From Chromohalobacter nigrandesensis (GTDB lineage Bacteria; Pseudomonadota; Gammaproteobacteria; Pseudomonadales; Halomonadaceae), in assembly GCF_023061285.1 (NCBI RefSeq), contig NZ_JAKGAM010000008.1, forward strand, positions 1 through 64,000: a DNA stretch of 64,000 nucleotides, given 5' to 3'. The translations under genes and the position numbers were made by a program. The notes under the pieces are model-generated. The model saw only the letters and a list, made by a program, of their open reading frames with translations. It made no database searches and had not been told where the DNA came from. How positions within the stretch are numbered: position 1 is the stretch's first letter; each line of letters starts with the position of its first letter. Below are positions 1-64,000 of the stretch, piece after piece.

Positions 1-1
1 C

Positions 2-355
2 GACAGCGAGTTCGATGCGCTTCAGCCGCACCTGGCCGATTATTACCGGCGTGTTGCGGGATTATCCGCAGAAGTAGCCGAGTCTCGCGCCGAGCGCAAT
101 GTTCATACCCTGGGACGCTTCAATTTCCCGGTGCATGCTTGTGGCTACAACTGGCTGCAGTCCAATACGGATTCGGCGGCCACGTTGGCCAAGCGAGTCG
201 ACGAGATCATCGCGGGTTATCGTCGGGCGCGTATGACGTGCGACCAGGCGATTCTGGTCACCCACTCCATGGGTGGCTTGGTCGCGCGGTACTGCTCGGA
301 AGTATCGCGCGGCAATGACGTATGGTGCCGATCCCGTGATGACGGCCAAGCTTAA
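2..355 (+). pseudogene. Truncated alpha/beta-hydrolase (lipase) fragment
   Basis: An open frame runs in from the window edge (frame 2) and ends at a TAA at 353-355. It encodes a serine-hydrolase segment with a GxSxG-type nucleophile elbow, THSMGGLVAR, preceded by a conserved-looking CGYNWLQSN stretch. That combination recalls large bacterial lipases of the type often coupled to type VI secretion; the link is my inference from memory. Reading stops about 15 residues after the catalytic Ser, so the Asp and His of the triad are absent, and the last residues (from about VSRGND) look frameshifted. A +1 shift gives a longer frame ending near 413. The true 5' end lies outside the window. Most likely a degraded gene remnant. 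Confidence 0.55.
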
Positions 356-358
356 TGA

Positions 359-556
359 CCAATATGGCGAGCATCGCGTGGCATGCTCGTGGTCGCCTTT
401 GCTGTCGTGTCGTGGGCCGGTGTCATTTTGACGATCGGAACATGGATATTTGGCGATGATGGGTTTGAAGGATGGTGTAAGCGCTGAGTATTTACGGCAG
501 ACAATAGCTCCTACTATTACGATGAATATGCGGAAGAAGTCGGTGCCTTTCACTAG
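359..556 (+). pseudogene. Decayed coding fragments, one with a transmembrane segment
   Basis: Directly after the lipase stop, and in the same frame, an open stretch at 359-487 encodes a hydrophobic helix (MLVVAFAVVSWAGVILTIG) followed by FGDDGFEGWCKR and a TGA. The frame then continues at 488-556 with an acidic, Tyr-rich tail (SSYYYDEYAEE) to a TAG. No single intact gene can be drawn through these pieces. The composition looks protein-like rather than random, so I read this as the broken remainder of one or more genes linked to the lipase. Function unknown. Confidence 0.35.
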
Positions 557-590
557 ATCTTACAGGATGTGGCCTAATGTGTTTCGTTGA

Positions 591-764
591 ATGGCTGGTG
601 CGCCAGACGTTGACGGTGAGCAGTATCGGGACATGCAGGAAGAGCGGGTCAGTGAGACACCGTCCGATGCACTATCCACCTACAGAATGAATAATACCTG
701 TATGGATGTCAGGACCTTTTTTGATGAATGCCGGGGGCGCGCTCAAGCACTTAAAAGCCCATGA
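591..764 (+). pseudogene. 57-codon orphan reading frame, probable gene 3' end
   Basis: The frame runs from ATG 591 to TGA 762-764 and encodes 57 residues, including a convincing polar C-terminal end (NNTCMDVRTFFDECRGRAQ). I do not recognise the family. There is no good ribosome-binding site before the ATG and a stop sits immediately upstream in frame, so this may be the surviving end of a longer gene. It ends inside the left arm of the terminator at 753-784, as a real gene end would. It belongs with the two fragments upstream as a decayed accessory patch. Confidence 0.35.
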
Positions 765-784
765 CAAATGCCATGGGCTTTTTT
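753..784. terminator. Bidirectional intrinsic terminator
   Basis: An 11-bp perfect stem (AAAAGCCCATG at 753-763 with CATGGGCTTTT at 772-782), an 8-nt loop, and a T-run on the plus strand to 784. The A-run on the left gives a U-tract for minus-strand transcripts too, so it can end both the fragment region on the plus strand and the gatCAB operon on the minus strand. Confidence 0.85.
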
Positions 785-812
785 CCAGCTTGCTGCTTGC
801 CAATCAGTCGGA

Positions 813-2267
813 TCAAGCCTGATCCAGCTTCTGCTTGAGCAAGCTATTTACTTGCTGTGGATTGGCAGTGCCGCGTGAGGCCTTCATGACTTGTCCCACG
901 AAGTAGCCGATCATCTTGCCGCGTTTGGCTTCATCGGCCTCGCGGTACTGGGCCACCTGAACCGGGCTATCGGCGATGACCTGGTCGATCATGCCTTCGA
1001 TGGCGCCGGTGTCGGTGACCTGCTTGAGACCGCGTGCGTCGATGATGGCATCGGCGCTGTCCGCTTCGCCGTCCCACAGCGCCTGGAAGACTTGCTTGGC
1101 GGCCTTGCCGCTGATGGTATCATCCATGACGCGCTGGATGAGGCCGCCGAGCTGCTCGGCGGTGACCGGGCTGTCGCCGATCTCCAGGTTTTCACGGTTA
1201 AGGTTGGCCGAGAGCTCGCCCTGTACCCAGTTGGCGGCCTGTTTGGCATTGCCGCAGGCTTCCTTGACGGCTTCGAAGTATTCGGCCATGGCACGGCTCG
1301 AGGCCAGCACGCCGGCATCGTAGGCAGATAGGCCCAACTGATTCTCGAAACGCTGACGCTTCTCGCTGGGAAGCTCGGGCATGAGCGCGCGCTGGTGGTC
1401 GACATAGGCACTGTCGAGGGTCACCGGCAGCAGGTCGGGGCAGGGGAAGTAACGGTAGTCGTTGGCCTCCTCCTTGGTGCGCATGCCGCGAGTCTCGTCG
1501 CGTTCGGGGTCGAACAGGCGAGTTTCCTGAATGACCTCGCCGCCGTCTTCGATGAGTTCGATCTGGCGTTCCACCTCGAAGGCGATGGCCTTTTCGACGA
1601 AACGGAACGAGTTGACGTTCTTGATTTCCGCGCGGGTGCCGAATGCCGCCTGGCCTTTGGGGCGCACCGAAACGTTGACGTCACAGCGCATCGAGCCTTC
1701 GGCCATGTTGCCATCGGAGATGCCGAGGTAGGTGACGATGGCATGCAGCGCCTTGATATAGGCGACCGCTTCCTTGGCCGAACGCATGTCGGGCTCGGAG
1801 ACAATCTCTAAAAGCGGCGTACCGGCGCGGTTGAGATCGATGCCGGTCATGCCGTGATAGTCCTCGTGGAGGGACTTGCCGGCATCTTCTTCGAGATGGG
1901 CGTGATGAACGCGGATCGTGCGCGTTGTCCCATCGTCGAGGGTGATTTCGACATTACCCGTGCCGACGATGGGTTGCGCCATCTGGCTGGTCTGATACCC
2001 CTTGGGCAGATCGGGGTAGAAGTAGTTCTTGCGCTCGAACAGCGAGGTCTCGGGGATCTCGGCATCGATGGCAAGGCCAAATTTCACTGCCATGGCCACG
2101 GCATTTTCGTTGAGCACCGGCAGCACGCCGGGCATGCCAAGATCGACGGCGCAGGCCTGGGTGTTGGGGTCGGCGCCGAAGGCGGTGGAGGCACCGGAAA
2201 AAATCTTCGACTGGGTGGCGAGCTGAACGTGAACCTCGAGCCCGATCACGGTTTCCCACTGCATCAT
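813..2267 (-). CDS. gatB: Asp-tRNA(Asn)/Glu-tRNA(Gln) amidotransferase subunit B
   Basis: GatB is the kinase and tRNA-binding subunit of the GatCAB amidotransferase. It phosphorylates the side chain of misacylated Glu-tRNA(Gln) or Asp-tRNA(Asn) before amidation. The 484-residue product opens with the family signature [13 protein letters not shown], contains the conserved [14 protein letters not shown] segment (about residues 87-100), and ends with the tRNA-contacting YqeY-like tail ([21 protein letters not shown]). Length is normal. It overlaps the end of gatA by an ATGA-type junction, indicating translational coupling; two adjacent ATGs (2267 and 2264) are possible starts. Last gene of the gatCAB operon, followed by the terminator at 753-784. 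Confidence 0.97.
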
Positions 2268-3724
2268 GCCGTCTCCTTGCCGAATGCTGGACGCTTGAGG
2301 TGCCAGTCGGTGGCTTGCTGGAACTGGTGTGCCACGCCGAGCAATTGGGCTTCGGCGAAGTGCGGTGCCAGTACCTGGAGGCCCACCGGGCGATTACCGG
2401 CGAAGCCGGCGGGAACGCTGATGCCCGGGATGCCGGCCAGATTGACGGCGATGGTGTAGATATCCTGCAAGTACATGGAGACCGGATCTTTCTGCGCGCC
2501 CAGATCGAACGCGGGCGTCGGTGCGGTCGGACCCATCAGCACGTCGACTTCGTCGAAGGCGTCGAGGAAATCCTGACGGATCAGGCGGCGTACCTGCTGT
2601 GCCTTGAGGTAATAGGCATCGAAGAAGCCCTCGGACAGGGTGTGCGTGCCGATCAGGATGCGTCGCTTGACCTCCTCGCCGAAGCCTTCCGCGCGGGTGC
2701 GCTTGTACAGATCTTCGAGATTCGTCGGATCGTCGCAACGATGACCGAAGCGCACGCCATCGAAACGCGATAGGTTGGATGACGCCTCCGCCGGGGCAAT
2801 GACGTAGTAGGCGGGAATCGCTAGATGGGTATGCGGTAGGCTGACCTCGCAGACCTTGGCGCCCAAGGATTCATAGACCTTGATCGCCTCGCGCACGGCG
2901 GTTTCGACCTCGGGGTCGAGGCCGTCGCCGAAATATTCCTTGGGCAGGCCGATCTTTAGGCCTGTGAGTGGCGTATCGAGTTCAGCGGTGTAATCGGGCA
3001 CGACCCGCGCCACGCTGGTGGAGTCGCGAACATCGTGGCCGGCGATGGCTTCTAGCAACAAGGCGCAGTCGGCGGCGCTACGCGCCAGCGGGCCGCCTTG
3101 GTCAAGGCTCGAGGCAAAAGCCACCATGCCATAGCGCGAAACACGCCCATAGGTGGGCTTCAAGCCCGTGATGCCGCAGAAAGCTGCCGGCTGGCGAATC
3201 GAGCCGCCGGTGTCGGTGCCCAGCGCGGCGGGTACCAGCCCTGCGGCGACGGCTGCGGCACTGCCGCCGGAGGAGCCGCCGGGCACGGCACTGAGATCCC
3301 ATGGGTTCTTGACCGGTCCATAGAAGCTGCTCTCATTGGACGAGCCCATGGCGAACTCGTCCATGTTGGTCTTGCCGAGGTTGACGGCGCCAGCCTGGCG
3401 CAGCTTTTCGACGACCGAGGCATCGTAGGGCGAGACGAAGTCGTCGAGCATCTTCGAACCGCAGCTGGTGCGCACGCCCTGGGTACAGAAGATGTCCTTG
3501 AGGGCTAGCGGCAGACCGGCGAGAGGGCCGGCGTCGCCGGCTTCGCGTGCACGGTCGGCGGCATCTGCGTTGGCCAGTGCCTGCTCGGCGGTCACGGTAA
3601 TGAAGCTGTTGAGCTCGCCATCGAGGTGCTCGATGCGATCGAGTGCCGCCTGGCATAGCTCACGGCTGGAGAACTCGCCTGCTTGAAGGCCGGCGGCAAG
3701 CTCCGTGAGGGTCTTGTCATGCAT
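2264..3724 (-). CDS. gatA: Asp-tRNA(Asn)/Glu-tRNA(Gln) amidotransferase subunit A
   Basis: GatA is the glutaminase/amidase subunit that releases ammonia from glutamine for GatB. The amidase signature is intact: the catalytic Lys in [11 protein letters not shown], and the Gly/Ser-rich [14 protein letters not shown] segment carrying the cis-Ser and the nucleophile in [11 protein letters not shown] place the start at ATG 3724 (MHDKTLTEL), giving 486 residues. It has AGGAG about 12 nt upstream, and the longer open frame to 3769 would add 15 residues that do not resemble the family and would run into gatC. Second gene of gatCAB; its stop overlaps gatB. Confidence 0.96.
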
Positions 3725-3765
3725 GGAAAAATATGACTCCTGGTTCGAATCCTGACGAGGATGCT

Positions 3766-4053
3766 TCACTCGACGACGCGTGGCACGAGATAAAGGCCGT
3801 CCTCGGTGGCCGGGGCGCAGGCCTGGAAGCGTTCGCGCTGGCTGTGTTCGGTCACCTCGTCGGGTCGCAGGCGCTGGGTGGCATCCAGCGGATGCGCCAA
3901 TGGGGTGATGCCTTGAGTGTCGACGGCCTGAAGTTGATCGACCATTTCCAGGATGCGGCTCAAGTCGTCGACGTAACCGGTTGCTTCGTCGTCACTCAAG
4001 CCTACGCGGGCCAAATGGGCGGCACGGAGCACGTCTGCATGTTCGATCGCCAT
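3766..4053 (-). CDS. gatC: Asp-tRNA(Asn)/Glu-tRNA(Gln) amidotransferase subunit C
   Basis: GatC is the small subunit that clamps GatA and GatB together. The 95-residue product has the typical layout: N-terminal helix [23 protein letters not shown], central [24 protein letters not shown], and the closing [20 protein letters not shown]. Length and order (C-A-B) are normal. It is divergent from mreB; the 190 bp between them should hold both promoters. Confidence 0.96.
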
Positions 4054-4234
4054 ATCGATTGCCTTTTATGAATGCTGCGCGGCGCGTGTCATCGCCACGC
4101 CAATGAAGGTCTGACGCCGGGAATAGCCCCAGAATCTACCATATCTGGCGAGCGCTGACAGGCCTTTGCTTGCCGCGCCACCCCCGCGATGGTACCGTTT
4201 GCATCCGCACAGGGTTCCGGTCTGGACTAGGTGA

Positions 4235-5281
<1,047 letters not shown>

Positions 5282-5404
5282 CGCACTCGGGCGCTTGGCA
5301 TATCAGCGCCGATACGCTTGCCTGGAAGCCACACGCATCGCGAGTGGCTTTCAGTGTGTGTCCGGTCGTTATGAGTCCTGCGCCCTGTCTGCGGAGGAAG
5401 GCTT

Positions 5405-6328
5405 ATTAAACCTCTGTTTTCGCACGGTCCGGTGCCCAGTTATCGCATGCTGTTATGTGCGGTAGCCGCCTTCGCTTTGATGTTCGCGGAGCATCGCTTG
5501 CCCTTCATGGACGACGTGCGCGCGCATTTGACGACTGTTGTGGCACCCGTGCAATGGGCGGTGAGTCTGCCCAGCGCAGGATTGTCCTGGGCGGCATTGG
5601 TCTTTTCGGATCAGCGTGCCCTGGTGGAAGAAAATCAGCGCTTGCGTCAGCAGTTGCTGACGCTGTCGCATCGCGTGCAGCGCATGGCGAACTTGACGGC
5701 GGAAAACGTGCGTCTGCGCGAGTTACTCAACGCTGCGCCGCGCGATGAGGTGCCCTATATAACGGCTGAGCTATTGTCGTTGGATTCCGACCCTTTCACC
5801 CAGCAGATGGTGATCGGGCGGGGGCGTCGGGATGGTGTTTATTCCGGGCAACCCGTCATGGATGCCTCCGGTTTGATCGGGCAGGTTATTGCCGTATCCG
5901 CGTATACCAGCCGTGTACTGATGGTGAGCGATGCCAATAATGCGGTACCGGTGCAGGTCAATCGCAGTGGGCAGCGTTTCATCGTCCAGGGCTCCGGCAG
6001 CCTCGATACACTGAATGTTCTCAATGTGCCGGCGACCGCCGATATCAAGGAAGGTGACTTGCTCACGACGTCGGGGTTGGGCGGGCGTTTTCCTGAAGGC
6101 TATCCTGTCGCGGAGATCGCGCAGGTGGATAAGGATGACCAGCATTCTTTCGCGAAGGTCCAGGCGCGACCGCTTGCGCAACCCGAGCGCTCTCGGCACT
6201 TCTTGCTGCTATTTCCTTCGCCGGCGGCGGCGGCTGTCACCAGCGATGTCAATATCGAGGCCGCATTGCAGTTAATGGAGGGTGACGCGGGGAACATGCC
6301 GAACAAGCTCGAGGAGGCGCGTCCATGA
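5405..6328 (+). CDS. mreC: Rod shape-determining protein MreC, probable ATT start
   Basis: MreC is an inner-membrane elongasome protein with a periplasmic beta-barrel pair. It shows an N-terminal transmembrane helix (LLCAVAAFALMFAEHR), a coiled coil (LVEENQRLRQQLLTLSHRVQRM and after), and the conserved SGLGGRFPEGYPVA loop. The N-terminus IKPLFSHGPVPSYR matches the usual MreC opening MKPxFxRGP when translation starts at ATT 5405. A strong Shine-Dalgarno GGAGGAAG at 5393-5400 lies only 4 nt upstream of that codon. The next in-frame conventional start is GTG 5432, which has no ribosome-binding site and loses the conserved first nine residues. A frame-2 stop at 5372-5374 excludes any earlier ATG. 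A one-base sequencing error (ATG read as ATT) is the alternative. The stop overlaps mreD by 4 bp. Confidence 0.93.
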   Translation: MKPLFSHGPVPSYRMLLCAVAAFALMFAEHRLPFMDDVRAHLTTVVAPVQWAVSLPSAGLSWAALVFSDQRALVEENQRLRQQLLTLSHRVQRMANLTAENVRLRELLNAAPRDEVPYITAELLSLDSDPFTQQMVIGRGRRDGVYSGQPVMDASGLIGQVIAVSAYTSRVLMVSDANNAVPVQVNRSGQRFIVQGSGSLDTLNVLNVPATADIKEGDLLTTSGLGGRFPEGYPVAEIAQVDKDDQHSFAKVQARPLAQPERSRHFLLLFPSPAAAAVTSDVNIEAALQLMEGDAGNMPNKLEEARP

Positions 6329-6807
6329 TGCGCTTGCCAGGATTTCTCATGATCTGGTTCACCCTGCTGGTGAGCTTGTGCTTGCAGGTCATGCCGTTGC
6401 CTGATGCATGGCTGATGTGGCGACCCAATTGGCTCGGCCTGGCATTGGCTTACTGGTGTGTTGCCGCCCCTCAGCGTGTCGGCGTCTTTCATGGTTTTGT
6501 GCTCGGCTTGCTGCTGGATCTGATCGAGGGCACGCCCCTGGGCCAGAACGCCTTGACGTTGTCGCTGCTCACCTATTTGTGTCTTTTGCTCTATCAACGC
6601 CTGCGAGCCTATTCCATCTGGCAGCAGGCCGTCCTGCTGTTCGTCCTGCTGGGCTTGGTTCAATTAATCGAGCAATGGCTGCGCACGATCTTCGGGCCGG
6701 TGTCTATCCATCTGGCATTCTTGCTGCCCGCGCTTATAGGTGCTGCCCTGTGGCCTTGGTTGTTCACCATGATGCAAGTATTGCGGCGTCGCTTGAAAAT
6801 CGTTTGA
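6325..6807 (+). CDS. mreD: Rod shape-determining membrane protein MreD
   Basis: MreD is a polytopic inner-membrane partner of MreC that helps activate the RodA-PBP2 elongasome. The 160-residue product is mostly hydrophobic, with about five transmembrane segments, the family-like RPNWLGLALAYWCVAAP region, and the GLLLDLIEGTPLGQNAL loop. It starts inside the last codons of mreC (ATGATG overlap), so the two are translationally coupled. Confidence 0.93.
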   Translation: MMRLPGFLMIWFTLLVSLCLQVMPLPDAWLMWRPNWLGLALAYWCVAAPQRVGVFHGFVLGLLLDLIEGTPLGQNALTLSLLTYLCLLLYQRLRAYSIWQQAVLLFVLLGLVQLIEQWLRTIFGPVSIHLAFLLPALIGAALWPWLFTMMQVLRRRLKIV

Positions 6808-6861
6808 CCTCGCTGCCTCGAACCGCGTCGCCGCTGCCACCCCAGTTTGAGGAAAAACCAC

Positions 6862-7464
6862 ATGTCCACATCCCAGGGAGCGTCGTTGCGGCTGGCATCG
6901 GCTTCACCGCGGCGCCGTGAGCTGTTGGCGTCGATCGGCGTCTCGCTCGAAGTAGCACCGGCGGATATCGATGAGACGCCGCAGCCGGGAGAATTGCCTG
7001 CCGCTTATGTGGAGCGTCTGTCGAGAGACAAGGCGCAGGCGGGTGCGGTGGGGACGTCGTTACCCACATTAGGGTCCGACACGGCCGTGGTGCTGGGGCA
7101 GCGTATCCTGGGCAAACCGCGTGATCGGGAGGATGCCGTCGCCATGCTCACGGCGTTATCGGGCGCCACTCATGACGTGATGACGGGCGTCGCGGTGACG
7201 GGACCGTATGGGATGTTGTCGGTTTGCGTGACGACGCGGGTGACACTGCGTTCGCTCTCAGCCCATGAGATCGATGCGTACTGGCGCAGTGGCGAGCCCA
7301 TTGACAAGGCTGGTGCCTATGCCATTCAAGGGCTGGCGGCAATCTTCGTCGAGCACATCGAAGGCAGTCACTCCGCAGTGGTGGGGTTGCCCCTTTTCGA
7401 GACCGCCAAGTTATTGACGCACCAAGGTGTATCGCTGTGGGGCGAGCGCTTGGCTGTGCCATAA
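6862..7464 (+). CDS. maf: Maf/YhdE-type nucleoside triphosphate pyrophosphatase
   Basis: A Maf-family pyrophosphatase, probably of the dTTP/UTP (YhdE) type judged from the mreBCD-maf-rng context. It has the N-terminal [11 protein letters not shown] substrate-binding motif, the catalytic [19 protein letters not shown] segment, and the [13 protein letters not shown] motif. I choose ATG 6862 ([11 protein letters not shown], 200 residues), because GAGG lies 9 nt upstream; a TTG at 6847 is open but has no ribosome-binding site. Confidence 0.93.
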
Positions 7465-7495
7465 TGCCGACAGATAATCTGGTTAGGGGCAACGC

Positions 7496-8959
7496 ATGAG
7501 CGGCGAGGTACTGATCAATTTGACGCCCATGGAGACTCGCGTCGCCGTGGTCGAGAACGGTGTCTTGCAAGAAGCCTTCATCGAACGCAGCCGCCGACGT
7601 GGCATCGTGGGTAATATCTACAAGGGGAAGGTGGTGCGGGTGCTGCCGGGCATGCAGGCCGCCTTCGTGGATATTGGGCTCGAAAAGGCGGCCTTCATCC
7701 ATGTCAACGAGGTCGTGGCGCCCAACGCGAACATTGATGAACACACCACGATCTTGCATTTGCTTCAGGAAGGGCAGACCTTGGTCGTGCAGGTCACCAA
7801 GGATCCCATCGCCTCGAAAGGGGCGCGCTTGACCACGCACCTGTCGGTACCCTCGCGCTATCTGGTGTATATGCCCGACTCGCCGCATACGGGGGTCTCC
7901 CAGCGTATCGAGGATGAAGGTGAGCGCGAGCGACTCAAGGCGTTGATCGAAGCCTCCCAGGCGGCAATGCACGATGATGCGCCGGGGGGCGTGATCATCC
8001 GCACCGCTGCCGAGGGGGCGGGCCAGGAAGAGTTGGCGACCGACATGCATTTTTTGTTGCGGCTCTGGCGCAAGGTCGATGAGCGTCGGCATAGCGCCAC
8101 ACCGCCGGCTCTTCTTTACGACGACCTGCCGTTATTCATCCGCACGCTGCGCGACGTGATGCGCGCCGATATCGAGCGCGTCCGCATAGACTCGCGGGAA
8201 AACTACGTCAAGCTCAAGGAGTTCGCCAAGGAATTCATGCCTGATGTCGAGTCATGCATCGAGTATTATCCCGGTGAGCGTCCGTTGTTCGATCTCTACA
8301 GCGTCGAAGACGAGATCCAGAAGGCGCTGGGGCGTAAGGTGCAGCTCAAATCGGGCGGTTACCTAGTTATCGACCAGACCGAGGCGATGACCACCATCGA
8401 TGTCAATACAGGCGGTTACGTGGGGCATCGCAACCTCGAGGAGACCATCTTCAAGACCAACCTCGAGGCGGCCACGGCGATTGCGCGGCAACTGCGGCTA
8501 CGCAATCTGGGTGGCATCATCATCATCGATTTCATCGACATGGAAGAGCTCGAGCATCAGCGACAGGTCTTGCGTGTTCTCGAGAAGGCGCTGGAACGAG
8601 ACCACGCCAAGAACAAGTTGACCGGCGTGACCGAACTCGGTTTGGTGCAAGTCACGCGCAAGCGCACCCGCGAAAGCCTCGAGCAGACCCTTTGCGAACC
8701 TTGCCTGATATGCCAGGGACGCGGAACGCTCAAGACACCGGAGACCGTGTGCTACGAAATATTTCGGGAAATTTTGCGCGAGGAGCGTGCATACAGCCCG
8801 GAAACCTACATGGTGCTGGCTTCTCAGGGGGTGGTGGATCGCCTGCTCGACGAAGAGTCGTCGGCGGTGGCGGACCTGGAGGCCTTCATCGGCAAGACGA
8901 TTCGTTTCCAGGTCGAAGCCCACTATTCCCAGGAGCAGTACGACATCGTGCTGATGTGA
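7496..8959 (+). CDS. rng: Ribonuclease G
   Basis: RNase G is the shorter RNase E-family endonuclease that matures the 5' end of 16S rRNA and degrades some mRNAs. At 487 residues it has an N-terminal S1 domain (SRRRGIVGNIYKGKVVRVLPGMQAAFVDIG), the DNase I-like catalytic region with MTTIDVNTG and IIIDFIDME carrying the metal-binding Asp residues, and the zinc-link CEPCLICQGRG. It lacks the long C-terminal degradosome scaffold of RNase E. Position between maf and yhdP is classical. Confidence 0.97.
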   Translation: MSGEVLINLTPMETRVAVVENGVLQEAFIERSRRRGIVGNIYKGKVVRVLPGMQAAFVDIGLEKAAFIHVNEVVAPNANIDEHTTILHLLQEGQTLVVQVTKDPIASKGARLTTHLSVPSRYLVYMPDSPHTGVSQRIEDEGERERLKALIEASQAAMHDDAPGGVIIRTAAEGAGQEELATDMHFLLRLWRKVDERRHSATPPALLYDDLPLFIRTLRDVMRADIERVRIDSRENYVKLKEFAKEFMPDVESCIEYYPGERPLFDLYSVEDEIQKALGRKVQLKSGGYLVIDQTEAMTTIDVNTGGYVGHRNLEETIFKTNLEAATAIARQLRLRNLGGIIIIDFIDMEELEHQRQVLRVLEKALERDHAKNKLTGVTELGLVQVTRKRTRESLEQTLCEPCLICQGRGTLKTPETVCYEIFREILREERAYSPETYMVLASQGVVDRLLDEESSAVADLEAFIGKTIRFQVEAHYSQEQYDIVLM

Positions 8960-8963
8960 GCCC

Positions 8964-11900
8964 ATGAACGCGTTGCGAGGAGGGTGGCGCTGGACACTCA
9001 CGATCGTGGCGGTGGTGCTGAGCATCATCGCGCTGGCGCTGCTGGCGGCGCGCGGCTTGGCGACGCAGGCCGATGCGTTTCGCGATGACATCCAAGCCCA
9101 GCTAGCCGAGCGTTTCAGTGCCGATGCCGAGCTCGAGCATCTCGCTGCCGATTGGCATGGTTGGGATCCGTCGGCGACGCTTTCGGGTATGACCTTGCGT
9201 GCCAAGGCGCCCCAGGCACCGCCGTTGCTGAGTCTCGAGAGTGCCCATGCGCGTCTCGATACCCTGGCGTCGCTGCGCGCGGGGTATCCCGTTTTCGAAA
9301 AGGCCGAGGTCGAACAAGCGACGCTTCATCTCTACCAGAATGCGGAAGGCGGATGGGGTTGGCCCTCGGCGGAAGTACCCGATGAGGTTCAGGCGCCGGG
9401 GCGCTTCCGCCTCACCGATATCGACCGTTGGGTCGGTGCTCTCCTGCGTCAGCGTGTCGCCATTCATGATGTGCGCGTGGTGCTGCACGGTCGCCAGGAC
9501 GATGTCACGCTCCTGGCACCGCGCGTACTGATGGCTGGTGGCGACTCTCGGGCCCACCTCGAAGGCCAGATGCATGTCGACGGCCAACCGGATGCCGCCT
9601 TGAGTGCAGTGCTCGAGGTGCTACCCGGGCGTCGTGGATTGGGTGCCTTCAATGCCGCTCTGCAAGTCGACGTCAATGCTCAAGGGCTGCTTGCCCTGGG
9701 CCAGGTCTTGACCGCTCAGCAACGCTACAGCCTGAAAACGGTGAAAGGTGATGCGCGACTGTGGGCTCGCTGGCATGATGCCCGCCTCGAGGATGTTCGC
9801 CTGCGCTTGTCGCTACCCAAGCTGGATATCATGCGGCGTGGTGGTTCGCCGCTGGTGTTCGAGGATATCGGCGTGCGTGCTCAGGCGTTACGGGATGACG
9901 AGGGCGACTGGGATATCTGGGCCAACGGTCTGGTTGCCAAGCGTGACGGCGACGACCGTGAAGGGTCCCCCTTGCCCGAGCGATTACAGGCACGCGTTGA
10001 AGGTGGCGATTGGTGGCTGCGTAGCAGTGATTTTTCTCTCGGTGCATTGGCCGCCTGGGGCGGCATGTTGCCGTTATCGGATGAGCATGCACGAATGCTC
10101 GAGCGCTTGTCTCCGCAGGGGCATGTCGACGGCCTCGAGGTCGGGCGTCATGACGGCCGCTGGTTTTCACGCACGGCATTGACGGGGGCTCGTGTATCGG
10201 CCTGGGACGCGGTGCCTGGTGGCGGGCCGTTCAGTGCTTGGGTCACTACCGACAACGCCTCGGGCAGCGTGCGTTTTCGTGATGAATCGGGCATGGCGCT
10301 CGCGTTCCCCGATGTTTATGCCCAGCCGATCGCACTGGATGCCGCGACCGGGCGTATCGACTGGCAGCGTGACGGCAATGCCTTCGATATCGAGGGCAAG
10401 ACGTTGCAGGCTACCTGGCGTGGAGCTGAGGTGAACGGCACCTTCGCGACGCACCTGCCGATGTCCGATGACTCGCCCGGGCATCTCGACCTCGACCTGG
10501 CATTTTCCGATGTCGATGCGATCGATACGCTGCTCCTCGATTGGTTGCCCACTCAGACCATGGATGACGAATTACTCGATTGGCTAGCTAAGGTCGATGG
10601 ACGCGTGCCCCAAGGTCATCTGTCACTGTCGCAGACGTTGACCGAACGTGAGGCCCCCGAGGGTCAGTTGTTCGCCAATCCTGATGATCATCTGCAACTG
10701 GAGCTCGATGTCGAGCAGGGCCGGCTGCCCTATGATCCCGAATGGCCAGCGCTGGAAAACGTCGCCGGTCATCTGGATATCGATAACCAGACGCTGGTCG
10801 CGCAAGTGGATCACGCTACTAGCATGGGCCTGGAAACACGCGATGCCCGCGTCTTGATGGTCGGCGATACGTTGGGGGTGCGCGGGCCAGTTACGGGGTC
10901 GAGCCAGGCGTTGCTGGATTATCTTGCCGAGGCACCGCTGGAAGGTCTCAGCGACACCTTTGCCGCTTGGCAAAGCGAAGGCCAGGTCGAGGCCGATCTC
11001 GACATGACGATTCCGCTGGCGATCCCTGAAACGATGAAGGCCGACATTCAGGGGCGTATCGAGGCCTCGCGACTGTATCTCGGCATGTTGCGCCTTCCGC
11101 TCGAGGATGTTGAGGGCGATTTGCGTTATCGCCATCTCAAGGATCAGGACCTGCTGACCGGTGACGTGAGCGCGCGGGCATTGGGGGGAGACATGAAGGG
11201 CACGCTGGACATGGGCGGTGACGGTTTCACCTTCACGGGCGGTGCCAGCGCCGAGGGACTCTTGAGCTGGGCGCGCCTGGCGCCGCAGCCTGGGCTTGCC
11301 GAAGGAACATTGCCATACCGCGCGCGAGTCACTTTCGATGACGAGGACAATGCGAGTGTGCGCGTTACCAGCGACCTCAAAGGCCTGGCACTGCGCCTGC
11401 CAACTCCCTTTGGCAAGGCCGCTGATGCCACGGCGCCGCTAGAAATCAACGCGGATGTAGCATCGGGTAGTGGCCAGGCCCAGATATCGGACTGGGGGCG
11501 GTTACGCTGGCGTACGCGAGACGAACGCTTGCAGGGCCAAGCATGGTTGGAAAATTGGCCCCAAGTGCCCCAGTGGCCACAGCAGGATGGCTGGAGCGTA
11601 AACTGGGAGCCGCCTCGCCTGGATCCGCAACAATGGATATCGCTGCTGCGTGAACGTGATCTCAACCGTCAAGTCACCACGCAACCCAAGGGCATGCCGG
11701 ACGATATATCCAGCAGTGCGGGGGGCGATGACGTCTCGAGTGGTGTGCAGCGTGTTACTGTCTCGACGCCTTGTGTCATTCTCGACGACCAATGCCAGGG
11801 AGCATTACAGGCCGATGTCACCCCGCTCGAGGATGGATGGCAATTGGCGCTGGCGGGTCCCGTTGCGGCGGGAGAAGCGCAGTGGCGGCCCGAGGCGCCG

Positions 11901-12857
11901 CGTCCGGTGGATATTAACCTCACGCGCCTCGATCTAGACGCACTCTGGCCCACTGAGGCGGCTGCTCAAGGTGATGGCAAGGTAAGGCTCAGCGATGAAA
12001 TCGCCACGCCGCCGGATACCGTAGCGCTTCCAGATGGGGTTGAAGGCTGGCCGGATGGACGCCTGCATGTCGGCGAGCTGCGTCGTGACGGACAAATCTT
12101 CGGGCCGCTCGATGCCGATTGGCAGAGCTCATCACAGCGTCTGGATATAAAGCCGTTGTCGCTGGTGGTCAACGGCGTGACGGCGAGCGGCGAACTGGCT
12201 TGGGAAACTGCCGGACGCGAAGATAGCCTGACGCGTGCGCGGTTGGCCCTGAAGGGCAGCAATCTCGGCGACGCCCTGGTGCGCCTGGGGCAGCCCGAAG
12301 TCGTCAATAGCGAAAGCGTGGACCTGAATGCGCGCTTGGCATGGCCCGGCGCGCCATGGCAGTTTGCCGTGGAACGCTCGCAGGGCAGCGCGTCGCTGGC
12401 GTTGACCAATGGTCGTTTCCGGCAGGTCGACTCGGGCCCGGCCAAGCTGGTGGGGCTGCTCAACCTGGATAACATCTTCCGTCGACTGACGCTGGACTTC
12501 TCCGATATTACCCAGGAGGGGACGGCTTTCAATAGCGTGAACGGTGAGGCGACGCTGTTCGACGGCAAGCTCGTGACCCGAGGCCCGGTTGAAATCGACG
12601 GTTCGGCCACCCATTTTACCTTGCAAGGCGAAGCCGATCTCGTGCAGCGTACACTGAATCAACGACTGGGTATCACCGTGCCGGTGAGCCAGAATTTACC
12701 GCTGGCGGCCGTGCTCGTTGGTGCGCCGCAAGTAGGTGTGGGTTTGTACCTTGCCCACAAGCTTTTCGGCGGCTGGCTCGATAAGGCAACGCAGATACAT
12801 TACCGCGTGCACGGCCCATGGTCGTCGCCGCAACTGACACTGGAAAGCGCCCGATGA
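8964..12857 (+). CDS. yhdP: YhdP family AsmA-like intermembrane lipid-transport protein
   Basis: A very large (1297-residue) AsmA-like protein with one N-terminal transmembrane helix ([24 protein letters not shown]) and a long periplasmic beta-rich repeat region. The family is thought to bridge the two membranes and help carry phospholipids to the outer membrane. The C-terminal block with [21 protein letters not shown] and [20 protein letters not shown] is the AsmA-like conserved end. It begins 5 nt after rng and its stop overlaps the tldD start (ATGA). Confidence 0.93.
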
Positions 12858-14308
12858 ACGCACTCAACGACAGCGCCCTGAATCAGGCGACCTCATTGCT
12901 CCTCGCGCCGGGCGGTCTCGACCTGGCGGCGCTGGATACTGGCCTGGGCCACGCCATGGGGCCGGGCATCGATTATGCCGACTTATATTTTCAACGTACC
13001 TGGCAAGAAAGCTGGATTCTCGAGGACGGCGACGTCAAGGAGGCTGGCTACAGCATCGACGGCGGTGTTGGTGTGCGTACCCTGACCGGGGAAAAGACCG
13101 GCTTTGCCTACTCCAACCAGATAAGTGCCGATGCGCTGGCCGATACCGGGCGTATCGCAGCGGGCATTGCGCGGAGCGGCGAACGCTTGCCGCCCCAGGC
13201 GGTGCAGACTGCCATGCCTACGCGTCGCTATGCCGATGTCGATCCTCTGGCGGGACTTTCCGCTGAGGATAAAATCGCCATGCTCAAGACGGCGGATCGC
13301 GTGGCACGGGCTGCTGATCCGAGTATCACGCAGGTCAGTGCTTCGCTGTCGGGCACCTATGAAGTGGTCATGGTGCGCGCCAGCGATGGTACGCTCGCGG
13401 CCGATGTTCGTCCCTTGGTGCGTTTCAATGTCAGTGTCATCGCCATGCGTGACGGGCGTCGCGAACGCGGTAGTGCTGGTGGCGGTGGGCGCTACTCGAT
13501 GGCGCGGCTGCGCGACGAGAACGTGGCGGAACGCTTCGCCAAGGAGGCGGTGCGTCAGGCTAAGGTCAATCTGGAAGCGGTCGATGCGCCGGCCGGTCAG
13601 ATGCCGGTGGTATTGGGCAATGGCTGGCCCGGCATTCTGCTTCACGAGGCGGTAGGGCACGGCCTCGAAGGGGACTTCAACCGTAAAGGCAGCTCGGCCT
13701 TTGCGGGGCGTATCGGCGAGCGCGTGGCTGCGCCCGGTGTCACGGTCGTCGACGACGGTACGCTATCCGACCGTCGCGGATCGTTGAGCGTGGATGACGA
13801 GGGGACACCGAGTCAGCGCAACACGCTGATCGAGGACGGTATTCTCAAGGGTTACATGCAGGACAAGCTCAACGCACGCTTGATGGGCATGGCGCCCACC
13901 GGCAATGCGCGTCGCGAGTCCTACGCACACGTCACCATGCCGCGTATGACCAATACCTGCATGCTGGCTGGTCAAGATGACCCCGAGGACATCGTCAAGA
14001 GCGTCAAGCGAGGCATCTATGCGGTGAGCTTCGGCGGTGGCCAGGTCGATATCACCTCGGGACGTTTCGTGTTCTCCGCCTCCGAGGCCTATTTGATCGA
14101 GGACGGCAAGATCACCGCGCCGGTCAAGGGGGCGACCTTGATCGGCAATGGACCGGAGGTGATGCAGCAGGTATCGATGATCGGACACGACCTCGAGCTG
14201 GATACCGGTATCGGTGTCTGCGGCAAGGAAGGTCAGGGCGTGCCGGTTGGCGTGGGCCAGCCGACACTCAAGATCGACGAACTCACCGTCGGCGGGACAC
14301 AGTCATAA
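12854..14308 (+). CDS. tldD: Metalloprotease TldD
   Basis: TldD is the catalytic half of the TldD/TldE (PmbA) zinc protease, which processes peptides such as microcin B17 and CcdA. The 484-residue product carries the zinc site HEAVGH at about residues 264-269 in [20 protein letters not shown] use ATG 12854, which forms an ATGA overlap with yhdP, rather than the upstream GTG at 12818, which lies inside yhdP coding. Its partner pmbA is at 15043, separated only by divergent yjgA. Confidence 0.96.
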
Positions 14309-14414
14309 AGCTCGAAGCGGGAAGAGCGCCGCTACGCGGCTGGAAGCTGGAAGAGAATTCCTGGCTTCGAGCTTCGAGCTTCGAGCTTCGAGCAGCGAAG
14401 CCGTGTCTTCTGGC
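14309..14414. repeat. Short tandem and inverted CTTCGAG-type repeats
   Basis: The gap between tldD and yjgA holds four tandem copies of the heptamer CTTCGAG at 14365-14392. The reverse complement (GCTCGAAGC) occurs at about 14310, and a small palindrome, GCCGCTACGCGGC, lies in between. The array and its inverted copy can fold into a hairpin between these two convergent genes. It looks like one copy of an interspersed extragenic element rather than a coding or CRISPR feature. Confidence 0.7.
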
Positions 14415-14933
14415 TTAGAGGTCAGCGGTATTACGGATCAGTTTGAACAGTTTGCGAGCACTCGTCGGCGGTTTTTCGCGCTGACGCTCGTTTCTGGCGT
14501 TGCGAGTGAGTTGTCGCAACGTCTGGCGGTCGACCTCGGGGTATTCGGCAATAAAGGCCTCCAGCGCGTCGGCGCTGTCGTCCTCGATGAGCCGGTCGCG
14601 CCAACGCTCGAGACGGTGGAAGGCGTTATCGCGGTGTAAGTTCTCCTGCTCGATGGCGTCGAACGTGGCCTGGATGGCCGCAAGGTCTTCGCGACGCATG
14701 ACCTTGCCCACGTATTGCATGTGGCGACGCCGCCCTTCGTGGGAGCGGATGCGCGAGGTTTCCTCGACCGCGAAGCGCATGTCGTCGGAGAGCGGCAGGC
14801 GTGCGCGCTGGGCATCGCTCATGGCGATGATGCGCTCACCCATCGCTTGCAGGGCTTTCATTTCGTTCTTGCGCTGGGTCTTGCTGGGGCGTTCCGCTTC
14901 TTCGTCTTGCGGGTCGGGGAGATCGATCGACAT
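14415..14933 (-). CDS. darP: Ribosome biogenesis factor DarP (YjgA, DUF615)
   Basis: A small, highly charged helical protein of the YjgA/DUF615 family, reported to associate with and help mature the 50S ribosomal subunit. The 172-residue product is rich in Arg/Lys/Glu with long predicted helices (RPSKTQRKNEMKALQAMGERI; RRHMQYVGKVMRREDL). It is encoded opposite to and between tldD and pmbA, a placement seen in many gammaproteobacteria, and is divergent from pmbA. Confidence 0.93.
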   Translation of the reverse strand: MSIDLPDPQDEEAERPSKTQRKNEMKALQAMGERIIAMSDAQRARLPLSDDMRFAVEETSRIRSHEGRRRHMQYVGKVMRREDLAAIQATFDAIEQENLHRDNAFHRLERWRDRLIEDDSADALEAFIAEYPEVDRQTLRQLTRNARNERQREKPPTSARKLFKLIRNTADL

Positions 14934-15042
14934 TGCATTACCATCATGCTTCGGGGATGACTGTGCAGTATATCAGGCTTCCTCGACAATCCTACCGAGC
15001 CCTTGAGCAGTGTCTCGGGCCTTATGAGTACAGGAGTAGACC

Positions 15043-16383
15043 ATGAGCCAGGCCTTCGATGCCGTAGAGCAGCAAGCACGCTTGGAGGCACGCGTCGCGC
15101 AGGCCTTGGAATTGGCCAAGCGATTGGGCGCCGATGCGTGTGAAGTGGGTGCCAGCGTGGACCAGGGAATCGAGGTCGGTGTCCGCTTGGGCGACGTTGA
15201 AAACGTCGAGCTATCGCGCGATCAGGGGATCGCGGTGACCGTTTATGTGGGGCAGCGCAAGGGCAGTGTATCGACCTCCGACGCCAGCGATGAGTCCCTG
15301 CGGGCGGTAGTCGAGAAGGCGTTGGATATTGCGCGCTATACGGCGGAAGATCCGGCCTCGGGCTTGGCCGACGCGGCGCTGATGGCCACGGAATTGCCGG
15401 ATCTAGGCGTCCATCACCCCTGGCCGTTGAGCACCAACGATGCTATCGAACTGGCGCTCGCTTGCGAGTCAGCCGGTCGTGGGGTCGAGGGTATCGCCAA
15501 CTCCGAGGGGGCGAGCCTCTCCAGTGGTGAGGGCGTGCGCGTCTACGGCAATAGCCATGGGTTTCTGGGGAGCCAGCGCGGAAGCCGTCACTCGCTGTCG
15601 TGCATGTTGATCGCCGGCCAAGGGACGGGCATGCAGCGCGATTATGACTATACTTCGGTGCGCAATCCGGCGGATCTGGAGTCACCCGAGGTGGTGGGGC
15701 GGCGTGCCGCCGAGAAGACCTTGGCCCGGTTGGGGGCAACCTCCCCCGCGACAGGGCGGATGCCGGTGCTCTTTTCGCCCGAGCTTGCCAGCGGGTTAGT
15801 GGGCAGCTTCATGGGCGCTATTGCCGGGGGCGCCTTGTACCGCGAAGCATCCTTCCTCTGCGATCAACTGGGTGAGACGATCTTCCCCGAGTGGTTCACG
15901 CTACGTGAACGGCCTCGCGAATATGGCGCCATGGCGAGTACGGCCTTCGATAACGATGGTGTTGCCACGCGCGATAATGTCTTCCTCGATCAGGGGCGTT
16001 TGACGAATTACATGCTGTCGGCGTATAGCGCGCGGCGCCTGGGGATGACCACGACCGGCAATGCTGGCGGTGCGCGCAATCTGCGTATCGACGCGCCTCT
16101 GGTCTCGCGGGATGAATTGCTCGCGCAGATGGGGCGCGGCGTACTCGTTACCGAGTTGATGGGGCAGGGCGTCAATGGCGTGACTGGCGATTACTCGCGT
16201 GGTGCGTCGGGCTTCTGGGTCGAGGATGGCAAGATTCAGCATCCCGTCGAGGAGTTCACCATTGCCGGCAACTTGCGCGATATGTTCGCCAACCTCCAAG
16301 GCGTGGGCAGCGATATCGATACGCGAGGTAGCGTGCATACAGGGAGCTGGTTGATCGGCGACATGATGGTGGCGGGCGAGTAG
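15043..16383 (+). CDS. pmbA: Metalloprotease regulator PmbA (TldE)
   Basis: PmbA/TldE is the non-catalytic partner of TldD in the heterodimeric protease. The 446-residue product shares the fold (DACEVGASVDQGIEVGVRLGDVENVE; LFSPELASGLVGSFMGAIAGG) but lacks the HExxxH zinc motif, as expected for TldE. The C-terminal end (NGVTGDYSRGASGFWVEDG and TIAGNLRDMFANLQGVGSDI) is typical. The ATG follows a GTACAGGAG-type ribosome-binding site. Confidence 0.95.
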   Translation: MSQAFDAVEQQARLEARVAQALELAKRLGADACEVGASVDQGIEVGVRLGDVENVELSRDQGIAVTVYVGQRKGSVSTSDASDESLRAVVEKALDIARYTAEDPASGLADAALMATELPDLGVHHPWPLSTNDAIELALACESAGRGVEGIANSEGASLSSGEGVRVYGNSHGFLGSQRGSRHSLSCMLIAGQGTGMQRDYDYTSVRNPADLESPEVVGRRAAEKTLARLGATSPATGRMPVLFSPELASGLVGSFMGAIAGGALYREASFLCDQLGETIFPEWFTLRERPREYGAMASTAFDNDGVATRDNVFLDQGRLTNYMLSAYSARRLGMTTTGNAGGARNLRIDAPLVSRDELLAQMGRGVLVTELMGQGVNGVTGDYSRGASGFWVEDGKIQHPVEEFTIAGNLRDMFANLQGVGSDIDTRGSVHTGSWLIGDMMVAGE

Positions 16384-16392
16384 AACGCTCGG

Positions 16393-16456
16393 CGACGCGG
16401 AACTTCGATGCCGCGTCGTCAAGCGGCTCATGCGATGGCGCGGCGCTCGCCGCGCC
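16393..16456. terminator. Convergent-gene hairpins, terminator-like
   Basis: Two GC-rich hairpins fill the gap between convergent pmbA and mgtE: CGACGCGG/CCGCGTCG (16393-16400 with 16411-16418) and GGCGCGGC/GCCGCGCC (16437-16444 with 16449-16456, 4-nt loop). The second abuts the mgtE stop. Neither is followed by a T-run, so intrinsic termination is uncertain. Confidence 0.45.
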
Positions 16457-17809
16457 TCAATAAAAGGCTGCGGCCAGTCCCAGGAACGCGACGAACCCAA
16501 CCACATCGGTGATCGTCGTCAATAACACGCCTCCCGAGAGTGCTGGATCGATCTTCAGGCGCTTGAGTAACACGGGAATCACGGTGCCGGCCAGCGCGGC
16601 AACGGTCAGGTTGATGACCATCGCCAAGGCGATGATGCCGCCGAGCTTATAGTCGTCGAAACGTACGATGGCGACCAGTGCCACGATCACCGCCCATAGC
16701 ACGCCGTTCATCATTCCCGAGAGCATTTCTCGGACCAGCAGCCACTGCACGTTGGCACCGCCGACGTGTCCCAGGGCGATCCCGCGAATCAGTACCGTCA
16801 GTGTCTGCGATCCGGCGATGCCGCCCATACTGGAGACGATGGGCATCAATACGGCCAGCGCGGTGATCTGCTGAATGGTCGATTCGAAGATGCCAATGGC
16901 GAACGACACGATGGTCGCTGCGATCAGGTTGATGCCCAGCCACACGGCGCGCCGACGCCCGGTACGCCAAGCGGGCGCGAAAGTATCCTCGTCCTCGTCG
17001 AGACCGGCCATGCTCATGACCTGGTGCTCGGCATCCTCGCGGATGACGTCGACCACGTCATCGATGGTGATACGGCCTAGCAGGGCGCCGTCAGTGCTCA
17101 CCACCGGCGCCGAGATCAGGTCGAATTTCTCGAACAGGCTGGCGACATCGGTGTCCGCCGCCGTGGCCTGCACCGAGGCAAAGTCGGTGTTCATGACCTC
17201 GCGTACCAGGATCGACGGATCGGATACCAGCAGCAAATTGAGCGGTAGCGTGCCGATCAATTCGTCGCGGCGGGTGACGACGAGCAGTGTATCGGTGGAG
17301 TCGGGCAGCTTCTCGTGTCGCCGTAGATAACGCAGCACTACGTCCAGGGTAATATCCGGACGAATGGTGATGGTGTCGGTGTTCATCAAGCCGCCCGCAG
17401 TGTCCTCGGGATAGGACAGCACGGTCTCGATCCGCTGACGTTCCTGCGCCTCCATGGCTTGCAGGACTTCATGGATGACCGTATTGGGCAAGCGTTGCAG
17501 CAAGTCGGCGAGATCGTCGACGTCAAGCCCTTCGGTCGCCGATACGAGCTGTTCGGCGTCCATGCGGCTCAGGAACTCGCTTTGAATATCGTCGCCCAGG
17601 TATTGCAGTACATCGCCCTGCAAATCGGGCTCGACTAGTTCCCAGAGCACATTGCGCTCACGCGGCGGCGTCGACTCGAGGAGATGAGCGATGTCGACCG
17701 GGGCCAGGCCGCGATTGAGCATGCGTCGCGCCTGATCCAGCGCACCGCTTTCCAGGGCCTCGCTGAGGCGGTCCAGACGAGGTTGCAGTTGCTTGTGGTC
17801 GAGGCTCAT
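16457..17809 (-). CDS. mgtE: Magnesium transporter MgtE
   Basis: MgtE is a dimeric Mg2+ channel gated by cytosolic Mg2+. The 450-residue product shows the expected order: N-domain (HLLESTPPRERNVLWELVEPD), a CBS pair (about 140-260, including VREVMNTDFASVQATAADTDVASLFEKFDL), the plug helix, and five transmembrane helices with the conserved pore-region segments SSMGGIAGSQTLTVLIRG and ALSGGVLLTTITDVVGF. Upstream spacing to npr is only 131 bp, with no room for a full Mg2+ riboswitch that I can see. Confidence 0.96.
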   Translation of the reverse strand: MSLDHKQLQPRLDRLSEALESGALDQARRMLNRGLAPVDIAHLLESTPPRERNVLWELVEPDLQGDVLQYLGDDIQSEFLSRMDAEQLVSATEGLDVDDLADLLQRLPNTVIHEVLQAMEAQERQRIETVLSYPEDTAGGLMNTDTITIRPDITLDVVLRYLRRHEKLPDSTDTLLVVTRRDELIGTLPLNLLLVSDPSILVREVMNTDFASVQATAADTDVASLFEKFDLISAPVVSTDGALLGRITIDDVVDVIREDAEHQVMSMAGLDEDEDTFAPAWRTGRRRAVWLGINLIAATIVSFAIGIFESTIQQITALAVLMPIVSSMGGIAGSQTLTVLIRGIALGHVGGANVQWLLVREMLSGMMNGVLWAVIVALVAIVRFDDYKLGGIIALAMVINLTVAALAGTVIPVLLKRLKIDPALSGGVLLTTITDVVGFVAFLGLAAAFY

Positions 17810-17940
17810 ACGGAATCGGCATCCTTTGTCGATTCTACGCTGTGTCTGAAAATGCCTGCGCCCGTCGATTTTTCAGGCAGAGCTAAGGGCGAGGCGTTAT
17901 TCTAACATCGCTTCGGGCAGGAGCGAACGCTGTTCGCTAA

Positions 17941-18210
17941 TCAGGCATCTTCCTCGAAGCGTGACTCGAACAAGGCGGTGAGGGCCTCGAGTACCTCATC
18001 GGCGTCGTCGCCTTCGGCTTGAATGTCGAGTTCGGTGCCGCAGGGAGCCGCTAGCATGAGCAGTGACATGATGTTGGTGGCATCCGCTTCACGCTGGCCA
18101 TGGAAGACACAGACGCGTGCTGCGTATAGCTGACAGCATTGCACGAGCTTGGTCGCGGCGCGTGCATGGAGACCGCGCTGATTGATGAGTTGCAGCCTAC
18201 GACGCGGCAT
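17941..18210 (-). CDS. npr: Nitrogen-PTS phosphocarrier protein NPr (HPr-like)
   Basis: NPr (PtsO) passes phosphate from PtsP (EI-Ntr) to PtsN. The 89-residue HPr-fold protein has the phosphorylatable His15 in QRGLHARAATKLV and the second motif NIMSLLMLAAPCGTELDI. Last gene of the rpoN-hpf-ptsN-rapZ-npr block; its start overlaps the end of rapZ by 14 bp. Confidence 0.94.
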   Translation of the reverse strand: MPRRRLQLINQRGLHARAATKLVQCCQLYAARVCVFHGQREADATNIMSLLMLAAPCGTELDIQAEGDDADEVLEALTALFESRFEEDA

Positions 18211-19093
18211 CGCCAGTCTCCGGCAATGACGCTTGTACGCCTAGTTCGCGATGGCGTAGGCGTACGCCACTCATCTGCGTCGCAAAATGCCGAGCTAGCC
18301 CTTCGATCAGGTATACCGAGCGGTGCTGGCCGCCAGTGCAGCCTATCGCCACGGTCAGGTAGCTACGATTGCTGGCGAGATAGGCGGGCAGCCAGCGTTC
18401 CAGCCAGTGACGTATATCGTCGGCCATGGCTTGCACATCGGGGTAAGCTTCGAGAAACGCGACGATCTGTGAATCGCGACCGTCGAAACCACGCAGCTGG
18501 GGGTCCCAGTAAGGATTGGGCAGGCAGCGGGCATCGAACACCATGTCGGCATCCAGAGGGACGCCGTGTTTGTAACCGAACGACTCGAACGTCAACGTCA
18601 GGTGGCGACCACTGTGGCGTGCCACCTGCTCGGCGATGCGGCCACGCAGCTCATGCACCGACAGGTTGGAGGTGTCGATGACCAAATCGGCGATATCACG
18701 AATCGACGAAAGATAGGTTTGTTCCTGCTCGATGGCCTCTGCGAGTGTCATTTCACTGGTCCGCGTCAGCGGGTGACGACGGCGCGTTGCCGAGTAGCGT
18801 TCCAGCAGTATGCGCGAGTCGGCAGTCAAATAGACGACCTGGCATTGAATGCCTCGCGCGCGGATCTCTTCGAGCAGCACCGGAAAGCGTCGCAGGGCGT
18901 CGGGAAGATTGCGCGCGTCGATACTGACCGCGATATGCGTGCGTGAAGGCGGGCCTTCACGCAGCTCATCGATCAAGGGTGCCATGAGACTGGCCGGCAG
19001 GTTGTCGATCGCGTAGTAGCCGAGGTCCTCGAGTGCCTGCAGGGCAATCGATTTGCCGGAGCCGGAACGGCCGCTGATGATCACGAGCTGCAT
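18197..19093 (-). CDS. rapZ: RNase adapter protein RapZ
   Basis: RapZ is a nucleotide-binding protein that in enterobacteria delivers GlmZ sRNA to RNase E and senses glucosamine-6-phosphate. The 298-residue product has a Walker A motif GRSGSGKS at residues 8-15, the conserved FESFGYKHGVPLDADMVFD region, and the C-terminal TVAIGCTGGQHRSVYLIE motif. Located between ptsN and npr as in many Proteobacteria. Whether a GlmZ-like sRNA exists here cannot be seen in this window. Confidence 0.95.
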   Translation of the reverse strand: MQLVIISGRSGSGKSIALQALEDLGYYAIDNLPASLMAPLIDELREGPPSRTHIAVSIDARNLPDALRRFPVLLEEIRARGIQCQVVYLTADSRILLERYSATRRRHPLTRTSEMTLAEAIEQEQTYLSSIRDIADLVIDTSNLSVHELRGRIAEQVARHSGRHLTLTFESFGYKHGVPLDADMVFDARCLPNPYWDPQLRGFDGRDSQIVAFLEAYPDVQAMADDIRHWLERWLPAYLASNRSYLTVAIGCTGGQHRSVYLIEGLARHFATQMSGVRLRHRELGVQASLPETGDAAS

Positions 19094-19134
19094 GGGCGCC
19101 CCTTGTGTTGCGTGCGTATCGGTTTACGCGAGTG

Positions 19135-19611
19135 TCAGTTTGCGCTTGTATCGTACTGGCGGATGGCCTCGATCAGAGTATCGTAGAGCTGCCGCTGAGT
19201 CTGTGCCTGGCGCAGCTTGGTGCGGGTAGCGCTATCGTTCATGATGGCGGCAACCTGGGAAAGCAATGACAGATGGGCATCGTCGGCTTTTTCTGGCACC
19301 AGCAGGACGAAGATCAGATCGACGGGGTCGCCGTCGATCGCATCGAAATCGATGGGTTCCTGCAGGCGTAGAAAGCCGGCAATCGGCTCCTTGCAGTGCG
19401 GATTGCGCGCATGCGGGATGGCGACACCATTGCCGATACCGGTGCTGCCCAACCGCTCGCGGCCGATGAGACGTCCAAAGACTTCCTGGCTATCGAGGCT
19501 TGGCGTGTTCTGGGCGATGAAGGTGCTGAAAAATTCCAGCACGCGCTTCTTGCTCCCCCCGGCAACGCCGAAGAGTGCGCGCTCGGGGGGTAGGATGCTT
19601 TCCAGTATCAT
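19135..19611 (-). CDS. ptsN: Nitrogen regulatory PTS EIIA protein PtsN
   Basis: PtsN (EIIA-Ntr) is the terminal phosphoacceptor of the nitrogen PTS and modulates potassium uptake and other targets. The 158-residue product has the mannitol/fructose EIIA fold with the active-site His67 in GNGVAIPHARNP, and the DLIFVLLVPEKADDAHLSLLSQVA region. It lies 6 nt downstream of hpf and shortly before rapZ. Confidence 0.95.
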   Translation of the reverse strand: MILESILPPERALFGVAGGSKKRVLEFFSTFIAQNTPSLDSQEVFGRLIGRERLGSTGIGNGVAIPHARNPHCKEPIAGFLRLQEPIDFDAIDGDPVDLIFVLLVPEKADDAHLSLLSQVAAIMNDSATRTKLRQAQTQRQLYDTLIEAIRQYDTSAN

Positions 19612-19617
19612 GGCGAA

Positions 19618-19926
19618 TTAACGGGCACCGGCGCCCTGAGCGCGTGCCTGCACCTTTTCCTTGTGTTTGACGAGCTGACGGTCGAGTTTGTCAGTCAGGG
19701 CGTCGATGGCGGCGTACATGTCGTTACATTGTGTATCGGCGTGCAGATCCGCGCCTGCGGCATGAAGCGTGCATGCAGCCAGATGACGTTCCTTCTCGAT
19801 GGATAACGTGACCTGGACGGTGGTGATGTTGTCATAGTGGCGTTCCAGACGCGCGAGCTTTTCATTGACGTAGTCGCGTAGAGCATCGGTCAATTCGATG
19901 TGATGACCGGTGATATTGGCTTGCAT
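19618..19926 (-). CDS. hpf: Ribosome hibernation promoting factor
   Basis: A short-form HPF/YhbH (102 residues) that promotes 100S ribosome dimers in stationary phase. The sequence opens MQANITGHHIELTDALRDYVNEKLARLERHYD, contains the conserved HADTQCNDMYAAIDALTDKLDRQL, and ends with a basic tail. The location just downstream of rpoN is classical, and a 137-bp gap separates it from rpoN. Confidence 0.95.
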   Translation of the reverse strand: MQANITGHHIELTDALRDYVNEKLARLERHYDNITTVQVTLSIEKERHLAACTLHAAGADLHADTQCNDMYAAIDALTDKLDRQLVKHKEKVQARAQGAGAR

Positions 19927-20062
19927 GGCACGCTCCTATTCCATCGGTTGGCACTTCGATTGTAACCCTTTTTAGAGCGCTGCATAGCCCTAGACAAACG
20001 CTGGATAACGAAGGCCGCGGCGAGTCTACGCAGCGTGGCCGATACGTGCAAACCGCTCGCGT

Positions 20063-21490
20063 TCAGGCGAGTCTCTTGCGCTCGCTGGAGGAGGGGATTC
20101 CCATCGCTTCGCGGTACTTGGCGACGGTGCGTCGTGCGACCTGAATGCCATCCTGAGCCAGCAGGTCGACGAGCTTGCTGTCGGAGAGAGGCTTGCGTGG
20201 CGGCTCGTCGCCGATCAATTTCTTCAAGCGGGCACGAATCGCCGTGCTGGAATGGGCATCGGTTTCGCCTTGCCCGCCGACGTGGCTGGAGAAGAAATAC
20301 TTGAGCTCGAAGACGCCGCGTGGTGTATGGATGAATTTCTGCGTGGTCACGCGGGAAATGGTCGATTCGTGCATCTCTACCGCGCCGGCGATATCGGCCA
20401 GGATCAGCGGTTTCATGGCTTCCTCACCGCGTTCGAGGAAATCGAGCTGACGGGCCATGATCTCCTGGCCCACGCGCAGCAAGGTGTCGTTACGGCTCGA
20501 AAGGCTCTTGAGCAGCCATTTGGCCTCTTGCAGGTGCTGCTTGAGGAAGGTGTTGTCGTCGCTCTTGTCGGCACGTTTGATGAGTGCGGCATAATCCGGC
20601 TGGATGCGCACGCGGGGCAGGGCCTCGGGGTTGAGCTCGATGCGCCAATCCTGTCGAATGCGCCGTGCGATGAGGTCGGGGATGACATAATCGTTGCTGC
20701 TGTCCTCGAAGGCGAGGCCGGGGCGCGGGTCGAGCGATCGAATGAGGCCAATGACGTGATCGAGTTCTTCCTCGTCGAGGCGCAGACGGCGCTTGAGCAA
20801 CTTGCGGTCATTGCCGGCGAGCGCTTCGAGGAACTGGCGTACCAGACGCTTGGCTTGAGTCAACAGCGGCATGTCGTCGGGGAGGGCGCCGAGTTGCAGC
20901 AACAGACACTCGCGTAGATCGCGGGCGCTGACCCCGGTGGGGTCGAATTGCTGTACACGCATCATGACGTGTTCGACATCGCCTACCTTGAGTCCGGAAA
21001 GCCCTTGGCCGCGCAAACCGTCGACGATCTCGTCGAGAGGCAGGGTGAGGTAACCGTCGGCACCCACGGCATCGATCAGGCTTTCGGCAATATCATGTTC
21101 GCGCGGAGTCATGTCTGCCATGGCGAGTTGCCAGGTCAGATGGTCATGAAGGCTGGTATGCGTGGTATTGCGCTCTATATCGGGCCCTTCCTCGCTGCCA
21201 CCGCCCGTCGGTGAGGGGCCTGTATCCTGGTAGGTATCGCCCCATTCGCTATCCAGCGGCAGGTTCTCGGGGATGTCGCTCGTCCAATCGTCTTCCTGCT
21301 GCGTCTCGCTGATCTCGCGTTCCTCGAAGTCCTCCTCGAGCTCCAGCATGGGATTGGAGTCCAGCGCTTGCTGGATCTCCTGGCGCAAATCCAGCGTTGA
21401 AAGCTGCAAGAGCTGAATGGCTTGCTGCAACTGGGGTGTCATCGTCAGCTGTGTGCCGACGCGAAGCTGCAAGGTAGGTTTCATGGACAT
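20063..21490 (-). CDS. rpoN: RNA polymerase sigma-54 factor
   Basis: Sigma-54 directs polymerase to -24/-12 promoters and needs AAA+ activators. The 475-residue product has the activator-interacting N-terminal region (TMTPQLQQAIQLLQLSTLDLRQEI), an acidic region 2, the core-binding region, and the C-terminal RpoN box ARRTVAKYRE that reads the -24 element. The start could be ATG 21490 or 21484 (MSMKPTLQL versus MKPTLQL). Head of the nitrogen-PTS block. Confidence 0.97.
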   Translation of the reverse strand: MSMKPTLQLRVGTQLTMTPQLQQAIQLLQLSTLDLRQEIQQALDSNPMLELEEDFEEREISETQQEDDWTSDIPENLPLDSEWGDTYQDTGPSPTGGGSEEGPDIERNTTHTSLHDHLTWQLAMADMTPREHDIAESLIDAVGADGYLTLPLDEIVDGLRGQGLSGLKVGDVEHVMMRVQQFDPTGVSARDLRECLLLQLGALPDDMPLLTQAKRLVRQFLEALAGNDRKLLKRRLRLDEEELDHVIGLIRSLDPRPGLAFEDSSNDYVIPDLIARRIRQDWRIELNPEALPRVRIQPDYAALIKRADKSDDNTFLKQHLQEAKWLLKSLSSRNDTLLRVGQEIMARQLDFLERGEEAMKPLILADIAGAVEMHESTISRVTTQKFIHTPRGVFELKYFFSSHVGGQGETDAHSSTAIRARLKKLIGDEPPRKPLSDSKLVDLLAQDGIQVARRTVAKYREAMGIPSSSERKRLA

Positions 21491-21614
21491 GGAAAGTCGG
21501 TCATCGCTTCCTGAAACGGTGCCCGTACGTTATCTCGCGATGACGCGACTTGCAAGAATGGAAGCAACAATCATGCCATTTATATGAGCATGCGCCGGTT
21601 CCAGTAGCTTGCGT

Positions 21615-22340
<726 letters not shown>

Positions 22341-22388
22341 GGGCGTCGTGTCCTAGCTAACAGAGATGAGTGATCACGAGACACGTCA

Positions 22389-22919
22389 CTACTCGCTATC
22401 ACGGGGCGTCAGCGTCATGCGAACGCGCTGGTCGCCGTCCTCGTCGCCGCCATCGTCGGAGCGAGCCTGCACCTGGCGGCGGTCGAGGAAGTATTCGACG
22501 TAGGCGCCGTTGAACGTATCCCGGGCCTGGTGCAACTCGGCATTGTCGATGAGTTCCACGCGACGTTCGGCGGCATGGTAGATCACCGTGTCGCCCCAGC
22601 CTTTGGCTATCGGTTCGTCCGATGCTGGCTTCTGTTCGAGGTAGGCGCGTTCGCCTCCGCCGCCATGGGCAGTGACTTTGGAGACTTCACCCTGCGCGTC
22701 GCGTTCGATTTCCACGCGGGCGGCGGTCAGTTGCATGCTGCCTTGTTGCATATCGACATCGCCGGTGTAGACCGCAGTCCCGGCGTTGTCGTCGAGATCC
22801 AACTGGTCGGCGGCGATCTCGATAGGCTGACTGGCATCGCTTTCCAGCGCTAACGCCGTGTGACTGGCGAGTCCTAGCACGGCGCATGCCAGTGCCGTCG
22901 TCAATGGTCGTGTCATCAT
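22389..22919 (-). CDS. lptA: LPS transport periplasmic protein LptA
   Basis: LptA forms the periplasmic bridge that carries LPS from LptC to LptD. The 176-residue precursor has a signal peptide (TTALACAVLGLASHTALA) and an OstA-type beta-jellyroll: ADQLDLDDNAGTAVYTGDVDMQQGSMQLTA. The C-terminal FNGAYVEYFLDRRQVQ is also typical. The start overlaps the lptC stop by 4 bp. Confidence 0.92.
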   Translation of the reverse strand: MMTRPLTTALACAVLGLASHTALALESDASQPIEIAADQLDLDDNAGTAVYTGDVDMQQGSMQLTAARVEIERDAQGEVSKVTAHGGGGERAYLEQKPASDEPIAKGWGDTVIYHAAERRVELIDNAELHQARDTFNGAYVEYFLDRRQVQARSDDGGDEDGDQRVRMTLTPRDSE

Positions 22920-23515
22920 GATTCGTCCTCGGCAAGCTGTGGGTGGTGGCCTCGCACATCACCGCTCAGACGCGCTTGATCGGTGTCGATCCAGGCATCG
23001 AAACGATTGCCGCGCACGCGCTGCTCATGCTGCCGCAACACGGCCTCGGTGTCACTCCAGGCGTGGCCATCGCTGGATTGGTAGTACAGCACGTCGGTGT
23101 CGAGGCGCCAGCCCTGCTCGGGTTGTACGAGCTGGGCGTTGCCGGTCAGGGTGAGCAGATCGCGTTGCGGCCCCAGGCTTCCCTTGTCGCCGGAGATGTC
23201 CCACTTGCGTCCTGCCTCGTCGCGTACCTGGGCCTGCGGTGAGGCGGCACGAATGACATCGTCGACGGGGGTATGCACGAGGCGCGGCGATTCAAGCGTT
23301 TGATGGGCAATGCCTTGCGCATTGAAGCGCGTCATGGTGGCGCCTTCGAGGTAATAATCGGGCTCGCCCGCGTCATCGCTGGGGACCGGGCCCGGGGAAG
23401 AAGAGTCGCGCTGTTCGACGATGGCCAAGCCGATGCCGAGGGCGATGATTATTAGCAGTAGCCCCAGTCGCGCCCATTTGCGAGAAGATAGAAAAGTCGG
23501 CATGACGCGCTTCAT
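22916..23515 (-). CDS. lptC: LPS export protein LptC
   Basis: LptC is a bitopic inner-membrane protein that receives LPS from LptB2FG and hands it to LptA. It has one N-terminal transmembrane helix (WARLGLLLIIIALGIGLAIVEQR) and a periplasmic domain with DYYLEGATMTRFNAQG and GDKGSLGPQRDLLTLTGNAQL. 199 residues from ATG 23515; an internal ATG at 23503 (MPTFLSS) is an alternative. Overlaps kdsC by 4 bp. Confidence 0.92.
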   Translation of the reverse strand: MKRVMPTFLSSRKWARLGLLLIIIALGIGLAIVEQRDSSSPGPVPSDDAGEPDYYLEGATMTRFNAQGIAHQTLESPRLVHTPVDDVIRAASPQAQVRDEAGRKWDISGDKGSLGPQRDLLTLTGNAQLVQPEQGWRLDTDVLYYQSSDGHAWSDTEAVLRQHEQRVRGNRFDAWIDTDQARLSGDVRGHHPQLAEDES

Positions 23516-24054
23516 CCTTGGCCCTCGAGATAGGGCGCGAGACAGGTATCCCAGCGTCCCTGGCAGTTCAGCAAGGCATCGCAGATCTCACGCACCGCGC
23601 CTTGGCCGCCCGGGCGTGTGGGAATCCAGTCGGCGTACTCGCGGACATAATCCGGCGCATTGTTCACGCTCAGCCCGAGCCCGGCGGCGCGAATCGCGGC
23701 CAGGTCCGGCAAGTCGTCGCCACAATAGGCGACAGCCTCCAGCGACAGCTCGAGTTGTGTGCACAGCGCGTTGAGTGCCACGAGTTTATCCTCGCGACCT
23801 TGTACGATGTGAACGATGCCAAGTGCTTCGGCACGTCGGCTGACCATGGGCGACTCACGCCCGGTGATCAACGCCACGGCGATGCCGTTTTGCTGCAGCA
23901 GTTTGATGCCGAGACCGTCGAGGATATTGAAGCTCTTGGTTTCCTGACCATCGCTTTGAAAGTGCAGCGTGCCGTCGGTGAGCACGCCGTCCACGTCCAA
24001 TGCCAGGAGGCGGACGCGGCGTGCCTTGTCGCGCCAATCGTCGGGATATGTCAT
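23512..24054 (-). CDS. kdsC: 3-deoxy-D-manno-octulosonate 8-phosphate phosphatase KdsC
   Basis: KdsC dephosphorylates Kdo-8-phosphate in Kdo synthesis. The HAD motif I is LLALDVDGVLTDG (nucleophile Asp20 and Asp22 from the chosen start), with motif II VALITGRES and the metal-binding CGDDLPDLAAI. I choose ATG 24054 (MTYPDDWRDK, 180 residues), because GAGGAG lies 5 nt upstream; the in-frame ATG at 24066 would place this ribosome-binding site inside the gene. It lies between lptC and kdsD. Confidence 0.95.
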   Translation of the reverse strand: MTYPDDWRDKARRVRLLALDVDGVLTDGTLHFQSDGQETKSFNILDGLGIKLLQQNGIAVALITGRESPMVSRRAEALGIVHIVQGREDKLVALNALCTQLELSLEAVAYCGDDLPDLAAIRAAGLGLSVNNAPDYVREYADWIPTRPGGQGAVREICDALLNCQGRWDTCLAPYLEGQG

Positions 24055-24062
24055 GGGGCTCC

Positions 24063-25043
24063 TCAAATGACGCCGCTGACCAATAGATCGTGCATGTGCA
24101 GCGCGCCGATCGGTCGTCCGTCGTCGTCGACCACGGCGAGTGCCGTGATGCGGTTGTCTTCCATGATCTTGACGGCCTCGGCGGCGAGTAGTTCCGGCCG
24201 AATCGTCTTGCCACCGTGGGTCATGACGTCATCGACGCGCAGGCGGCGTAGGTCGTCGTGTCGGTCGAGCGTACGCCGCAGGTCGCCATCAGTATAAATG
24301 CCGGCTAGATAGCCTGCGTCATCGATCACGCAGGTAAAGCCCAGGCCTTGGCGAGTAATTTCCAGCAGGGCGTCGCGTAGCGGGCTGCCTAGCGTGACAC
24401 ATGGCAGGCGCTCGCCGTGATGCATGAGATCCTCGACCTTGAGCAGCAGGCGGCGTCCCAGGCTGCCGCCGGGATGCGACAAGGCGAAGTCCTCGGCGGT
24501 GAAGCCGCGTGCCTCGAGCAGGGCTACCGCCAGGGCGTCGCCCATGGCCAGCGCGGCGGTCGTCGAGGTGGTTGGCGCAAGGTCGAGTGGACAAGCCTCG
24601 CGGGCTACGGCGGTGTCCAGGTGGGCTTCGGCGTGACGCGAGAGGGTCGAGCCGGGGCGCCCGGTCATGCTGACCAGGGGAGCGCCCATGCGCTTGAGAA
24701 GTGGCAATAGCGCCGTGACTTCTGCCGTCTCGCCCGAGTTGGAGAGGGCCAGCACGACGTCACGGGATGTGATCATGCCCATGTCGCCGTGGCTGGCCTC
24801 GCCGGGATGGACGAAGAAGGCCGGCGTACCGGTGCTGGCCAGCGTCGCCGCGATCTTGCGGGCGATATGCCCGGACTTGCCCATGCCGGTGACGACGACG
24901 CGCCCCTCGCAGGCTAGCAGTAGTTGGCAAGCATGATCGAAGGCCTCGTCGAGGCGCTCGATCAAGGCGACGATGGCGTGTGATTCGAGTGTCAGCGTGC
25001 GTCGCGCGCTGGCTCGGTAATCGTAATCGGTAACAGTGTTCAT
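24063..25043 (-). CDS. kdsD: D-arabinose-5-phosphate isomerase KdsD
   Basis: KdsD converts ribulose-5-phosphate to arabinose-5-phosphate, the first step to Kdo. The 326-residue product has an N-terminal SIS domain (VVVTGMGKSGHIARKIAATLASTGTPAFFVHP) and a C-terminal CBS pair (VEDLMHHGERLPCV; VDDVMTHGGKTIRPE). The start is ATG 25043 (MNTVTDYDYRAS); the open frame continues antisense into mlaF but that extension is spurious. First gene of the kdsD-kdsC-lptCAB operon and divergent from mlaF. Confidence 0.96.
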   Translation of the reverse strand: MNTVTDYDYRASARRTLTLESHAIVALIERLDEAFDHACQLLLACEGRVVVTGMGKSGHIARKIAATLASTGTPAFFVHPGEASHGDMGMITSRDVVLALSNSGETAEVTALLPLLKRMGAPLVSMTGRPGSTLSRHAEAHLDTAVAREACPLDLAPTTSTTAALAMGDALAVALLEARGFTAEDFALSHPGGSLGRRLLLKVEDLMHHGERLPCVTLGSPLRDALLEITRQGLGFTCVIDDAGYLAGIYTDGDLRRTLDRHDDLRRLRVDDVMTHGGKTIRPELLAAEAVKIMEDNRITALAVVDDDGRPIGALHMHDLLVSGVI

Positions 25044-25187
25044 GGTGGTGATTGTTGCCCTTCGCGGCCTTGGGCTCAAGCATCGCTGACTCCGGCGGAG
25101 TGTCGAGCGAATCGGGGCGCTCATTAAACGCATTCGCCGAGACGGTTGCAAGGCGAGGCTGGCGGTGATCGCTAGAGTTAGGATACG

Positions 25188-26039
25188 ATGTTCGATAATT
25201 ATCGAGACGTGGATGAGCGTTACGTGACTGACACGACCCTGGTCGACGTCGAAGGGTTGCATTTCTCGCTGGGCGAGAATGACATCTTTCGTGGTGTCGA
25301 TCTGCGTATTCCCAAAGGCAAGATTACCGCGGTCATGGGCCCCAGTGGCACGGGCAAGACGACGTTGCTCAAGTTGATCGGCGGCCAGTTGGTGCCGGAT
25401 GCCGGGCGTATATGCATCGATGGACAGGATGTGCATCGCCTGCCGCGTCGTGCATTGTTCCGCTTGCGGCGGCGTATGGGCATGCTGTTCCAGAGTGGCG
25501 CACTGTTTTCGGATCTGAGCGTGTTCGAGAACGTGGCCTTTCCATTGCGCGTGCATACTGACCTGCCGGAAGCGATGGTGCGCGATATCGTGCTGATGAA
25601 GCTTCAGGCGGTGGGCCTGCGCGGGGCGCGCAACTTGTCGCCGGCGGAGCTGTCCGGCGGTATGGCCAGGCGCGTGGCGCTGGCGCGTGCGGTGGCACTC
25701 GATCCTGAATTGGTGCTCTACGACGAGCCTTTCGTCGGCCAGGACCCGATTTCAATGGGCGTGCTGGTACAGCTGATCAAGACAGTCAATCAAGCCCTGG
25801 GGCTAACGGCGGTCATCGTCTCGCACGATATCAAGGAGACGCTGTCCATCGCCGATTACGTGTATATCATCGCCGACGGCCAGGTCATGGCTCATGGCAC
25901 GCCGCAAACGTTGGACGTCAATAGCGACGCACGCGTCAAGCAGTTCGTGCATGGCGAGCCCGATGGCCCGGTGCCGTTTCATTACCCGGCGCCGGATTTT
26001 TATCGCGATATTCTGGCGACCAGGGGAGAGCGTACATGA
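25188..26039 (+). CDS. mlaF: Phospholipid ABC transporter ATPase MlaF
   Basis: MlaF is the ATPase of the MlaFEDB complex, which moves phospholipids across the envelope to maintain outer-membrane asymmetry. The 283-residue product has Walker A GPSGTGKT (51-58), signature ELSGGM, and Walker [14 protein letters not shown]. It starts at ATG 25188 with AGGA 5 nt upstream; a GTG about 12 codons inside is possible but less likely. It overlaps mlaE by 4 bp. Confidence 0.96.
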
Positions 26040-26818
26040 TCGGCTATATCGCCTCGCTTGGACGGGGCACGCTTGAGGCGCTGAGTGCCTTGGGTCGGGC
26101 GGCGATGTTTCTGGCCCAGTCGGCGGTGGGCATTCCTTCTCGTGAAGGGTGGCACCTGTGGCTGCGTCAGATGCATTTCATCGGTGTCATGTCGTTGGCG
26201 ATCGTGCTGGTGTCGGGACTCTTCATCGGCATGGTGCTGGGTCTGCAAGGCTACACCATTCTGGTCGATTTCGGCGCGGAGGATGCGCTGGGGCAGATGG
26301 TGGCGTTGTCGCTGCTGCGTGAACTTGCGCCGGTGGTGGCGGCGTTGCTGTTCGCGGGGCGTGCCGGTTCGGCGCTGACGGCCGAGATCGGGCTCATGAA
26401 AGCGACCGAGCAGTTGACCAGCATGGAAATGATCGGGGTCGACCCATTGCGGCGCATCGTGGCGCCACGCCTCTGGGCGGGGTTTATTTCGATGCCATTG
26501 CTGACCGTGGGCTTCAGCGTGGTGGGTATCTGGGGTGGATACCTGGTCGGCGTGCAGTGGCTGGGCGTGTTCGATGGCTCCTACTGGAGCAATATGCAAA
26601 GCAATGTCGCGTTCGTCGACGATATTCTCAACGGCATGCTCAAGAGTGTGGTGTTCGGCCTCGTGGTTACATGGATTGCGGTGTTTCAGGGGTATGACCT
26701 GACCCCGACGTCGGAAGGCATCTCGCGGGCGACGACCCGCACGGTGGTCTATTCCTCCCTGGCGGTGCTCGGATTGGATTTCGTGCTGACCGCGCTGATG
26801 TTTGGAGAACTTGGATGA
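26036..26818 (+). CDS. mlaE: Phospholipid ABC transporter permease MlaE
   Basis: MlaE is the integral membrane permease of the Mla complex. The 260-residue product has the MlaE/YrbE fold with about five membrane segments and conserved blocks [35 protein letters not shown] and [26 protein letters not shown]. Both junctions (mlaF and mlaD) are 4-bp ATGA overlaps. Confidence 0.96.
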
Positions 26819-27279
26819 AGCGCAGCAAGATGATGGAGTTCGGCGTGGGATTGTTCGTCCTGGCCGGGATTCTGGGCATGGTGTTTCTTGGCTTGCGAGT
26901 CAGTGGCATCACTCTTGGGGTACCGCAGGACACATTCACGCTGCAGGCCAATTTCGCCAACATCGGCGGACTCAAGTCGGGTTCCAGGGTGGCCATGGCG
27001 GGTGTGACCGTCGGGCGCGTCAGCGACGTCGAGCTCGATACCGAGTGGCTCGATGCCCGCGTGACCATGGAGCTCGACGAGGATCTCGAGGGCAAGATCT
27101 CACGGGATAGTACGGCGTCGATCCTCACCTCAGGGTTATTGGGTGAGCAATATGTCGGTCTGAGCGTGGGGGGCGACCCCGAGATGCTCGCAGAAGGCGA
27201 TACCATCCGCGATACACAGCAGGCGCTGGTGCTGGAGCAGTTGATTCAGCAGTTCGTGTCGAACATGACCAACGATTGA
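26815..27279 (+). CDS. mlaD: Phospholipid-binding MCE protein MlaD
   Basis: MlaD anchors a hexameric MCE ring in the inner membrane and passes lipids between MlaC and MlaE. The 154-residue product has an N-terminal helix ([26 protein letters not shown]) and the MCE domain ([48 protein letters not shown]). Length is usual for MlaD. Confidence 0.96.
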
Positions 27280-27294
27280 GCCAAGGAGGTTCCC

Positions 27295-27960
27295 ATGACA
27301 TCAAGGCAATTCACTCCCCGGCGTTTCAGTCTTTGCGCACTACTGCTGTCGGTTCTGTGGTGTGTGACATTGACGGCGCAGGCCCAGCAAGCGCCCCAGC
27401 AGCTGATCGAAGACAACGTGGAAGCGTTGATGCAGGAGTTGGACGGGCGCAAGGACTATTACGTCGAGCATGAAGGCGAGCTTGAGTCGCTGGTCGACGA
27501 TAGCCTCGATGACGTGGCTGATTTTCGCTATATCGGTGCCAGCGTGATGGGGCGCTATTTCAGCAATGCTTCGCCGGAGCAACGCTCGCGCTTCGTCGAT
27601 ACATTCCGCAAGACGCTGATCGAGACGTATGCCAAAGGGCTGGTGACGTTCGATTACCAGGATATTCGGGTACTCGAAGATGATAGCGATGGTCGCTACG
27701 ACGATCAGGCCAGCGTCGATATGGAAGTAGTGTCCACCAATGGCGATGTCTATCCTGTGGTGTATACCTTGCATCAGCGTGACGGTGAGTGGCGCGTGAT
27801 CAATGTCATCGTCAATGGCATCAATCTGGGGCTGACGTTCCGCAACCAGTTCGATCAGGCCATGCGCGACAACAATCGCGATTACGATGCGGTCATCGAT
27901 GGCTGGGCGCCGGACGTCGCCACCGATGAGCTCGAAGAAGGCGGTGACGACGACCAATGA
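27295..27960 (+). CDS. mlaC: Periplasmic phospholipid carrier MlaC
   Basis: MlaC shuttles phospholipids between outer-membrane MlaA and MlaD. The 221-residue precursor has a signal peptide (FSLCALLLSVLWCVTLTAQAQ) and the Tol-Tol-Ttg2 domain (ADFRYIGASVMGRYFSNASPEQRSRFVDTFRKTLIETYAKGL is split by the conserved FVDTFRKTLIETYAKGL segment), with WRVINVIVNGINLGLTFRNQF near the end. It carries an acidic C-terminal tail (DELEEGGDDDQ). The ATG follows a good AAGGAGG. It overlaps mlaB by 4 bp. Confidence 0.95.
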   Translation: MTSRQFTPRRFSLCALLLSVLWCVTLTAQAQQAPQQLIEDNVEALMQELDGRKDYYVEHEGELESLVDDSLDDVADFRYIGASVMGRYFSNASPEQRSRFVDTFRKTLIETYAKGLVTFDYQDIRVLEDDSDGRYDDQASVDMEVVSTNGDVYPVVYTLHQRDGEWRVINVIVNGINLGLTFRNQFDQAMRDNNRDYDAVIDGWAPDVATDELEEGGDDDQ

Positions 27961-28310
27961 ATGTCTTGCTCGAGCGTGACGATGCCCGCCTCGAAGTGCG
28001 CGACGAGCGTATTCTGAAAGTCGACGGCGAGGCGGACTTCGATAGCGCCGCCTCGCTGGCGGCCAAGGGTCGGGAGTGGTTGCAACGCTTGCCGCGCGAT
28101 GCCGAGGTCGAGTTCGATCTGACCGGCGTGAGCTGTGCCAGCAGCGCAGTGCTCAGTGTCCTGCTCGAGTGGCTGCGTTGCGCGCAGTCGCACGACGTTC
28201 ATATCGTGCACGTGGCTCTGTCGCATCCCTTGGCGCGGTTGACAGCCATGGCGGAATTGGACCCTTTGCTGCCCATTGACGAGGCGCGAGTGGCTGCACA
28301 AATGTCATGA
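27957..28310 (+). CDS. mlaB: STAS-domain protein MlaB
   Basis: MlaB is the small cytoplasmic STAS subunit that binds and activates MlaF. The 117-residue product has the STAS core EVEFDLTGVSCASSAVLSVLLEWLRCA, with the usual Ser-containing loop. It is the last gene of mlaFEDCB and is followed about 37 nt downstream by an intrinsic terminator. Confidence 0.92.
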   Translation: MNVLLERDDARLEVRDERILKVDGEADFDSAASLAAKGREWLQRLPRDAEVEFDLTGVSCASSAVLSVLLEWLRCAQSHDVHIVHVALSHPLARLTAMAELDPLLPIDEARVAAQMS

Positions 28311-28346
28311 TAGCGCGGGTATCGTCTCCTGGGTTCTGCTTGCAAG

Positions 28347-28376
28347 CGGGCGTCGCCAACGGCGCCCGTTTTCTTT
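28347..28376 (+). terminator. Intrinsic terminator after mlaB
   Basis: A 9-bp stem with one G-U pair (28347-28355 with 28360-28368), a CCAA tetraloop, and the T-rich tail TTTTCTTT. It closes the mlaFEDCB operon and separates it from ibaG-murA. Confidence 0.85.
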
Positions 28377-28459
28377 ATCATGCCTGTTCGAAACCCCGAC
28401 TCATTGGCGCACCCGTGCGTATCACGCGCGCTGTGCCGTAGAACAGGAGCCAACGCCTA

Positions 28460-28714
28460 ATGCAACCCAGCGACGTCAAGGCCCTACTCGAATCGCGTAT
28501 CGACGATTGCCAGTTTCATATTCAAGGTGAAGGCTGCAATTTCCAGGTGGTTGCCGTCGGCAACGTTTTTGAGGGGCTATCGCCGGTCAAGCGTCAGCAG
28601 CTGATTTATTCGGCGCTGTCAGATGAAATCGCCAGTGGCGCCCTGCATGCCATCAGTATCAAGACCTACACCCCGTCTCAGTGGGAGACAGCCCCTGACA
28701 ATGCGGGTGTCTAA
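28460..28714 (+). CDS. ibaG: BolA-family protein IbaG
   Basis: A BolA-like protein (84 residues) that binds [2Fe-2S] clusters with monothiol glutaredoxins and is linked to acid stress. The sequence has the BolA helix-turn-helix-like fold: DVKALLESRIDDCQFHIQGEGCNFQVVAVGN is split around Cys19/His21-like ligands, followed by RQQLIYSALSDEIASGALHAISIKTYTP. It lies just upstream of murA as in E. coli. Confidence 0.93.
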   Translation: MQPSDVKALLESRIDDCQFHIQGEGCNFQVVAVGNVFEGLSPVKRQQLIYSALSDEIASGALHAISIKTYTPSQWETAPDNAGV

Positions 28715-29989
<1,275 letters not shown>

Positions 29990-30056
29990 TCGGTGGCTTC
30001 ATTCTCCCGCTTCGCCACGACGGCGGAGCGCCAAGTTCAATAGATGTGTCAACATC

Positions 30057-30710
30057 ATGTCAAAGCAACTGATTCTGGCCCTGTCCAAAGGGCGCATACT
30101 GGAAGAAACGCTCCCGCTGTTGGCCGATGCGGGCATCGAGCCGGCGGAAGACTTCGGCAAGAGCCGCAAGTTGCTGTTCGATACCAATCTTCCCGATGTC
30201 AAATTGGTCGTGATCCGCGCTGTCGATGTGCCGACGTATGTGCAACTGGGTGCCGCCGATGTCGGCGTGGCGGGCAAGGATACCTTGCTCGAACACGGGG
30301 CCGAAGGGCTGTATGAGCCTCTGGATCTGGAGATATCGCGCTGCAAGTTGATGACGGCCGGCGTGGTGGGAGCGCAGCCGACCCATGCGCGGCGGCGGGT
30401 GGCCACCAAGTTCGTCAATGTGGCGCGCCGTTACTATGCCCGACAGGGCATTCAGGCCGAGGTGATCAAGCTCTACGGTGCCATGGAGTTGGCGCCGCTG
30501 ATGAATCTGGCCGACGAGATCGTCGATATCGTCGATACCGGTAATACCTTGCGTGCCAACGGCATGGAGCCGCGCGAGTTGATCGACGAGGTCAGCTCGC
30601 GGCTAGTGGTCAACAAAGCTTCGATGACTATGAAACATGACCGCCTCAAGCCGCTGATCGAGCGCCTGGGGCGCGCGGTCGAGTCGCGGCGCGGTGAGAC
30701 GCAGGCGTAA
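30057..30710 (+). CDS. hisG: ATP phosphoribosyltransferase catalytic subunit, short form
   Basis: HisG catalyses the first step of histidine biosynthesis (ATP plus PRPP). At 217 residues this is the short form (HisGs), which lacks the C-terminal histidine-sensing domain and works with the HisZ regulatory subunit; hisZ is not in this window. Motifs: [36 protein letters not shown], and the PRPP loop [17 protein letters not shown] choose ATG 30057 (MSKQLILAL); the open frame from 29961 would overlap the end of murA. Confidence 0.96.
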
Positions 30711-30727
30711 GAACACGAGAGGGCGAG

Positions 30728-32044
30728 ATGACTGACAATGCCGTGAAGGTGGCGCGTCTGAGCACCACACAAGACGATTTCGATACACGCCTGTCAGCGT
30801 TGCTGGCGTGGGAAGGCGTCTCCGACAAGCAGGTGGTCGAACGCGTCGAGGAGATCATCGATGCCGTGCGTTCGCAGGGCGACGCAGCGGTGGTCGAGTA
30901 CACCAATCGCCTGGATCGTATGCAGGCGCGTGACATGAGTGAATTGACGCTGGGCGCGGAGCGGTTGCGCGAAGCCTACGACGGCTTGCCGGAAGCGCAG
31001 CGCGAGGCATTGGCACACGCCGCCGAGCGCATTCGCCTCTATCATCAGCGTCAGAGGCCTGAGTCCTGGCAGTACACCGAGGCCGATGGCAGCGTGCTGG
31101 GGCAGAAGGTCACCCCGCTGGATCGCGCCGGTATCTATGTGCCGGGCGGCAAGGCCGCGTATCCGTCCTCGGTGTTGATGAATGCCATTCCCGCGCATGT
31201 TGCCGGTGTGCGCGAAATCGTCATGGTGGTGCCCACTCCGGACGGGGTGCTCAATGAGCTCGTGCTGGCGGCTGCGCATCTCGCGGGTGTCGATTACGTC
31301 TTTACCGTGGGAGGCGCCCAGGCCGTGGCGGCGCTGGCGTATGGTACTCAGAGTATTCCTCGTGTGGACAAGGTCGTCGGGCCGGGCAATATCTATGTGG
31401 CCACGGCCAAGCGTGCGGTGTTCGGTCAGGTGGGGATCGACATGATTGCCGGGCCTTCCGAAATTCTGGTCGTGACCGATGGCGAGACGGATCCTGAATG
31501 GTTGGCCATGGATCTGTTCTCGCAGGCCGAGCACGACGAGGATGCTCAGGCGATTCTCGTAGGCTGGGATCCAGCTCACCTCGATGCGGTCCAGGCTGCT
31601 ATCGAACGTTTGCTGCCTACCATGGAACGTGAGGCGATCATCCGCGAGTCGCTGGCGTCACGCGGGGCCTTGATCGAGTGCCGCGATCGCGACGAAGCCT
31701 TGACGATCATCAATCGCATTGCGCCCGAGCACCTGGAGCTGTCGGTCGCTGACCCTGAGGGGATGGCAGAAGGCGTGCGTCACGCGGGGGCTATCTTCAT
31801 GGGGCGCTATACGGCGGAAGCGCTGGGCGATTACTGTGCCGGGCCCAATCACGTGTTGCCGACTTCGGGTACCGCGCGTTTCTCCTCGCCCCTGGGCGTT
31901 TACGATTTCCAGAAACGCTCGTCGCTGATCCATTGCTCGCCGGAGGGCGCGGCCACCCTCGGACGTACCGCCTCGGTACTGGCGCGCGGTGAGTCGCTGA
32001 CGGCGCATGCACGTTCGGCGGAGAACCGTCTAGGCGATAGCTGA
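30728..32044 (+). CDS. hisD: Histidinol dehydrogenase
   Basis: HisD performs the two-step oxidation of L-histidinol to histidine with NAD+. The 438-residue product has the conserved [20 protein letters not shown] segment (about 216-235), [12 protein letters not shown], zinc-ligand regions [13 protein letters not shown] and [10 protein letters not shown], and [20 protein letters not shown]. It lies 17 nt downstream of hisG. hisC, which often follows in relatives, is absent here. Confidence 0.97.
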
Positions 32045-32075
32045 CGACGATTGACGCTCTCTGGCCAGCTTTATC

Positions 32076-32105
32076 ATGCCCTCATCGGTGCGCCGGTGGG
32101 GGCAT
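32076..32105. terminator. Strong hairpin between convergent hisD and degS-like gene
   Basis: A 13-bp stem with two or three G-U pairs (32076-32088 with 32093-32105) and a TGCG tetraloop sits between the two convergent stops. No clear T-run follows on either strand, so it may act as a transcript-end stabiliser or a weak terminator. Confidence 0.5.
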
Positions 32106-32116
32106 GCTGCTTTGGG

Positions 32117-33334
32117 TTACTGCGCTTCCGAGGCTTCGGGGCGTTCGCCGGCCGTCAGGGTGATTTCGCGTTTCTCACTATCACGCACGATGGTGAGGGG
32201 AAGTTGTGTGCCGGGAGATATCTCAGCGATATCGGCCATGGCTTCGCGGGCATCGATGATCGGCTCGTCATCGATGGACATGAGTACGTCACCCGGTTGC
32301 AGGTCAGCCTTGTCGCCTGGGCCGTCCGGCACGACGCTGGCGATGACTACACCCGTCAGGGTCTTGAGGCCGAATGACGACGCCAGATCGGGCGTCATCG
32401 CCTGCACATCGATGCCCAGCCAGCCACGGATGACGCGGCCATGGGCGACGATTTGATCGAGCACCTGGTGCGCCAGGTTGGCGGGGATGGCGAAGCCGAT
32501 GCCTTGTGAGCCTCCCGAGCGCGAAAAGATCGCGGTATTGATCCCCACCAGTGCGCCCTCGGCATTGACCAGTGCCCCGCCAGAGTTGCCGGGGTTGATG
32601 GCGGCATCGGTCTGGATGAAGTCTTCGTAAGCGTTCAAGCCGAGATGGTTGCGCCCCGTGGCACTGATGATGCCCATGGTAACGGTTTGTCCGACCCCAA
32701 AGGGATTGCCGATGGCAAGGCTGACATCGCCGATGGCGACTTGTTCGGAGTCACTGAGCTGGATGACGGGAAGGTCATCACTGGGAATCTTGAGCACCGC
32801 CAGGTCGCTCTCGGGATCGGTGCCTACGACCTTGGCAAGTGTCTCGCGGCCGTCGCGCAGGGCGACCTGGATCTCATCGGCATCGTTTATGACATGATTG
32901 TTGGTGAGCACGTACCCTTCGGTGCTGACGATGACGCCCGAGCCCAGGCTAGAGAGCATGCGCTGACGTTGCGGCATGTCCTTGCCGAAAAATTGTTGGA
33001 AAAACGGGTCGGACATCAGTGGGTGTTCGCTGCGCTCGACCATGCGTGATGAGTAGATGTTGACGACGGCGGGAGCCGCCTTGTTCACGGCACTGGCATA
33101 GCTCGCGGGACCTTGGGATCTGTCTAGGGGCGCGGCCTCGATGACTTCCGGCGCGCGTTCGGCGGTATCGGTGCGTTCGGCGATGGCGCGCACGGCGCTG
33201 GTATCGGGCACGGGCGTGGCGGCATCGTCGGTGGTGCGCTGGCCCAGCAGCTGGGGGAAAGCATTGAGCAGCACGATAGCGAGCAGAATGCCACTGATGA
33301 TGGGCCAGACGAGCGACATCAGTGAGCGACGCAT
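32117..33334 (-). CDS. DegS/AlgW-type periplasmic serine protease
   Basis: An inner-membrane-anchored HtrA protease of the DegS/AlgW type, which in relatives cleaves the anti-sigma factor RseA/MucA when misfolded outer-membrane proteins bind its PDZ domain. The 405-residue product has an N-terminal transmembrane anchor (VWPIISGILLAIVLLNAF), a trypsin-like domain with triad His147 (TNNHV), Asp177 (ESDLAV) and Ser251 (GNSGGAL), and one C-terminal PDZ domain (GPGDKADLQPGDVLMSIDD). A single PDZ plus anchor separates it from DegP/DegQ. Convergent with hisD. Confidence 0.92.
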   Translation of the reverse strand: MRRSLMSLVWPIISGILLAIVLLNAFPQLLGQRTTDDAATPVPDTSAVRAIAERTDTAERAPEVIEAAPLDRSQGPASYASAVNKAAPAVVNIYSSRMVERSEHPLMSDPFFQQFFGKDMPQRQRMLSSLGSGVIVSTEGYVLTNNHVINDADEIQVALRDGRETLAKVVGTDPESDLAVLKIPSDDLPVIQLSDSEQVAIGDVSLAIGNPFGVGQTVTMGIISATGRNHLGLNAYEDFIQTDAAINPGNSGGALVNAEGALVGINTAIFSRSGGSQGIGFAIPANLAHQVLDQIVAHGRVIRGWLGIDVQAMTPDLASSFGLKTLTGVVIASVVPDGPGDKADLQPGDVLMSIDDEPIIDAREAMADIAEISPGTQLPLTIVRDSEKREITLTAGERPEASEAQ

Positions 33335-33436
33335 GTACGGTTCCTTGTCGGCGAGCGGGCAGTCGCTGCCCTGTGGGGCAGCCGTTACAATGGTGCCGAG
33401 TGTAACATTGCATCCCTAAGCTGTCTGGAGTCGCCC

Positions 33437-34195
33437 ATGAGTGCTCGACAAGAATTGATCGCCGCGATTGAGTCCGAATTGCAATCCGGCGACTTCAAGG
33501 ACTACACCCTCAATGGCCTGCAAGTGGAAGGGCGAGAGGCGGTGACGCGCGTTATGAGCGGCGTCACCGCCAATCAGGCGTTGCTAGACGAAGCCGTGGC
33601 CTGGAAGGCGGATCTGGTGCTCGTCCATCACGGTTATTTCTGGAAGAACGAACCGGTAGCGGTCACGGGGATGAAGCGCCGCCGCCTGGCGACGTTGATG
33701 ACGCATGATATCAATTTGTTGGCGTATCACCTGCCACTGGATGCGCATGCGACGCTGGGCAATAACGTGCAACTCGCCAAGCGGCTCGATCTCACGCCGT
33801 CAGGTTGCCTCGATGGCGAACTCGGGCGGGGGCTCTTGTGGTATGGGGAGATGTCATCGCCGATGGATCACGCCGTATTCGCGGCGCATATCGAGCAACG
33901 ATTGGAGCGTCAGCCCTTGGTCGTTGCGGGCCATGCTCGGCCGATAGAGCGTGTCGCGTGGTGCACGGGTGGCGCTCAGGATATGCTGCCGCTGGCGGCC
34001 GAAGCGGGTGTCGATGCATTCATCTCGGGAGAAATTTCCGAGCGCACCACGCATATGGCGCGTGAGATGGGCGTGACCTATGTGGCGGCCGGTCATCACG
34101 CCACCGAGCGTGATGGCGTCAGAGCATTGGGGGATTGGCTGGCATCACGTTTCGATATCACGCATCGTTTCGTGGATATCGACAATCCCGCTTGA
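33437..34195 (+). CDS. NIF3/YbgI-family dinuclear metal-centre protein
   Basis: A 252-residue member of the YbgI/NIF3 (DUF34) family of hexameric proteins with a dinuclear metal site; in E. coli YbgI has been linked to GTP cyclohydrolase-like or DNA-damage roles, but function is not settled. Metal-ligand motifs are present: LVLVHHGYFW, the YHLPLDAH segment, and C-terminal AAGHHATERDGVRALGDWL. It is divergent from the degS-like gene. Confidence 0.9.
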   Translation: MSARQELIAAIESELQSGDFKDYTLNGLQVEGREAVTRVMSGVTANQALLDEAVAWKADLVLVHHGYFWKNEPVAVTGMKRRRLATLMTHDINLLAYHLPLDAHATLGNNVQLAKRLDLTPSGCLDGELGRGLLWYGEMSSPMDHAVFAAHIEQRLERQPLVVAGHARPIERVAWCTGGAQDMLPLAAEAGVDAFISGEISERTTHMAREMGVTYVAAGHHATERDGVRALGDWLASRFDITHRFVDIDNPA

Positions 34196-34317
34196 GCGCG
34201 TCCTGAACAAGAAAACGCCGAGTAGAAAGCGCCGGGCGTGGAAACGCGGCCGGCGCACTGCATTGTGTCGATCATGAGAGGTATCCGGCATGCATGGATG
34301 CCCGGCAGCGTCTGATA

Positions 34318-34773
34318 TTAGTAGCGTGGCGGCGTCTCTGTCTCGGTGGCGCGCTGTTTACTTGGCTCGAGGCCATAGTTTTCCGAGAGTGTACCCTTGG
34401 TACCTTCAGCATAATCGCGTGGCATCTGGGGTGGGTCGGTGTCTTCTTCTTGCGCCTCCCCCTCCTGGCGCGGATGCAAGCGACGCTTGAGCTGCAGGTC
34501 GTCGACGAGGCGATCTGCACCTTGAGATAGCTGCTGCTCAAGCTCATGGCTCTGACGCTGAATGCCGGTGACCAGCTCGGAAGCCTTGGCGAAATGGTCG
34601 TTCAGTGCATCCTTGACTTGACTGAGTTCCAATTCCGCCTCGGCGAGCCGTTGGCGAACCTTCTGATTGCGGGCCACGTTGGCGTTCAGCAGATGGTAGC
34701 CGAGGGCACCGATGCCGATGCCTGCCAGAAAGCACGCGATGGCCAGGATCCAGTCGATGTTGCTCTCGTTCAC
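34318..34773 (-). CDS. zapG: Z-ring associated protein ZapG (YhcB, DUF1043)
   Basis: YhcB/ZapG is an inner-membrane coiled-coil protein linking division and elongation machinery. The product has an N-terminal transmembrane helix (WILAIACFLAGIGIGALGYHLL) followed by the coiled coil NQKVRQRLAEAELELSQVKDAL and a variable tail. I choose GTG 34773, giving 151 residues, because AAGGAG lies 7 nt upstream; the open frame to 34932 would extend into the promoter region. It is divergent from zapE, which is a conserved arrangement. Confidence 0.9.
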   Translation of the reverse strand: MNESNIDWILAIACFLAGIGIGALGYHLLNANVARNQKVRQRLAEAELELSQVKDALNDHFAKASELVTGIQRQSHELEQQLSQGADRLVDDLQLKRRLHPRQEGEAQEEDTDPPQMPRDYAEGTKGTLSENYGLEPSKQRATETETPPRY

Positions 34774-34831
34774 AATGCTCTCCTTGATCATCACGGGGCG
34801 CGCAGTGTGCGATGGCACACCAAGCCAAGTC

Positions 34832-34862
34832 ATTATATCGGTGTTCTGGCGCAGCGGGTCAA
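34832..34862 (-). promoter_or_regulatory. Probable zapG promoter
   Basis: On the minus strand, TTGACC (34862-34857) is followed after 19 nt by a perfect TATAAT (34837-34832). The spacer is longer than the ideal 17 nt. It lies about 60 nt upstream of the chosen zapG GTG and back-to-back with the zapE -10. Confidence 0.45.
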
Positions 34863-34914
34863 ACCCAAAAGTGCGGCATGCCGTGCATGTCGATGCAAGT
34901 GTCGTGATGACGCG

Positions 34915-34920
34915 TATAAT
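34915..34920 (+). promoter_or_regulatory. Probable -10 element of the zapE promoter
   Basis: A perfect TATAAT at 34915-34920, 40 nt upstream of the zapE ATG. No good -35 is visible 16-18 nt upstream (GATGCA), so the promoter assignment rests mainly on the -10 box. Confidence 0.4.
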
Positions 34921-34959
34921 GATAGCTTTCATTATTCAGCCGAGGTGTGTTTCGCTCCC

Positions 34960-36135
34960 ATGAGTGTCCCCATGTCACCGTCCGTGGACGCACGTACGCC
35001 CCTGGAAAAGTACCGCCAGGACTTGCAGCGCGACGACTTTCAGTACGATCCCGATCAGGAAGAGGCCGTCAAGCATTTACAGCGGCTTTATGACGAGTTG
35101 GTCAATGCGCCGCGCCAAGCGTCGAGCGCACCATCGGCAAGTGACGATGGCCTCAAGTCCAAGGTCGCCAAACTCTTCGGCAAAAAGTCCGAGCCTTCTC
35201 CCTTCGAGGCGCCGCCGGCGGTTCTGGGGCTATATTTCTGGGGAGGCGTAGGGCGTGGCAAGACGTACTTGGTGGACACGTTCTATGAGACCTTGCCGTT
35301 CGCCGACAAGATGCGCACGCATTTCCACCGCTTCATGCAGCGTGTGCACAATGAGCTGACGCATTACAAGGGAGAGAAAAATCCGCTGACGCTGATTGCG
35401 GCCAAGTTTGCCGCCGAAGCCAGGGTGATCTGCCTCGATGAGTTCTTCGTCAAGGACATCACCGACGCGATGATTCTTGCCAATCTGCTCGAGGCATTGT
35501 TTGCCCAAGGGGTGGTATTGGTCACGACCTCCAATATCGTGCCCGACGACCTCTACAAGGACGGCTTGCAACGTGCGCGTTTCATTCCGGCTATCGACTT
35601 GCTCAAGCGTCACTGTGAAGTGGTCAATGTCGATTCGGGGATCGATTACCGTTTGCGGGCGCTGGAGCAGGTTAATATCTTCTATCATCCTTGGGGCGAA
35701 GCCGCCGACGGTGCGTTGGAAAAGAGTTTTAGCGCGATTGCGGGTGCCGACGGCGAGAAAGATGCCGAGATCGATGTCAATCACCGTATTCTGCAGCCTC
35801 GGCGGCTGTATGAAGATGTCGTATGGTTCGAGTTCAAGACGCTGTGCGATGGCCCGCGGAGCCAGAACGACTACATCGAGTTGTCCCGCGAGTTTCATAC
35901 CGTCCTTGTCTCCAACGTGCCCCAGATGAGCGGGGCGACGGAAGACCTGGCGCGGCGATTCATCAATCTAGTCGATGAGTTCTACGATCGCGGCGTCAAG
36001 CTGCTGCTTTCCGCCGAGGTTGCCATTGAGTCGCTTTACACTCATGGCCAGTTGGAATTCGAATTCGAACGGACGCTGTCGCGCTTGCAGGAAATGCAGT
36101 CCAAGGAATATCTGGCACTGCCACACAAGCCGTGA
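34960..36135 (+). CDS. zapE: Cell division ATPase ZapE (AFG1-like)
   Basis: ZapE is an AFG1-family AAA-like ATPase recruited late to the Z-ring. The 391-residue product from ATG 34960 (MSVPMSPSVDARTPLEKYRQDL) has Walker A GGVGRGKT (about 95-102), Walker B VICLDEFFVKDITDAMI, and sensor region VLVTTSNIVPDDLYKDGLQRARFIPAI. The open frame extends upstream to 34546, but that part is antisense to zapG and spurious. Confidence 0.94.
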   Translation: MSVPMSPSVDARTPLEKYRQDLQRDDFQYDPDQEEAVKHLQRLYDELVNAPRQASSAPSASDDGLKSKVAKLFGKKSEPSPFEAPPAVLGLYFWGGVGRGKTYLVDTFYETLPFADKMRTHFHRFMQRVHNELTHYKGEKNPLTLIAAKFAAEARVICLDEFFVKDITDAMILANLLEALFAQGVVLVTTSNIVPDDLYKDGLQRARFIPAIDLLKRHCEVVNVDSGIDYRLRALEQVNIFYHPWGEAADGALEKSFSAIAGADGEKDAEIDVNHRILQPRRLYEDVVWFEFKTLCDGPRSQNDYIELSREFHTVLVSNVPQMSGATEDLARRFINLVDEFYDRGVKLLLSAEVAIESLYTHGQLEFEFERTLSRLQEMQSKEYLALPHKP

Positions 36136-36306
36136 TGACTGCCGTGAAGCGCGAAATTGCACTTTATGGCCGGGGGGACGTGGTGTACAATGCGCGCTCG
36201 CTCTAACGTTGTCCGCCTTGCGAGACGTGGCAACCAAGAAAAATAGGGATTGGCTGATCACGCCCTTATACGCGTGACGTCCACACAAGCAATTGGTGAT
36301 TCACCC

Positions 36307-36735
36307 ATGAAGACGTTCAGTGCTAAGCCACAGTCCGTCACACGCGACTGGTATGTCGTCGATGCGACTGACAAGACGCTCGGCCGCCTGGCCACCGAAA
36401 TCGCTCGCCGCTTGCGCGGCAAGCACAAGCCGGAATATACCCCGCACGTCGATACCGGCGATTACATCGTCGTCGTCAACGCCGAAAAAGTGCGTGTGAC
36501 CGGCAACAAGGCGCAAGACAAGAACTATTACCGTCATACCGGTTATCCGGGCGGTCTACGTTCTATGTCCTTCGAGAAATTGATCGATCACGCGCCCGAG
36601 CGCGTCATCGAAACCGCGGTCAAGGGCATGCTGCCGAAGGGGCCATTGGGCCGCGCCATGTACTCCAAGCTCAAGGTGTATGCCGGTGCCGAGCACCCGC
36701 ATGCCGCGCAGCAGCCGCTTGAACTGAACCTCTAA
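36307..36735 (+). CDS. rplM: 50S ribosomal protein L13
   Basis: L13 is an early-assembly 50S protein. The 142-residue product starts at ATG 36307 ([20 protein letters not shown]) and contains the family motif [24 protein letters not shown] split at [16 protein letters not shown], and the end [19 protein letters not shown] longer frame to 36250 is not supported. Upstream 36136-36306 should carry the promoter: a TACAAT at 36186-36191 is the best -10 candidate. Co-transcribed with rpsI. Confidence 0.97.
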
Positions 36736-36748
36736 GGGATTCTTCGCC

Positions 36749-37138
36749 ATGACACAGCAGTATTACGGTACCGGGCGCCGCAAGACTTCAACGGCTCGGG
36801 TGTTTTTGAAGCCGGGCACCGGCAAGATCGCCGTCAACAACCGTGAGTTGCACGACTATTTCGGTCGTGTCACCGGCGAGATGGTGGTTCGTCAGCCGTT
36901 CGAGTTGACTGAAACCACTGGTCAGTTCGATGTCTATGTCACCGTGAGCGGTGGCGGTGGCTCTGCGCAGGCGGGTGCGATTCGTCACGGCATTACACGT
37001 GCCTTGCTCGCCTACAACGAAGACTTTCGTCGTCCGCTGCGTGATGCGGGCTACGTGACGCGTGATGCCCGTCAGGTCGAGCGTAAGAAGATCGGTCTGC
37101 GCAAGGCGCGTCGGCGTCCGCAGTTCTCCAAGCGTTAA
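36749..37138 (+). CDS. rpsI: 30S ribosomal protein S9
   Basis: S9 is a 30S protein whose C-terminal tail contacts the P-site tRNA. The 129-residue product has [38 protein letters not shown], and the basic terminus [18 protein letters not shown]. It follows rplM by 13 nt and is closed by the terminator at 37175. Confidence 0.98.
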
Positions 37139-37174
37139 GACGCGGCGCTTCGCACCCATCGGTGCGCGCTACGC

Positions 37175-37205
37175 AAAGGCCCGGACCTGTCGTCCGGGCC
37201 TTTTT
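37175..37205 (+). terminator. Intrinsic terminator after rpsI
   Basis: A 12-bp perfect stem (37175-37186 with 37192-37203), a 5-nt loop, and a T-run through 37205. It ends the rplM-rpsI transcript and makes sspA-sspB a separate unit. Confidence 0.92.
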
Positions 37206-37348
37206 GCGTGACGCGCTCGATAGGGCGCTTGTATAGGGGCAGGACCTTATCTACCCTCCCGGCACGCTCAATGAGTGGCGGTGGGTGGCATTCGTGCTCC
37301 CTATTAACGTGTTATCATCTGGGTTCGAACTGAAGCGAGGAATGTTTC

Positions 37349-37975
37349 ATGGGTGTAGTGGCCAAGCGGTCGTCGATGACCTTTTATTCTGGCAGCGATG
37401 ATCATTATAGCCATCGCGTGCGTATCGTGTTGGCGGAAAAGGGAGTGGCCGTCGATGTCATCGAGGTCAATGATGACAATCGCCCTGAAGAGCTTGCCGA
37501 TCTCAACCCGTACAACAGCGTGCCGACCTTGTTGGATCGTGATCTGGTGCTCTACGAGTCCAAGGTCATGATGGAGTACCTGGACGAACGTTTTCCGCAT
37601 CCGCCGCTACTGCCGGTCTATCCTGTGGCGCGTGCGCAGAGCCGTTTGTGGATGCATCGCATCGAACGCGAGTGGTGCCCGTTGGTCGAAACGATTCAGC
37701 ACGGCAGTAAGAAAGAAGCCGAAAAGGCGCGCAAGGAATTGCGTGAAAGCATCACGGGTATTTCGCCGATCTTTGAGGACATGCCGTTTTTCATGACCGA
37801 TGAGTTTTCGCTGGTGGATTGCTGCATTGCACCGATTCTCTGGCGGCTGCCGTCACTGGGTGTCGAGCTTCCGGAAAAGCAGGTCAAGCCGCTGATGAGC
37901 TACATGGAGCGCCTCTTCAGTCGTGATGCCTTCAAGGCTTCCCTGCTGGAGACAGAGAAGGAAATGCGCACTTAG
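37349..37975 (+). CDS. sspA: Stringent starvation protein A
   Basis: SspA is a glutathione S-transferase-fold protein that binds RNA polymerase and reprograms transcription in stationary phase and acid stress. The 208-residue product has the thioredoxin-like N-domain ([60 protein letters not shown] split by [13 protein letters not shown]) and the helical C-domain. The start ATG 37349 has GAGGAA upstream. It is followed by sspB, as usual. Confidence 0.95.
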
Positions 37976-38040
37976 CGTTGCCATGCATGCGCGTGTAGCG
38001 CTGAGGAACCGTCGCCGCGAACCGAAAGAGGAAGTCATCT

Positions 38041-38526
38041 ATGCTTTCCAGTCGCCCTTACTTGGCCCGTGCACTCTATGAGTGGTTGCTGGACAACGAA
38101 CATACGCCGTATATCGTTGTCGATGCCGAACGTGAAGGTGTGAACGTACCCCGGCAGTATGTGCAAAACGGACAAATCGTCCTCAATATTGCGCCTTCCG
38201 CCGTGCGTGATTTGTATATCGAGAATGCCGCCGTGACCTTCGGGGCGCGTTTTTCCGGCCAGCCGATGCAGGTCATCGTGCCCATGGACGCATTGATCGC
38301 GCTTTATGCGCGTGAGAATGGGGTCGGTATGGTCTTTGGTCATGAGCCGGTCATGCCGGAAGCCGAGGCGAGCGAAAGTGATGACGCCCAGGCGCAGGAC
38401 GATATCGAGCGTCCCTCGCTGGAAAGTGTCGAGGCGCATGACGATGAAGAAGCTGGTGAAGCCGAGGACAAGAATGAGGACGCCCCGCGTACCAAAGGGC
38501 GTCCATCACTGCGTGTCGTGAAGTGA
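38041..38526 (+). CDS. sspB: ClpXP protease specificity-enhancing factor SspB
   Basis: SspB tethers ssrA-tagged peptides to ClpXP. The 161-residue product has the substrate-binding domain (SRPYLARALYEWLLDNEHTPYI; NGQIVLNIAPSAVRDL), a long acidic linker rich in Glu/Asp (about 100-145), and the C-terminal ClpX-docking motif KGRPSLRVVK. The acidic linker is stronger than in E. coli and fits a halophile. Confidence 0.95.
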   Translation: MLSSRPYLARALYEWLLDNEHTPYIVVDAEREGVNVPRQYVQNGQIVLNIAPSAVRDLYIENAAVTFGARFSGQPMQVIVPMDALIALYARENGVGMVFGHEPVMPEAEASESDDAQAQDDIERPSLESVEAHDDEEAGEAEDKNEDAPRTKGRPSLRVVK

Positions 38527-38530
38527 AGAA

Positions 38531-38549
38531 GCAGGGTCTTCGACCCTGC
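38531..38549. terminator. Hairpin between convergent sspB and dolP
   Basis: An 8-bp perfect stem GCAGGGTC/GACCCTGC with a TTC loop. On the minus strand it is followed by TTCTTCAC, a weak U-tract, so it may end the dolP transcript; the plus side lacks a T-run. Confidence 0.6.
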
Positions 38550-38556
38550 CAGGCGC

Positions 38557-39123
38557 TCAATCGAGATATTCGAAGACTTTGACGATCCGTTGAATGCCAC
38601 CCACCTGTGAAGCGATATTGGTCACGACGTCCGCTTCCTGGCGGGTCACCATGCCCATCAGATAAACCGTGCTGTTTTCGGTGATTACCCGAATGCGGCT
38701 GCCATCGATACGCTCGTCGGTCGCGAGGCTCGCCTTGATCCGTCCGGTGATCCAGGTGTCCGTCATGCGCTGGCCGATGGGGGAGTTGGCGGCGACTTCC
38801 AGCTCGTTGTGAACGCGACGCACCTGTCGAGCCTGCTCGGCCACGTTGCCGGCTTTTTTCTTGAGCTCGTCGCTCGCTACCTGACCGCTCAGCAGCACCA
38901 TGCCGTTGTAACTGTCGATGTTGATATGCGCGTCGCGAAAGCGTGCGTCGGTGCTGGCAAGATTGTCGGAAATCTTGTCCTGGATGCTGTCGTCTTCCAC
39001 CTTCATGCCGGGGGTGCGCTTGCCGTAGTTTTCACCGCCCTGGTTATCATTGGAAGGGGAGGCGCAGCCTGCTAGTGCTAGCGCGATGCCAAGAAGGAGC
39101 GGGAGGATAGCCTGTCGTGTCAT
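38557..39123 (-). CDS. dolP: BON-domain outer-membrane lipoprotein DolP (YraP)
   Basis: DolP is a dual-BON lipoprotein that sits at the division site and supports outer-membrane integrity. The precursor (188 residues) starts at ATG 39123 with a lipobox LALAGC (LLLGIALALAGCASPSND). Two BON domains follow: one around DKISDNLASTDARFRDAHINIDSY split at DARFRDAHINID, the other around WITGRIKASLATDERIDGSRI. The open frame to 39285 overlaps diaA and is not used. Part of the rsmI/lpoA-yraN-diaA-dolP neighbourhood known from E. coli. Confidence 0.93.
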   Translation of the reverse strand: MTRQAILPLLLGIALALAGCASPSNDNQGGENYGKRTPGMKVEDDSIQDKISDNLASTDARFRDAHINIDSYNGMVLLSGQVASDELKKKAGNVAEQARQVRRVHNELEVAANSPIGQRMTDTWITGRIKASLATDERIDGSRIRVITENSTVYLMGMVTRQEADVVTNIASQVGGIQRIVKVFEYLD

Positions 39124-39133
39124 GATGAATTCC

Positions 39134-40099
<966 letters not shown>

Positions 40100-40119
<20 letters not shown>

Positions 40120-41911
40120 TGCCGATATCCAGCTCGGACCCGCCGGTCAGTAACGGCGCGGGCACGCCGGACTGGAACTGAGCCCAGGGCAATGTGCGCT
40201 GGATTCTGCCGTCCTCGCGTGCTTGAAGCGTGCCGGTCGCGCCGAAGACTTCCAGCGAGTGGAGTGCCTGCATCAGCGGGAGACGACGTGCTAGTTCGTA
40301 GGCGTCGACGCCCATGGCGTTGAGCTTGAGCAGGCTTGGATCATCCTGGGTGTCGAGTTCGCGATAGGTAGAGTAGAACGGCAACGCTTCTTCGCCGCCG
40401 GCCGCCGCATCCGGTATCAGCCAGGGGATATCCATGAACATCACGTCGTTGAGGTCATGGTCGGAGCGCGGCTGTGGCTGGCCGCCATAGACCTGAGACG
40501 TCGCGTAAACGGGTAGGTCGCCCGCGTAGTAATAATCCAGTGTGGGAGGCACTTGGCGCGCATAGCTAGGCAATGCCACCAGGAAGAGCATGTCGATATC
40601 TTCGTTGCCACTGCGCTTGCCGTCGGCATCCAGCAGGCGCTTCGTCGCCTCGCTGACGGAGCCCTTGGGATCATAATGCACGACGGCATCGAGCTCGCCC
40701 TCTCCCTCCCGTTCTTCCCAATCCGTGCGGAAGGCCTTGAAAACGCGTTCGCCCCATGCATTGTCGGGAATCAGCGCGGCGGCCTCATGATGACCATCCA
40801 GGCGCGCACGCTTGGCGGCCTGACGTGCCTCGTCCTCGGCCGATAGCCCGTATTGGAAAAGCTCGTCCGCTTGATTGCGATCGTGTTCGCCGTAGTTGAG
40901 GGCCAGCGTCGGCAGGGAGACGTCGTCGCGTTGCTCGAGTTGCGATACCAGATCCTTGTCGAGTGGCCCGAGCACGACCTGTGCACCGTCCATGGTCGCT
41001 TGTGCATATAGCGCTTCGATATCTCCCGCGCTGCTGTCGTAGTACGTTAGTTGCGGGGTCTGCTCGCCCTGGTTGAGGGCATCCATATGACGCGCTTCTA
41101 TGCCTTCCTTGACCGCTTTGGCGACGTTGGCCAACGGACCGGATTCGGGAAGGAAGATGGCAATGTGTTTGACGTCGTTGCCACGCAGATCCTTCAGTGC
41201 GGATAGGTCGCTAGGCAGGCGTCGAGCAGCGGGATGATTGGAGTAATTCGAACGCCAATCGTCCAATGCGTCGGTGAGGCGAGACATGTCGCCGCCGCTT
41301 TGACGATAGAGTCGGGCGAGCTCGATCCAGCCTTGGGTGAGGGAGTCGTCTTGATCCTCCATGCGGTCGAGTGCAGTTTCGCTTAGCCGCGATAGTGGTG
41401 TCCAGATGTCGTCGTTGAGTTCGAGGGGGGGCTCGTCGCGTTGCAGATCGATCAGCGATTCCGCCGCCGCACGCGACTCGCCCACTAGCGTCAGGGCTAG
41501 GCCGCGACGATGGCGTAATGTCTGCTGCGCGTCGCGTGGTATGTCGTCGATATCGCCGAGTATCTGCGTGGCCGCCAGAGCGCTCCGGCCATCTTCCTTG
41601 CGCAGGCTGAGATCGGCGATCAGAAGGGCGCGATCGATGCGATCCTCGCGCGTTAGCTGTGATGCATCGAGGTCTTCGGCGATGTCCAGCGCCTGCTCGT
41701 CATCGCCTTGGCGTGATAGGATACTGGCCGCTTGGAGCCTGCTCTTTGCTGCCTGCGAAGCGGATTGTTCCTGAGCCTTGTCGAGCAGTTCGCTGGCGCT
41801 GATATCTTGCGTGAGGGGACGTGTGTCGTTAGGCCCCGGGCCACTGGCGCACCCGGCGAGTAATAGGGCGATCAAGGCGAGCCCGAGCAGGTTGCGCAAC
41901 GATTTGGGCAT
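40100..41911 (-). CDS. lpoA: Penicillin-binding protein activator LpoA
   Basis: LpoA is an outer-membrane lipoprotein that activates PBP1a. The 603-residue precursor has a lipobox signal (LALIALLLAGCASGPGPN), an N-terminal TPR-like helical domain, and a C-terminal periplasmic-binding-protein-like domain starting near HIAIFLPESGPLANVAKAVKEG and including AQVVLGPLDKDLVSQL and MGVDAYELARRL. The length is near that of E. coli LpoA. Divergent from rsmI. Confidence 0.94.
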
Positions 41912-42077
41912 GGTGTCATTCCTTTATGGCGGTGTGACTCGGACGATTCCCTGTTCCGGATTATGTCTGACGCATGCTGAGCCTGGCGCCGACCGCATGA
42001 TCCACTTGGCGCGTGGCGCTGGCGACATGACACGACGCAAGTTATCCAATAGAGCGTCGCAACCGGGATATTAACGA

Positions 42078-42938
42078 ATGAGCGAAGGATGTGAAGGGGC
42101 ATTGTACGTGGTCGCCACGCCGATTGGGAATCTCGAGGATCTTAGCCCTCGTGCGGCCCGTCTACTCGGTGAGGTGTCATGGGTGGCGGCGGAGGATACG
42201 CGGCACAGCGCACGCTTGTTGCGTCATCTGGGTATCGACAAGCCGTTGGTGTCGCTGCATGAGCACAATGAAGCGTCGCGGGTGACGGCACTGCGCGATG
42301 CGTTGGCCTCCGGTCAGAATGTGGCGTTGATCAGCGATGCAGGGACGCCATTAATCTCCGATCCTGGCTTCGTGGTGGTGCGGGAACTGCGTGCTAGCGG
42401 GCACCGTGTCATTCCCATACCCGGTGCCTGTGCGCTGATCGCGGCGCTGTCGGCGGCTGGTTTGGCGACCGATCGCTTTCTCTTCGAAGGGTTTTTGCCC
42501 GCCAAGGGAGGCGCGCGACGCCAGCGTCTGACAGCCGCGCTGGAGCGTGAAGAAACGCTCATCTATTACGAATCGCCGCATCGCATTCAGGCGACACTTC
42601 AGGATATCGCGGCGTTATTCGGTTCGCGGCGCGTGGTCCTGGCGCGGGAATTGACCAAGACGTTCGAAACCTTTCTCGATGCCGATGCCGAAACATTGCT
42701 GGCGCGCATGCGCGAGGATCCCAATCAGGCGCGCGGCGAATTCGTGATCATGGTGGCGGGCGCCGAGCCGCGGGACGGCGAGACGCAAGCCTCGGCCGAA
42801 GGTGAGGCATGGCTTGCGGCGATGCTCGCCGAAGGCGTCGGTGTCAAGGCGGCGGCGACGGTCGTGTCCAGTCGTCTGGGGGGGCGCAAGAAATATTGGT
42901 ACCAATGCGCGCAGGCCCTCAAGGACGGCGATGCGTAA
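42078..42938 (+). CDS. rsmI: 16S rRNA 2'-O-ribose C1402 methyltransferase RsmI
   Basis: RsmI methylates the 2'-OH of C1402 in the decoding centre using SAM. The 286-residue product has the tetrapyrrole-methylase fold with LYVVATPIGNLEDLSPRA, AEDTRHSARLLRHLGI, and ALISDAGTPLISDPGFVVVRE (in parts). The position opposite lpoA matches E. coli yraL-yraM. rnpB follows on the same strand. Confidence 0.96.
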   Translation: MSEGCEGALYVVATPIGNLEDLSPRAARLLGEVSWVAAEDTRHSARLLRHLGIDKPLVSLHEHNEASRVTALRDALASGQNVALISDAGTPLISDPGFVVVRELRASGHRVIPIPGACALIAALSAAGLATDRFLFEGFLPAKGGARRQRLTAALEREETLIYYESPHRIQATLQDIAALFGSRRVVLARELTKTFETFLDADAETLLARMREDPNQARGEFVIMVAGAEPRDGETQASAEGEAWLAAMLAEGVGVKAAATVVSSRLGGRKKYWYQCAQALKDGDA

Positions 42939-42965
42939 CAATGTGCCCTGGCGGGGCTTGGGCGC

Positions 42966-42994
42966 TTGAGGGGCCTGCGAGGGGCTGTTATTCT
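42966..42994 (+). promoter_or_regulatory. Probable rnpB promoter
   Basis: TTGAGG at 42966-42971 and TATTCT at 42989-42994 are separated by exactly 17 nt, placing initiation near 43001-43004 where the RNase P RNA begins. The GC-rich stretch GCGCGC before the start resembles a stringent-type discriminator. Confidence 0.7.
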
Positions 42995-43003
42995 TGCGCG
43001 CTT

Positions 43004-43357
<354 letters not shown>

Positions 43358-43455
43358 TCGAATTTCAGATCTCCGGGTCTGTGCGCGTCATGCCGCGACG
43401 TCTGCCTTCGGGCGGCCCGATACAGCGGCGGCAGGCCCTAACGCCCGAGTGATTC

Positions 43456-44451
43456 ATGCAGCATCGTGACAATCCCGAGAAGGACCCGCTTTCCGATACG
43501 CCGAGTGCGGTCGATGATCGGGCGGCTGATTACCGACATGCGAGTGTGTTGCTCGACGGTGCGGTAGACGCACTGATCACCGACCCCGACGGCTGCTATC
43601 TGGATGGCACCTTCGGTCGCGGTGGGCATTCCCGCGTGATCCTCGAGCGGCTATCTCCACAAGGACGTCTGCTCGCCATCGACCGCGATCCGGCGGCGCT
43701 TGCGGAAGGCGCCACATTGGACGATCCGCGCTTCTCTCTTCAATACGGCCGCTTCGCCGAGCTGGATAGCATCGCTCGCGACCATGCATTGCACGGCCGC
43801 CTGAGCGGCGTGTTACTCGACGTCGGTGTTTCATCGCCGCAGCTTGACGACCCTTCGCGTGGTTTCAGCTTCTTGCGCGATGGTCCGCTCGATATGCGCA
43901 TGGATCCCACCCAGGGAGAAAGTGCCGCCGATTGGCTGGCCCGCGTCGCCGAGCGTGAAATGAGCGATGTCTTCAAACGTTATGGCGAAGAGCGTTTCGC
44001 GCGCCGCATTGCCAAGGCGATCATCGCGCGCCGCGTCGAGCGGCCGATCACGCATACCGGGGATCTGGCGGAACTCGTCAAGGCCGCGCATCCGGCCTGG
44101 GAAAAAGGTAAGCACCCCGCGACGCGGGTGTTTCAGGCGATTCGCATTCATATCAACGGCGAGCTCGAGCAGCTCGAGGCTGCGCTTGCCGCCGCACTCG
44201 AGGCGCTGGCGCCAGGTGGACGCTTGGTGGTGATCAGTTTTCATTCCCTCGAGGATCGGCTGGTCAAACGCTTCATTCGCGACCAGGCACGTGGCGATAC
44301 GCATCTGCCACGCGACTTCCCGATTCGCGATACGCAATTGAATCGACGTCTGGCCATGGTCGGCAAGGCGAGTCGCCCCGGGGAGCGCGAGGTGGAGGAT
44401 AACCCGCGTGCGCGCAGTGCCGTGATGCGCGTGGCTCGAAAACTCGACTGA
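43456..44451 (+). CDS. rsmH: 16S rRNA m4C1402 methyltransferase RsmH (MraW)
   Basis: RsmH methylates N4 of C1402, the same nucleotide that RsmI 2'-O-methylates. The 331-residue product has [16 protein letters not shown], the SAM-binding [36 protein letters not shown], and [13 protein letters not shown]. First protein gene of the dcw cluster here; mraZ, which commonly precedes it, is missing. Confidence 0.96.
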
Positions 44452-44459
44452 GGTTCGTG

Positions 44460-44786
44460 ATGGCGGCTCAAGGACGAAACACCGCACTCAAGTCAGGCTG
44501 GCCGTTTGCCGGCCGCTTGCGTTGGCGCCATATCATCCTTCTGATACTGATTGCCGTGATGCTGATCAGTTCGCTGGCATCCATTGCCAGCACTCATCTA
44601 ACGCGTGTGCAATATGCGCGTTTTCAAGAGCTGGAAAGCGAACGTGATAGCTTGCAGACCGCCTGGGGACGGCTGCTTCTCGAAGAGAGTACCTGGTCGG
44701 CGCCGGCACGAGTCGAAGACATGGCCGTCGAACGCCTGGAAATGCGCGTTCCCGATGTCAATGACGTCGAGGTGATTCGCCCATGA
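44460..44786 (+). CDS. ftsL: Cell division protein FtsL
   Basis: FtsL is a small bitopic protein that forms FtsQLB and activates FtsWI. It has a cytoplasmic N-terminus, one transmembrane helix (HIILLILIAVMLISSLASIAST) and a periplasmic leucine-zipper coiled coil (RFQELESERDSLQTAWGRLLLEE). I use ATG 44460 (108 residues) with GAGG 6 nt upstream; GTG 44457 is directly adjacent. The stop overlaps ftsI by 4 bp. Confidence 0.92.
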   Translation: MAAQGRNTALKSGWPFAGRLRWRHIILLILIAVMLISSLASIASTHLTRVQYARFQELESERDSLQTAWGRLLLEESTWSAPARVEDMAVERLEMRVPDVNDVEVIRP

Positions 44787-46495
44787 GCCGCGAGCGTCGA
44801 TCCGCCACGGGGCGCCGTTCGCCGAATAACGGGCCGATGGGCCGTGGGCGTTACCTTTTTCTGCTGAGCATCGTCATCATCGGGCTGGGCGCCCTGGTCG
44901 GTCGCATCACCTATCTCAACGTCATCGACCGTGACTTCCTGCAAAACCAGGGCGATTCGCGCACGCTGCGAGTCGAACCCATCAATGCGCACCGCGGGAT
45001 GGTCTCCGACCGCAATGGCGATCCGCTGGCGATCTCCACGCCGGTGGTCACGCTATGGGCCAACCCTCAGGAACTACCTTCCGATCCGATCCAGCTGGCG
45101 ACGCTTGCGCGCGCCTTGAAAATGGACCCCGATGTACTCGAAGCGCGTGTCGAGCGTTATTCCGAACATGAGTTCATGTATCTGCGGCGGCGCCTGACAC
45201 CGGAAGCGGCAAAACCCGCCCGCGATCTCGACATACCGGGCGTTTACGCCAAGGATGAGTACAAGCGTTATTACCCCTCGGGGGATGTCGCTGCGCAACT
45301 GGTGGGTGTCACCAATGTCGACGACCATGGCCAGGAAGGCTTGGAGCTGGCCTACGACGACTATCTCAGTGGCGAGCCTGGCAAGCGTCGTGTGCTCAAG
45401 GATCGCAAGGGCCGTCTGGTGCGCGATCTACACTTGCTCAAGGATGCCAAGCCAGGGGGCGATCTGACGCTATCGATCGACCTGCGCTTGCAGTACATGG
45501 CGTACCGTGAATTGCAGAAATCCGTCGACGATCATGATGCCGACGGCGGCTCCCTGGTCATGATGGATGCGCGCAGCGGCGAAGTCCTGGCGATGGCCAA
45601 CCTTCCGTCCTATAACCCCAACAACCGCACCTCGATCGACGTCAATGGCTTGCGCAATCAGGCGGTGACCGATGCCATCGAACCGGGGTCGGTCATGAAG
45701 CCGTTGGCGATGTCGGCGGCACTGGCGACGGATAAGATCGATCCCGATACGATCATCGACACCTCGCCGGGGTGGATGGTCATCGATGGGTACACGATCA
45801 GCGACTTTCGCAATTACGGCAAGCTCACTCCCGGGGGAATTCTGCTGCATTCGTCCAATATCGGGATGTCGCATATCGCCTTGCAACTGGACAAGGGCAC
45901 TATCTGGAAGCAATACCAGAAGCTTGGGCTAGGGCAGCCCCCGGGAACCGGGTTTCCGGGCGAAGGTAGCGGTAGTCTGCCGTCCTTGACTGGCTTGTCG
46001 CGCAGTGCCCAGGCGTCCATGGCGTACGGTTATGGGCTTTCACTGACGCCTTTGCAGCTTGCGAGTGCGTACACGGCCATCGCCAATGACGGGCGGCGCC
46101 TGCATCCGTCGTTGTTGAAGCGCACCTCGGCGCCGATCGGTGACCAGGTCATGTCGCCGACGATCGCGCATGAGTTACTGGGCATGCTGGAGAAAATCGT
46201 TCAGCCCGATGCCGGTGGCTCGCGCGCGATGGTGGAAGGATATCGCATCGCGGGCAAGACCGGTACGGTTCGCAAGGTGACCGCCGGGGGCTATCAGCAA
46301 AAAGCCTATCGCGGTTTGTTTGCGGGTATCGCGCCGGTTTCCGACCCGCGCATCGTGACGGTGGTGATGATCGACAATCCCAAGGGAGATGACTATTACG
46401 GTGGTCTGGTGGCGGCGCCGGTCTTTGGCCGTGTAGTGGGTAAGGCGTTGCGACTTCTCGATGTGCCCCCCGATAAACAGGAGACTTCCGAGTGA
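44783..46495 (+). CDS. ftsI: Septal peptidoglycan transpeptidase FtsI (PBP3)
   Basis: FtsI crosslinks septal peptidoglycan with FtsW. The 570-residue product has one N-terminal membrane helix, a pedestal domain (RNGDPLAISTPVVTLWANP), and a transpeptidase domain with the three active-site motifs: SVMK (in IEPGSVMKPL, nucleophile Ser), SSN (in LLHSSNIGMS) and KTGT (in IAGKTGTVRK). The length is normal, and the gene is overlapped at both ends by ftsL and murE. Confidence 0.97.
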   Translation: MSRERRSATGRRSPNNGPMGRGRYLFLLSIVIIGLGALVGRITYLNVIDRDFLQNQGDSRTLRVEPINAHRGMVSDRNGDPLAISTPVVTLWANPQELPSDPIQLATLARALKMDPDVLEARVERYSEHEFMYLRRRLTPEAAKPARDLDIPGVYAKDEYKRYYPSGDVAAQLVGVTNVDDHGQEGLELAYDDYLSGEPGKRRVLKDRKGRLVRDLHLLKDAKPGGDLTLSIDLRLQYMAYRELQKSVDDHDADGGSLVMMDARSGEVLAMANLPSYNPNNRTSIDVNGLRNQAVTDAIEPGSVMKPLAMSAALATDKIDPDTIIDTSPGWMVIDGYTISDFRNYGKLTPGGILLHSSNIGMSHIALQLDKGTIWKQYQKLGLGQPPGTGFPGEGSGSLPSLTGLSRSAQASMAYGYGLSLTPLQLASAYTAIANDGRRLHPSLLKRTSAPIGDQVMSPTIAHELLGMLEKIVQPDAGGSRAMVEGYRIAGKTGTVRKVTAGGYQQKAYRGLFAGIAPVSDPRIVTVVMIDNPKGDDYYGGLVAAPVFGRVVGKALRLLDVPPDKQETSE

Positions 46496-48024
46496 TGGAA
46501 ATCGATACGCAACGTTTGGCAGACGTCCTGGCGTTGCTCTGGCCATCGCATGCCACGCCCACGCTGCTCGATGGCTGGTGTCCTGCGTTATCCACCTGCG
46601 AGATGATGCTCGATAGTCGTGAAGCGGGGCCCGGCGTAGTGTTCGTGGCTGTGCCGGGGGTGGATGCCGATGGACGTGCCTTCATCGAGCAAGCGCTCGC
46701 CTCTGGTGCCGACGCGGTGCTCTACGACACGGATGCGATGCCGGAAGGCATCCCCGTACAGGACGCGCGTGTGCTCGGCGTGCCGGAATTGCGTGGGCAC
46801 CTCGGCGAGCTCGGGCGTCATCTGTTCGGCGTCTCCGAAACACTGGAATTGATTGGCGTGACCGGTACCAATGGCAAGAGTTCGGTCACCCATTACATGG
46901 CCGCGTTGTCGGAATCGCTGGGGACGGAGACGGCAGTGATCGGCACCTTGGGAGTCGGGCGCCCCGGGCAACTAGAGTCCGCTGCACTGACGACGCCGGG
47001 GCCGCTGGCGCTGCAAGCAGCATTGGGCGAGCTGGGCGCGCAGGGTGTCGAGCGTGTCGCCATGGAGGTCTCATCGCATGCGCTCGCACAAGGGCGCGTG
47101 GCCGGGTGCCGGTTCCAGGCGGCGGTGTTCACCAATATCAGCCGCGATCATCTCGATTATCACGGCAGCATGGCCGCCTACGCAGCGGCCAAGGCACGTC
47201 TGTTCAAGCATCGCGAGCTATCGTTGGCGGTGGTCAATGGCGATGACCTCCTGGCGCCGTTGATGCTCGCTGGCCTGCCCAAGGGCGTGCGTGTGCTCGC
47301 CACGGGGTGTGATGAAGCGACCACCTTGCGTGTCATCGACTGGTTTCCGCATGCGCTCGGGCAGCGTGCCTTGATCGCGACGCCGGAGGGCGAGCGTGAG
47401 CTGGAGTTGTCGCTGCTGGGGCGTTTCAATCTCGATAATGTGCTCTTGGCGATGGCGACACTCTATGGCCTGGGAAGCGACTTGACCGCGTTGTTCGACG
47501 CCGCGTCGAAGCTTGCGCCGGTGCCAGGGCGCATGCAGCGACTGGTCGCGGACGGCGCACCGACGGTGGTGGTCGACTATGCGCATACGCCGGAGGCACT
47601 GCGTAACGCGCTCGATGCATTACGCGCGCATGTGCCTGCCCGGGAAGGGGCCAAGCTATGGTGCGTGTTCGGCTGTGGCGGCGATCGCGATCGCGGCAAG
47701 CGCCCGTTGATGGCCCAAGCCGCCGAGGCGCTGGCCGACCGTCTGGTGGTCACCGACGACAACCCGCGTGGCGAGTCGGCAGCGGCGATTCGTGACGCGG
47801 TCGTGGCAGGGCTCTCGGCGGCAGGCAAGGCGCGCATGCAATGCGTGGCGGGGCGTGGCGAGGCTATCGAACATACCTTGCAGGAAGCCGGTGCGGACGA
47901 CATCGTGCTGATCGCTGGCAAAGGGCATGAGACTTACCAAGATATCGACGGTCGGCGTTATCCGTTCAGCGATGTCGAGGTGGTAGAGGCCGCGTTCGAA
48001 CGCCGCCGGGAGCATGGGGCATGA
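46492..48024 (+). CDS. murE: UDP-MurNAc-tripeptide synthetase MurE
   Basis: MurE adds the third stem-peptide residue, meso-diaminopimelate in gammaproteobacteria, to UDP-MurNAc-L-Ala-D-Glu. The 510-residue product has the ATP-binding loop GVTGTNGKSSVTHY and the C-terminal domain VVDYAHTPEALRNAL. The mDAP-recognition motif DDNPR is present in VVTDDNPRGES, which supports mDAP rather than lysine. It overlaps murF by 4 bp. Confidence 0.97.
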   Translation: MMEIDTQRLADVLALLWPSHATPTLLDGWCPALSTCEMMLDSREAGPGVVFVAVPGVDADGRAFIEQALASGADAVLYDTDAMPEGIPVQDARVLGVPELRGHLGELGRHLFGVSETLELIGVTGTNGKSSVTHYMAALSESLGTETAVIGTLGVGRPGQLESAALTTPGPLALQAALGELGAQGVERVAMEVSSHALAQGRVAGCRFQAAVFTNISRDHLDYHGSMAAYAAAKARLFKHRELSLAVVNGDDLLAPLMLAGLPKGVRVLATGCDEATTLRVIDWFPHALGQRALIATPEGERELELSLLGRFNLDNVLLAMATLYGLGSDLTALFDAASKLAPVPGRMQRLVADGAPTVVVDYAHTPEALRNALDALRAHVPAREGAKLWCVFGCGGDRDRGKRPLMAQAAEALADRLVVTDDNPRGESAAAIRDAVVAGLSAAGKARMQCVAGRGEAIEHTLQEAGADDIVLIAGKGHETYQDIDGRRYPFSDVEVVEAAFERRREHGA

Positions 48025-49379
48025 GCGCGACGACGCTACACGATATCGCCGCCTGGTTGGGGGTGTCGCCTCCTGCGGTGGATGCCGAGGCGGCGCAGGT
48101 AGTGAGCGATACGCGCCGCATAGCCCAGTGTGACGTCTTCCTGGCCTTGGTCGGCGAGCGCTTCGATGGCCATGATTTCCTGGAGGAGGCGCACGCCAAG
48201 GGGGCGGCCGGGGCGATCGTCTCGCGACCCGTGGCGAGTGCCTTGCCCCAGATCGAAGTCGCCGATACGCGCCTGGCGCTGGGTATGCTGGGACGCGTTC
48301 GTCGTCGCGCCTGGTCGGGTGAGTTGGTGGCGGTCACCGGTAACAGCGGCAAGACCACGGTCAAGGAAATGTTGGCGTCGATCCTGTCTCGCTCGCAGCC
48401 CACCCTCGCCACGCAAGGTAATCTCAACAACGATATCGGCGTACCGCAGACGTTGCTGGGATTGTCGCCGGCGTATCGCCGTGCGGTTATCGAATTGGGC
48501 GCCAACCATCTGGGGGAAATCGCCTGGACGACGGCGCTGGCACGTCCGGATGTGGCAGTGATCACCAATGTCACGGGCGCGCATATCGGCGAGTTCGGCG
48601 GGCTCGGGCAGATCGCGCAGGCCAAGGCGGAGATTCTTCAGGGACTGCCGGCCTCAGGTACGGCGGTGCTCAATCGCGACGATCGGTTTTATCCGCTGTG
48701 GCGGGAGCTGGCCGGCGAAGCCGAGGTGCTCGATTTCGGGCTCGACGCCACGGCGAGAGTGCGTGCCCAGGCACTGGCCTGTGACGACGCCGGGCGTTAT
48801 GCTTTCACGCTATCCGTGGATGGTGAAGTACTGGGCGAAGTCCACTTGGCCCTGCTGGGACGCCACAATGTGCTCAATGCGCTGGCCAGTGCGGCGGCGG
48901 CATGGGCACTGGGCGTTTCGGGTGAGGATATCGTCGCCGGGCTCGAGGCCTGCGAGGCAATGGCGGGCCGTATGGCAAGTGCGCCGGGGCTGCGCGGCTC
49001 GCGTCTGCTGGACGATACCTACAATGCCAACCCCGGTGCGGTTCGCGCCGCCTTGGCGGTGCTGGCCGATATGCCTGCTCCTCGTTGGTGCTTCCTGGGC
49101 GCCATGGGGGAGCTGGGACGCGATAGCGAGCGCCTGCATGCCGAGCTAGGCCGCGTCGCGCGGGAACTGAAGATCGACTTTCTCGGCACGTTTGGTGCCG
49201 ATGCCCGCCCTGCAGTGGCGGCATTCGGTGATTCGGCGTGTCATTTCGATGATTGGGCGACGCTCGTGCGTTATGCCCACGACCATCTCCCCTCTGGGGC
49301 CAGTGTGCTGGTCAAAGGGTCGCGCAGTGCCGGCATGGAACGCTTGATTGCCGAACTGCGCACGGATGCACCAAGGTGA
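48021..49379 (+). CDS. murF: UDP-MurNAc-tripeptide:D-Ala-D-Ala ligase MurF
   Basis: MurF attaches D-Ala-D-Ala to the UDP-MurNAc-tripeptide. The 452-residue product has the ligase loop VAVTGNSGKTTVKEML, NLNNDIGVPQTLLGL, the conserved ELGANHLGEIAWTT, and DDTYNANPGAVRAAL. The order murE-murF-mraY-murD is the standard dcw layout. Confidence 0.97.
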   Translation: MSATTLHDIAAWLGVSPPAVDAEAAQVVSDTRRIAQCDVFLALVGERFDGHDFLEEAHAKGAAGAIVSRPVASALPQIEVADTRLALGMLGRVRRRAWSGELVAVTGNSGKTTVKEMLASILSRSQPTLATQGNLNNDIGVPQTLLGLSPAYRRAVIELGANHLGEIAWTTALARPDVAVITNVTGAHIGEFGGLGQIAQAKAEILQGLPASGTAVLNRDDRFYPLWRELAGEAEVLDFGLDATARVRAQALACDDAGRYAFTLSVDGEVLGEVHLALLGRHNVLNALASAAAAWALGVSGEDIVAGLEACEAMAGRMASAPGLRGSRLLDDTYNANPGAVRAALAVLADMPAPRWCFLGAMGELGRDSERLHAELGRVARELKIDFLGTFGADARPAVAAFGDSACHFDDWATLVRYAHDHLPSGASVLVKGSRSAGMERLIAELRTDAPR

Positions 49380-49388
49380 ACGCGACTC

Positions 49389-50471
49389 ATGCTGCTTTTC
49401 CTGGCTGACTTATTGGCGAATTTCCAAAGCGCCTTCAACGTTTTCAACTACCTGACCCTGCGCGTGATTCTGGGAACGCTGACCGCGCTCATGCTGTGCC
49501 TGTGGTTGGGGCCTCAGGTCATCAAACGCCTGGTCGAGCGTCAGATCGGCCAAGCGGTGCGCGACGATGGACCGCAATCGCATCTTTCCAAGGCCGGCAC
49601 GCCGACCATGGGCGGCGCGATGATTCTCATCGCCATCGCCATCAGCACCTTGCTATGGGGAGATCTGACCAACCACTACGTGTGGCTGGTGCTGGCCGTG
49701 ACGTTGGGCTTCGGCGCCATTGGCTGGGTCGACGATTACCGCAAGGTCGTGGAGAAAAATCCACGCGGCCTGCCGGCACGCTGGAAGTATTTCTGGCAAT
49801 CGGCCATCGGCCTCGGCGCGGCGGCGGTGTTGTACCTGACGGCTGCCAGCCCCGTCGAAGTCAGCCTGATCGTGCCCTTGTTCAAGGACGTCGTGGTGCC
49901 GCTGGGGCTGTTCTATATCGTGCTGACCTATTTCGTCATCGTCGGCAGCTCCAACGCGGTCAATCTCACCGATGGTCTCGACGGCTTGGCGATCATGCCC
50001 ACAGTGCTCGTTGCCATGGGGTTGGCGATCTTTGCCTATGCGAGCGGCAATACCGTCTTCGCGCAATATCTGCATATTCCCCTGGTGCCGGGGGCCGGCG
50101 AATTAGCCGTCTTCTGTGGCACCATTGCGGGGGCCGGGCTGGGGTTCCTGTGGTTCAACACTTATCCGGCCCAGGTGTTCATGGGCGATGTCGGGGCGCT
50201 GGCGTTGGGCGCGGCGCTGGGCGTGGTCGCCGTCATCGTGCGTCAGGAAATCGTGTTGTTCATCATGGGCGGCGTGTTCGTGATGGAAACGGTCTCGGTG
50301 ATCCTGCAGGTGGGCTCCTACAAACTGACGGGACGACGTATATTCCGCATGGCCCCGTTGCACCACCATTTCGAGCTCAAAGGCTGGCCCGAGCCACGTG
50401 TGATCGTGCGTTTCTGGATCATCACGGTCGTGCTGGTATTGCTGGGACTGGCTACGTTGAAGATTCGCTGA
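49389..50471 (+). CDS. mraY: Phospho-MurNAc-pentapeptide transferase MraY
   Basis: MraY makes lipid I by transferring phospho-MurNAc-pentapeptide to undecaprenyl phosphate at the inner membrane. The 360-residue polytopic product has [16 protein letters not shown], the metal-binding Asp pair in [27 protein letters not shown], and the His loop [15 protein letters not shown]. It has about ten transmembrane segments. ATG 49389 follows murF by 9 nt. Confidence 0.97.
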
Positions 50472-50472
50472 C

Positions 50473-51840
50473 ATGGCCAAGGTGCCCCCTGAATATACGC
50501 TGATCATCGGATTGGGTGTCTCCGGCCAAGCGATCGCGCGGCATCTGACTCGTCAGAAGGTGCCGTTCATGATGGCCGATACGCGTGAGACGCCTGCCGG
50601 CCTGGAGGCTTTTCGTGCTGCCTATCCGCACGTCGAGGTGGCGTGCGGTCCGTTGCAAGCGCTGGATATGTGCGAGGCGCGTGAAATCGTGGTCAGCCCG
50701 GGGGTCGATTTGCGCACGCCAGGGCTCGCCGAGTACGCGATTGGCGAAGGCGAGGGCCCGCATGTGGTCGGCGAAATCGCGCTCTTCGTACGTGCGTGTT
50801 GCGCACCGATCGCCGCCATCACCGGATCCAATGCCAAGTCGACGGTAACCACGTTGCTCGGCGAGATGGCGCAAGAGGCGGGGCGACACGTCGCGGTCGG
50901 GGGGAATCTGGGGACACCGGCGCTCGACTTGCTTGCTGAGGCGCCGGACGCCGAGCTGTTCGTGCTCGAACTCTCAAGCTTCCAGTTGGAAACCACCGCC
51001 TGGGTGGGTGCCGAGACGGCGGCGTTTCTCAATCTGTGTGAAGATCACCTGGATCGCCATGGCGACATGCACGGCTACCGGGCGGCGAAGCAGCGTGTCT
51101 TTCGTGGTGCGCGGCATGCCGTCGTCAATGCCGACGATGCCGCCACATGGCCCGATGCCCAGGTCCGCGAAGTGGCGCGATTCACTACCGGCTCCCCTTC
51201 TGGCGACGATTGGGGTATCGCCGAGCATGCAGGGGAATCCTGGCTGGTGCACGGCGACACGTGGTTGATGCCGACGCGGGATGTGCGCATGCCCGGGCGG
51301 CACAATCATGCCAATGCGCTGGCGGCCCTGGCGATGGGCGCGCAATTGGGACTGCCGCTGGCGGCGATGCGCCGCGTACTCGAGCATTTTCCTGGCTTGC
51401 CGCACCGAGGCGAGCTGGTAGTCGAGCGCGACGGGGTGCGCTGGATCAACGACTCCAAAGGCACCAATGTGGGCGCGACGTTGGCGGCGATTGACGGGGT
51501 CGGGCCGGTGCTCGAGGGGCGCCTGATCCTGCTGGCGGGGGGTGACGGCAAGGGCGCCGATTTCACACCACTGATCGAGCCGCTGAAGCGCTATGCGCGC
51601 GAGGCAGTGGTGTTCGGACGCGATGCTCAGCGGCTCGAGAATGTCATGTCCGGGCGCGTCCCGGTTACCTGTGTCGCCGACCTCGACGCGGCCATGCGGC
51701 GGGCGCAGGCCATTGCGTGCGCCGGTGACGCCGTCATGCTGTCGCCCGCATGCGCAAGCCTCGACCAGTTTCCCCATTACATGGCGCGCGGTGACGCCTT
51801 TCGACAGTGGCTGACGCAGGGTGGAGCGACGACATGCTAG
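50473..51840 (+). CDS. murD: UDP-MurNAc-L-alanine:D-glutamate ligase MurD
   Basis: MurD adds D-Glu to UDP-MurNAc-L-Ala. The 455-residue product has an N-terminal Rossmann-like domain (TLIIGLGVSGQAIARHL), the ATP loop ITGSNAKSTVTTLLGEMA (Ala in place of the more common Gly, as in some relatives), HRGELVVERDGVRWINDSKGTN in parts, and the terminal LSPACASLDQF. It starts 2 nt after mraY and overlaps ftsW by 7 bp. Confidence 0.96.
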   Translation: MAKVPPEYTLIIGLGVSGQAIARHLTRQKVPFMMADTRETPAGLEAFRAAYPHVEVACGPLQALDMCEAREIVVSPGVDLRTPGLAEYAIGEGEGPHVVGEIALFVRACCAPIAAITGSNAKSTVTTLLGEMAQEAGRHVAVGGNLGTPALDLLAEAPDAELFVLELSSFQLETTAWVGAETAAFLNLCEDHLDRHGDMHGYRAAKQRVFRGARHAVVNADDAATWPDAQVREVARFTTGSPSGDDWGIAEHAGESWLVHGDTWLMPTRDVRMPGRHNHANALAALAMGAQLGLPLAAMRRVLEHFPGLPHRGELVVERDGVRWINDSKGTNVGATLAAIDGVGPVLEGRLILLAGGDGKGADFTPLIEPLKRYAREAVVFGRDAQRLENVMSGRVPVTCVADLDAAMRRAQAIACAGDAVMLSPACASLDQFPHYMARGDAFRQWLTQGGATTC

Positions 51841-53018
51841 CGCGTTGGGAAAAACGGCTTTCTACCCAAGGACAGGCCACCGATGGGTGGTTGCTTCTGG
51901 CGACATTCTCGTTGTTGGTAATCGGCTGGATAATGGTGACGTCGGCGTCGTCTGAGATCGCGACCAGCCTCACCGGCAACCCTTATTACTTCAGTATCCG
52001 CCATGGCGTTTTCGTGCTTGGCTCGATCTTGTTCGGGCTCGTGGCGCTGTGTATACCGCTGGAGCGCTGGCGTTCCTGGGGGCCAGGTTTGCTGTTGTTG
52101 GGTATCGTGCTGCTTATCGCGGTGCTGCTCATCGGTCATGAAGTCAATGGCAGCAAGCGGTGGATCCCCTTGGGCTTTGCCAATATCCAGGCCTCGGAAG
52201 TTGCCAAGTTTTGCCTGATCGTTTACTTCGCCGATTATTTGCAACGTTATCTCCCAGAAGTGCGCCGTGATTGGGGCGCCTTCTTGCGCCCGTTCGTGGT
52301 GCTTGGGGTGTACGTGGCACTTTTGATATTCGAGCCGGATTACGGGGCTGTCGTGGTGATCGGCAGTTGCATGATGGGCATGCTGTTGATGTCGGGTGCG
52401 CCGTTGGGACGTTTTGGGCTTGTCATGATCGTAGTCGTAGTCGCCGGTGGCTTGCTGGCCGTGGCCGAGCCCTATCGCCTGGAGCGCATTACCAGCTTCG
52501 CCAACCCCTGGGCCGATCAGTACTCCAGTGGCTATCAGTTGACGCAAGCATTGATCGCCTTTGGGCGTGGGCATTGGTTGGGCCTGGGGCTCGGGAACAG
52601 TGTCCAGAAGTTGTTTTATCTGCCCGAGGCGCATACCGATTTCGTGTTCGCGGTGCTGGCGGAAGAGCTGGGGCTGATCGGGGCCGTGGGCGTCGTCTGC
52701 ATGTTTGCGCTGCTCGTCTTTCGTGGGCTTCGTATCGGACGCAAGGCCGAGTTGCGTGGCTGGGCTTTCTCCGCTTGCCTGTGTTATGGCATTTCGCTGG
52801 TGTTCGGGGCACAGGCATTTATCAATATTGCCGTCAGCACGGGCATGCTGCCCACTAAGGGGCTGACCTTGCCGCTCTTGAGTTACGGGGGCTCCAGCCT
52901 GGCGGTAAGCTGTGTCATGGTCGCCTTGTTGTTGCGCGTCGACGCCGAAATGCGGGCCAAGACGCGTGCTACCCAGGCGGCACGCCAAGCCAAGAAGCAA
53001 GAAAGAGGAGAACGCTAG
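51834..53018 (+). CDS. ftsW: Septal peptidoglycan polymerase FtsW
   Basis: FtsW is the SEDS-family glycosyltransferase of the septum, working with FtsI. The 394-residue polytopic product has about ten membrane helices, HEVNGSKRWIPLGFANIQASEVAKF in parts (the SEDS active-site loop), FEPDYGAVVVIGSCMM with the conserved Asp, and the C-terminal MLPTKGLTLPLLSYGGSSL. I choose ATG 51834 (MLARWEKRLS), overlapping the murD stop; an earlier in-frame ATG at 51807 is deep in murD. Confidence 0.95.
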   Translation: MLARWEKRLSTQGQATDGWLLLATFSLLVIGWIMVTSASSEIATSLTGNPYYFSIRHGVFVLGSILFGLVALCIPLERWRSWGPGLLLLGIVLLIAVLLIGHEVNGSKRWIPLGFANIQASEVAKFCLIVYFADYLQRYLPEVRRDWGAFLRPFVVLGVYVALLIFEPDYGAVVVIGSCMMGMLLMSGAPLGRFGLVMIVVVVAGGLLAVAEPYRLERITSFANPWADQYSSGYQLTQALIAFGRGHWLGLGLGNSVQKLFYLPEAHTDFVFAVLAEELGLIGAVGVVCMFALLVFRGLRIGRKAELRGWAFSACLCYGISLVFGAQAFINIAVSTGMLPTKGLTLPLLSYGGSSLAVSCVMVALLLRVDAEMRAKTRATQAARQAKKQERGER

Positions 53019-54112
53019 TGCCTGACCAGCAAGTGTCCCGTGTTCTGATCATGGCCGGCGGGACCGGCGGCCACGTGGTGCCCGCGCTATCGTTGGCCAA
53101 GGCGCTGCGCGAACGTGGTGTCGTGGTGGAATGGTTGGGCAGTCCTCGAGGAATCGAGAACCAATTGGTACCGGCGGCGGATATTACCCTGCACCGCGTG
53201 CAAGTCTCCGGCCTGCGTGGCAACGGTATCGCCGGGTGGCTGTTGGCCCCATGGCGTCTGGCTAAAGCCATCTGGCAGGCACGCCAGGTGATCGCCACAT
53301 TCGACCCGCAACTGGTGGTCGGGCTGGGTGGTTTCGCCAGTGGTCCCGGCGGGCTGGCCGCCTGGTTGATGCGGCGGCGTTTGATCATTCATGAACAAAA
53401 CGCCGTGGCCGGGATGACCAATCGTTATCTAGCGCGTCTGGCGGATCGCGTCTATGCCGCGTTTCCAGGTGCGTTCGGTGAACGTCAGGTGGAGGTGGTG
53501 GGGAACCCCGTACGCGGTGATATCGCGACGTTGGGCGAGACCCCGCGGGATGTCGAGACGCTTGGCGCGCGGCCCTTGCGGTTGCTGGTACTGGGTGGCT
53601 CGCTGGGCGCGCAGGCGCTGAATACCCATGTGCCCCGCGCTGTGGCGCAATTGCCGGCGGCAAGTCGTCCTGCGGTGCGTCATCAAGCAGGGCGCGACAA
53701 GGAAGCCGCGACGCAAGCGGAATACGCCGAGGTGGAGGTCAACGCCGAGGTCAGCGCCTTCATCGACGATATGGCGGCGGCCTATGACTGGGCGGACCTG
53801 ATTGTCTGTCGTGCCGGCGCCTTGACGGTTGCCGAACTCGCTGCAGCGGCCAAGCCCTCGGTATTGGTGCCGTTTCCGCATGCCGTCGACGATCATCAGA
53901 CACTCAACGCGCGGCAATTGGTCGATGCCGGTGCCGCGCGTTTGATGCCGCAGGAACAATTGTCGGCGGCGAGCCTCGCCGAGACATTGGCGGCACTTCT
54001 CGAACCCGAGACCTTGGATACCATGGCGATCGCGGCACGCTCCGAGGCGCGCCTGGAAGCGGTCGAGCGCATGGTGGCAGGGTGCATGGAGGCAAATCTT
54101 GACAGCCAATAA
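53018..54112 (+). CDS. murG: Lipid II synthase MurG
   Basis: MurG adds GlcNAc from UDP-GlcNAc to lipid I at the cytoplasmic face. The 364-residue GT-B protein has the G-loops [21 protein letters not shown] and [12 protein letters not shown], plus the UDP-binding [22 protein letters not shown] in parts. It starts at GTG 53018, sharing a base with the ftsW TAG, and overlaps murC by 14 bp. Confidence 0.96.
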
Positions 54113-55565
54113 CGTTCCCGGCCCAACTCGCCCGAGCCGCACCGGGTTGGGTATGCGCCGCATTCATCATATTCATTTCGTGGGCATCGGCGGTGCCGGC
54201 ATGTGCGGGATCGCCGAAGTGCTGACCAATCAGGGCTATGCGGTCAGCGGCAGCGACCTGCGTGAGTCGCCTGTCACGCGACATCTTCGCGAGTGCGGCA
54301 TTCGCGTGTGCATTGGGCACGTCGACGAGCACGCCCAGGGCGCCGATGTGCTGGTCGTCTCCACGGCGGTCGACACCGAGAACCCGGAGATTCGCTGGGC
54401 GCGCGAGCATCGCATTCCCGTCGTCCGGCGTGCGGAGATGCTTGCCGAATTGATGCGGTTTCGCCATGGCATCGCCGTGGCGGGTACGCATGGCAAGACC
54501 ACTACCACCAGCCTGACCTCGACGCTGCTCGGTGAGGGCGGGCTCGACCCAACCTTCGTGATCGGCGGCAAGCTGACCAGTGCCGGTGCCAACGCACGTC
54601 TGGGCGAGGGCGATTACCTGGTGGCCGAAGCCGACGAGTCGGATGCCTCGTTCCTGCACTTGCAGCCGATGGTCTCGATCGTCACCAATATCGATGCCGA
54701 TCACATGGCGACCTACGGGGGAGATTTTTCGCGGCTCAAGGATACCTTCCTGGAGTTCTTGCACAATCTGCCCTTCTATGGGTTGGCGGTGCTGTGCCTA
54801 GACGATGATAACGTGCGTAGTCTGATTCCGCGCCTCCAGCGTCAGTTCGTCACCTACGGTTTCGCCGAGGATGCCGATTACCGATTATGCGATTTCGTCC
54901 AGCGCGGTGGCGTGGTGCATTTTACCGCCGAGCGCCCGCCGGGCATGGCACCGCTCGAGATCCAGTTGGGGATGCCGGGGTGCCATAATGCTCTCAATGC
55001 GTTGGCGGCGATCGCCGTGGCCAGCGATGCGGGCGTCGATGACGCGGCTATCCAGCGCGGCCTGGCGCATTTCGCCGGCGTGGGACGGCGTTTCCAGGTG
55101 CATGGGCAGTTCCCGACACCGGCCGCCGACGGCGAGGTCATGCTGGTCGACGATTACGGCCATCATCCACGTGAGGTGGAAATGGTCATCGACGCGGTGC
55201 GCGCGGGCTGGCCCGAGCGTCGTCTGGTCATGCTGTACCAGCCGCATCGCTATTCGCGTACGCGAGATCTGTACGAGGATTTCGTGCGTGTGCTCTCGGG
55301 CGTGGATACGCTGTTGCTGCTGGATGTCTACAGCGCCGGGGAAGTCCCCATTCCAGGTGCGGAGGGTCGGACATTGGCCGGGTCGATTCGTCAACGTGGC
55401 CAGGTCGATCCTCTGTTCGTCGAAAGCAAGCAGGAGCTGCCGGCGTTGTTGTCACGCGTGCTGCGCCCCGACGATATTCTGATCACCCAGGGCGCCGGTG
55501 ATATCGGCGGGATCTCGCTGCGTCTGGCTGGTTGCCGGTTACACCTGGATGGAATGGAACTATGA
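54099..55565 (+). CDS. murC: UDP-MurNAc:L-alanine ligase MurC
   Basis: MurC adds the first stem residue, L-Ala, to UDP-MurNAc. The 488-residue product has a dinucleotide-like N-domain ([18 protein letters not shown]), the ATP loop [30 protein letters not shown], and [15 protein letters not shown]. The start is TTG 54099, supported by GGAGG about 6 nt upstream. It overlaps murG and ddl. Confidence 0.96.
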
Positions 55566-56506
55566 ATGACAGCGTGACGAACGAGGGGCCGAAGCGCCAG
55601 CATCCGGGACGCGTCGTCGTGGTATACGGCGGCCGTTCCGCTGAGCGTGAAGTGTCGTTGCTCAGTGGTCGCGCGATCCTGGCATCGCTCGAGCGTAGCG
55701 GTGTGGACGTGCGCGGATTCGATTTTGCCGGCGGTGGATTGAGTGGATTGGAAGCGCTTGCGCCGGAGCGTGTCTTCATCGCCATGCATGGCCGGGACGG
55801 TGAGGACGGCTCCCTGCAGGGTGCCCTGGAGCTGCTGGACATCCCTTATACGGGCAGCGGTGTGCTGGCCTCTGCGTTGGGGATGGACAAGGAACGCACC
55901 AAACAGTTCTGGCGTGCCCATGGCCTGCCCACACCGGAAAGCGTCATGTTGGAAGGGGCGGTGGACTGGGATGCCGTCATCGAGACCCTGGGGCTGCCTT
56001 TGATCGTCAAACCGGTGCATGAAGGCTCGACCCTCGGGATCAGCATCGTCGGCACACGGCAAGAGTTGATCGCGGCGCATGCCGAGGCGGCGCGCTTCGA
56101 TAGCGCGATCATGGCCGAGCGTTTCGTGCAGGGCGAGGAATATACCGTGTCGCTGCTTGGCGACGAGGTCTTGCCGGCGATTCGCGTCGAGGTACCCAGC
56201 GGCTTTTACGATTACCAGGCCAAGTATCATTCCGATACCACACGCTATCTACTGCCTTGCGGCCTCGAGGCTACCGAGGAGCGGGCACTGGGCGAGCTGT
56301 GCCGCTGCGCGTTCGAGGTGATCGGCGGCAGCGGCTGGGGACGTGTCGATGTGATGCGCGATGCGCAGGGAGGCTTCTGGCTCCTCGAAGTCAACACGGT
56401 GCCGGGCATGACCGATCATAGCCTGGTGCCGCAAGCGGCAGCGCATGCCGGGCTCGACTTCGACGCGCTGGTGTTGCGAATTCTCGACGCCACGTTCGAC
56501 GAGTGA
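55562..56506 (+). CDS. ddl: D-alanine:D-alanine ligase
   Basis: Ddl makes D-Ala-D-Ala for MurF. The 314-residue ATP-grasp protein has [21 protein letters not shown], the [26 protein letters not shown] region, [17 protein letters not shown], and the metal-binding [18 protein letters not shown]. The dcw location (murC-ddl-ftsQ) fits the DdlB type. I choose ATG 55562, which overlaps the murC TGA, over an earlier ATG-less extension. Confidence 0.95.
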
Positions 56507-56513
56507 CGCGGCA

Positions 56514-57236
56514 ATGAAGGAGGCCGGTTTGCGCGGAGCCTTGTTAGGCTTGATCTTGTTGGCCGTTTTACTCGGCGCGGGTGGGCGTACGTTGTGGCTG
56601 TGGCTCGACCGGCCCATCGAGCGGGTCTCCATCGGCGGTGATCTGCACTACGTTTCGGCGGCCTACTTGCAGCGCAATCTCGCGCCCTTGGTCAGCGGCG
56701 AGACCTGGCTATCCATCGATCTCGACGAAGTGCGCGACAAGGCACGCGATGTCGACTGGCTGTCGGAGGTGAAAGTCTCGCGAGAGTGGCCGGATGCGCT
56801 ACGCTTCGAGCTTTTCGAACAAGCACCGGTCGCATACTGGAATGACGACGAGCTGCTCAATACGCATGGCGAACCTTTTTCGCCAGGCCCCGTCGATGAC
56901 TTCGATGAACCCTTGCCGGATCTGGCGGGCCCCGAGGGTAGCGGGCCGGAAGTATTGGCATATCTCGATTCGTTGCGGCGCCGCCTGGAAACCTTGGACT
57001 TGAGTGTGACGCAATTGCGGTTGGAAGACCGTGGCGCTTGGCGTTTTCAGGTCAATGATAGTGTGTGGGTTATCCTGGGGCGTGCCGATCTCGAATCTCG
57101 TCTGGCGCGTTTTACCGCGGCTTGGCAACGACAGTTGGGGACGCAGGCGTCGCAAATTCGCTACATCGATTTACGCTACCCCAATGGTGTTTCCGTCGCC
57201 TGGCATGGACAGACCGAAACAGATGCGACAGAGTAA
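56514..57236 (+). CDS. ftsQ: Cell division protein FtsQ
   Basis: FtsQ is a bitopic divisome protein that recruits FtsB/FtsL. The 240-residue product from ATG 56514 (MKEAGLRGALLG) has one transmembrane helix (LRGALLGLILLAVLLGAG), a POTRA domain (IERVSIGGDLHYVSAAYLQRNL), and the beta-domain ending YIDLRYPNGVSVAWHG. The cytoplasmic tail is very short. The longer frame from 56445 lies inside ddl. Confidence 0.93.
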   Translation: MKEAGLRGALLGLILLAVLLGAGGRTLWLWLDRPIERVSIGGDLHYVSAAYLQRNLAPLVSGETWLSIDLDEVRDKARDVDWLSEVKVSREWPDALRFELFEQAPVAYWNDDELLNTHGEPFSPGPVDDFDEPLPDLAGPEGSGPEVLAYLDSLRRRLETLDLSVTQLRLEDRGAWRFQVNDSVWVILGRADLESRLARFTAAWQRQLGTQASQIRYIDLRYPNGVSVAWHGQTETDATE

Positions 57237-57344
57237 TGGTACAGTTGCCTTTTTCGGCGCCAGGCCACGAAATCCGGGCGGTGGGGGTTTCCCTTTTTGA
57301 AAAAATCACCGTATTCTGAGTCCGGTTTCATTTGTTGGGTGGTG

Positions 57345-57369
57345 ATGTGAAGTCACATGTTCCTATAAT
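57345..57369 (+). promoter_or_regulatory. Probable ftsA promoter -10 and adjacent palindrome
   Basis: In the 200-bp ftsQ-ftsA gap, TATAAT lies at 57364-57369, about 69 nt before the ftsA ATG. Immediately upstream, 57345-57358 is a perfect inverted repeat, ATGTGA-AG-TCACAT, where the -35 region would be. No convincing -35 hexamer is visible, so an activator or repressor may bind the palindrome. The 2-nt gap rules out a standard CRP/FNR site. Confidence 0.5.
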
Positions 57370-57437
57370 TGGCCCAGTACGTTTTTATAGATCAATGAAT
57401 TTCAACCCCAGTGCAGTTCGAGGAGTGACCCCGACCT

Positions 57438-58709
57438 ATGGCAGGACAATCCAATGATTCCAACATGGTGGTCGGGCTGGATATCGGAACGTCCAAGGTG
57501 GTGGCTATCGTCGGCCAGCCTTCCGATGATGGAAGCATCGAGATCGCAGGTATCGGCTCGCACCCCTCGCGTGGCATGAAAAAAGGGGTCGTCATCAATA
57601 TCGAGTCGACCGTGCAGTCGATTCAGCGTGCCGTCGAGGAAGCCGAGTTGATGGCGGGTTGCGATATTCACTCGGTGTATGTTGGCGTGGCGGGTAGTCA
57701 TATCAGCTCGATGAATTCCGACGGTGTCGTGGCCATCAAGGAGCGGGAAGTAACACCTTCGGATATCGATCGGGTCATCGATTCGGCCCGCGCACGTGCT
57801 ATTTCCGAAGGGCAGCGTATTCTTCATGTGTTGCCCCAGGAATTCGCCATCGACAATCAGGAAGGTATCCGCGAGCCTTTGGGAATGTCCGGTGTACGTC
57901 TCGAGGCGCGGGTTCACTTGGTCACGGCGGCATTGAATGCCGTGCAGAATATCGAAAAATGCGTGCGTCGCTGCGGTCTGGAAGTCGATGACATCATTCT
58001 GGAGCAGTTGGCTTCCAGTCATGCGGTATTGACGGAAGACGAACGCGAGCTGGGCGTATGCATGGTGGATATCGGCGGCGGTACCACCGATATCGCCGTG
58101 TTTACCGAAGGCGCCATACGCCATACGGCGGTGATTCCCATCGCGGGGGATCAGGTGACCAACGATATCGCCATGGCATTGCGCACGCCGACGCAGTATG
58201 CGGAAGACATCAAGGTCAAATACGCCTGCGCGCTGACCCAGCTCGCGAGCAGCGATGAAATGATCAAGGTTCCCAGCGTGGGAGACAGGCCGGCGCGCGA
58301 TCTTTCTCGCCAGGCGTTGGCCGAAGTGGTCGAACCGCGCTATGAAGAATTGTTTACATTGGTACGCGAAGAATTACGGCGTAGTGGCTACGAAGATCTC
58401 GTGGCGGCCGGTGTGGTGCTGACCGGTGGTACGTCGCGCATGGAGGGTGTCGTCGAGCTGGCTGAAGAAATCTTTCACATGCCCGTGCGAATTGCTTATC
58501 CCCAAAACGTTCGCGGCCTCGCCGATGTCGTTCGTAACCCGATTTATTCGACGGGAGTGGGTTTGCTACTCTACGGTATGAATGATGCCAAACGTAATGC
58601 TGTCGTGTCGGCTCAGCCCCGTAGAGAAGAGGCTCATACCCGACGTGGACAAAGGCAGGAACGCTCGGGGTTGGAAAGGATCAAAGGCTGGTTTAAAGGA
58701 AATTTCTGA
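57438..58709 (+). CDS. ftsA: Cell division actin homologue FtsA
   Basis: FtsA anchors FtsZ to the membrane and signals to the divisome. The 423-residue product has the actin phosphate-1 motif VGLDIGTSKVVAIVG, the subdomain 1C region, phosphate-2 MVDIGGGTTDIAVF, the adenosine motif GVVLTGGTSRMEGVVELAEE, and a C-terminal amphipathic membrane helix RIKGWFKGNF. A 200-bp gap before it suggests its own promoter. Confidence 0.97.
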   Translation: MAGQSNDSNMVVGLDIGTSKVVAIVGQPSDDGSIEIAGIGSHPSRGMKKGVVINIESTVQSIQRAVEEAELMAGCDIHSVYVGVAGSHISSMNSDGVVAIKEREVTPSDIDRVIDSARARAISEGQRILHVLPQEFAIDNQEGIREPLGMSGVRLEARVHLVTAALNAVQNIEKCVRRCGLEVDDIILEQLASSHAVLTEDERELGVCMVDIGGGTTDIAVFTEGAIRHTAVIPIAGDQVTNDIAMALRTPTQYAEDIKVKYACALTQLASSDEMIKVPSVGDRPARDLSRQALAEVVEPRYEELFTLVREELRRSGYEDLVAAGVVLTGGTSRMEGVVELAEEIFHMPVRIAYPQNVRGLADVVRNPIYSTGVGLLLYGMNDAKRNAVVSAQPRREEAHTRRGQRQERSGLERIKGWFKGNF

Positions 58710-58747
58710 GAGGGCCGCACTGGTAGCGGTCACAGGAGACGGGGCTT

Positions 58748-59932
58748 ATGTTCGAACTGGTAGATAACGCACCTTCTAGCAGCGCGGTTATCAAGGTGAT
58801 TGGCGTCGGTGGTGGTGGTGGCAATGCCGTCAACCACATGGTCGAAAGCAACATCGAAGGCGTTGAGTTCATCTGCGCCAATACCGACGCTCAGGCACTC
58901 AAGCGCGTCGCTGCCAAGACCGTGCTTCAGCTCGGCAGTGAAATCACCAAGGGGCTGGGAGCTGGCGCCAGCCCCGAGGTTGGTCGTCAAGCGGCGACGG
59001 AAGACCGTGAACGGATCGCCGAGCTGCTGCAAGGCGCTGACATGGTGTTCATCACGGCTGGCATGGGCGGTGGTACTGGTACCGGTGGCGCGCCTATCGT
59101 GGCTCAAGTCGCCAAGGAACTGGGTATTTTGACCGTGGCGGTGGTGACGCGTCCGTTCCCCTTCGAGGGGCCCAAGCGTATGCGGGCTGCCGAGGAAGGC
59201 ATGGAAGCGCTGTCCGAGTATGTCGACTCGCTGATTACCATTCCCAACGAGAAGCTGCTCGCGGTGCTCGGCAAGAATGCCAGCCTGCTGTCGGCATTCA
59301 GTGCCGCCAACGACGTGCTGCTGGGCGCCGTCCAGGGAATCGCCGAGCTGATCACCAGCCCGGGCATCATCAACGTCGACTTTGCCGATGTGCGCACCGT
59401 GATGTCCGAGATGGGCATGGCGATGATGGGGACCGGCGCAGCGGCTGGCGAAAATCGCGCTCGTGAAGCCGCAGAAAAGGCTATCCGTAGTCCCTTGCTG
59501 GAAGATATCGACCTGCATGGCGCGCGCGGCATTCTGGTCAACATTACAGCGGGGCCAGACCTTTCCATCGGCGAGTTCAACGATGTCGGGGCTACCGTGC
59601 AGGAGTTCGCTTCCCAGGAGGCGACGATCGTGGTGGGGACGTCCATCGATATGGAATTGTCCGACGAGTTGCGCGTCACCGTGGTGGCGGCGGGTCTCGA
59701 GGGCGTCAAGGAGAAAGCGACAGTCGCCGCACCGCAACGCGAAACTGTTGCGGCGGCGCGCAGTGCCGAATCGCCTGATTATCGCAAGCTGCAGCAGCCC
59801 ACAGTCATGCGTCAGCAGGCTGCCAAGGAGCAGGATGAGTCGACAAAATCTCGGCAGGAGTCGCGTCGCAAGTCGCAAGAACTCGATGACTACCTGGATA
59901 TCCCGGCGTTTCTGCGCCGTCAGGCAGATTGA
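58748..59932 (+). CDS. ftsZ: Cell division tubulin homologue FtsZ
   Basis: FtsZ is the GTPase that forms the division ring. The 394-residue product has the tubulin signature GGGTGTG at about 107-113, the T7 loop [11 protein letters not shown], a variable linker (about 320-375), and the conserved C-terminal peptide [14 protein letters not shown] that binds FtsA and ZipA. It is 38 nt downstream of ftsA. Confidence 0.98.
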
Positions 59933-59977
59933 ACGGACGACATGCTGGGCGCATAGGCGTGGCCAGGCGACATTTTT

Positions 59978-60019
59978 TTGTTGAAACGCTCGTTCGGTGT
60001 TATAGTGAACAGCGTTTCA
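59978..60019 (+). promoter_or_regulatory. lpxC promoter within an inverted repeat
   Basis: A -35-like TTGTTG (59978-59983) and TATAGT (60001-60006) are 17 nt apart, 42 nt before the lpxC ATG. An inverted repeat flanks the -10: TGAAACGCT (59982-59990) with AGCGTTTCA (60011-60019), extended inward by GTTC/GAAC. It could be an operator, or a hairpin whose right arm is in the 5' leader. Confidence 0.55.
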
Positions 60020-60047
60020 TAACGATTTCCAAGCTTGGCTTACGCCC

Positions 60048-60959
60048 ATGATTAGACAACGAACATTAAAGAATACTATCCGTGCCACTGGTGTGGGGTT
60101 GCACTCAGGTGAAAAGGTCTACCTGACGTTGCGTCCTGCGCCGGTCAATACTGGCGTCGTCTTCGTACGTACCGATCTCGATCCAGTGGTCCAGATTGCT
60201 GCCAGCGCCGAATATGTGACCGATACGACGCTTTGCACCGCACTGTCGCGTGATGGCGTCAAGGTCGCGACGGTGGAGCATCTGATGTCGGCGTTTGCCG
60301 GCCTGGGGATCGACAATATTTTCGTCGAGCTCAGTGCCCCGGAAGTGCCTATCATGGATGGCAGTGCCGGTCCGTTCGTCTTCTTGATTCAGTCGGCAGG
60401 CATCGCTGAACAGGGGGCGGCCAAGAAGTTCATCCGCATCAAGCGTGAGATCGTGGTGGAAGAGGATGACAAGGAAGCGCGCTTCTTGCCGCATAACGGT
60501 TTTAAAGTAGCGTTTGCCATCGACTTCGATCATCCTGTCTTCGCGCACCAGAAGCAGACGGCAAGCGTCGACTTCTCGACGACTTCTTTCGTGAAGGAAG
60601 TTTCCCGCGCGCGCACTTTTGGTTTCATGCGTGATCTGGAGTTCCTGCGCGCCCAGAATCTGGCGCTTGGTGGAAGCCTGGATAACGCCATCGTCGTCGA
60701 TGATTACCGGATCGTGAACGAAGGTGGGTTGCGCTATGACGATGAGTTCGTCAAGCACAAGGTGCTCGACGCCATCGGCGACCTGTATCAACTCGGGCAT
60801 AGTCTTATCGGTGAATTCCGAGGCGTCAAATCCGGCCATGGCTTGAATAACAAGTTATGCCGTGCCTTGATGGCTCAGCAGGATGCCTGGGAAATCGTGA
60901 CCTTCGAAGACGAGACGCAAGCAGCGCCTATCTCCTATGCGGCGCCAGCATTGGCCTGA
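60048..60959 (+). CDS. lpxC: UDP-3-O-acyl-GlcNAc deacetylase LpxC
   Basis: LpxC catalyses the committed, zinc-dependent step of lipid A synthesis. The 303-residue product has [20 protein letters not shown] split, the zinc His78 in [18 protein letters not shown], and the second zinc site [16 protein letters not shown] (His237/Asp241-like). The tail [13 protein letters not shown] resembles the degradation-prone C-terminus that FtsH recognises in E. coli. Last gene of the dcw cluster, closed by a terminator. Confidence 0.98.
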
Positions 60960-61006
60960 TAGTCACGCCGTTTGTAAGATGTAAGCGTAAGACCAAGCTT
61001 TTATTG

Positions 61007-61034
61007 ACGCCGACCGATGGGTCGGCGTTTTTTT
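61007..61034 (+). terminator. Intrinsic terminator after lpxC
   Basis: A 9-bp perfect stem ACGCCGACC/GGTCGGCGT (61007-61015 with 61020-61028), a 4-nt loop, and a run of seven T's. It ends the dcw/lpxC transcript; convergent dciA begins just beyond. Confidence 0.92.
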
Positions 61035-61058
61035 ATTCATGGGGCGTGACGCGGCTTT

Positions 61059-61520
61059 CTAGGCGTTGTCCGGGGTATGGGAAGCCAGGCGTGTCAGCGC
61101 CTTTTTCAGCTTGGGGTCCGTGGTGTCGTCCGCGCATGTCTTGAGATGATGCGCCGCTTCGGAAGAAAGTGCGCGTGGCTGGTAAGCGGGTGCCTTGAGA
61201 GGATGTACGGGACGGACCTTGAAATTGAGCGTCAGTACGGCTTCGAATTCAGGAAGTTGACGCAGCAGTTTGAGGAGTCGTTGGCGTTCGTAGCGTAGCC
61301 ACGTCAACCATACGGCGCCATCGGTGATGAGGGTCAGGGCGCCTTCTCGATAGCCACCGACATAGACGTGTTCGGCGATTTCGGTAGGAAGCCCGGCACG
61401 CAGGTGTTGTTGAGCCTTTTGCAGCAGTGTTGCCATACGTACCACCGACCCCAACTCGCCGGAACCGTCGATGAGATGGTGTATGGACTGGGCTCGGAAA
61501 CGCTTAGCCTTTATACTCAT
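61059..61520 (-). CDS. dciA: DciA/DUF721-family helicase-loading protein
   Basis: DciA is the ancestral loader of the replicative helicase DnaB, replaced by DnaC in E. coli. The 153-residue product from ATG 61520 (MSIKAKRFRAQSI) has the DUF721 KH-like core VWLTWLRYERQRLLKLLRQL preceded by basic segments. The position between lpxC and secA matches Pseudomonas. The open frame extends to 61922 antisense to the next gene, but that part is not used. Confidence 0.88.
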   Translation of the reverse strand: MSIKAKRFRAQSIHHLIDGSGELGSVVRMATLLQKAQQHLRAGLPTEIAEHVYVGGYREGALTLITDGAVWLTWLRYERQRLLKLLRQLPEFEAVLTLNFKVRPVHPLKAPAYQPRALSSEAAHHLKTCADDTTDPKLKKALTRLASHTPDNA

Positions 61521-61588
61521 GGGCTTGCCCGCGCGAAGGAAAGCAGAATGTCTGCGCAATCTACCATGAGCCGGAGCTCGTCGATAGC

Positions 61589-61963
61589 ATGACCAGCGCC
61601 ACGCACCATAGCTCAACGCCATCGCGTCGCGTTCGTACGCGACATCGTGCGCAATGGTGGCTTGCCGGTCTGTTGGTTGGGTGCCTATTGCCGGCGGGGT
61701 TGATGCACCCCGACGCGCTGCGTATTGCCGAGCGGTTGACGCAGATATGCCTAATGGCGCCGGACACCATTCGTGCCCAATCGCGCCGGGTGGCGCGGAG
61801 CAAGCGGTTGCTGGGCACCGGACGGCGGCGTCCCCGGTCTCCGCGCCTGTGGCGCTTGCCGCAGCGCTTCTATCATGTGTTGAGCGTGGGATTGGATGCC
61901 CTCTCGCGCCGAGGTCCACCACACAGTGTCTCGTTCCGAGATATCAGGCGACTAACCGCCTGA
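61589..61963 (+). CDS. Small secA-upstream protein, candidate SecM-like arrest peptide
   Basis: A 124-residue protein I do not recognise as a named family. It has a basic N-terminus (SRRVRTRHR), one hydrophobic signal-like segment at about residues 23-39 ([17 protein letters not shown]), a very basic middle, and the C-terminal sequence [19 protein letters not shown]. In it Phe94, Arg107, Gly109 and Pro110 line up with SecM F150, R163, G165 and P166, with the same 16-residue F-to-P distance; W155 and G161 are not kept. It also reads R-G-P-P, close to RAPP-type arrest motifs. Arg108 and the two prolines use CGA-CCA-CCA, uncommon codons for this GC-rich genome. The start ATG has only a weak ribosome-binding site. 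It lies 73 nt upstream of secA on the same strand. Arrest activity is inferred, not shown. Confidence 0.6.
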
Positions 61964-61997
61964 TATCGACGTCGGCATCGCGTCTATGCGATGGCCG
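61940..61997 (+). promoter_or_regulatory. Two leader hairpins between small gene and secA
   Basis: Hairpin 1 is an 11-bp perfect stem GATATCAGGCG/CGCCTGATATC (61940-61950 with 61957-61967) with a 6-nt loop, and contains the upstream gene's TGA. Hairpin 2 (61973-61981 with 61988-61997) has 9 bp and one bulged G. No T-run follows either, so they are not intrinsic terminators. The right arm of hairpin 1 can alternatively pair with the secA Shine-Dalgarno region (5 contiguous bp plus 2). Confidence 0.65.
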
Positions 61998-62026
61998 ATA
62001 TTGCGTTTTAGGCACTTTTGTATTTC

Positions 62027-62030
62027 AGGA
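62027..62030 (+). promoter_or_regulatory. secA ribosome-binding site
   Basis: AGGA, 6 nt before the secA ATG at 62037. It is partly complementary to 61959-61966, so its accessibility may depend on hairpin 1 upstream. Confidence 0.7.
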
Positions 62031-62036
62031 TCTCAC

Positions 62037-64000
62037 ATGCTCAATACTATTGTACGTAAGCTGATCGGCTCGAAGAACGAGCGGGAAGTCAAACGCATGC
62101 GCAAGGCCACCGAGGCCATCAACGCGCTGGAGCCCACGTTCGAGTCTCTCGATGATGCCGCGCTGTCGGCAAAGACCCGCGAATTCCGCAAGCGCCTGGA
62201 ATCGGGTGAATCCATTGACAAGATACTTCCCGAAGCTTTCGCCGTGGTGCGCGAGGCGAGTAAACGCGTGATGGGAATGCGTCACTTCGATGTACAGATG
62301 GTCGGCGGGATGACACTGCACGAAGGGCGCATCGCCGAGATGAAAACCGGTGAGGGCAAGACCCTGGTCGGGACCCTGTCGGTCTATCTCAATGCGTTGC
62401 CCGGCAAGGGCGTACACGTAGTGACAGTCAATGACTATCTGGCGAGTCGTGATGCCGAGTGGATGCGCCCTCTCTACGAATTTCTCGACCTCAGCGTGGG
62501 TACGATCTACTCAGGCCAGGCCTCGCCCCAGAAGCGTGAAGCCTACGCCTGCGATATCACTTACGGGACCAACAACGAATTCGGCTTCGACTATCTGCGC
62601 GACAACATGGCGTTTTCACTGGATGACAAGGTCCAGCGGGCGCTGCACTACGCGATCATCGACGAGGTCGACTCGATTCTCATCGATGAGGCGCGCACGC
62701 CGCTGATCATTTCCGGCCCGGTCGAAGAAAACGTCGAACTTTATCGGCGTATCAATCAGCTTTCCCTGGGGCTCGAAGAGTGCAGCGACGAAGAGGACCC
62801 CACCAGCGGGGACTTTATCCTCGATGAGAAACAAAAGCAGGTGGAACTGACGGAAACCGGTCACCAGAAACTTGAAGGGATACTGAGAGAGTCGGAGCTT
62901 CTGGGCGCGGACGACTCGCTGTACTCGGCTCAGAATCTGGGGCTTCTGCAGCATGTGCATTCGGCGTTGCGCGCGCGCTATCTCTATCATCGCGACGTCG
63001 ATTACATCGTTAACAACGATGAAGTGGTCATCGTCGACGAGCATACCGGGCGTAGCATGCCCGGTCGCCGCTGGTCCGAGGGGCTGCACCAAGCGGTCGA
63101 GGCGAAGGAAAGCGTGACGATTCAGAAAGAGAGTCAGACGCTGGCCTCGACGACTTTCCAGAATTACTTCCGTCTGTATGACAAGCTCTCGGGGATGACG
63201 GGGACCGCCGATACCGAAGCCTTCGAGTTCCGCCAGATCTACGGGCTGGATGTCATGGTGATTCCCACCAACCGCCCGTTGGTCCGTGTGGACCACAACG
63301 ATCTGGTCTACATGAGCAGCGAGGAGAAATTCGAAGCCATCATCGACGACGTCAAGACGCAACGCGAAGCGGGGCGTCCCGTCTTGGTGGGCACGGCGTC
63401 GATCGAAACCTCCGAATACCTCGCCCAGCTGATGCGGCAGTATCAGATGCCGCACAATGTGCTTAACGCCAAGCAGCACCAGAGCGAAGCGGAAATCATC
63501 GCCCAGGCGGGCCAGCCCGGTGCTGTGACCATCGCCACCAACATGGCTGGACGCGGTACTGATATCGTGCTGGGCGGTAACTGGGAAGCCGAAGCGGCGG
63601 CTCTCGATGACCCTTCCGAAGATCAGATCGCGGCCCTCAAGGCGGCATGGCAGGAACGCCACGATGCTGTACTGGAGGCGGGAGGGCTCCACGTGATTGG
63701 CTCCGAGCGCCACGAATCGCGGCGTATCGACAATCAGTTGCGTGGGCGTTCCGGTCGTCAGGGCGATCCGGGCTCAACGCGCTTCTTCCTCTCGCTGGAA
63801 GATAACCTCATGCGGTTGTTCGGCTCCGATCGGGTGCAGCGGTTGATGAATGCTCTGGGCCTGGAGCATGGCGAGGCGATCGAGCACAAGATGGTGTCCA
63901 ACGCCGTCGAGCGTGCCCAGAAAAAGGTCGAGGGCCGCAACTTCGATATCCGCAAGCAGTTGCTCGAATACGATGACGTCTCCAACGATCAACGCCGTGT
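62037..64000 (+). CDS. secA: Preprotein translocase ATPase SecA (3' end beyond window)
   Basis: SecA is the motor that drives secretory proteins through SecYEG. The first about 654 residues are present, and no stop is reached by the window end. Visible motifs: [20 protein letters not shown], Walker A MKTGEGKT (102-109), [16 protein letters not shown]-type Walker [15 protein letters not shown], preprotein crosslinking region, and helicase motifs [27 protein letters not shown] and [19 protein letters not shown]. The remainder (scaffold and C-terminal zinc tail) lies outside. Confidence 0.98.

Follow-up and report, generated by a model that had tools for sequence, protein, structure and literature searches.

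The gene of 124 codons that lies directly upstream of secA in Chromohalobacter nigrandesensis raises the question whether translation of this small upstream open reading frame (uORF) controls the production of SecA, and by what kind of peptide. It was read in the window, the whole analysed stretch of 64,000 nucleotides of contig NZ_JAKGAM010000008.1. An earlier note, made from the sequence of the window alone, had proposed a translational arrest gene resembling secM of E. coli, whose arrest motif is FxxxxWIxxxxGIRAGP. The comparison of homologues and neighbouring RNA described here makes it quite likely that the uORF encodes a translation-arrest peptide of the RAPP type, with the core RGPP, that acts as a secretion monitor for secA. 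On its sequence the product groups with the predicted RAPP-type arrest peptides and is not a relative of SecM.

The uORF and its neighbours

Re-translation returned the gene and protein that the earlier note had quoted, with the start taken as the first ATG/GTG/TTG past the preceding in-frame stop (Table 1). The gap of 73 nt to secA on the same strand was confirmed, as were the basic N-terminus and the single hydrophobic segment of the product. Searches of Pfam, NCBIfam and PHROGs with the window protein gave zero family matches, solved structures searched with the family profile gave none up to E 10, and a scan of 61400-62100 found no promoter. For membership of the RQH/RAPP peptides we looked for a same-strand uORF directly 5′ of secA, secDF or yidC, shorter than 300 aa and of unassigned function, with an N-terminal signal or transmembrane segment, more than 30 residues from there to the arrest site, and a C-terminal RAPP-like motif kept among homologues. 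By length, distance from secA and lack of a family match, the uORF has the position and size of this class; the three remaining features are taken up below.

Table 1. Position of the uORF, its parts and its neighbours in the window.
Feature	Position	Strand	Basis or remark
lpxC	60048-60959		Pfam LpxC; far side of dciA
dciA	61059-61520	minus	Pfam DciA 5e-11; sits between lpxC and uORF
Candidate arrest-peptide uORF of secA	61589..61963	+	124 aa; homologues in 185/201 family genomes
Basic N-terminal region, residues 1-22 of signal sequence	61589..61654	+	sequence; charge count in homologues
Hydrophobic segment W23-L38 (16 residues), signal peptide or signal anchor	61655..61702	+	hydropathy, invariance
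Putative arrest core D103-x-L-S-R-R108-G109-P110-P111	61895..61921	+	column conservation
Predicted stall site: P110 codon in P site, P111 codon in A site	61916..61921	+	analogy with toeprinted RQH members
Perfect 11-bp hairpin across uORF stop codon	61940..61967 (arms 61940-61950, 61957-61967)	+	RNA fold
Second hairpin in uORF-secA spacer	61971..61999	+	RNA fold; 88% of cells paired
Shine-Dalgarno-like TCAGGA of secA	62025..62030	+	read from sequence
secA (extends past window end)	62037..64000	+	ATG at 62037; Pfam SecA_DEAD E 2e-131

Distribution in Halomonadaceae and the order

The window protein, used as query, had matches at E <= 0.01 in 185 of the 201 family genomes, which cover 20 of 24 genera. 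Among the best 80 of 183 relatives, the nearest named ones were other Chromohalobacter species (73-92% identity), followed by Salinicola, Litchfieldella, Onishia, Billgrantia, Modicisalibacter, Halomonas and Vreelandella. The four genera that gave no match were inspected through their secA genes, and none of the 11 loci read from the 16 unmatched genomes (L049, L051-L060) held a homologue. In the loci read, the uORF was linked to secA, with its stop codon 15 to 210 nt before secA (n=102).

A profile search of 390 genomes across the order gave 24 matches at E <= 0.01, of which 18 belonged to the same family with E values of 4e-26 or better, a count given without the family's share of the 390. 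The other six, from other families, had E values of 4e-4 to 0.01 and aligned N-terminal parts only, never the C-terminal core. Outside Halomonadaceae, 86 of the 99 genomes of the order with a secA match were read, and no uORF with R[AG]PP was found before secA in them, a sample that leaves 5 of 45 families outside and in which two contigs (L255 and L284) carried only ~154 and 94 bases before secA. Under a looser motif pattern the same 86 genomes gave four loci, none of them R[AG]PP (L232, RSPG; L248, LPPP; L261 and L274, HSPG). The claim that a candidate arrest gene of secA is characteristic of Halomonadaceae is supported by its presence in most genomes of the family, together with the conserved RAPP-type end described in the next section. 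Three of 30 genomes held a second, diverged SecA-like match (G012:C18, G021:C17, G004:C1), with 33-52% identity to the N-terminal query.

The place of the uORF is filled differently elsewhere. A frame resembling an M23 peptidase was found near secA in 61 of the 86 genomes from other families and in all 11 loci of the Halomonadaceae genera that have no uORF, versus none of the 109 uORF-bearing Halomonadaceae loci; the M23 assignment was confirmed with Pfam PF01551 for two examples, one being L056. We also considered whether the uORF derives from the N-terminal part of this M23 peptidase gene, which is not supported: profile comparison gave a probability of 3.9%, and the hydrophobic stretch alone was aligned.

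A conserved core at the end of the protein

Homologues were pulled from 120 loci by similarity to the N-terminal 75 residues, without use of the motif; after removal of 11 loci that lacked the uORF and 7 duplicates, 102 distinct homologues remained. Columns were tabulated on the window protein from 103 rows, one duplicate being kept. R-[GA]-P-P was present near the end of all 102 distinct homologues, as RGPP in 99 and as RAPP in three, the latter (L046, L071, L103) coming from three different genera. This is the conserved C-terminal motif of the RQH/RAPP class, and it bears out the resemblance of R108-G109-P110-P111 to RAPP-type arrest peptides that the earlier note had pointed to. Column identity was 1.00 at R108, P110 and P111, and 0.97 at both G109 and D103. 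Shuffling of residues 41-124 of the window protein placed R[GA]PP among its final 35 residues in 0.6% of cases.

Conservation ends directly past P111, the commonest residue at the next position reaching 0.17 of the 103 rows. Such a sharp end to the invariance at the di-proline would be expected from a stall at P110/P111. The codons of the core had also been singled out as rare-looking (CGA for R108, CCA for P110 and P111), and in the window this holds: in four of its long genes, with secA present in part only, CGA makes up 4 of 123 arginine codons and CCA 3 of 54 proline codons. Across the homologues the codons are not conserved. All four proline codons and five arginine codons occur at the core of the 99 RGPP homologues, so that selection acts on the amino acids and not on the codons, and pausing at rare codons is not supported.

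Comparison with SecM

The window protein does carry F94, V100, R107, G109 and P110 at the spacing of the SecM motif, and the arrangement of a signal-bearing uORF between lpxC and secA is that of E. coli, with the opposite-strand dciA also lying between them here. A true but diverged SecM that arrests through these five residues is nonetheless most improbable. Identity across the 103 rows was 12% at F94, 11% at V100 and 82% at R107, some homologues have Q, P, C or L in place of R107, and no tryptophan stands at the position of W155, an absence already remarked from the window alone. The selective conservation of an F...RxGPP end, proposed as a check on the arrest reading, was thus borne out for R108, P110 and P111, and nearly so for G109, but not for F94. 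Likewise, the register that had placed R107-x-G109-P110 on R163-A-G165-P166 of SecM has to be given up; the conserved one is R108-G109-P110-P111.

Searches for homology led to the same result. None of 26 members of the uORF family matched Pfam SecM (PF06558) or SecM_small (PF10818) at E 0.1, and two unrelated weak Pfam matches were all that these members gave at that threshold; E. coli SecM, as the positive control, matched Pfam SecM at 4.2e-58. BLASTP and profile comparison of the family with E. coli SecM gave scores at chance level, in line with the view of the earlier note that the protein is unlike SecM in overall sequence. Homology to SecM is rejected on profile, BLASTP, Pfam and column conservation taken together. 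What the two share is the place 5′ of secA, a signal sequence, arrest at the C-terminus (a candidate property here) and a RAGP-type end; the present family differs in lacking the conserved F/W/I/G tunnel residues and any SecM Pfam match, and in having RGPP as its core, in another register. The earlier idea of an arrest peptide is correct in kind, and its alignment to SecM is wrong in detail.

Signal segment and spacer

The N-terminal part is preserved in all homologues. Net charge ahead of the hydrophobic segment was positive in 100 of the 102, and the mean hydropathy over 15 residues exceeded 1.2 in every one (lowest 1.22), the threshold by which the family has the signal or transmembrane segment of the RQH/RAPP class. 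From the end of this segment to the residue of the predicted stall there are 52 to 173 residues (median 72, n=102), all beyond the 30 residues of that class; for comparison, the published spacer medians of the two SecM classes, as given in the main text of PMC10987492, are 131.5 and 71. Hydropathy, charge and spacer length would suit, by analogy with known monitors, a Sec-dependent chain whose pulling could free the stall.

For a signal sequence the segment shows unusual conservation, equal to that of the C-terminal motif. L29, C32, L33 and P35 were invariant in 26 rows and again in 103 rows, a lipobox-like L-[VI]-[GS]-C was found in 96 of 102 homologues, and a loose A-x-A-like site followed shortly past it in 88. 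It might be imagined that this is a monitor peculiar to Halomonadaceae whose signal segment is a specialised sensor, and that it reports lipoprotein export, or a particular contact with SecA or the translocon, and not bulk secretion; we regard this as rather doubtful. A second conserved block (61721-61801) lies past the signal segment, with R45, E48, R49, P58, R62, A63, S65 and R66 each kept in 80-96% of rows; during the predicted stall these residues would probably have reached or passed the opening of the ribosomal exit tunnel.

The conservation of the hydrophobic segment, with C32 and P35 invariant, could also be explained if the uORF encoded a small secreted or membrane protein of ordinary function, with RGPP as a functional motif of its tail. 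This is very unlikely. The invariance at the end of the protein is confined to R, P and P with exchange of G and A, and is followed by unconstrained residues; the gene is linked to secA in the loci read; and published relatives of the RGPP kind stall ribosomes, according to the main text of PMC10987492.

Published arrest peptides and the predicted stall site

We take the GTDB order Pseudomonadales to include Halomonadaceae; in the NCBI taxonomy Chromohalobacter stands under Oceanospirillales. Fujiwara et al. (2024) screened 30,175 GTDB genomes for uORFs of secA, secDF and yidC, and the main text of their report (PMC10987492) describes a group, uA_RQH_Pseudomonadales, made up of RQH members found 5′ of secA in a subset of that order. 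The member of this group that was tested has its core as R109GPP and arrests the ribosomes of both E. coli and B. subtilis, with fAP > 0.9 (PMC10987492). The uORF studied here has the motif (RQH-type) and the position (5′ of secA) of this group, and shares with it the localization signal and the C-terminal RGPP, with no difference found where the two are comparable. The absence of R[AG]PP uORFs before secA from the 86 genomes read elsewhere in the order ties the group to Halomonadaceae. It is highly likely, from these shared features, that the uORF family and uA_RQH_Pseudomonadales are one and the same. Arginine stands at residue 109 in 11 of 109 homologue rows, mostly from Salinicola (g3).

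The main text of PMC10987492 leaves the organism of the tested member unnamed, and contains none of the names Halomon-, Cobetia, Chromohalobacter, Salinicola, Kushneria, Zymobacter and Vreelandella; a literature search found no paper that treats the uORF in Halomonadaceae by name. RGPP arrest peptides upstream of secA are a kind already in print since 2024, and the Halomonadaceae family is very probably that group. Other members of the class are more distant. uDF_RQH_Enterobacterales (R125GPP, 5′ of secDF2), whose arrest frees the Shine-Dalgarno (SD) sequence and raises the downstream gene according to the main text (PMC10987492), has the same RGPP core but another downstream gene and another host lineage. 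ApdA and ApdP are RAPP peptides 5′ of secDF, from Actinobacteriota and Alphaproteobacteria, and are set apart from the present family by these descriptions.

The class also indicates where the ribosome would halt. Toeprints of RQH peptides place the third residue of the motif in the P site (PMC10987492, main text). By analogy, the uORF product is predicted to stall with P110 in the P site while the A site holds P111; the earlier note had expected a stall at G109-P110, which is one codon earlier. In ApdA and ApdP the RAP residues are described as keeping the A-site proline in an unreactive geometry (PMC10951233), robust arrest is reported for both RAPP and RGPP cores (PMC12992588), and arrest by ApdA and ApdP is reported not to be released by EF-P (PMC12992588). 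A RAPP-like motif alone is no guarantee of arrest, since, as the main text of PMC10987492 states, efficient arrest is not seen for most of the proteins of E. coli and B. subtilis that have such motifs. Stalling, the stall site and a pulling-dependent release are accordingly ascribed to the uORF product by analogy with its published relatives, and are to be read as predictions.

RNA structure between the uORF and secA

The RNA at 61930-62060 folds with a z of -3.62, and none of 200 shuffles was equally stable. Two hairpins account for the spacer in the window (Table 1), the first of which presumably starts 6-9 nt past the expected edge of the stalled ribosome, on a footprint size that we assume. 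Covariation was examined in 14 Chromohalobacter rows, 12 of them distinct. The two stems together were 91% paired, and each hairpin had two-sided changes in 2 of 11 pairs; the 4 of 22 pairs compare with 1.4 expected (2 of 500 shuffles as high), and the 6 cells with two-sided changes in both stems compare with 1.7 expected (0 of 500). Three other measures were not above shuffles: the fraction of cells that are paired (102 of 500 as high), the count of pair types (409 of 500) and the covariation score (130 of 500). These data suggest selection on the spacer RNA in Chromohalobacter, where the hairpins are kept; in other genera the predicted spacer structures differ. TCAGG in the SD-like sequence of secA is the complement of CCTGA at the stop codon of the uORF (61959-61963), a pairing beyond the reach of covariation since both are invariant in the 14 rows.

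Opening of the secA start region by a stalled ribosome was modelled in two ways. In the first model RNA upstream of the ribosome was free to pair across it, and the opening was equal to that with shuffled spacers (p 0.72). The E. coli secM-secA control failed too, going from 0.46 to 0.33, and the model was changed for this reason. The second model, adopted post hoc after the failure of the first, lets only the RNA downstream of the ribosome fold, and with it the control went from 0.32 to 0.45 (1 of 20 shuffles as large). In the window the secA start region went from 0.48 to 0.62 (2 of 20 shuffles as large). Over 101 loci, L048 being left out as its secA start was not placed, the mean opening was 0.054 versus 0.009 for shuffled spacers (p 8e-6). 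Related loci are not independent, and values were therefore averaged by genus; over 19 genera p lay between 0.005 and 0.47 according to which stretch was counted. Excess opening was largest in Salinicola among the genera with several loci (0.145, 14 loci), and there was none in genus g10 (17 loci). These folding models lend weak support to an RNA switch through which a stalled ribosome would open the secA start region. Against the switch speak the start of the strong hairpin past the expected ribosome edge in the window and the three of five covariation measures for the spacer hairpins that shuffles equalled.

Stalling at RGPP might instead have its main output elsewhere, for example in transcription read-through or in decay of secA mRNA by way of the spacer hairpins. 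The strong hairpins of Chromohalobacter, with some two-sided changes, would agree with such an output, as would the stretch centred on the SD, which showed no significant effect per genus (p 0.37 and 0.47). On the other hand, wider stretches of the start region do show the opening effect under the second model, a scan of the spacer for terminator-like sites found none, and the predicted spacer structures vary between genera. We consider an output other than SD unmasking improbable, and return to unmasking of the secA start region in what follows.

Proposed mechanism and significance

By the proposed mechanism, the N-terminal signal sequence would direct the nascent chain to the Sec translocon. 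Once P110 had been joined to the chain, R108-G109-P110 in the P site would prevent bond formation with Pro111-tRNA in the A site. Under active export, a pull on the nascent chain would quickly free the stalled ribosome. When SecA is short, the stall would persist and the ribosome would sit 121 nt before the secA start, where it would shield the secA start region from pairing by RNA further upstream, and more SecA would be made.

The 102 sequences amount to a family-wide natural mutagenesis of a RAPP-type arrest peptide, in which R, P and P are fixed and G and A interchange, and this pattern agrees with the prediction from published biochemistry. Two features go beyond the published account as given in its main text: the family-wide pattern of substitution in the core, and a strongly conserved signal segment in which C32 and P35 never change and most homologues show a lipobox-like motif. 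The invariant Cys-Leu-x-Pro of that segment is not explained by the arrest-peptide reading. For the family as a whole, the analysis suggests that Halomonadaceae as a rule control secA through a monitoring peptide.
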